Virus record (IMG/VR): IMGVR_UViG_3300028422_001961
Location: 1-27,004 of that record
Direction: 5' to 3' (one strand)
From: a virus
Length of the DNA: 27,004 bases
The notes beneath the pieces are model-generated. The model was not told the origin of the DNA and ran no database searches. It was given only the letters and a program-made list of their open reading frames with translations. Positions 1 to 27,004 of the stretch are shown in pieces (the stretch's first letter is position 1; every line of letters starts with the position of its first letter). A program made the position numbers and the translations under genes.

Positions 1-426
1 ATGATTGATAAAAAAGACCGAGGGGAACTTATCAGCAACATTTTTACAAAAACTGCATCAGGAGAATATGAGTGGTTTTATTTAGATAGTAACGTTGAAC
101 TTTATGAAAAACTAAGTCTTAATGAAAGGAGACCCTTAAAAGATACTAAAAGAAATGTTTTATTCAAAGTAATGATCACTGATAATTTTGAGCATGATAG
201 TAGCTTCTATACAATAATAAAAGGTAATTATATTGTATTGGTTGCATATCCATCAAATTCAGATGTTCCTCAACCCTTGTCTGATCGATTGGAATTATTC
301 TTTGTTCCGAGGACTTATAAGGGAATCGAAAGCATCGAAGGTAATTCAGATATTGTCGATCTTCACACTGAAATAAAAAGTAAATTTCCAAGCGTTCAAG
401 ATATTATCAAAGATATATTATCATAA
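1..426 (+). CDS. Hypothetical protein, convergent to the phage late operon (possibly 5'-truncated)
   Basis: A 141-residue reading frame that begins with ATG on the first base of the window, so the true start may lie outside. No family is recognised. The product is soluble, mixed charge, without signal peptide or membrane segment; its C-terminus (FPSVQDIIKDIL) is an amphipathic helix. It is the only substantial plus-strand gene at this end and converges on the endolysin gene with only the terminator hairpin between them. Its codons are clearly richer in A and T than those of the phage structural genes, like the 23047-23961 gene. The place just past the lysis genes is a common site for accessory (lysogenic-conversion) genes in prophages, so a moron is my inference; a flanking host gene is the alternative. 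Confidence 0.6.
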   Translation: MIDKKDRGELISNIFTKTASGEYEWFYLDSNVELYEKLSLNERRPLKDTKRNVLFKVMITDNFEHDSSFYTIIKGNYIVLVAYPSNSDVPQPLSDRLELFFVPRTYKGIESIEGNSDIVDLHTEIKSKFPSVQDIIKDILS

Positions 427-462
427 TATTAAAATAGGCGGCCACCCCGAAGGATGACCGCC
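425..462 (-). terminator. Rho-independent terminator of the late operon
   Basis: In minus-strand RNA, 437-447 pairs with 452-462 in an 11-bp stem (two G-U wobbles) capped by a UUCG tetraloop, followed by the T-rich tract TATTTTAATATT. It starts five bases past the endolysin stop. On the plus strand the two wobbles become C-A mismatches, but TTTCTT follows, so it may also stop the convergent gene at 1-426. Confidence 0.88.
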
Positions 463-466
463 TTTC

Positions 467-1303
467 TTATGCCTTAAGCAATGTTTTGATTGTTGACTTC
501 CCGACTCCGTACCCGGAGTTTACCGTCCATCCCTGCGTCCGGAAGAAGTCCTGCACTCTGGCTGCTGTCTTTGGTCCCCACTTGCCGTCGATATCCAACT
601 TGCCAAGTTTGTACTGCAGCCACATGATATGCGGTACCGGTGAGTCCTCCTTTATTGTCGTAAAAGTCGGAGTGTAATCATCAAGGAAGATCCTGATCTG
701 CTCACGCTCCCCGGAGTTGTTGCCACGAGTCCACCGGCCAGAATCGTTATGCTTTGCCTTGCGGTAGTCATAATACTGGTCAAAAGTCAGCTCGGTGAAC
801 TTTGCCTGTCCTACGGAGTCCCGGAAGAAATTGAATGCAGATACGGATCCATCACGTACAGAGCAGCTCCATACAGCTTCCTGCCATGCGATCGAGAGCT
901 TATTGATGTCGACCTTGTAATTTTTTTTGAAATACCCGTTTGTCACATCATAATAAATACTCTTGATGTAATTGCGTTCGGTCTTTTCAAACTGTGTTAC
1001 ACCAACTGCTTCGATGCAGGCATTCCAGCATTTCTTAACCGCTTCGACCGGTGAGCAGTAATCTTCTCCTGGATATTCTTTAGAAGCGAAATCTGCTTTG
1101 CTTTTATTGAAATACAGGTTGAATGGCTTACTTGTTTTCGGGAACTTCTTCTGTAAAAACCAGATAACATTTCCCCAGCGGAGTGTCAGCTGGTATGTAC
1201 CAAAAGAGGCTCCCCAATCATTACCGCACTGAGCAATGACTTTACAGCCCCTGGATCCTGATTCAAACTTTTTGACGTATTGTCCTTGTATATAATCATT
1301 CAT
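467..1303 (-). CDS. Endolysin: lysozyme-like domain plus C-terminal peptidoglycan-binding domain
   Basis: 278 residues. The N-terminus carries KFESGSRG (about 12-19) followed by DWGASFGTYQL (about 29-39), the pattern of phage lysozyme-like muramidases of Clostridia; Glu14 is the likely catalytic acid. Residues about 220-278 form a PG_binding_1-type domain (WLQYKLGKLDIDGKWGPKT, then FFRTQGW). There is no signal peptide, so release through a holin is expected. It is the last gene of the lysis cassette: its ATG overlaps the upstream stop as TAATG, with an AGGAG site about nine bases before. The role (cell-wall cleavage at lysis) is known for the family; the exact bond cut is not evident from sequence. 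Confidence 0.88.
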   Translation of the reverse strand: MNDYIQGQYVKKFESGSRGCKVIAQCGNDWGASFGTYQLTLRWGNVIWFLQKKFPKTSKPFNLYFNKSKADFASKEYPGEDYCSPVEAVKKCWNACIEAVGVTQFEKTERNYIKSIYYDVTNGYFKKNYKVDINKLSIAWQEAVWSCSVRDGSVSAFNFFRDSVGQAKFTELTFDQYYDYRKAKHNDSGRWTRGNNSGEREQIRIFLDDYTPTFTTIKEDSPVPHIMWLQYKLGKLDIDGKWGPKTAARVQDFFRTQGWTVNSGYGVGKSTIKTLLKA

Positions 1304-1608
1304 TAATCATCACTCCTAATCTGAGTGATCGCCTGTATTACCTTATCGTATCCAACCATAGCAGACAGCCAGCTTAACGCCATTAGAGCAATCAAATATA
1401 CGACGTATGCTGCGTCAAATGCCAGGTTTTTGATCAATGCATAACATACTCCCACCAGTGCAGATAAAACGAGAGAAACGCCTCCTGCAAGCAGATTGGA
1501 GTAATACTTTTTCCCGAGCTCATCCAATGTTGACTTGATCCCCTGAACAAACAGTGTCGTAAACACCGATACGATAAGTAACCCTAATAAAAATAATGAT
1601 AATGTCAT
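1303..1608 (-). CDS. Putative holin (three membrane segments)
   Basis: 101 residues with three hydrophobic segments at about 2-22, 38-60 and 66-86, and a short polar tail ending RSDD. Size, topology (class I holin-like) and position immediately before the endolysin support a holin, which would open the membrane to let the endolysin out. The start overlaps the previous stop (ATGA) and the end overlaps the endolysin start (TAATG), so translation of the lysis genes is probably coupled. Ribosome site GAGG lies eight to nine bases upstream. The motif near the C-terminus (SAMVGYDKVIQAI) recurs, as I recall, in clostridial prophage holin-like proteins; no experiment supports the function here. Confidence 0.7.
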   Translation of the reverse strand: MTLSLFLLGLLIVSVFTTLFVQGIKSTLDELGKKYYSNLLAGGVSLVLSALVGVCYALIKNLAFDAAYVVYLIALMALSWLSAMVGYDKVIQAITQIRSDD

Positions 1609-1847
1609 ACTTTTTCCTCGCTTTCTTGTATTTGTTTTTTTGATTCAACCTTTGATTCCAGTCCTTTTAGTACAGTGGTGGCGCATAGCTGCGTCCCCCA
1701 TAAGGCAAACCATACCTTTGTGAGTGTCGCCGGTAACAAGATCCCATGATGAGCACACAGGATGTATACCGGCAGATATATGGCACACATAAACAGCCCC
1801 AGGAGGACCACCTTTTTCATAAATCTCATTTGCTTAAGTCTTCGCAT
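1605..1847 (-). CDS. Small membrane protein of the lysis cassette
   Basis: 80 residues from the ATG at 1847, which sits seven bases after AGGAGG; an ATG two codons earlier (1853) overlaps the upstream stop as ATGA but touches the ribosome site. The N-terminus is strongly basic (MRRLKQMRFMKK), followed by two hydrophobic segments at about 12-32 and 36-58 and a charged tail with many Lys, Glu and Ser. It is wedged between two other membrane proteins and translationally coupled to both. It could be a second holin, an antiholin or a pinholin; the sequence does not decide. Confidence 0.65.
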   Translation of the reverse strand: MRRLKQMRFMKKVVLLGLFMCAIYLPVYILCAHHGILLPATLTKVWFALWGTQLCATTVLKGLESKVESKKQIQESEEKV

Positions 1848-1849
1848 CT

Positions 1850-2194
1850 TCATCCCTCCTGATCGTGTGCCTGCAGGTTAATGTGTTTCTCGATCTTCTT
1901 TATTGCTTCGGTTACCGGGCCATTACAACCTTGTTCACTGAGCCCTTTCAGGCAGGCAAGCAGGCCGTATGTGATCAAACACTGTTCGGCTTGTATTGCT
2001 TTGGTCACTGCGCTCTGCTCTTCTTTCATTACTTTAATTTCATTTTCCTGATCAGCTTCGTGCTGCTTTAGGTCGTCACCCATCTTATTGCACTTGTTGT
2101 AAAACTTATAGATTGCAATCACTCCCCCGATGAGTGTAGTCAGTGCTACCAGTACGGCAGCTGCCTTTATGATTGTGTCTGCATCGATATACAT
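1850..2194 (-). CDS. Holin-like/XhlA-like membrane-anchored coiled-coil protein
   Basis: 114 residues. One hydrophobic segment at about 8-30 (IKAAAVLVALTTLIGGVIAI) is followed by a charged, heptad-like helix to about residue 75, then a Cys-containing hydrophobic stretch (LITYGLLACLKGL) and an amphipathic C-terminal helix. Related proteins stand at the head of lysis cassettes in clostridial prophages. A membrane-anchored lysis accessory protein is my inference from position and topology. An AGGAG site lies a few bases upstream. The gene is the first after the terminator that closes the tail-fibre region, so lysis genes may have their own control. Confidence 0.68.
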   Translation of the reverse strand: MYIDADTIIKAAAVLVALTTLIGGVIAIYKFYNKCNKMGDDLKQHEADQENEIKVMKEEQSAVTKAIQAEQCLITYGLLACLKGLSEQGCNGPVTEAIKKIEKHINLQAHDQEG

Positions 2195-2222
2195 TAACTC
2201 CTCCTGTCCTATTTTTACGCAC

Positions 2223-2248
2223 TAAAAAGCCACCCGGTAAAGGTGGTC
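2223..2248 (-). terminator. Terminator between tail fibre and lysis genes
   Basis: Minus-strand RNA forms CCACC / GGTGG (2242-2246 with 2230-2234, seven-base loop) followed by CTTTTTAG. It lies just past the stop of the fibre gene and before the lysis cassette. The stem is only 5 bp, so partial read-through is likely and would suit a late operon. Confidence 0.65.
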
Positions 2249-2255
2249 TATGCTC

Positions 2256-4883
2256 TTAATTTATTTCGTAAACCATGTACGCTTTTTGTGCCGCCACTGA
2301 CCCGGCAGTAAGTGTATTAAAAAATCCAATATAGGTGCTGTATAGGAATGGATTTGTAGCTGTCGTTGCTGATCCTATTCTTTTGGTCCCTATAAATAAA
2401 ATAGGATAAACATCGGTTGCGAACACCCTTGGCCGTATCTCTTCCGGCAGAGCAATTGAACATGATGTTGATCCATTACCATCAGCACAATAGATATCAA
2501 ACGCAACAAAGCATGTCTTCCCGATTATCTTATACCGGAACTCAACTACAACACCAGTTGGTGTTGCGCCGCCCCATGTCACTGATGGAGAAAGTACATT
2601 CCATTCATCTTTTAAGCTATTATTGATCTTATTGCTTCTGGCCGATAAAAGATTTTCATGTTCTGACTTATAAAACCCTTTGTAAAAGTCGCTGTAAGTT
2701 ACAACTTCAATTTGTCCTGCATCAACATAGTTTTTTATGTAGTCTAACAATTCCGTATAACTTGCCTCACTACAATAGGATGTAGAAGTTGGCACATCCA
2801 TCAGACCATGGCAAAGAATGCTAATGCAGCTGCCCTCATTTACCGCTTTATCAATAAATCCTTTGACCGTTGCTACAGAATACGTTGTCTGCCCTGTGTA
2901 ATCAGATACTGACCATGTTGGTAATTCGATACTTTCTTCGTCGTAATGAGTTATGTTTGTCAGGCTGTTTGCCATACGTACGATTTTAACATTAAGGCTT
3001 TTGGCAATCTCGCATATATTGTCACTTGCAAGGTTGTGTCTGCAAAAATATGCCACTGGGTTATAAAGATCATGTTTATTTAAGATATCCAAATACCCTG
3101 AAATCGAAGCTTCCCAAGCATCATAATAAGTATCATCATTCACCGTTGTGTCACCCAGGTTCGCATCTGTCCCATAATAAAATGACCAATCCCATCCGTT
3201 TTCCTGCAATTCTACAAGCTCAGCTTTTGTTATTGCCGTGGATGTTGACTCTGGGTATACTCCACTTTGTAATGCAAATGTTGCAGGGAAGCCATATTGT
3301 TTGAGCACGCGGAAAAAATCATCATAAATAGTTGCGGTACTGCTATCGTCGAAACATAGCATTACCTTTGGTTTTAGTCTGTATCCTGTTACAAATGAGT
3401 CAAGATACAGTGCAAAGTCAGATGTGCCCTCGATCGTGATTGTTAGTGATGTAGTGGTAACATCAGCAGATGCAATCCATTTCTTAAAATTCCACCCTGC
3501 AAGATTCGTGTAAGAAGAAAACGCTGCAATAACATCACCATTACTTGCTTGAATGGTAACGCCTCCGCAGCTATCGATATCCTTTTCAGTCGCATTCCAA
3601 AAAAATCCTACAACATCACCTGCTTTATAACTTATGTTTAATCCATAAATGGCCGCCTGCACTCTGGATCCGGCAACGGTCGGTTTTATTTTAACGGATT
3701 GAGCTGCTCGCTTTGTTTTATCAGTAGTTTTGGTAAGTGTTGCATTTGCCACAGAATAATAACTGCTATAATCTGCAAAATTGCAAATCACATTTCCATA
3801 ACTTTCAATGATCGGGCTATTGCTTTGCAATCTATCGATGTCCCCTCGATTATCTGCAATATCCTGCTTGTTAACTGCTATCTGCTGGGCATTAGCTGCA
3901 ATATTTTGCGTGTTAGCCGCCACTCCCGATGCATTATCACTGGCGGCCTGAGTGTTTGCTGCTATAGCCTGCGCATGGGCAGTAAGTGTCGTGTCATGCC
4001 CGGATACCGCTTGCTGTAGCGTTCCGATATCTGCGGTGTTCGCTCCGATGTCCTCCGTGTTTGCCTGCGCTACGGCTGCAACATCAGCGATATCCTGTGT
4101 TTGTTCCGCGATAGCATCTGTATGCTCCGATACGGTCTGCCCGAGCGCTGAAAGGCCGTTGCTTACCACGCCTATGCTGTTTGTATTTTCTGATATTGCC
4201 TGAGTTTGCCCTGCTACGGTATCGCTCAAATCACTGATATTATTACTGTTTTGCTGTATCGCTTGTGCCTGCTCTGACAATGTTACAGTATGTCCTGATA
4301 CCGTCTGACCCATAGCGACAATGTTATTTGCATTAGCTGTGATTGCCTGTGTATTGCTGGCTACAGCCTGATCAATCGTATTGGCCTGTTCTGTCAACCC
4401 GTCAACTGCGTCAGATAGCGCCTGCACTGCTTCTGAGCCACTACCTTCGATTTGTTGCTGTAGTTGTTCAACAAGGACTGTAAGAGTATCCATCCGCTCG
4501 ATGTATGTAGGGTCCACTACACCAAGAGGATCCCGCTCTGCCTCTCCGCTTGATACGACCTTGATTTTATCGAGCATTACGGCCGGAAGTCTCTTGGCAT
4601 TACCGTCGTCAAAGTACCCAACCAGGTAAAGCATGTAATCACCGGTGATAAGGTTGAGCCCGTCATCGACATTGCTCTCATATTTGCCTGTTGTCTCGTT
4701 GAGCGTGAGCTCCATGGACAGCTCTTCTTCTGCTCGGGCGAAGAAAGCTTTGATCCGGGTAAACCCTTCATAATCTTCCGGCAAAGAAAAAGCAGCTGTA
4801 TATACATACTTGCTGCCGGATACTATTTGGCAAGTGTCGGTCCTCACTATGACCTGACCTGTTACTTTAAATTTTAACTGCAT
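2256..4883 (-). CDS. Long tail fibre: BppU-like N-terminus, coiled coil, carbohydrate-binding-like and NodB-like domains
   Basis: 875 residues. About 1-125 resembles the BppU/DUF2479 N-terminal domain that docks fibres to the baseplate. About 145-355 is a long Ala/Asn/Gln-rich coiled coil built of degenerate units such as QAIAANTQ and QDIADN. About 360-500 is a predicted beta-sandwich (VICNFADY to LYLDSFVTGYR). About 505-740 resembles a polysaccharide deacetylase (NodB) fold: CFDDSS at 510-515, FCRHN near 613-617 and LCHGLMD near 690-696. About 755-875 is a beta-rich tip. The usual second metal motif (HSxxH) is not visible; the corresponding stretch WDWSFYYGTD has no His. Likely job: receptor binding, perhaps trimming of host surface glycan. 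AT-GC use matches its neighbours. Confidence 0.82.
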   Translation of the reverse strand: MQLKFKVTGQVIVRTDTCQIVSGSKYVYTAAFSLPEDYEGFTRIKAFFARAEEELSMELTLNETTGKYESNVDDGLNLITGDYMLYLVGYFDDGNAKRLPAVMLDKIKVVSSGEAERDPLGVVDPTYIERMDTLTVLVEQLQQQIEGSGSEAVQALSDAVDGLTEQANTIDQAVASNTQAITANANNIVAMGQTVSGHTVTLSEQAQAIQQNSNNISDLSDTVAGQTQAISENTNSIGVVSNGLSALGQTVSEHTDAIAEQTQDIADVAAVAQANTEDIGANTADIGTLQQAVSGHDTTLTAHAQAIAANTQAASDNASGVAANTQNIAANAQQIAVNKQDIADNRGDIDRLQSNSPIIESYGNVICNFADYSSYYSVANATLTKTTDKTKRAAQSVKIKPTVAGSRVQAAIYGLNISYKAGDVVGFFWNATEKDIDSCGGVTIQASNGDVIAAFSSYTNLAGWNFKKWIASADVTTTSLTITIEGTSDFALYLDSFVTGYRLKPKVMLCFDDSSTATIYDDFFRVLKQYGFPATFALQSGVYPESTSTAITKAELVELQENGWDWSFYYGTDANLGDTTVNDDTYYDAWEASISGYLDILNKHDLYNPVAYFCRHNLASDNICEIAKSLNVKIVRMANSLTNITHYDEESIELPTWSVSDYTGQTTYSVATVKGFIDKAVNEGSCISILCHGLMDVPTSTSYCSEASYTELLDYIKNYVDAGQIEVVTYSDFYKGFYKSEHENLLSARSNKINNSLKDEWNVLSPSVTWGGATPTGVVVEFRYKIIGKTCFVAFDIYCADGNGSTSCSIALPEEIRPRVFATDVYPILFIGTKRIGSATTATNPFLYSTYIGFFNTLTAGSVAAQKAYMVYEIN

Positions 4884-4895
4884 GCTGTCACCTCA

Positions 4896-5054
4896 CTATT
4901 CTGCGTAGGTCGTTTCAACAAGTGCTACAAGTTCGGCGTACTCTTCATCTGTCAACCGGTCGGCCGCAAGATAAACATCGAGCATTTCAAGGCAACGCTC
5001 CTTTGTTTTCTTCTTTGATTCTATGACTGTTTTCATGATCGTATATGCTGTCAT
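4896..5054 (-). CDS. XkdX-like small tail protein
   Basis: 52 residues, MTAYTIMKTVIESKK to the end LVETTYAE, with a strong AAAGGAG site six bases before the ATG. The pattern of a start like MTAY, a basic stretch, and a C-terminal DRLTDEEYAELVALV helix matches the small XkdX-like proteins found beside tail-fibre genes of Firmicutes prophages. It fills the otherwise empty gap between the 113-aa gene and the long fibre gene, in the same direction. The role is unknown; a small baseplate or fibre accessory protein is inferred from position. Confidence 0.72.
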   Translation of the reverse strand: MTAYTIMKTVIESKKKTKERCLEMLDVYLAADRLTDEEYAELVALVETTYAE

Positions 5055-5068
5055 CGCTTACTCCTTTC

Positions 5069-5410
5069 CTATAATCCGAGCTGTAGCAAGCTCACATCGT
5101 AAATGATGTCAGCCTGCACTATTGTTGAGTCAATTTCAAACGCATCCTGCTGCGCCTGCAGCGCCTCTATTCGCTCCGCTTCCGTTGGATTGCGTTCAAT
5201 CACCGCTCCGTCCCGGTAATAGATGCCATCAACGTATGAATCGCCTAATCTGACTGGATAAAGCGATACATCTGCTGCAATGGCATCTGAACCATAACAT
5301 GCCCTTGCCAGCTTGTTGGCCATTTCATAATCATCACAGATGCACAAATTATTTATTGTAAGTACATCGTTCTGCTTGCCCATAAGGGCAAATATCTGAT
5401 TGCTATACAT
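5069..5410 (-). CDS. Hypothetical tail/fibre-associated protein
   Basis: 113 residues, acidic, without membrane segments. The N-terminal half has alternating hydrophobic residues and Cys23, Cys25 and Cys38; residues about 73-94 form a charged helix (NPTEAERIEALQAQQDAF). No family is recognised with confidence. The gene lies between the glycine-rich adhesin and the XkdX-like gene, a slot often held by small fibre accessory proteins or chaperones. The ATG at 5410 follows GGGAG. A fibre chaperone would fit the context, but that is inference only. Confidence 0.6.
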   Translation of the reverse strand: MYSNQIFALMGKQNDVLTINNLCICDDYEMANKLARACYGSDAIAADVSLYPVRLGDSYVDGIYYRDGAVIERNPTEAERIEALQAQQDAFEIDSTIVQADIIYDVSLLQLGL

Positions 5411-5425
5411 AGTTATCTCCCTTCG

Positions 5426-6214
5426 TTATGCCGCTTCCTGTTCATCCCATTTAATGATCACTATTCCGGATCCGCCTATTTCTCCCGCCAAGTAACCGGC
5501 TTGTCCAATAGGACCGCCAGCTCCGCCGCCTGTATTTGGCGTTCCCGGTGTGGAAGCTGCATAAATAGTATTTATACCTAATGCACCACCGTTGCCACCG
5601 CCATTTGCTCCGCCTTGTCCAGCCGTTGCAGATAAAGTACTGTAAGCATAATCAGCTCCACCGCCTCCGCCTGCGTATAGTGTGCCTGTTGCTTCACCGA
5701 ACGCTCTCGTGGTTGTGCCCTGCCCAGTTCCAGGTGCAGTACCAGGGTTTGAGTTACTTCCATTCGATCCATCAGATCCGCCGTTACCGCCTGATGTCAC
5801 TCCTGTACTCGTATTTGTGGTTCCTGCACCACCACCAGATCCTCCATTACCTCCGGTTGTCATGCTTGATCCTTCTCCTCCAAGCGCAACAGCTATCGCA
5901 CCGCCGAATGAACTAGCGCCTCCGGTATTACCATAATATGTTTGTGTTACCGTTCCGCCAGCTCCAACAATCACACTATATACAGTATCTTTTGTTACCT
6001 GTATTTCAGCAGTAGTTGTATACCCCCCTGCAGCTCCACCCATTGCTCTTGGTCCAGAGTCAGAGGCATTACCTGTACTTCCGCCTCCTCCAACGCAAAA
6101 TACTTTGATTGTCATATTGGCCGGTGCCGTCCAAGTACCTGAAACAGTAAAAGTTACGCTCCCAGCTTTTATCTTACCGGAAGCACGTCTTCTATTTCTG
6201 CATATTCCTGCCAT
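5426..6214 (-). CDS. Glycine-rich tail adhesin (Gly-rich repeat domain)
   Basis: 262 residues. A basic N-terminus (RNRRRASGKIK) leads into a small beta unit, SVTFTVSGTWTAPANMTIKV, then a long low-complexity region of Gly with Ala, Ser, Thr and Asn (GGGG, GGNGGS, GGGGGADY, GGAGGP), closing with GGSGIVIIKWD. This is the hallmark of phage glycine-rich domain proteins, where Gly runs can pack as polyglycine-II helices and display receptor-contact loops at a fibre tip. The GC-rich Gly codons make it stand out locally. ATG at 6214 has GGGGTG seven bases upstream. Host recognition is family knowledge applied by inference. Confidence 0.75.
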   Translation of the reverse strand: MAGICRNRRRASGKIKAGSVTFTVSGTWTAPANMTIKVFCVGGGGSTGNASDSGPRAMGGAAGGYTTTAEIQVTKDTVYSVIVGAGGTVTQTYYGNTGGASSFGGAIAVALGGEGSSMTTGGNGGSGGGAGTTNTSTGVTSGGNGGSDGSNGSNSNPGTAPGTGQGTTTRAFGEATGTLYAGGGGGADYAYSTLSATAGQGGANGGGNGGALGINTIYAASTPGTPNTGGGAGGPIGQAGYLAGEIGGSGIVIIKWDEQEAA

Positions 6215-6217
6215 AGT

Positions 6218-6691
6218 TTACACCCCGATTCTAACCGTGACCGGTATCGCAATCGTGGGTACCGTGCCCAGACATTTAAAAGTCACATATCCAGCGGTCT
6301 GTGTCGATATGACCATTTCAGCGTCAACAAAAGCTTCGAACTGTGCTTGTGTCACCGATGCATTGTTTACGTCATATGACAGCTTACTGTCTGCCGTAAC
6401 ACCGGCTACAGCAACTGTTAGCAGTGCACTTGACCATCCAGTTCCAAGCGTTACGTTTACATCGGTGGAATGTTTTGCTGCAATAGCGTCTGCATTAGCG
6501 CTTGCTGATGCTGTGTTGGCATTAATAGCCGCTGTGATTGCATTGATCTGCCCAGCTCCAAAGTAATCCCCCTGCTGCTCATATACGGTTGCATCAGAAA
6601 ATGACACAGTACCATCTTCATTTGTTGACATGATAAACTTCCTACTGCCAGAGAATATATCATCTTTGAAATCAATTTTTAAATCAGCCAT
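6218..6691 (-). CDS. Baseplate/tail-fibre protein
   Basis: 157 residues. The opening DDIFSGSRKFIMSTNEDGTVSF and following DATVYEQQGDYFGAGQIN are conserved-looking in clostridial prophage tail regions; an Ala/Asn-rich helix (INAITAAINANTASASANADAIA, about 49-71) is followed by a beta-rich C-terminal domain. That layout, N-terminal anchor, short coiled coil and beta tip, fits a small trimeric fibre or baseplate spike. Its start overlaps the stop of the upstream gene (TAATG) and AAGGAGGAG lies upstream, so it is co-translated with the 133-aa protein. No enzyme motif is visible. Confidence 0.68.
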   Translation of the reverse strand: MADLKIDFKDDIFSGSRKFIMSTNEDGTVSFSDATVYEQQGDYFGAGQINAITAAINANTASASANADAIAAKHSTDVNVTLGTGWSSALLTVAVAGVTADSKLSYDVNNASVTQAQFEAFVDAEMVISTQTAGYVTFKCLGTVPTIAIPVTVRIGV

Positions 6692-7092
6692 TAAACTGCT
6701 CTCCTCCTTCCTAGAGTAAACCCGAGTTTCTTCCTGCCATAATACTGCCCGACCAAACCGTTATAAACTTTTAATATTCCTGTTTCCATTCGGTTCAGCT
6801 CGTTATAATCAATAAATGGTTGATTCTCATAGAATGTCTTAGTATCCCCGATCTCCCTTGGATATGTTCCTGTATTTATGCTTTCCAAATTAGACTCAAA
6901 CAGATTGATTTCATCCGGATAATAGTAACTTTCATAAGTCTTGTCATCACCCATATCATTAAAGTCATACCCAATGTAAAGATCAGAAGCCATTTCATTT
7001 AGGTAGACCAGGTTATTCTTTATCCGGTTATAATCTTCCGGATTGAAATAGTCGCTGGAAGTCCAGTCTGTTTTTGGTTCTGTCCATGCCAT
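6691..7092 (-). CDS. Baseplate-associated hypothetical protein
   Basis: 133 residues, rich in Tyr, Asn and acidic residues, with a basic C-terminus (GRKKLGFTLGRRRAV). The start WTEPKTDWTSSDYFNPEDYNRI and the following NNLVYLNEMA look like a conserved phage tail protein of Firmicutes whose function is not established. Both ends overlap neighbours: ATG overlaps the stop of the hub protein (TAATG), and its stop overlaps the next start. This tight coupling with hub and fibre genes suggests a structural part of the baseplate made in matched amounts. Confidence 0.66.
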   Translation of the reverse strand: MAWTEPKTDWTSSDYFNPEDYNRIKNNLVYLNEMASDLYIGYDFNDMGDDKTYESYYYPDEINLFESNLESINTGTYPREIGDTKTFYENQPFIDYNELNRMETGILKVYNGLVGQYYGRKKLGFTLGRRRAV

Positions 7093-9314
7093 TACATGAT
7101 CCTCCTTGCTTTTATTGACCCTGAAAGCGTGCCGCCGAAACTTACTGAATGTTCAAGGACCCTTACCTGCAGGTCATCGATATAGTCATTTTCCATGTAC
7201 AGAATATCATTTGCATCTATACGAGGATCCCCACGGTAAGGTATGCCGTATTCTTTGTCAGCTGACAAGTATTCTCCCATCCACTCACCTACTTCTTTGG
7301 CTTGTATTACAGTACTTATCAGTGGATTTCCCCATGTCTTGACTTCTCCACTAGAATTCAATGATATCACTGTTTTTGCAGAAGAAATGACATACTCATA
7401 TCCTGAAATACTTATTGTGACTTCTGTTTCCTCTGTGAATCCATTCAAGGATACTCTGATATAAAATGCTCCGCTTTCCAGTATTGAAATGCTTTGTCCT
7501 GCTCCCGGATCTGAAAGACTGCATACATAACCATATGAAGCATTTGAGAATTCAAAAATGAACTCGTACTCAGTATCTGATGCCGTTACCTTCTCATTAA
7601 GCAGCTCCTGCAGCGTGCCTGCCTGATTATACATTGTCCTTGTCAATTGAATAGCTTTCACCTTTTCAAGCTTCGTTCCTGTCGGATTATCCGTCAGATC
7701 TAGTGCCTTTTCGAGCGTGTAATCAGTCACCTCACCAAACTCTATAAGATTTACTATTGCTCTGTTATAAGCCGAACCTTTGGTGATCTCGATGATCATT
7801 TTATTAAAATCAATAAATTCATGACTGATAACTGTTTCTGTGAGTATCTCAGATATTGTCAGGTCCTCGACTGCTGCCTCGTTAAGAAAGGTATGTATAA
7901 TTAACTCTTCAGGCGGGATCCCGCCAAATTGCAGCGCTAAATTATAGAACTTGAATGCTGTTTCCAGGGTTATTGCTATCTTTGGGTTATCCTCAAAGAG
8001 GCCATCTTCATCTGATGTTACATCACTTACATAACCGGTGTTCAGTAAGACTTTCTCTGAGTCCGGTCTTGGCAGAAAGAACTGCGTTCCGTTGGTCACA
8101 GAAAAAGATTTATTCGCAGTTGCATATATATCTTTGGAGCCTGATATCAAAACATTGGCTACATTACTGAAATATGCTTCGTTATCTGATGAAGCTACCA
8201 TATCCGGAAGGAATGATGATTTCAAATAGATCTTCGCTTCCTGGTCCTGTGACAGAATACACCGGCCGGCATTTGCAATAATCTGCAATGCTTCTTTGTG
8301 CATACATACCGGAATCGGGTTATAGACTATTATTGTTTCAAGATATGGATCAATCCAGTAATCACTCTCTTCAAGTCCAGCATCGGTGAGAACATCAACC
8401 GCAAGTGCAAAAAGACTTATTCCATCAGAATAGTACTTTCCCTTGTAATATGTATCCTGCATATAAGCAAACCGATCTACATATGAGGTCTGCATCTGTG
8501 TGTCATCTGCAGACCATGACTTCATATATACCTTTGCACCAGAGATCCACTCTATTGTTCCATCATTTAACTCATAGCCATATTCAACAATGCATTCCTG
8601 TTCGGTCTCAAGAAAATTGATAAGGCTTTCGTCATTGCTTGTGTCATATACGCCTTTGGTATTATCTACTGTTAAGCTGAAATCTATAGCGGGCAGATCT
8701 TCTGATATAGGTGAAACTGTGTCTTTCAGACTCGAACTTTTAATGTCTTTGTTGGTAAAAAAGATTCCGATGCCCATCGTGATCTGGTTTACATGCAGCC
8801 TTCCATTTCCATTCGACATAGTGGTTGGAGTGATCAAAATATAGGTTGATTGCATGAATATTTCTTCTGTTCGAAAGCTTCCTGAACCATTCCCTGAAAT
8901 GCTTACAGTATTATTATCTGATTCTATTGTAAAATCGGTCGGAAAAGACTTTCCGAATTCAATCATCATGCCTTTTATGTCATAGGCTGTATCAAAGCTT
9001 ACCCTAACTGCTCCCAAAAGCTCCGCTGACACAATCCCTGCGTTCAGGACCACATCATCCGGTGAACGTGGAAGAAAGTACATATTTCCATCAGTCTTGC
9101 TGTAATCCTGCTCTGCAGTCGCATATAGCAGATCTACTGTGTCATTTTCAAGTGGTTTCTTTAGATTCGACCAATACGTGCACTCTTCTGCATTTTCTAC
9201 CTGTGCGGATGCCTGAGCTTTCTGATTGATGACACCAATTGATACTCTCAAATATGACCGGTTCCGAAGTGGCTGCTTCATTGCTGTTTTATATGCTGTA
9301 CTTGCATTCTGCAT
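7092..9314 (-). CDS. Tail hub / tail-associated baseplate protein
   Basis: 740 residues from the ATG at 9314, which overlaps the upstream stop as TGATG and has GGGGTGG just before; an in-frame earlier start at 9350 would lie inside the upstream gene and lacks a good site. The protein is large and beta-rich, with two similar segments (GNMYFLPRSPDDVVLNAGIVS near 75-97 of the mature frame and TQFFLPRPDSEKVLLNTGYVS near 410-430), suggesting an internal duplication. No peptidase or lysozyme motif is evident. Its place after the distal tail protein and before fibre genes is that of the tail hub/Tal protein that closes the tube. No membrane segment. Confidence 0.75.
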   Translation of the reverse strand: MQNASTAYKTAMKQPLRNRSYLRVSIGVINQKAQASAQVENAEECTYWSNLKKPLENDTVDLLYATAEQDYSKTDGNMYFLPRSPDDVVLNAGIVSAELLGAVRVSFDTAYDIKGMMIEFGKSFPTDFTIESDNNTVSISGNGSGSFRTEEIFMQSTYILITPTTMSNGNGRLHVNQITMGIGIFFTNKDIKSSSLKDTVSPISEDLPAIDFSLTVDNTKGVYDTSNDESLINFLETEQECIVEYGYELNDGTIEWISGAKVYMKSWSADDTQMQTSYVDRFAYMQDTYYKGKYYSDGISLFALAVDVLTDAGLEESDYWIDPYLETIIVYNPIPVCMHKEALQIIANAGRCILSQDQEAKIYLKSSFLPDMVASSDNEAYFSNVANVLISGSKDIYATANKSFSVTNGTQFFLPRPDSEKVLLNTGYVSDVTSDEDGLFEDNPKIAITLETAFKFYNLALQFGGIPPEELIIHTFLNEAAVEDLTISEILTETVISHEFIDFNKMIIEITKGSAYNRAIVNLIEFGEVTDYTLEKALDLTDNPTGTKLEKVKAIQLTRTMYNQAGTLQELLNEKVTASDTEYEFIFEFSNASYGYVCSLSDPGAGQSISILESGAFYIRVSLNGFTEETEVTISISGYEYVISSAKTVISLNSSGEVKTWGNPLISTVIQAKEVGEWMGEYLSADKEYGIPYRGDPRIDANDILYMENDYIDDLQVRVLEHSVSFGGTLSGSIKARRIM

Positions 9315-9697
9315 CAGACCACCCCGCAATCGATTATATTTACTTTGCAATTCTTATACTTCGATGGAAGACCAGTATCTGAATCGATTTCCTGTGGCTC
9401 TGCTGTACGATTACCTGGATACATTAAAAGGGTTGCCCATGCATTGTTTACCATATCCGGAAACTTGACTATTACAAAGTAATTGCTGAATTCTTTCAGC
9501 ATGCTGCTCCATGTCTCTGCGTCCAGGCTGAACCACTGCAGGTTATCTACCTTGTACTGATCCCTGCCTACTTTCTGGCCCACAAATGTTCCGTCTGCAT
9601 TCTTGCCACCATTGACAAGGGTCGCAACCTCGAAGTTGAGACCCACGTCCGGTGAAGGGAAGGCTTTTCCGTTGACTGTTATGAAACTATTTGCCAT
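9314..9697 (-). CDS. Distal tail region protein, DUF6711-like
   Basis: 127 residues with the start FITVNGKAFPSPDVGLNFEV and a following acidic/aromatic region (LQWFSLDAETWSSMLKEFSN). The pattern resembles the DUF6711-type proteins encoded right after the tape measure gene in many clostridial siphophages. Length and position fit a distal tail or tube-end protein. The stop overlaps the ATG of the hub gene by one base. The assignment to DUF6711 is from memory of the pattern and should be treated as likely rather than certain. Confidence 0.68.
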   Translation of the reverse strand: MANSFITVNGKAFPSPDVGLNFEVATLVNGGKNADGTFVGQKVGRDQYKVDNLQWFSLDAETWSSMLKEFSNYFVIVKFPDMVNNAWATLLMYPGNRTAEPQEIDSDTGLPSKYKNCKVNIIDCGVV

Positions 9698-9712
9698 ATG
9701 TACTTATCCCTC

Positions 9713-12499
9713 CTAAAACTGAAATCCTAATCGTTTTTGAGTTTCTTTTAGTTCCTTTAACATTGATTTGCCATCAAGCTCAACATCAAAATCAAGAGCA
9801 CTGATCAGCTCAATGAGTTTCTTCAATAATTCAATGATTATAGGCAAATAAATGCTACCTGAATCGGTTCCCTTTGCTAAATTTGCAGCCTTAACCGCCA
9901 TATCAAGAAGTTTATCTTCGGGTGATACAATTTCACCCTGATGCATATTATCGCCAATCATGGCCAGCTGAGGTGTGTTTGCTTTAACAAATGCACCATT
10001 GGCAAGCTTTGGTATTGTAATGGATCCAAGTGATGGAATATTAAAACCAAAAGCGCTGACTCCGGTAAGCTTTGTCACCCAATCCGGTACATCTATCTTT
10101 AGGTTATTAAGTGAGCTTATGACAGTATTGATTCCGCTTACTACACCATTCGCCATGCTCTCAATGCCGCCAAGAATGGAATTGATGATTCCCTTCATTT
10201 TATCCCAGAGCTGAGTGAACAGATCACTAACGGTATCCTTGATCGACGTGAACACTGTCGTGAAAACGCCTTTGAATGCATCAAGCTTCGCAGTTATATT
10301 CTCTATGATCTGATTCCATAGCTGTTCCACATCATCTTTTAGCGTATTCCATACTTCAACTGCGAAATCCTTGATTGTGTTCCAAGCACCTTCCCAGTCA
10401 CCGGCAAAGACATCTTTGATGAAGGTAATAAATGCAGTAAGCCCGTCCCATACAAGTTTCACAGCGTCGCCTATAAATCCAAACCACATGATAAATGTAT
10501 TTCCGAGATTTTCAAATATTGGTACCAGGTACGGTAGGATATTATCAATGATCCACTGGATGAATGGGCTTAAATAATTCTTCCAGATCTCAGATATAGC
10601 AAGTATCGCAGTCCCTATATAGGTCGTGAATGAATCGAACGCTGGTTTAATATGCTCTTCCATTACAACAGAGAACTTTTCTGCCAACCGGCTAAGAACC
10701 GGCTGTATATACTGATTATAGAATTCAAGTACCTTTGCTGAAACTTCTGTCAGTACCTGCTTCATGTTATCGAATGCAGGTTTTACATAAAGGTCATACT
10801 TCTCTTCTATGATTGCAAAGCAGTCAGTTATATAATTCTTGATTGACTCCGTGATGGTCTCAATAGGCTCCAGAGTCCCCTCGATTGCCGTCTTGATTCC
10901 CTCTGAATTCTCGGTGATCGGAGTGACCACCATATCATAAAAATCAGCACCAAAATTCGCTATCAGTTCTGCGGATCCAAGGAAACCTTCCGAAAAGATT
11001 CCCATAATGTTGGCAGAAATCCCTACTGCTGAATCACTGGTCAGTATTCCGCTGATTTCTCCGATAAAATTACTGAATTTCTCAGATGTCTCAGCAAGTT
11101 TTGTTCCTGCATCAAAGATACCGGTTAATTTACTTGTTATCGATTCGGAATTCTCATCAAGGAACTGATTAAATCCACCGATCAGGTTCAGCGCTATGTT
11201 CGTGCCTACCGTTACGAATTTGCCTATGTATGCCCCGATAGCAGATATATACGAATCAATGAATGCAGATGCAGACCCGGCCAGATCACTGTTTGTAAAG
11301 ATTCCTGATAGGTTATCTTTTATCCCATCCAGGTTCGTTTTAAGATTTGAAAAATCTACTGTCTTAATTGGATTCAGGAAGCCGGTTGTGAACTTATCAC
11401 CGATATCAACACATAACTGCTTTATTTCTGTAAACTTCTCTGCAAGCTTGTTTACCTCTTCCACGGCTTCACTGGTTGTATCTGCTACTGTAGAAGATTC
11501 ATCCGTCGAATCACTGGATGTGTCAGTGCTGGTATCGTTAAGTACATTTATTTCATCTATTCCAATTGATCCAGCAGCTTTTGCCGCTTCTGTCGCTGCA
11601 TCTGTCACGCCATTAAGGCTTGATGTGGCTGTCTCTGCATCGGATGCAATGCTGCTCGTTGCAGTGCCGGAAGAAGCTTTTCCTGAGACTGCTTCCGTAA
11701 ATGACTTAAATGCATTGGCTGCGATCTGAAGCTTGCTGATCAATGTGTTTACTGATTTAATGATAGGAGTGAAAAGGTTTATGAATCCCTGCCCCAGCGT
11801 TGCTTTTAAGCTGTCAAATTGCAGACCGAGGATCCTTACCTGGTTCGCCCAGCTGTCTGAAGTCCTTGAAAAGTCGCCCTGTGCCAGCGAAAGCTTATCC
11901 GTTACGAATGAATACCGTAGCATGACCTTTTCTGCCTCTGACATTGCAGATGTTGTCTTGCCAAAGCCGTTCGCTAAAGCGTAACTGTCAAGAGCACTCT
12001 GTGTCATTACGACACCAAGATCTTTTAGTGACTCTGTTTCACCCGTGAACACTGATTTTAACTTTGTATAGGCTTCGTCCTGGCTGATATTGTAGAATGA
12101 TGCAAGATCTCCGGACAGTCCTGTCAGTGATGTGCTCATATCATAAGCTGCATCGTCCGATAGCCCAAACGCTTTCGCCATGGATCCAAATGTGCCGGTG
12201 AATTTCTTCGCCATGGTCTCAGACAGACCAAAGCTTGCCGCTGCCGATTTTGCAAATTCGTCTACCTTGGTGCTCATGCTGCCAAATGTAACATCAACCA
12301 CGTTCTGTACTTCTGTCAGATCGGATCCCAGTTCGATACATGCGGATCCAAAGTCAATGATTTTTTTTACAGCAAACGCAGCTGCCAGGGCAGCACCAGC
12401 TTTTTTAGCAAGACCAGTAATGCCCTGCATCTGCTTATTAAATCCGTTCTTATTTACGACCAGATCAAGACCAATCTGTCCTACGCTTTCAGCCGCCAT
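9713..12499 (-). CDS. Tape measure protein
   Basis: 928 residues, the longest protein in the window. The N-terminal part (about 1-260) is the TP901-like tape measure core: GSACIELGSDLTEVQNVVDV, SMAKAFGLSDDAAYDMSTSL, DLASFYNISQDEAYTKL, followed by helix-rich sequence with Ser/Thr linkers (about 270-335), long amphipathic helices, hydrophobic stretches near 650-690, and a C-terminal region ending KETQKRLGFQF. It sets tail length and is exported through the tube with the DNA; at the usual 0.15 nm per residue the tail would be about 140 nm. It follows the frameshifted chaperone genes as expected. ATG at 12499 has AGGTGA upstream. No lytic enzyme motif is evident. Confidence 0.92.
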   Translation of the reverse strand: MAAESVGQIGLDLVVNKNGFNKQMQGITGLAKKAGAALAAAFAVKKIIDFGSACIELGSDLTEVQNVVDVTFGSMSTKVDEFAKSAAASFGLSETMAKKFTGTFGSMAKAFGLSDDAAYDMSTSLTGLSGDLASFYNISQDEAYTKLKSVFTGETESLKDLGVVMTQSALDSYALANGFGKTTSAMSEAEKVMLRYSFVTDKLSLAQGDFSRTSDSWANQVRILGLQFDSLKATLGQGFINLFTPIIKSVNTLISKLQIAANAFKSFTEAVSGKASSGTATSSIASDAETATSSLNGVTDAATEAAKAAGSIGIDEINVLNDTSTDTSSDSTDESSTVADTTSEAVEEVNKLAEKFTEIKQLCVDIGDKFTTGFLNPIKTVDFSNLKTNLDGIKDNLSGIFTNSDLAGSASAFIDSYISAIGAYIGKFVTVGTNIALNLIGGFNQFLDENSESITSKLTGIFDAGTKLAETSEKFSNFIGEISGILTSDSAVGISANIMGIFSEGFLGSAELIANFGADFYDMVVTPITENSEGIKTAIEGTLEPIETITESIKNYITDCFAIIEEKYDLYVKPAFDNMKQVLTEVSAKVLEFYNQYIQPVLSRLAEKFSVVMEEHIKPAFDSFTTYIGTAILAISEIWKNYLSPFIQWIIDNILPYLVPIFENLGNTFIMWFGFIGDAVKLVWDGLTAFITFIKDVFAGDWEGAWNTIKDFAVEVWNTLKDDVEQLWNQIIENITAKLDAFKGVFTTVFTSIKDTVSDLFTQLWDKMKGIINSILGGIESMANGVVSGINTVISSLNNLKIDVPDWVTKLTGVSAFGFNIPSLGSITIPKLANGAFVKANTPQLAMIGDNMHQGEIVSPEDKLLDMAVKAANLAKGTDSGSIYLPIIIELLKKLIELISALDFDVELDGKSMLKELKETQKRLGFQF

Positions 12500-12548
12500 T
12501 ATGATTCACCTGCCTTTATAAGTTAAAGGTCATCGGCACATAATGGCT

Positions 12549-12692
12549 CTACTTGACTCTTAGTTTTATCTCAAATTCTTTCCTGCATGTCCTTCCTTTG
12601 CATCGTACAAATATTCCTTTTGCTATCGCTTCATCCGTGTAGCATATTGGCATTTCGTATCCACAGTGAGGGCATTTTATTTTCTTAACCAT
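12549..12692 (-). CDS. Small zinc-ribbon protein (Com-like)
   Basis: 47 residues starting MVKKIKCPHCGYEMPICY. It has CPHC (7-10), Cys17, and RCKGRTC (30-36), a set of paired cysteines fitting a zinc ribbon, followed by a basic tail (RKEFEIKLRVK). The pattern resembles the small Com-like zinc-finger proteins of phages. A GTG at 12722, directly after the stop of the Gp15 gene (TAGGTG), would add ten residues and is an alternative start, since neither site has a strong ribosome site. The gene sits between the tail chaperones and the tape measure. Nucleic-acid binding is inferred from the ribbon; the target is unknown. Confidence 0.7.
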   Translation of the reverse strand: MVKKIKCPHCGYEMPICYTDEAIAKGIFVRCKGRTCRKEFEIKLRVK

Positions 12693-12722
12693 CTTGCTTT
12701 TTATCTCTTCAATTGATATCAC

Positions 12723-13061
12723 CTACTTTGCAATTGCAGCAAACATGTTTTCAAGGTTCTTCATTTCTCTGTTAAATGTTAATACATCCATTTTCTGAGC
12801 GGTGCTGTTCCTCCACTCATTCCGGATCCGGTTCTGTTCTTTTGTGAAATGTTTCAGTACGTTCTTATCTTCCTCAGCACGAATACTTACTATTCTGCCA
12901 AGTGGTGTTTCTGCGCTTAATCCGCTAAGCAATGAAGCAAATTCTCCCCATTTCATGGTCTTAAATACATCCGAATAGATACGGACTCCATATTGAGACA
13001 AAAAGCTTGAAACGATCAGGTCCCAGTCTTCGAACAGATCATAAAACGGATCACTTACTCC
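12723..13061 (-). CDS. Tail assembly chaperone, frameshift part (Gp15-like, 'T')
   Basis: The open frame runs 112 codons upstream-continuous to the G-run at 13060-13064 and lacks an ATG; the only possible independent start is TTG at 13001 without a good ribosome site. The sequence DPFYDLFEDWDLIVSSFLSQ, MKWGEFASLLSGLS, ETPLGRIVSIRAEED and IRNEWRNST matches the bacteriophage Gp15 family. It is in the -1 frame relative to the upstream 98-aa gene, so it is probably made only as a fusion of about 209 residues (97 + 112), the GT product. GT-type chaperones coat and recruit the tape measure protein during tail assembly. See the -1 slip site at 13059-13064. Confidence 0.82.
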   Translation of the reverse strand, partial: GVSDPFYDLFEDWDLIVSSFLSQYGVRIYSDVFKTMKWGEFASLLSGLSAETPLGRIVSIRAEEDKNVLKHFTKEQNRIRNEWRNSTAQKMDVLTFNREMKNLENMFAAIAK

Positions 13062-13351
13062 CCCTGATTACTTTCACCCGTGACAAGACTAATGGCCGAC
13101 ATGACTAGTATCTGAAAATCTGGCCATTGCAAATTCATATCAGCGATTTTTTTTCTGTCAGCTTCACTAAACATTAATTCATACATTGATATGATTGTGT
13201 TTGGAGAAACATCTTTGCCGTCACCTATAAGCTGCATGACTTTAAGCATTGTTGATGCGTCAGCATTCACTTCAAACACTTTACCTTTTACTTTCAGCTT
13301 CGGGTTATCCTCAAAGCTCAGTTTTTCTGTAATATCAATTACTTTTCCCAT
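13055..13351 (-). CDS. Tail assembly chaperone ('G')
   Basis: 98 residues, acidic, helix-rich: DITEKLSFEDNPKLKVKGK, DASTMLKVMQLIG, NTIISMYELMFSEADRKKI, ending TGESNQGE. The layout (after the tail tube gene, before the tape measure) and size are those of the G chaperone of siphophages. Its end carries a run of five G bases just before the stop, where a -1 shift would extend it into the Gp15-like frame. G is made in excess over GT in well-studied phages; the ratio here cannot be read from sequence. Start ATG at 13351 has AAAGGAT upstream. Confidence 0.82.
   Translation of the reverse strand: MGKVIDITEKLSFEDNPKLKVKGKVFEVNADASTMLKVMQLIGDGKDVSPNTIISMYELMFSEADRKKIADMNLQWPDFQILVMSAISLVTGESNQGE
13059..13064 (-). 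other. Candidate -1 programmed frameshift site
   Basis: Minus-strand codons read AAT CAG GGG GAG TAA. A P-site slip from GGG back one base still pairs perfectly (GGG), after which GGA GTA AGT GAT opens the Gp15 frame. The shift occurs one codon before the G stop. Position and result match the conserved G/GT frameshift of long-tailed phages; the heptamer GGGGGAG is not the classic GGGAAAG. Confidence 0.68.
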
Positions 13352-13380
13352 GATCTTATCCTTTCAAAAAGAAAGGCAAA

Positions 13381-13402
13381 AGAAGGACAGCTTCTGCTGC
13401 CC
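13381..13402 (-). terminator. Attenuating hairpin after the tail tube gene
   Basis: In minus-strand RNA, GGGCAGC (13402-13396) pairs with GCTGTCC (13391-13385), loop AGAA, followed by TTCTTTTGCC. It lies 16 bases past the major tail protein stop. It would lower transcription of the chaperones and tape measure relative to the abundant tube protein, a common arrangement; the interrupted T tract implies partial read-through. Confidence 0.6.
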
Positions 13403-13417
13403 CTCTATGCCATATTA

Positions 13418-13858
13418 TTAAGTAGCTGCCGTATATGTTGGCTTGCCCTTGCAATGTACATCGAATTCCAAAGGCTCAACATTGGTACTATCTCCACCGC
13501 CTGAGTTCTTCACGTCAACAACGCATGGGAATTCCACCTTTGCACCTGTTGGAAACGTCCATTTAAAGAGCGTTACCACGTCATTACCAAGTTTCCATGT
13601 AAGGCCTGCGACATAATCATTTCCGGCATCTCCTACCGTTCTCTTTCCCTTGAAGGAAATAGAAAGCTTTTTACCGGTAAGCATAGCCTCTGCCCATCCC
13701 TTTGCTTCCATCGGGTTCCAGTTCTCAATGGTCCCATCAATACTCAAGCCGAATGTTTCAAGATTTGCAATAGCTACCATTTGTTCTGTGGTGCTGGCTA
13801 ATCCACTCGTGCCAATAGCAAACTCATTGTCGTATACTGGGTATACTGTTCCTGCCAT
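13418..13858 (-). CDS. Major tail tube protein
   Basis: 146 residues. MAGTVYPVYDNEFAIG, then TFGLSIDGTIENWNPMEAKGW, KKLSISFKGKRTVGD, and a C-terminal beta-rich part ending GKPTYTAAT. The family pattern (an element like IENWNPM, a beta-sandwich, DAGNDYVAGL) is that of clostridial siphophage tail tube proteins, which form the hexameric rings of the tube. It follows the tail terminator gene and is followed by a hairpin, the usual setting for this highly expressed gene. Start ATG at 13858 is preceded by an AGGTAG site. No oddities seen. Confidence 0.85.
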   Translation of the reverse strand: MAGTVYPVYDNEFAIGTSGLASTTEQMVAIANLETFGLSIDGTIENWNPMEAKGWAEAMLTGKKLSISFKGKRTVGDAGNDYVAGLTWKLGNDVVTLFKWTFPTGAKVEFPCVVDVKNSGGGDSTNVEPLEFDVHCKGKPTYTAAT

Positions 13859-13866
13859 ATTACTAC

Positions 13867-14262
13867 CTACCTTTCATAAAATATGTCTGCTTCAATTACC
13901 TGCTCGTTGATGCCTTTTTCATCTTTATCAACATCGATCGGCTCTTCCTGAAGCAGTTTAAAATAATAAATCTTTTTGTTATTGATCATAACCTGTCTTA
14001 CGCTTTCAAGTGCTTCATACAGACTTGCGGCCGCAGCTTCTGTCTCGCTAAAGCTTTTATTCCAGTGAATCAGAAATGACACCTGCTTGACTTTGTAGGT
14101 GCCAGTGTTTCCAAGACTTACAGAAGGAGGTCTGCTTGTTTTTCTCTGATATACACCAATTGAAAGGTTCTTCTTGTTATCCAACTTACCGGTATACACA
14201 TTTCCATCCGCAGCAATACCAAGTGTTGCAATATAATCCCTTACATCACTCAAAAAAAGCAT
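13867..14262 (-). CDS. Tail terminator / minor capsid 3-like protein
   Basis: 131 residues: FLSDVRDYIATLGIAADGNV, GKLDNKKNLSIGVYQRK, then a C-terminal alpha/beta part with HWNKSFSETEAAAASLYEAL. This resembles the tail-terminator family (pfam12691-type, named minor capsid protein in many Firmicutes phages). It caps the tail tube at the head end. The ATG overlaps the upstream stop (TAATG), coupling it to the minor capsid 2-like gene, and the tube gene follows directly. The family call is from sequence pattern and position. Confidence 0.75.
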   Translation of the reverse strand: MLFLSDVRDYIATLGIAADGNVYTGKLDNKKNLSIGVYQRKTSRPPSVSLGNTGTYKVKQVSFLIHWNKSFSETEAAAASLYEALESVRQVMINNKKIYYFKLLQEEPIDVDKDEKGINEQVIEADIFYER

Positions 14263-14642
14263 TATAAACCTCCTTCCTGCCTGTAAAACTCCTTAAATGC
14301 ATTCTTGCAGAAGTCTTTTGCCTCTCCATCAATCCAGTCCTCATGCCATAATCCTTTTGCATTAGCATTCTCAGTCTTCCTGAAGTTAAATTCAGGATGG
14401 AAGTAGACTTTTCTTGCATATGGGACAGTTGATACCAGGGATGCTTTACCATTGGCACAATCAGAATAGTCAACAAATGTACTCTCATTCTGCAATGCAC
14501 CTGTATTCCTTGGCATTACCTGTGCCTGAACTTCCTCTGTATGCAGTGCCTCTGCTGTTTTTTCAAGAGCAGTAATCTGCGCTTTTGCCAGCTGGTTCAC
14601 CTTTGTCATGTTTATCTTGACTACAGAATTCACGTTTATCAA
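14262..14642 (-). CDS. Minor capsid 2-like / head-tail joining protein
   Basis: 126 residues. VMPRNTGALQNESTFVD (about 42-58) and VPYARKVYFHPEFNFRK (about 73-89), followed by AKGLWHEDWIDG, fit the Minor_capsid_2 (pfam11114)/HK97 gp10-like family of head-tail connection proteins. Translation appears to begin at TTG (14642), directly after the stop of the upstream gene (TAGTTG), with GGAG about ten bases before; no nearby ATG is better placed (the next is codon 12). Four consecutive genes here form the connector module. Confidence 0.75.
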   Translation of the reverse strand: MINVNSVVKINMTKVNQLAKAQITALEKTAEALHTEEVQAQVMPRNTGALQNESTFVDYSDCANGKASLVSTVPYARKVYFHPEFNFRKTENANAKGLWHEDWIDGEAKDFCKNAFKEFYRQEGGL

Positions 14643-14981
14643 CTAAATCAACTCCACTCTGCAATGATTTACTGTTCCATCGGGGTTCCTTGCCTTGGTC
14701 CCTCTCAAGATACTTCTCTGTTCGCTGAATATTGTTGCTGTTCCTTTGCCTATGGTCGGAAGATCAGGTGCAATATCTCCCGGAAACAATGCCACTCCGG
14801 AAAGCTGCACATATTCTTTTTCCGCGGTCATTATCATCTTTGATGAGTCCTGATAATTACATTTAGCATCTACAGCAACAAGTGCTTTGGGATCTCCGTA
14901 ATTATCAAGCTCTTCAGATTCAAATTCCAAATGAATCGGCGTTGTGCAGAATCTTTTATCAACAACACATGGAAATCTCAT
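14643..14981 (-). CDS. Minor capsid 1-like / head closure protein
   Basis: 112 residues from the ATG at 14981, which has GGGGGTG seven bases before it and starts two bases beyond the stop of the connector gene. A longer in-frame reading to 15158 would lie inside the upstream gene and is not likely used. Sequence: RFPCVVDKRFCTTPIHLEF, then DPKALVAVDAKCNYQDSSK and VALFPGDIAPDLPTIGKG, ending NHCRVELI, resembling the small Minor_capsid_1 (pfam10665) proteins that precede minor capsid 2 in Firmicutes phages. Likely the head-closure ring. No catalytic motif. Confidence 0.72.
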   Translation of the reverse strand: MRFPCVVDKRFCTTPIHLEFESEELDNYGDPKALVAVDAKCNYQDSSKMIMTAEKEYVQLSGVALFPGDIAPDLPTIGKGTATIFSEQRSILRGTKARNPDGTVNHCRVELI

Positions 14982-14982
14982 G

Positions 14983-15375
14983 TCAATACACCCCCAGTCT
15001 TGGACCGCAAAGCCCAGTCTGACATAACCTTTGATAGAGATCTGCCCTGATTGCGACACCATTTTGAACCTTTGTGTTCCATCCAGTACCAAATGACATT
15101 GATACGCCGTTGATGCCATAGCTTTGTAGGACGTTCTCAATATAATCCTGATACTCATATTCGAAGTCTGCTAGGCTGCAGCACACTTCTTTTACAGCCT
15201 CCTGCTGGAACTCAGTAAGCTCAGAAAAGCCCTTACCCACAATTCGGTTGTAAGTAAGGGCATCAATGTGCCGACTTGCCTTTTTTAGTTTTGTTTCCAG
15301 CTGATCATCAGGAATTATTGCTGTGCAGTGTTCTCCTGAGTAGTATTCTTTACTGGCATAAACCTCTAAGGCCAT
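14983..15375 (-). CDS. Head-tail connector (adaptor) protein
   Basis: 130 residues: EVYASKEYYSGEHCTAIIPD, then LETKLKKASRHIDALTYNRI, LTEFQQEAVKEVCCSLADFE and a C-terminal AIRADLYQRLCQTGL. The helical layout with the ASRHIDALTYNRI element is that of gp6/Ad1-type adaptor proteins that bind the portal ring. It is the first gene after capsid and HeH protein, the normal slot for the adaptor. Start ATG at 15375 follows GGTGATAAC; spacing from the upstream stop is eight bases. Confidence 0.75.
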   Translation of the reverse strand: MALEVYASKEYYSGEHCTAIIPDDQLETKLKKASRHIDALTYNRIVGKGFSELTEFQQEAVKEVCCSLADFEYEYQDYIENVLQSYGINGVSMSFGTGWNTKVQNGVAIRADLYQRLCQTGLCGPRLGVY

Positions 15376-15383
15376 GTTATCAC

Positions 15384-15761
15384 CTATTCTTTCTGTGCTG
15401 CCTTGATCTTCTCAAGAATACCTTCCTGAGTTGTTGCTCTTCCAAGATCAATGTTGTTTTCATCAGCATAAGCTCTGAGCTCTTCGACTGTCATTAACTT
15501 TAACTCATCAGTCTCAGGCTCGTTACCCTCCTGATCTTTATCAACTCTGTCTGCTGCCTTTTCTTCGGATGTTTCTGCATTTCCATCTACATCCTTGATC
15601 GTTTCCTCATCAAGTGATACATTTGTGATCACTTCATACTTATGATCTTTAAACCAGCTTGCCAGATGGTCGCTCTCAGTTTCGCCGATCCCGTTTAAAA
15701 AAGAGACCGAAGCTACCTTACCAGTAAACTTTTTCACCGGAGATTTGATCGTATACTTCAT
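15384..15761 (-). CDS. HeH/SAP-like domain head protein
   Basis: 125 residues. The N-terminus (KKFTGKVASVSFLNGIGETES) followed by LASWFKDHKYEVI is a recurring phage module; the middle is acidic and low complexity (DEETIKDVDGNAETSEEKAA); the C-terminus (LMTVEELRAYADENNIDLG, then EGILEKIKAAQ) is a HeH/SAP or Rho-N-like helix-extended-helix. Such proteins follow the capsid gene in many Firmicutes phages; the role is unproven (DNA contact or head completion). ATG at 15761 has AAGGAGG eight bases upstream. Confidence 0.74.
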   Translation of the reverse strand: MKYTIKSPVKKFTGKVASVSFLNGIGETESDHLASWFKDHKYEVITNVSLDEETIKDVDGNAETSEEKAADRVDKDQEGNEPETDELKLMTVEELRAYADENNIDLGRATTQEGILEKIKAAQKE

Positions 15762-15774
15762 TCAGACATCCTCC

Positions 15775-16731
15775 TTATTTGATCTTTACATTCGTGAACT
15801 TGCCGGCTGCCTTCGAAGCTTTTAGTGCAATGGCTGCAACCATTTCGACTTCACCAGTCTTTACTGCGCCTGCAGTGCTGAAATCAGGCAGCCATGACTT
15901 TACTGGTGCCTGCCCGGCCATTGATACTCCATGGAGTCCATCCAACCCAAGTCTGCCAAAATATAAAGACGAAATACCAGTTGTAACATTTGTTGCAATG
16001 ACATCATCATTGGATCCAGCTTTTGCTCCCATATCAACAAGTCTGATGCCATTGTATGTTTCTACCTGCTGCCCCCATGAATCCTTTGTCTCATTGTATT
16101 TACCGGCGAGTTTTGCACACAACTGGATAACAGAAATAAAATCTGTATTACCAGCAATGAAAGAAGGTGTTCCATCCAGTTTTTTTAGAAACTTGTCAAG
16201 GTAGAACATGAATGTTACGTAATTTGCTTCAATCAGTGCTGCTGTTGACATATCTAAGGTTGAATCCAGTGAGAACTCTGTGGTCGATCCAGTAACTGCT
16301 GAATCCAAGCCATCAAAAGCATTCTCGTCAGATGCGCTGTCACCATTGATAAACGTATCATTGAACAAGGCTCTTGCTGCTTTGATTTTCTGTGTCATCT
16401 GAAGATCTACCTCTGATACAATACCGCCCATTCCTGCGATAATTCTATCGATTTCAAATGCACCGCCGAACACTTTAAGTTCACATGTGTGTTTTTCTTT
16501 GGATACTGTCGACGGAACATACTCACTATTCACAGCACGAAATGTAGCTGTTGGCTGTGTGTTAAGTCTTGTATATCCGTAAGTGAGCGTTGCTCCACCG
16601 CCTGTTGGTGATACTGCATCATCAAACGTAATGTTATCAAGAATGTAACTCGATTTTCTAAATTCATCGATAACTCCCATCTGTAAATCATCCTGCACAT
16701 TCTTTTGTGCTTCTACTAAAGTAATAGCCAT
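15775..16731 (-). CDS. Major capsid protein (HK97-type fold)
   Basis: 318 residues. AITLVEAQKNVQDDLQMGVI, SSYILDNITFDDAV, GATLTYGYTRLNTQPTATFR, LKVFGGAFEIDRIIAGMGG and ARALFNDTFINGD are the landmarks of a widespread Firmicutes capsid family with the HK97 fold (E-loop region about 40-70, spine helix about 105-125). It is the main shell protein and follows the scaffold gene 14 bases downstream. No delta or protease domain is visible, so shell assembly relies on the separate scaffold. Start ATG at 16731. Confidence 0.92.
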   Translation of the reverse strand: MAITLVEAQKNVQDDLQMGVIDEFRKSSYILDNITFDDAVSPTGGGATLTYGYTRLNTQPTATFRAVNSEYVPSTVSKEKHTCELKVFGGAFEIDRIIAGMGGIVSEVDLQMTQKIKAARALFNDTFINGDSASDENAFDGLDSAVTGSTTEFSLDSTLDMSTAALIEANYVTFMFYLDKFLKKLDGTPSFIAGNTDFISVIQLCAKLAGKYNETKDSWGQQVETYNGIRLVDMGAKAGSNDDVIATNVTTGISSLYFGRLGLDGLHGVSMAGQAPVKSWLPDFSTAGAVKTGEVEMVAAIALKASKAAGKFTNVKIK

Positions 16732-16745
16732 AACCTATACCTCCA

Positions 16746-17390
16746 TTATTTTTTCTGATAGTGAGAAGCAATTGCATCTTTCATCGATACAGTTTTATTC
16801 TCACTTGTGTTTGCTGCCGGCGTAATCCCACCTATTCTGAATCCCGGCGCACTTTGATTGTTATTATTTTGCTGAGCAGGTTTTAGTCCCGGAATATCTT
16901 CAAGTACCTTATTTAAAGCTTTCTTCACAGCTTCTTTATCAACTTTACCATCCTGTCCCTTAACATTGCTAAGGTCAGCCATTTTGATTACATATGGTAT
17001 TGTTTTGCTGTCAATCTCAAGCCCAACAGCTTCTACAGTTGCAATACTGTTAATCTCTGAGGTGTCAGCCTTTGATTGCAGTTCAGTGATCTGGGTCTGT
17101 AATGCTGCTACATCAGGGCTATTCTTTGCTTTTTCATCCTTGAAAGACTTGATTGCCTTGTCCATTTCCTCCTGGCTGAGTCCCTGTTGCTTAAAGTATC
17201 CTTTCAGGACTTGTTCCTCCGCTACGTTTTGTTTTCCAGTAACCAAATTTGCCAGTTTTTCATAATCAATAGCGGGTGCGGCTGTCTGCTGCTGCTGTTG
17301 TTGCTGTTGCTGCTGGTTTCCCTGATCTCCCTGTCCCTGATCTCCTTCTGCAAAAAATTGAATGTTCAATGGTAATAAAGATTTCTTCAT
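16746..17390 (-). CDS. Capsid scaffolding protein with poly-Gln tract
   Basis: 214 residues. The start KKSLLPLNIQFFAEGDQ contains the N-terminal signature (LNxQxFAE) shared by scaffold and capsid proteins of Firmicutes phages. A run of ten Gln (about 26-35), encoded by alternating CAA and CAG, is followed by helical, charged sequence (YEKLANLVTGK, VLKGYFKQQGLSQEEMDKAI, KDEKAKN, a likely coiled coil about 95-120) and a C-terminal Asn/Gly-rich part ending ASHYQKK. It directs shell assembly and is lost or cleaved afterwards. ATG at 17390 has AAAGGAG eight bases upstream, immediately after the third hairpin unit of the leader. It is the first gene after the tandem terminators. Confidence 0.85.
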   Translation of the reverse strand: MKKSLLPLNIQFFAEGDQGQGDQGNQQQQQQQQQQTAAPAIDYEKLANLVTGKQNVAEEQVLKGYFKQQGLSQEEMDKAIKSFKDEKAKNSPDVAALQTQITELQSKADTSEINSIATVEAVGLEIDSKTIPYVIKMADLSNVKGQDGKVDKEAVKKALNKVLEDIPGLKPAQQNNNNQSAPGFRIGGITPAANTSENKTVSMKDAIASHYQKK

Positions 17391-17404
17391 TTCTCCTGCT
17401 CCTT

Positions 17405-17480
17405 TCAGTTGTAAGAGTGTCTCTCTTTCTCAGTTGTCGGGTGTCTCCCGTGTTTCATCAGTTTTCAGTGTGTCTCACCG
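17405..17480 (-). promoter_or_regulatory. Three tandem AGACA-loop hairpins in the scaffold/capsid leader
   Basis: On the minus strand three pentaloop hairpins share the loop AGACA and a G-C closing pair while their stems differ yet remain complementary: CGGTG/CACTG (17480-17466, one G-U), CGGG/CCCG (17450-17438) and AAGAG/CTCTT (17427-17413). Each is followed by a spacer and AACTGA. Loops begin 29 and 24 bases apart. The last AACTGA abuts the AAAGGAG ribosome site of the scaffold gene. This looks like a protein-binding RNA array; its ligand is unknown. Confidence 0.75.
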
Positions 17481-17496
17481 TCTGCACCTTTTAAAT

Positions 17497-17505
17497 ATTA
17501 TGTCA
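17497..17505 (-). promoter_or_regulatory. Candidate extended -10 promoter for scaffold-capsid genes
   Basis: Minus strand TGACATAAT: TG, one base, then CATAAT (5 of 6 to TATAAT). It lies just past two terminators and would start RNA near 17490, about 100 bases before the scaffold ATG and just ahead of the hairpin array. No good -35 is seen; the T-run of the terminator occupies that place. It overlaps an inverted repeat (TATGTC ... GACATA, 17499-17522) that could bind a regulator. Confidence 0.45.
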
Positions 17506-17522
17506 TAAGCATTTTGGACATA
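17499..17522. repeat. Inverted repeat overlapping the candidate capsid promoter
   Basis: TATGTC and GACATA, perfect 6-base arms 12 bases apart. One arm covers part of the candidate -10. Such a symmetric pair fits a dimer-binding operator, but AT-rich 6-base arms also arise by chance. Confidence 0.35.
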
Positions 17523-17549
17523 AAAAAAGCGCCCTGCTGCCAGTTCGCT
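17521..17549 (-). terminator. Second tandem terminator before the capsid genes
   Basis: Minus strand AGCG (17549-17546) pairs with CGCT (17531-17528), and CTG with CAG inside, separated by an AA/GG internal loop; seven T follow. The stem is weaker than the first terminator, but the T tract is excellent. Confidence 0.5.
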
Positions 17550-17560
17550 GATTTCCATAA

Positions 17561-17602
17561 CAAAAATACCACCTATCATTTTACTGATCGGTGGTATTAC
17601 TT
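17561..17602 (-). terminator. Terminator after MuF and the 55-aa gene
   Basis: Minus-strand RNA pairs AATACCACC (17598-17590 as read) with GGTGGTATT (17573-17565) in a 9-bp stem; four more inner pairs (ATCA/TGAT) follow after one mismatch, loop of six, then TTTTTG. The stop codon of the 55-aa gene is inside the stem. This strong signal splits the head module into two transcription units. Confidence 0.82.
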
Positions 17603-17764
17603 TTGGTTCGCTTCTTTTTCTGCTTTCTCTTTTCTTCTTTCAATTTCCTGATCATAAAAAAATTTTGCCATCGCTTCGGCTTTTGCAATGTTCTCAGGAG
17701 AATCATCATCCAGTGCTGGCATATTGTTATAATCGAACTCTTTGTACTTTGTTTTATCTGACAT
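17597..17764 (-). CDS. Small charged protein downstream of MuF
   Basis: 55 residues: MSDKTKYKEFDYNNMPALDD, then a charged helix with AKAEAMAKFFYDQEIERRK and a Lys/Glu-rich tail ending EANQK. The ATG lies inside the end of the MuF gene (11-base overlap), so it is probably translated by re-initiation; its own ribosome site is weak. Codon use and direction fit the neighbours, and its stop is embedded in the terminator stem. No family is recognised. A partner or inhibitor of the MuF C-terminal domain is possible from position alone; a small head accessory protein is as likely. Confidence 0.6.
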   Translation of the reverse strand: MSDKTKYKEFDYNNMPALDDDSPENIAKAEAMAKFFYDQEIERRKEKAEKEANQK

Positions 17765-19349
17765 ACTCAACGCCATACCTTTCTATGATTTTTAATATTT
17801 CGTCTGCAACATTACCTTTTGCAGTTTTCTTTAGTTCTTTTATTTTATCATATAATTCGACTAATTGGAAGTTATTCTTTTTGGTCAAAGAGAATGTTTT
17901 TCCCTTGTTTGTAACTATTGTCATTGATTTTACTTTTGTGTTCAAAAATGAGTTTATATCTTCATAAGAAAACGTGCTACCTTTTGGATGATTGTGTGAC
18001 CAAATTACGCTGTTATCTTTTGCTTTCATCATGAAGACTCTTGCGTCTGCATTTGCACTTGCTAAAACACTTGATTCATCACCCAAAACAGTTAACATAC
18101 TATCGGAGTCCATTGTGTACATTCCCAGAACTTCGTTGCTATTATTTGTATCTTTGGCTACCCGTAAAAGTTCTTCATGAAATTGCTTGATCTTTGCATT
18201 TTCAGCCGCCGAGAATTCGCTTATTCCCGGGTCTTTGATTTTATCGATTGCAACATCTGTAATATTAACTTTTTTCTTTGATGTGCTTGCCTGCTTTGCC
18301 CATTCTTTATATTTTACATCATATTTCTTTTTATTATCTTCATCAAGTGCACCGTCTCTTAATCTTTTGAACTTATCTGCCTGTCTCTTCGCATAATTGT
18401 CTTTCTGATCAGATTTATATGTATCTTCAATCTGCTTCAAGTCTTTTCTTGAGTACGATGCACCCTCAGAGCTTATTCCGGGAAAGAATGTCGTATGACT
18501 GTCCCTGCAGCGCGGGTGATAAAGTCCATTCTTCATGGCCGTGCTCATAAGCATATGCTTTCCGTCTGACTTTCCTCCGCTCCACACATCATCAACCATT
18601 ACTTTACCTACATATGGCAGGCACAGAGGGCAGGCATTACCGCGCTTATTCATGATGACTGTAGCAATTCCCCATTCCTTACGCTTTTCGCCCTCCCCGG
18701 TCAAATAAGCGCGCTTGCTTGCCGTCTGGATTGCCATGAAAGCATATTCTGCCAGTGTGTGCCTTGCTCCGTTTGCATACTCAACACAATTCAGTCCTCT
18801 GCTCATGAAATCCTTGGTCGCCATATCAACGGCCTTTTCGTATGTCCCGGCTCCTGTATTGGCATAAACCTGTGCATTGAATATAACTTGACGGTATTGA
18901 TCATTTGCCATTCTGAGAATAGCGCTTTCTGCTTTCTGCATATCATTCGTTGTTGCTTTGATTAGCGCTTCAAGCTTTCTATCATTCAGTTTAAAGAATT
19001 CGCCCATTGTCTTTACGCTGCCTTTTAGTGCGGCATCCGGCTTCCATCCGTTCTTGATGGCATTCAGGATCTGGATCTCCTGCTGCATGTTGCCATTTGC
19101 CCTGGCGTTCTGTACCAGCGCAGTGATTGAACTGTTTATATCAGAAAATCGGCTCGAAAACATTTCTTTATTCAGCTGCTTGTACTTTTCTAACGCTTTC
19201 AGCTGCTCGACCTGCCACATGGACCATTGCATTCCTTCTTCGATCTCTTCCATGTGATGCCTTTTCATATTGCGGATCATTGATGCCATCAGTTCGTTTT
19301 CTATCGCCTTGAATGCTTTCTCGATATCATATTCATCCAATCGAATCAC
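17754..19349 (-). CDS. MuF-type minor head protein with C-terminal JAMM-like metalloprotease domain
   Basis: 531 residues. About 1-300 is a minor head protein of the MuF/Phage_min_cap2 type, with the Cys-rich end CPLCLPYVGK (240-249) and LYHPRCRDSHTTFFPG (276-291) that usually closes the family. About 300-360 is a charged helical linker. About 365-531 is extra: SHNHPKGSTFSYED (451-464) matches the JAMM/MPN motif HxHP-x5-SxxD exactly (His452, His454, Ser461, Asp464), with Glu406 in NEVLGMYTM a candidate for the upstream acid. JAMM domains are zinc-dependent isopeptidases/proteases. Translation starts at GTG (19349), overlapping the previous stop as GTGA. The head part is likely injected or packaged with DNA; the fused domain resembles the MuF polymorphic-toxin design. 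Confidence 0.82.
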   Translation of the reverse strand: MIRLDEYDIEKAFKAIENELMASMIRNMKRHHMEEIEEGMQWSMWQVEQLKALEKYKQLNKEMFSSRFSDINSSITALVQNARANGNMQQEIQILNAIKNGWKPDAALKGSVKTMGEFFKLNDRKLEALIKATTNDMQKAESAILRMANDQYRQVIFNAQVYANTGAGTYEKAVDMATKDFMSRGLNCVEYANGARHTLAEYAFMAIQTASKRAYLTGEGEKRKEWGIATVIMNKRGNACPLCLPYVGKVMVDDVWSGGKSDGKHMLMSTAMKNGLYHPRCRDSHTTFFPGISSEGASYSRKDLKQIEDTYKSDQKDNYAKRQADKFKRLRDGALDEDNKKKYDVKYKEWAKQASTSKKKVNITDVAIDKIKDPGISEFSAAENAKIKQFHEELLRVAKDTNNSNEVLGMYTMDSDSMLTVLGDESSVLASANADARVFMMKAKDNSVIWSHNHPKGSTFSYEDINSFLNTKVKSMTIVTNKGKTFSLTKKNNFQLVELYDKIKELKKTAKGNVADEILKIIERYGVEYVR

Positions 19350-19567
19350 CTGCCATTCGAGAATACCTTGAACCCATTTACCCTGAATTGACGCGTCAGC
19401 TTTTTAAGTTGTGTCATGCTATCGCACTTGTCACAGCGGAGCTCTGCATAATCATCCTTTTCAACGGCATATATGCCAAATGGTACCTGTTCAGATGCTA
19501 TTTTGAGCATTCCATTATACTTTTCCCTGTTCATCTGGTACAGGTGGTTCATTACTTTTACTTTCAT
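19346..19567 (-). CDS. Small Cys-pair protein between portal and MuF
   Basis: 73 residues, KVKVMNHLYQMNREKYNGML to FRVNGFKVFSNGR, with LRCDKCDSMTQL (about 43-54) giving one Cys-x2-Cys pair and a basic C-terminus. The start at 19567 lies inside the end of the portal gene (overlap 53 bases) with AGGGGGT nine bases before; ATG at codon 6 is an alternative. Its stop overlaps the GTG of the MuF gene. The gene is well coupled at both ends, so it is probably real, but no family is recognised. One Cys pair could bind metal as a dimer. Confidence 0.65.
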   Translation of the reverse strand: MKVKVMNHLYQMNREKYNGMLKIASEQVPFGIYAVEKDDYAELRCDKCDSMTQLKKLTRQFRVNGFKVFSNGR

Positions 19568-21038
19568 CTATCACTACCCCCTCGATATTCACAGCTGGAT
19601 CATTTACCACTGCAATTCCTTGCTCTGCTTTTATTCTTTCAACTTCGGCTTTCTTTTCTTCATCTGTCCAAGTATCGCCATACATCTGCTCGACTGAAGT
19701 CTCAATGCTCATTACTCCATAGCTTTTAGCTTTGCCGACTGTTTCGACTGTACTATCAAAGTCAGGTGATGCATATTCTCCAAATTTGATAGAAGCTTTG
19801 TATTCACCAGCTTTTTTTTCGTTCATGATGTCATTTACCATCATTACACACTCTACGAATCCAGGGATTGTTTTAGTTAATGCATCTACGATCTTTGACC
19901 TTACTTCCATAGTGACTTTTTCTTTTTCTCTTTGAGATTCAGAATTATCGGTCTTTTTTAGATCTATGCCAAGTGAAGCCGGAGAAATAACTCCCTGAAG
20001 CACCATATCCATGAATGAAATATAACTATTTAGATATGCTTCATATGCGATTTGTGGTTGCGATATGTCAATCTGCGATTTTTTGCCCTCTCCCATATCA
20101 TCACCAATGGCAATGAAATCATTATCAAAAGGATTTGCGGGCATGAGCTCACCATTTTCCGGATTCCTTGGTATCAGGTTCTCTGGTATATACCGTTTTA
20201 TTCTTCCAAGCCTTACAGCATCAAGCCACTGACTGATTACTTCGTCCAGAGCATCTATTACATCAGTCTTCAGATCGAACAGAGCTTTACCTCTGCCTTT
20301 GTATTTACTTGACTTATGTACCATGTATGGGCAACCCATAATAAAATCCATATCGTAGGCTGCGTCTTTAAGTTCCTCAGTTTCTTTAAGTGCAGATAGC
20401 TTTGCTTCATGCCCCTCTTCATCAAATAGCTTGTATTTCACATAACCGCAGCCATACGTTTCTTCTAGCCGGTACTCTTTGCTGCCTGATGAATATGTTG
20501 TATAGTATTTTATCTCTTTAAGCTTTCCACTCTTCCGAACAAAATCAACATCGTCAGCGTCAAAAAACTCAATTCTTGGATAAATACTTTCAGGATCAAT
20601 ATTAATCTTAAATGCACCGTCACCAGAGGAAAGAGCTCCTATAATTGCCTCTTCGATGATATCCAGAAAGTCATTATCCTTTGCTATCTCATCCCATAAG
20701 TCTTTGATTGGTTTCTTGTCTGATTTTTCACCAAATTCTATCTTTTCAAAATCTGCTGTAATTATGTCCTTATACCGGTCAATTACTATTCCCACAATAC
20801 CACTGTGCATTTTTCGTACACTGCCCTGACTTACTGATGCCCAGAACCTTGTTTTCTCAACATCGTATTGTGCTATCGCTTTGAAAAACTGCTCTATCTC
20901 AGCCGGATCACCACGATATAGTATCTTATTCTTTAACACATTCGCCCTGAAGCTCATTGGCTCTTTTATAACAATTTTTTTGTCTCTGGCCGGTTCAATC
21001 CTGAGAAGCTTTAAAATAAAATTCTTAAACCAATTCAT
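19515..21038 (-). CDS. Portal protein (SPP1 Gp6-like)
   Basis: 507 residues, typical portal length. WFKNFILKLLRIEPARDK, then DRYKDIITADFEKIEF, IIEEAIIGALSSGDGAFKI, FFDADDVDFVRKSGK, YKGRGKALFDLKTDVIDALD, AIGDDMGEGKKSQIDI and GVISPASLGIDLKKTDNSES are the landmarks of the Gp6/SPP1 portal family (clip, stem and wing order). The dodecameric portal is the DNA entry ring that binds terminase. It follows terL at 12 bases with AAGGAGAG before the ATG. The C-terminus is acidic and Pro-rich. Confidence 0.9.
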   Translation of the reverse strand: MNWFKNFILKLLRIEPARDKKIVIKEPMSFRANVLKNKILYRGDPAEIEQFFKAIAQYDVEKTRFWASVSQGSVRKMHSGIVGIVIDRYKDIITADFEKIEFGEKSDKKPIKDLWDEIAKDNDFLDIIEEAIIGALSSGDGAFKINIDPESIYPRIEFFDADDVDFVRKSGKLKEIKYYTTYSSGSKEYRLEETYGCGYVKYKLFDEEGHEAKLSALKETEELKDAAYDMDFIMGCPYMVHKSSKYKGRGKALFDLKTDVIDALDEVISQWLDAVRLGRIKRYIPENLIPRNPENGELMPANPFDNDFIAIGDDMGEGKKSQIDISQPQIAYEAYLNSYISFMDMVLQGVISPASLGIDLKKTDNSESQREKEKVTMEVRSKIVDALTKTIPGFVECVMMVNDIMNEKKAGEYKASIKFGEYASPDFDSTVETVGKAKSYGVMSIETSVEQMYGDTWTDEEKKAEVERIKAEQGIAVVNDPAVNIEGVVIDESKSNEPPVPDEQGKV

Positions 21039-21049
21039 AGTCGCTCTCC

Positions 21050-22456
21050 TTATGTTTTCATTACACCTATGTTTTTCACATATGGCAACCAGCTATATTG
21101 CGTTGAGTTGACCATGTGATCATTCTTATCTTCCGGTGTGTTGTCCTTCTTTTCGTCCCAGCTGTAAGACTCCAATTCATGGATATAATGCATACAATGC
21201 GACAATACATAGTAATCAGGTTCCTTACCTGTGTCATTATCAAACGACATCCATCCAAGCTGCATGTTGATACGATCAATGATCTCTGTTTTCTTCCATG
21301 CATCATTAACGATGTATACGGATCCTTGAGTCCTTTTGTATTTCTTCCATTCTGTCATTGTTGCCTGATCAGCTGAGTCAAGAAAGATATTCCTAGCAAG
21401 TCCCCATTCCTTACGGTTACGTTCCATAAAGTCTACCAGGTTCTTTATTGTATCTGATGGAGCTATCGGTGTCTGTAGCTCTGCGTTGTTATATACTTTC
21501 TCATCCAGTACAATGCACTTACCTTTATTGGTAATTCCAGTGAAACTGAATGAGATTGTATCTGGGCTCTTCTGTGAGTATGACGTATCAACACCTGCAG
21601 TAAAGTGAACGAACCATTCATCTTGACTCTCTCGACTTACTCGATCATATGATCTGATGTACCGCTTAGCCCATTCTTTTTCTTTGGTATGGTGTTTTCG
21701 GTCAAAATTGCTGAATACAAGGCCGGTCGCCCTGCCTCGTATCCCGATGATCTTGTTCTTCCAGAGCTTCGTACCCTTTGGCACATTCAGTATGATCTTG
21801 GCTAGCTTTTCTTTTGTTAGACCTAAATTGTGATCAAAAGAAAAGAACCAATGCACCCATCCGGGCTTCGGTTCTTCTGTAAGCATATTATTTATTTCAT
21901 CCGGTGCATCCGCTTTATACTCAGGAAGCGGTCTGCTGCAGTTGATGTATTCCTTGTATACTGGCAGACTTGGATCATCCGGGTTAAGTGTTGCCATCAT
22001 GTAATCTGATCGCATGGCAGCTTCTCGAACGAAGTCTATATCTGCCGTGTTAACCTCATCGATATAAAGGCATCCATACTGACCGCCGAGTGCTTTCTGC
22101 CACTTCTTTTTATCTCCGTACCCCATAACATAAATGACCTTGTCACCGTTATTTGTATGATAAAGGATGTGTGGAATCTTTTCATCCTTGGTGCCGTTAC
22201 CGTTATACTCTGTCAGGATCCCGAAGTCATCTATGATTCCAAGATCCTTGTTGATTATATTCTTTTCTGCTGTACCGGTATCCTTCGCGGCTATGATATG
22301 ATACTTTTTCTTACTCTCTGCTACCAGAAGCATGAACTTGAAGATCCCTACTGTCGTCTTTCCTGCTGCCGTGGTCCCTTCCAGGAACTCGACCGGTGCA
22401 TCATGTTTGAGAAATGCCTTATATTTATCAGATAAAAGCAGCTGCTCTTTGCTCAA
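21050..22456 (-). CDS. terL: Terminase large subunit
   Basis: 468 residues. ATPase: deviant Walker A GTTAAGKTT (27-35), Walker B CLYIDEV (129-135; Asp133, Glu134), motif III-like MMATLNPDDP (153-162). Nuclease (RNase H fold): VDTSY with Asp290, FLDSADQ with Asp360, and DKNDHMVNSTQY with Asp446. The enzyme pumps and cuts DNA at the portal. Translation starts at TTG (22456), two bases after the terS stop with AGGGGTGA in front; no ATG is available nearby. Whether it packages by cos or pac is not shown by this sequence. Confidence 0.95.
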   Translation of the reverse strand: MSKEQLLLSDKYKAFLKHDAPVEFLEGTTAAGKTTVGIFKFMLLVAESKKKYHIIAAKDTGTAEKNIINKDLGIIDDFGILTEYNGNGTKDEKIPHILYHTNNGDKVIYVMGYGDKKKWQKALGGQYGCLYIDEVNTADIDFVREAAMRSDYMMATLNPDDPSLPVYKEYINCSRPLPEYKADAPDEINNMLTEEPKPGWVHWFFSFDHNLGLTKEKLAKIILNVPKGTKLWKNKIIGIRGRATGLVFSNFDRKHHTKEKEWAKRYIRSYDRVSRESQDEWFVHFTAGVDTSYSQKSPDTISFSFTGITNKGKCIVLDEKVYNNAELQTPIAPSDTIKNLVDFMERNRKEWGLARNIFLDSADQATMTEWKKYKRTQGSVYIVNDAWKKTEIIDRINMQLGWMSFDNDTGKEPDYYVLSHCMHYIHELESYSWDEKKDNTPEDKNDHMVNSTQYSWLPYVKNIGVMKT

Positions 22457-22458
22457 GC

Positions 22459-22968
22459 TTAATCACCCCTTAGCTGAGTGAGTATTGTGTCGAGTTTGTT
22501 CTTTTCCTCCTGAACTCCTGATATTTCGAGTTTATCCTTGAACATTCCTAAATGCTTGCCGCATAGTTCAAGGGCCTTTATCTTATCATACATCTTGATT
22601 TCTCTTTCAACGATTTCGCCTTCTTCTAATGGGATTATCTTTACCTTTACCGAAGCAATGGCGGCCAGATCATCTGCTGCCGCGTCTTCTTTTACTGTTG
22701 CTTCGTTGAAATTAATCAAATTATTAGGATTAATCAGTCCGATTCGTGCCAACTCCATGATTATTCTATCCTGGTTAATTCCTGTCCGTTTGGATCGTAC
22801 TGCCATTGACTTATCTATACGCGCGCGAATGTCAGGTTTTGTCAGGTTTTCAGATCCGATGGATCTGGCGGTTTCCGGAGAATATCCGGCACGAATTGCG
22901 GCCTGTGTAGCATTCAGATCTATCAGGTATTCGTCTATAAATTTCTTCTGCTTTGCTGTCATTGCCAT
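22459..22968 (-). CDS. terS: Terminase small subunit
   Basis: 169 residues. TAKQKKFIDEYLIDLNATQA, AAIRAGYSPETARSIGSENL and PDIRARIDKSMAVRSKRTGI form the helix-turn-helix of Terminase_2 (pfam03592); a central beta/acidic part (VKVKIIPLEEGEIVEREIKM) and C-terminal helix (IKALELCGKHLGMF) complete the oligomer core. It recognises viral DNA and recruits TerL. It is the first gene of the packaging unit, just after a terminator, with AAAGGAT about a dozen bases before the ATG; no convincing promoter consensus is visible between terminator and gene. Confidence 0.9.
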   Translation of the reverse strand: MAMTAKQKKFIDEYLIDLNATQAAIRAGYSPETARSIGSENLTKPDIRARIDKSMAVRSKRTGINQDRIIMELARIGLINPNNLINFNEATVKEDAAADDLAAIASVKVKIIPLEEGEIVEREIKMYDKIKALELCGKHLGMFKDKLEISGVQEEKNKLDTILTQLRGD

Positions 22969-22996
22969 ACAGGCTCACATCCTTTCTTTTGTATTT

Positions 22997-23019
22997 AAAA
23001 AAGCACCCCGAAGGATGCT
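22997..23019 (-). terminator. Rho-independent terminator after the moron-like gene
   Basis: Minus-strand RNA AGCATCC (23019-23013) pairs with GGGTGCT (23008-23002) around UUCG, then TTTTTT. All 7 pairs form with one U-G. It lies about 28 bases past the membrane-protein stop and before terS. Its core CATCCTTCGGGGTG is identical to that of the late-operon terminator at 437-462. Confidence 0.85.
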
Positions 23020-23046
23020 CTCTTTATAATAAAAACTATCTATTTT

Positions 23047-23961
23047 CTATTTATCGTCATCTTGACCTATCAGTTTTGGGAAAAAACTTTCTATTAACTT
23101 AATTTCTCTATTTGGGAATAGTTCTTGAATTTTTTCTGAAGTATCAATTGATGCATATAATTTTGTACCTGTTTCAATTATCATAGACATTTTTTCTACG
23201 CTTTTTTTAACTTTTGAAACCTCTTCGTGATTTAGGTCTTTTCCTGATTTTTCTACAACATCTTTTACGCAATCATCCAATGCAATTTGTTTTAAAGCTT
23301 CAAAAACTTCAACGGTTCCATTTAATACTTTATTTTTTTCTACCATATTATCATATTGTATCTTCTGTTGATCTATTGTTATTAAATCTGCACGATATTT
23401 GTTTACGCAATTTAGCAAATATCCAACACCCATTAAAAACAATGCTGTGCCTGATATTACTAACCATATAGAGCCTGAATCAGTTCGTATTACTCTAGAG
23501 CTATTGGCTTCAATTTCTATAGTTGGGCACTGCGTAAGGACAATATTCAAATCACCAATTATTTTTCCGAGTTTTGAAAGCTCTATGTTATCAGGTATAT
23601 TAACATCTAAGCTATTTGTCTCATCATCAACTTTTTCTTTTGATTCGACTAAATCAATTATTGTTTCCATTTTACGCAATAAAATCAACACTTTACTATA
23701 AAAATTTCCAAACCAGCTTTCATCAAATCTTATTACACCGCCTATAAAAAAAGAAGCTGGAATATAATCAATTATATCTTTTGTAACTTTATTCAGGCAC
23801 TCAATTTCGTATATAGCAAAAATTGATTTCTCTATATCCTTCCAATTTTCAAATGTAAATTCATTTTGTCTGTTTGCCAGTGCTTTTCTATTTGCCTTAG
23901 TTATACTTTGTAGAATTGGTTGGTTTGCTTTACATATCTTGTAAATATTCGTTAGTCTCAT
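23047..23961 (-). CDS. Single-pass membrane protein of unknown function (moron-like)
   Basis: 304 residues from the ATG at 23961, which has AGGGGAGG about ten bases before it; an earlier in-frame start at 24030 would run through a hairpin and lacks a ribosome site. One membrane segment at about 163-186 (SIWLVISGTALFLMGVGYLL) splits an N-terminal helical domain (about 1-155) from a charged, coiled-coil-like C-terminal part (about 195-290) ending KLIGQDDDK. No family is recognised. Codons are much richer in A/T than the neighbours, and terminators flank the gene, so it reads as a separately expressed later arrival. Roles such as superinfection exclusion or phage defence fit other such morons but are inference. 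Confidence 0.75.
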   Translation of the reverse strand: MRLTNIYKICKANQPILQSITKANRKALANRQNEFTFENWKDIEKSIFAIYEIECLNKVTKDIIDYIPASFFIGGVIRFDESWFGNFYSKVLILLRKMETIIDLVESKEKVDDETNSLDVNIPDNIELSKLGKIIGDLNIVLTQCPTIEIEANSSRVIRTDSGSIWLVISGTALFLMGVGYLLNCVNKYRADLITIDQQKIQYDNMVEKNKVLNGTVEVFEALKQIALDDCVKDVVEKSGKDLNHEEVSKVKKSVEKMSMIIETGTKLYASIDTSEKIQELFPNREIKLIESFFPKLIGQDDDK

Positions 23962-24008
23962 GTATATTTTTTCCTCCCCTTTTCTTTCCACTTTACTACT
24001 TTTCACTA

Positions 24009-24050
24009 AAAGAAGAAAGACACCTAACAAAATTGAAAGATGTCTTTCTT
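24009..24050 (-). terminator. Hairpin/terminator upstream of the moron-like gene
   Basis: Minus strand AAGAAAGACA (24050-24041) pairs perfectly with TGTCTTTCTT (24022-24013) across an 18-base loop, then CTTTTAG. It may end the regulator transcript. The left arm can also form GAAAG-ACAT-CTTTC, which would compete, so an attenuator for the membrane-protein gene is possible. Confidence 0.55.
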
Positions 24051-24114
24051 AAGGGGTTGCGTGGTTGAAGGTTTACCTTTTTCCGGTAATTTTTCACTTA
24101 CACAATAACACAGG

Positions 24115-24540
24115 TTACGAGTAACATTCAATAACATTAATTTTATTTAGTGCAACATCATGAATTCTAAATACTTGCATTTTTGAGTAGCTCAATTCCT
24201 TTGCTATAAGAGTCCACTCCTTAAATTCGATATATCTTCTGCGTAATATCAGACTTTCTACGCCATCCTGAATGCCTACAATCATACTTTCTATTTCTAT
24301 CTTACGTTTCAGACATTCTTCCTTCTGCAATATGATTTTAGTTTCCAATACTTCAAGCATAACCATAATGTCGGAAAGATCTGACTGCTTATTCCCCTTT
24401 GGCATATCAGAAAGCTTCTGTGTCTTGGCTGATTGCTCTTCCTCCCGTTTTCCCTGCATCTGTTCTTCTAATGACCTAAGCTTGCAGCATAGGTTCTTAT
24501 AGCTTTGTAAGTATTCTTTTATCTTTTCGATATCTGACAA
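24115..24540 (-). CDS. Late-gene transcription regulator, DUF1492/RinA-like
   Basis: 141 residues. An N-terminal coiled coil (LQSYKNLCCKLRSLEEQMQG) and central helices (LEVLETKIILQKEECLKRKI) lead to the C-terminal IQDGVESLILRRRYIEFKEW and IAKELSYSKMQVFRIHDVAL, a sigma-70 region 4-like helix-turn-helix as in DUF1492/RinA/ArpU-type phage activators. These control late operons, and this gene is the last one before terS region, the usual place. The start is TTG (24540) with GAGGGGTGAG just before. It most likely switches on packaging and structural genes; its DNA site is not identified here. Confidence 0.82.
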   Translation of the reverse strand: MSDIEKIKEYLQSYKNLCCKLRSLEEQMQGKREEEQSAKTQKLSDMPKGNKQSDLSDIMVMLEVLETKIILQKEECLKRKIEIESMIVGIQDGVESLILRRRYIEFKEWTLIAKELSYSKMQVFRIHDVALNKINVIECYS

Positions 24541-24585
24541 CTTTTCTCACCCCTCTGCTTTGTTTTAACCCTGCTGCCTGCTTCG

Positions 24586-24597
24586 CATTATATAATG
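24586..24597. promoter_or_regulatory. Palindrome with TATAAT upstream of the regulator
   Basis: Perfect 12-base palindrome CATTATATAATG containing a consensus -10 on both strands, in the gap 46 bases upstream of the regulator start. No matching -35 at normal spacing was found (TTGCAA lies 20 bases away). It could be a promoter, an operator, or both. Confidence 0.38.
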
Positions 24598-24604
24598 GGT
24601 TTTA

Positions 24605-24856
24605 TCAGAAACTTGCAATCTTCTGAATCTTTTCTAGTGCCAGCATTATTTCTTCCGTCTTTTTATCGCCTATTCCTTTGACTGATGAAATGGCAAGTTT
24701 TATATCTGCTGGCTTGATCTGCTCGTCCGTTGCTGCCTGCTCACCATTCTTTACTCCAAGATCATAGATCTCTTTGATGTAGGTCTCCATCTGGTGATGG
24801 TCCATTCTTTTGATATCCTTATACGTCTTTCTGTTTAATTCAAATTCTTTTTTCAT
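24605..24856 (-). CDS. Helix-hairpin-helix protein
   Basis: 83 residues. A charged N-terminal helix region (KKEFELNRKTYKDIKRMDHH, MYIKEIYDLGVKN-type) is followed by ISSVKGIGDKKTEEIMLALE (about 56-75), a clear helix-hairpin-helix that binds the DNA backbone without sequence preference. The start overlaps the stop of the upstream gene as ATGA. Such small HhH proteins occur in the early/middle region of clostridial phages. A DNA-binding accessory role is likely; no catalytic residues are seen. Confidence 0.72.
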   Translation of the reverse strand: MKKEFELNRKTYKDIKRMDHHQMETYIKEIYDLGVKNGEQAATDEQIKPADIKLAISSVKGIGDKKTEEIMLALEKIQKIASF

Positions 24857-25068
24857 TCTATCCCCTCTCTGTTAGCCCCTGCTGCCACTCCGCTGCAATC
24901 TACATCGTCTTCCCCTGCATCCATTTCGCATACTTCTTCGTCTGTCTCTAATTTGCTTTTTATCACCTTGCAGCCAACTGCTGCCTCCATGGTTTCATTA
25001 AGGGTAATCATGAGCTCATATGTTTCGTAGATCTCTTCATCGATATCAGCTGTATAGACTATTCTCAT
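24853..25068 (-). CDS. Small acidic hypothetical protein
   Basis: 71 residues from the ATG at 25068, which has GGAGG eight bases before; an in-frame earlier start at 25098 lacks a good site. RIVYTADIDEEIYETYELMI and TLNETMEAAVGCKVIKSKLE precede a strongly acidic, Cys-containing tail (EEVCEMDAGEDDVDCSG). No family is recognised. The high negative charge recalls small phage proteins that mimic DNA or inhibit host factors, but it is also common in small early proteins. Its stop overlaps the HhH gene start. Confidence 0.65.
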   Translation of the reverse strand: MRIVYTADIDEEIYETYELMITLNETMEAAVGCKVIKSKLETDEEVCEMDAGEDDVDCSGVAAGANREGIE

Positions 25069-25114
25069 GCTCTTTTCCTCCGTCACTGCTACCAGCATTT
25101 GCTGTTGTATTTTA

Positions 25115-25387
25115 TCAATCTTTGTCGAATACCGTTACACTCTCAAATACATTGCCTATACCCAGGATGCAGTACCCGTCCATAAGTCCAAATTGCGGAC
25201 AATCACTGAGCTTGTAATACACTTTTACCTTTACATAATTTCTCGTGAAGTGATCATCCTTCCATTCTTTCAGCTTCAGAACATCACCGACTTTAAAATT
25301 ACGATCATCTTTCCTGAGTTCAAATTTTTTTGAGCCATCCAGTATGTCGTTTAAATATTTTGGTGATATCTTTAATCTATGTATCAT
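25115..25387 (-). CDS. DUF3850 / ASCH-PUA-like protein
   Basis: 90 residues from the ATG at 25387. [40 protein letters not shown] and the C-terminal [12 protein letters not shown] are the pattern of DUF3850, a small member of the ASCH/PUA-like superfamily that binds RNA or modified bases. AGGAGG lies six bases before this ATG. A longer frame to 25498 overlaps the end of the 42-aa gene, whose stop the ATG overlaps (ATGATACATAG), so the short start is preferred. Function in phages is unknown. Confidence 0.8.
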
Positions 25388-25505
25388 CCTCATCCTCCTC
25401 ATTCTCTTCCTGTTCATCTTCATCGTGTAACTTACCAAACCGTCCACACTCTCCGCATTCCTGGCATGGATAGAAGCGGTCTCTTTTACATGGTTCACCT
25501 GCCAT
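25377..25505 (-). CDS. Cys-rich small protein with acidic tail
   Basis: 42 residues: [14 protein letters not shown] then [13 protein letters not shown], and an acidic tail of Asp and Glu (residues 28-41). Four cysteines (6, 14, 17, 20) can form a zinc knuckle-like site. GGAGGG lies shortly upstream of the ATG, which overlaps the stop of the 60-aa gene (TAATG), and its own stop overlaps the DUF3850 start. The overlap chain and ribosome site argue for a real gene. Function unknown; the polyacidic end suggests a partner with a positive surface. Confidence 0.68.
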
Positions 25506-25687
25506 TATTCTCCCTCCACACATTCAATCTCAATCCTTACCCTTATTGAGTTACCTTCATACGCTCCGCTGGTGCTCCTGACTATTTCAAGCATGTTCTG
25601 AGCTTTATTACAGAAGAGTGACAGGTTTCTTGCTGCCTGAGGTGAGTTCTTAACCGGTAGTGTTAGTTCTGCTTTGTATTCTTTCAT
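25505..25687 (-). CDS. Hypothetical 60-aa phage protein
   Basis: 60 residues: MKEYKAELTLPVKNSPQAAR, then NLSLFCNKAQNMLEIVRSTS and a beta-like C-terminus (IRVRIEIECVEGE). The alternating hydrophobic pattern at both ends suggests a small alpha/beta fold. A strong GGAGAGGAG site sits about six bases before the ATG. It is transcribed with its neighbours and coupled to the Cys-rich gene by a one-base overlap. No family is recognised. Confidence 0.65.
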   Translation of the reverse strand: MKEYKAELTLPVKNSPQAARNLSLFCNKAQNMLEIVRSTSGAYEGNSIRVRIEIECVEGE

Positions 25688-25725
25688 AGGCTTCTCCTCT
25701 CCTGCTGCCTTGCAGCTGTGATTTT

Positions 25726-26151
25726 TTACTCGAGTAAAAGAAAGTGCTGTTCTTCCAACCTCTCATACAATGTTCTTCCAGTGTTGTCTACGATGTAAGG
25801 CATAAATATTTCCTGCATCTGTACCATTTCTATATCCAGTAGTGCCATCTGTGCTTTTACCCAGTCAAGCAGGATCCTCCATGCTACTCTTTCAGCCTGA
25901 TCGGCCGTATCCTTGACTGCTTTGTTTGTTTTTCTCTGTTCTCGCAGGATCTTCATGCATTCTTCTACCTTTACCGGTAATTTGATCGGTATCTGACTGC
26001 TGCCGGTGTCGATTAAGAAAGAGAGGCCTGTTATTCGTTCGCCCTGGTACTCCTTCATAATTGATTTTGCTCTGTGCTTGATCAGGACATACTCGATTTC
26101 CGATGCAGACTTAAAAGCGTCTATTGTTGTTGTATAATTTAGTATTGCCAT
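25726..26151 (-). CDS. Conserved phage protein of the early region
   Basis: 141 residues. The start AILNYTTTIDAFKSASEIEY, then KHRAKSIMKEYQGERITGLS, LPVKVEECMKILREQRK and WRILLDWVKAQMALLDIEMV, ending LYERLEEQHFLLLE. The opening NYTTTID and the WRILLDWV element are familiar from proteins near recombination or replication genes of Firmicutes siphophages; no function is established. AAAGGAGAAAC precedes the ATG (seven bases). The fold is mostly helical with a beta start. Confidence 0.75.
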   Translation of the reverse strand: MAILNYTTTIDAFKSASEIEYVLIKHRAKSIMKEYQGERITGLSFLIDTGSSQIPIKLPVKVEECMKILREQRKTNKAVKDTADQAERVAWRILLDWVKAQMALLDIEMVQMQEIFMPYIVDNTGRTLYERLEEQHFLLLE

Positions 26152-26216
26152 TTGTTTCTCCTTTCAGTATTCGCAACGATTTTTATTCCATTTATGTAAG
26201 GTTTCTCCACTTTTTG

Positions 26217-26239
26217 TGATATAGTGAATTCATAGGAGG
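26217..26239 (+). promoter_or_regulatory. Candidate promoter and ribosome site of the plus-strand membrane gene
   Basis: TGATATAGT at 26217-26225 is an extended -10 (TG, one base, TATAGT), and AGGAGG (26234-26239) is a strong ribosome site six bases before the ATG at 26246. No clear -35. RNA would start just before the ribosome site, giving a very short leader. Confidence 0.45.
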
Positions 26240-26245
26240 TGTTTT

Positions 26246-26497
26246 ATGTTTTTTGATAGTCAATTACTAACATCTGAAGATCTCTATAATGGAATGGATG
26301 GCGCTGGTCGTTATTTGCGCGATCTCTTTTTGGAGTTGATAAAAATATCAGAAGTGCAAGCATTTATTGCGGCTGCAATCTTTGACACAATAGTTGCCAT
26401 TGTTCTTCGTAAGTTGGGGTTACGTGCGAAAACTATAGGCTTCATTATAGGCTTAATCGGATTTATTGAACTTGTTTTAGGTGCAGCTATTCAATAA
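26246..26497 (+). CDS. Small two-span membrane protein, opposite strand
   Basis: 83 residues with a polar start (MFFDSQLLTSEDLYNGMDGA) and two hydrophobic segments at about 35-55 (VQAFIAAAIFDTIVAIVL) and 62-82 (AKTIGFIIGLIGFIELVLGA) separated by RKLGLR. It is the only plus-strand gene in the early/middle region and has a strong AGGAGG ribosome site and candidate promoter of its own, so it is independently expressed. No family is recognised. Options are a superinfection-exclusion protein, a toxin-like peptide or a lysogeny-stage membrane protein; the sequence does not decide. Confidence 0.7.
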   Translation: MFFDSQLLTSEDLYNGMDGAGRYLRDLFLELIKISEVQAFIAAAIFDTIVAIVLRKLGLRAKTIGFIIGLIGFIELVLGAAIQ

Positions 26498-26569
26498 ACT
26501 CAGCAAGACCCTTTTTTTCCGTTGCATGTTTATCTTACATCAACAAAAAGCTCTACCTCCCATCATAAA

Positions 26570-27004
26570 TTATGCTTCTGCTGTTACCTTGATTCCCCTG
26601 CTGCCTTCGATCTTGATTTTTCCCTTTGCTGTTCTTGATATCTTGGCTTTGATCCCTGTCGGTGTCTGAATCTGTACCCAGTCCAGTTCATACTCTGCAA
26701 CCTTATCTGCTGCCATATGCAGATATTCTGCACTCTTATCTGCAATCGATACCCCATTCCCTTGTTTTAAAAAGATATCATCAATCTTTTTATGCACTCT
26801 CTCTTTTGCCTTTTCTTTGGATGCATACTCTCTGGCAGCTTCACAATCACATTGCTGCGTGACTGCTTCATCAACTTTCTCCTGTAACCACCCGAAGATA
26901 GTTTCTACCGTTGCCATCTGTCCACAATATTTACAGGCACCTTCCTGCGTAACTACTCCCACTGGCTTCTCTTTCTTTAATTCCTTTACATCATCAGCTA
27001 GCAT
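26570..27004 (-). CDS. Cys-motif phage protein (possibly incomplete at the window edge)
   Basis: 144 residues, beginning with ATG on the last bases of the window, so an upstream extension cannot be excluded. MLADDVKELKKEKPVG leads to CKYCGQ (24-29) and, after about 24 residues, CDCEAAREYASKEKAKERV, four cysteines in the pattern CxxC...CxC that fit a zinc site. The C-terminal part (QIQTPTGIKAKISRTAKGKI) is basic and beta-rich. Similar proteins occur in the early region of Firmicutes phages; the function is unknown, with nucleic-acid binding plausible. Confidence 0.66.
   Translation of the reverse strand: MLADDVKELKKEKPVGVVTQEGACKYCGQMATVETIFGWLQEKVDEAVTQQCDCEAAREYASKEKAKERVHKKIDDIFLKQGNGVSIADKSAEYLHMAADKVAEYELDWVQIQTPTGIKAKISRTAKGKIKIEGSRGIKVTAEA

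What the first reader, a model, noticed from the sequence alone, without database searches (positions are those of the whole stretch)
17405..17480. Three covarying AGACA-loop hairpins in the capsid-operon leader
On the transcribed strand three 13-15 base hairpins share the pentaloop AGACA and the closing G-C pair, while the stems differ in sequence but stay complementary (CGGTG/CACTG, CGGG/CCCG, AAGAG/CTCTT). Each is followed by AACTGA, and the last AACTGA touches the scaffold ribosome site. Compensatory differences between copies argue for RNA structure rather than DNA iterons. Inference: binding sites for a phage or host RNA-binding protein, e.g. scaffold/capsid autoregulation of translation, or a boxB-like antitermination element. 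I know of no named element with this form.
Basis: partly seen in the sequence, partly recalled or inferred. Interest (0 to 1): 0.85.

Follow-up and report, generated by a model that had tools for sequence, protein, structure and literature searches.

The report
Hairpin array controlling phage scaffold gene
In front of the gene for a virus-shell assembly helper (scaffold) protein, many phages of Gram-positive bacteria carry two or three small RNA hairpins whose stems vary but stay paired, and whose loop/tail letters match one helix of the scaffold protein itself, which suggests that the scaffold reads its own messenger RNA to set how much of it is made.

Summary
Three AGACA-loop hairpins lie on the transcribed strand at 17405-17480, ending at the ribosome site of the scaffold gene. 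Among scaffold-ascertained homologues, 56 of 57 distinct leaders carry at least one such hairpin and 53 at least two. Stems covary (77% of loop sites have a stem of 3 bp or more, against 14% after arm shuffling), and RNAalifold finds the three hairpins unprompted. In 397 related genomes a covariance model hits six intact arrays, all before this scaffold type, plus one decayed relic. A second form, (U/C)GACA with an A(U/C)GG tail instead of ACUG, follows one scaffold segment, helix 1 (residues 42-66), with a single change on that segment's tree. It does not follow the rest of the scaffold (6 changes, near chance) or the capsid protein (8). It predicted six further loci correctly. Best explanation: cis-acting binding sites through which free scaffold represses its own translation (inferred, about 0.6). 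No Rfam family matches. Rfam GP20-b, found in sister phages, shares the position and a similar layout but not this array. New variant of a known kind (phage scaffold-gene leader RNAs).

The parts
17501..17520 (-). 5' element of the leader: hairpin UGUC-CAAAAUGCUUAU-GACA, followed by an A-rich stretch
   Evidence: Sequence. A 5' hairpin in the same place in many relatives (GUC/GAC, GCC/GGC, CUC/GAG, often with a CGAA loop). A possible pseudoknot of its loop with downstream UGCA is not beyond chance in a general test.
17458..17480 (-). Unit 1: hairpin CGGUG-AGACA-CACUG (17480-17466) and tail AAAACUGA (17465-17458)
   Evidence: covariation in relatives
17430..17450 (-). Unit 2: hairpin CGGG-AGACA-CCCG (17450-17438) and tail ACAACUGA (17437-17430)
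17405..17427 (-). Unit 3: hairpin AAGAG-AGACA-CUCUU (17427-17413) and tail ACAACUGA (17412-17405), touching the ribosome site
17399..17404 (-). Ribosome-binding site AAGGAG of the scaffold gene
   Evidence: Sequence, 8 bases before ATG at 17390
16746..17390 (-). Head scaffolding protein, 214 aa, PHROG 2303; N-terminal LPLNIQFFA|EG resembles the Prp cleavage motif; C-terminal tail SMKDAIASHYQKK resembles that of GP20-type scaffolds
   Evidence: Prp motif by comparison with PMC5744158
17193..17267 (-). Codons of scaffold residues 42-66 (predicted helix 1), the segment that tracks RNA loop/tail type; proposed RNA-reading helix
15775..16731 (-). Major capsid protein, PHROG 212; relatives of it with other scaffolds lack the array

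Best explanation
The array is a cis-acting translational control element of the scaffold(-capsid) mRNA. Each unit is a 3-5 bp hairpin with an (A/U/C)GACA loop and an A-rich single-stranded tail ending in ACUG or A(U/C)GG. Two or three units stand in a row up to the Shine-Dalgarno sequence. I propose that free, unassembled scaffold protein binds the units through helix 1 of its conserved helical domain (residues 42-66), several subunits side by side. With the last tail at the ribosome site, this blocks initiation; when scaffold is drawn into procapsids, the sites empty and translation resumes. Shown: the structure, its conservation, its exclusive place before this scaffold type in the genomes searched, and the match between loop/tail type and helix 1. 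Inferred: binding, repression (rather than activation), and the link to assembly.
For: Structure: covariation score 0.504 against 0.152 (sd 0.024) in shuffles and at most 0.136 when slid; RNAalifold recovers all three hairpins, with compensatory changes in 8 of 11 pairs; 171 loop sites chosen without regard to stem, 77% with a stem of 3 bp or more against 14% (maximum 22%) in 1000 arm shuffles, 36 distinct stems. Position: 56 of 57 strong scaffold homologues have a unit in the last 130 nt, 53 have two or more. Specificity: in 397 family genomes the model hits seven places, six before this scaffold type and one a decayed relic; no hit in 51 loci with the same capsid family but other scaffolds. 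Cognate protein: on the same 43 phages, loop/tail type needs 1 change on the helix-1 tree, 6 on residues 72-172, 6 on residues 1-41, 8 on the capsid protein and 3 on the upstream head protein (shuffles about 10, minimum 6-7); one clade is rejected for the rest of the scaffold (p-AU 0.0006), capsid and upstream protein. The most discriminating columns all lie in residues 46-64. Six new scaffolds: tail type predicted correctly from helix 1 in all six. Precedent: PMC5744158 cites Wyckoff and Casjens 1985 for autoregulation of the P22 scaffold gene.
Against: No binding or expression data. Helix 1 lies only about 125-200 nt into the gene, so leader and 5' gene part could travel together by recombination; against this, residues 1-41, which lie between them, do not follow the loop type, but that stretch is short and low in complexity and carries weak signal. 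The upstream head protein keeps some association (3 changes). The helix-1 tree rests on 25 residues, many of them the discriminating ones. At least one array-type scaffold (L269/L292, GKQ helix) has no array, and L059 has none. Fold search of the scaffold model finds no convincing match and no known RNA-binding fold (pTM 0.44). Repression rather than enhancement is not shown.
Confidence: 0.6

Rival explanations
1. The units are read by another factor (a host RNA-binding protein or a different phage protein), and their link with scaffold helix 1 is only joint inheritance of the leader and the 5' end of the gene.
For: Leader and helix 1 are close on the genome; the upstream head protein also shows some association (3 changes). 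Leader-like elements of other classes precede other scaffolds, which a host factor could read.
Against: Residues 1-41 lie between leader and helix 1 but follow the loop type no better than chance. Hosts with the array or variants include Anaerostipes, Streptococcus and Solobacterium, so a host factor would have to be widely shared. Helix 1 predicted tail type in six of six new cases.
Confidence: 0.22
2. The array is a translation enhancer or mRNA-stabilising leader: short stems and A-rich tails keep the ribosome site open and protect the 5' end of the scaffold-capsid mRNA, without a dedicated ligand.
For: A-rich unpaired tails up to the Shine-Dalgarno sequence; capsid mRNA must be translated at high level; 63 of 73 leaders are preceded by a terminator-like hairpin with a U-tract, as at a transcript boundary.
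Against: Loop AGACA and tail ACUG are kept while stems drift, and loop and tail change together: this looks like recognition, not mere openness. A generic enhancer would not follow one helix of the scaffold.
Confidence: 0.12
3. The hairpins are boxB/put-like antitermination elements acting on RNA polymerase.
For: Several short hairpins in a leader; terminator-like hairpins occur next to most leaders.
Against: The terminator-like hairpins lie before the array, so the array is transcribed only after they have been passed. The array ends at the ribosome site. The loop is AGACA, unlike the GNRA-like boxB loops (established knowledge). The match is with the scaffold, not with an N-like protein.
Confidence: 0.04
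4. Sequence-specific DNA sites (iterons) or chance.
For: Repeated units of similar spacing.
Against: Stem arms change while staying complementary; arm shuffles never reach the observed pairing; the loop sits in a single-stranded position in every copy.
Confidence: 0.02

Closest known systems
GP20-b RNA (Rfam RF03003)
   Same: Cis-regulatory RNA directly before phage scaffold genes; found here before GP20-type scaffolds of sister phages with the same capsid family (L010, L020, L050). Similar layout: 5' GUC..GAC element with UAAAA, then a hairpin with an A-rich tail and a short fixed motif.
   Different: One 3' hairpin instead of two or three; different loop and tail (UAAAAAAGCgUA); array leaders do not reach the family's score, not even weakly; different scaffold type downstream.
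Autoregulation of the phage P22 scaffolding protein gene (Wyckoff and Casjens 1985, cited in PMC5744158)
   Same: A head scaffolding protein that controls its own synthesis, proposed here on sequence evidence.
   Different: Distant phage and protein; the original paper could not be read here and no comparison of its leader was made.
Staphylococcus phage 80alpha scaffold leader (DQ517338)
   Same: GUC(CAAAACGUGCUGAU)GAC-AUAAAAA-GCACG element, then one AGUC-GACA-GACU hairpin, an AUAAAUGG tail and AGG before the scaffold gene; a likely single-unit relative, not previously described as far as I know. The scaffold profile also hits the solved scaffold protein 6b0x weakly (E 0.02).
   Different: One unit only; scaffold only remotely similar.
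MS2/PP7-type coat-protein operator hairpins
   Same: Works like: a structural protein of the virus represses a gene by binding a hairpin near its ribosome site (established knowledge).
   Different: Those are RNA phages, with one hairpin over the start codon and unrelated proteins; here two or three hairpins stand before the ribosome site of a DNA phage.

Membership tests
GP20-b RNA (RF03003) | Reaches the family's gathering score in a covariance-model scan | tested here: not met
   No match in the window at E<=5; none among 15 array loci or 11 array/variant loci at E<=1
GP20-b RNA (RF03003) | Lies directly before a phage scaffold gene | tested here: met
   Window scaffold is PHROG 2303; same place in relatives
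GP20-b RNA (RF03003) | One 3' hairpin with tail UAAAAAAGCgUA | tested here: not met
   Two or three hairpins with NGACA loops and ACUG or A(U/C)GG tails
GP20-b RNA (RF03003) | 5' GUC..GAC element followed by UAAAA | tested here: inconclusive
   A similar 5' hairpin is present in many array leaders, but the pseudoknot pairing was not beyond chance in a general test
Lambda-type boxB | GNRA-like pentaloop in a short hairpin next to boxA, upstream of terminators to be read through | tested here: not met
   Loop AGACA; terminator-like hairpins lie before the array; boxA not searched for systematically
CsrA/RsmE sites | GGA in the hairpin loop | tested here: not met
   Loops are AGACA, UGACA or CGACA only
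Scaffold autoregulation as in P22 | Unassembled scaffold lowers its own synthesis | not testable with these tools
   Needs an expression experiment
DNA iterons | Repeat sequence conserved along its whole length as duplex DNA | tested here: not met
   Stem arms vary but stay paired

The most novel reading that the evidence does not exclude
A general protein-RNA code runs through the scaffold genes of tailed phages of Gram-positive bacteria: each type of scaffold N-terminal helical segment reads its own class of leader hairpin (AGACA/ACUG and UGACA/AUGG arrays, ACUGA loops, GP20-b, the 80alpha form), and the scaffold acts as an assembly-state sensor that sets its own dose. Each unit may be a small A-rich pseudoknot in which the first two loop bases pair with the tail (compatible in 167 of 176 units).
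Probability: 0.35. Interest if true: 0.9.

Novelty: new variant of a known kind. Interest (0 to 1): 0.8.

Why it matters
Scaffold dose must match capsid dose, and autoregulation of a scaffold gene was reported for P22 decades ago, but I know of no identified RNA target for a scaffold protein of these phages. Here is a defined, repeated RNA target with a predicted reading helix and two natural specificity variants, so that binding, specificity swap and regulation can be tested directly. It also puts Rfam's unexplained GP20-b RNA into a wider set of leaders and offers a small orthogonal RNA-protein pair for use as a tool.

Tried and rejected
(1) Array conserved with the capsid protein: rejected. 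58 loci found by capsid homology have no array; the model finds none in the 51 searched. (2) Finding relatives by single-protein scaffold search: only one locus (L059), without array; an alignment was needed. (3) Near DNA relatives in the phage collection: none. (4) Rfam: no family fits. (5) Fold search of the scaffold model: no significant match. (6) A pseudoknot in the 5' element: suggestive in single cases (CACG/CGUG, CGCG/CGCG, 80alpha CGUGCU/AGCACG) but the general test was not beyond shuffles (4.5 bp against 4.3). (7) Loop-tail pairing within units: 95% compatible here, and better than shuffled in 15 hand-picked sister leaders (P 0.0003), but curated and not corrected for relatedness, so kept as a hypothesis. 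(8) Hammerhead-like CUGAUGA in the window leader: no matching GAAA/stem arrangement; coincidence. (9) Arrays of GAGACAC found by pattern in other contexts (coding repeats, transposon-like repeats) have identical or poorly paired stems and are unrelated. (10) tRNA genes before arrays: ARAGORN finds none in the array loci tested. (11) Literature on GP20 RNAs and scaffold translation control: nothing readable.

Full report
What is there. The window is a prophage head region on the minus strand: portal (21038-19515), minor head protein (19349-17754), then, about 360 bases on, scaffold (17390-16746), major capsid protein (16731-15775) and connector genes. Between minor head and scaffold genes lies the leader. 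Its last 80 bases hold three hairpins with AGACA loops, each followed by A(A/C)AACUGA, and the last tail abuts AAGGAG. No other AGACA hairpin with a stem of 4 bp or more exists in the window on either strand.

Homologues by capsid. 44 viral and 14 genomic loci encode relatives of the capsid protein. None has the array. Their scaffolds are of another type: a profile of array-type scaffolds hits only 1 of 56, weakly. Their leaders carry other structured elements: Rfam GP20-b in L010, L020 and L050, and hairpins with ACUGAA or other loops followed by A-rich tails.

Homologues by element. A pattern scan for three GAGACAC in a row gave, among repeats in coding sequence, about 17 noncoding arrays with different, complementary stems; every one stands directly before a scaffold gene. 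A scan by the scaffold alignment, blind to the array, gave 80 loci. In 42 of these, two or more AGACA hairpins with stems of 4 bp or more precede the gene, and nearly all the rest have the same unit with UGACA or CGACA loops and A(U/C)GG tails, or shorter stems. After removal of near-duplicates, 79 leaders remain. Among the scaffold-ascertained, strong homologues, 56 of 57 have at least one unit and 53 at least two. Named phages include Anaerostipes phages AC844P1-3 and Streptococcus phage Javan351 (two units) and Solobacterium phage SMO_1P (one unit).

Proof of structure. Taking every NGACA in the last 130 bases without looking at stems, 77% of 171 sites have a stem of 3 bp or more; shuffling the 3' arms gives 14% on average and at most 22% in 1000 trials. 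On 22 aligned leaders RNAalifold finds the three hairpins, with both-sided changes in 8 of 11 pairs. Counting on the named structure gives a covariation score of 0.504 against 0.152 shuffled and at most 0.136 slid. Relatedness inflates such scores, but slid controls keep relatedness.

Where it occurs. A covariance model (R1) finds the array in 7 of 397 genomes of the same family: six before an array-type scaffold, and one (L285) a decayed copy in a prophage remnant. In 398 genomes spread over the phylum only the window's own copy was found. The large searches use strict filters and miss two-unit forms.

What reads it. Two RNA forms exist: AGACA with ACUG (129 units; ACAG 7), and U/C-GACA with A(U/C)GG (35 of 35). 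On 52 phages the form needs 2 changes on the scaffold tree, 5 on the upstream head protein and 8 on the capsid protein. The scaffold columns that best separate the forms are all in residues 46-64, in the first predicted helix (residues 43-68). All 15 scaffolds with helix G(T/A)L(A/S)AKE go with A(U/C)GG tails; GKQ-type helices go with ACUG; GRMKAT (L062, L157) goes with ACAG in five of six units. With cleaned labels and 43 phages: helix 1, 1 change; residues 72-172, 6; residues 1-41, 6; capsid protein, 8; upstream head protein, 3; shuffles about 10 with minimum 6-7. One clade for the second form is rejected on the rest of the scaffold (p-AU 0.0006), the capsid protein (5e-42) and the upstream protein (3e-5). 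Six scaffolds not used before (L289, L290, L291, L293, L297, L298) had the tail type predicted by helix 1; in L290 one loop is AGACA, so the tail is the better tracked part.

Modularity. Window and L206 are the only array-type scaffolds found with the window's capsid family. Both end in a KDAI tail like that of GP20-type scaffolds paired with this capsid. So the C-terminal tail appears to follow the capsid, and helix 1 the leader. This agrees with the idea that the scaffold has a capsid-binding tail and a separate RNA-reading part (inference).

Mechanism. The array ends at the ribosome site, and the terminator-like hairpins of most leaders (63 of 73; none recognised by scan in the window) lie before it. 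Translational control is therefore the simplest reading. Since the reading helix belongs to the product of the first gene, negative feedback by unassembled scaffold is the most economical model, with P22 as precedent (cited in PMC5744158). Binding and repression remain to be shown.

Limits. Sampling leans to Bacillota gut phages. Leader and helix 1 are near each other, so joint transfer cannot be excluded. L269/L292 has the GKQ helix but no array, and L059 has no array. The structure model is of middling quality (mean pLDDT 75, pTM 0.44) and gives no fold-based hint of RNA binding.

Noticed in passing
L288 437-502 (Staphylococcus phage 80alpha, DQ517338): Scaffold leader of the model phage 80alpha holds a pseudoknot-like 5' element and a single GACA-loop hairpin with an AUAAAUGG tail, a likely one-unit relative of the array.
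   Followed up: partly
L003, L011, L019, L023, L025, L030, L034, L035, L058, about 60-130 bases before the scaffold start: Sister leaders with CGUC..GACG and a second complementary strand (UUGU/ACAA, CUCC/GGAG, UUGUU/AACAA), then a GG-ACUGAA-CC hairpin and AAAAAAUAAUG; no Rfam match at gathering score. Looks like an undescribed pseudoknot RNA.
   Followed up: partly
L300-L307, last 60 bases before the scaffold start: Another leader class: GCC-UGUCGA-GGC hairpin with GAAACGG tail before more distant scaffolds.
   Followed up: no
L121 about 130-175; L062, L255, L256 about 60-130 bases before the scaffold start: tRNA-like T-arm sequences (e.g. CGGGGUUCAAGUCCC within an acceptor-like stem) stand where other leaders have a terminator-like hairpin; ARAGORN calls no tRNA there. 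Possible RNA-processing site.
   Followed up: partly
63 of 73 leaders, about 90-150 bases before the scaffold start: Terminator-like hairpin with U-tract directly before the leader, inside what should be the late operon; how transcription passes or restarts there is unexplained.
   Followed up: partly
window 17390-17343: Scaffold N-terminus LPLNIQFFA|EG resembles the L27-type Prp protease site known from 80alpha scaffold; many relatives share it.
   Followed up: partly
window 16746-16790: Scaffold C-terminal tail SMKDAIASHYQKK looks swapped in from GP20-type scaffolds that go with the same capsid family: a natural chimaera.
   Followed up: partly
L285 about 1470-1590, minus strand: Decayed copy of the leader in a prophage remnant that has lost the scaffold gene; two of three hairpins damaged.
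   Followed up: yes
L261 916-995: Skipping-rope RNA (RF02924, 58.7 bits) in the same phage contig.
   Followed up: no
window 17754-19349: Minor head protein has a C-terminal extension with an HNHPKG..S..D stretch that recalls JAB/MPN-type metalloproteases.
   Followed up: no
MZ503613 15048-15683 (L279): Scaffold gene is annotated as 'putative major capsid protein'.
   Followed up: no
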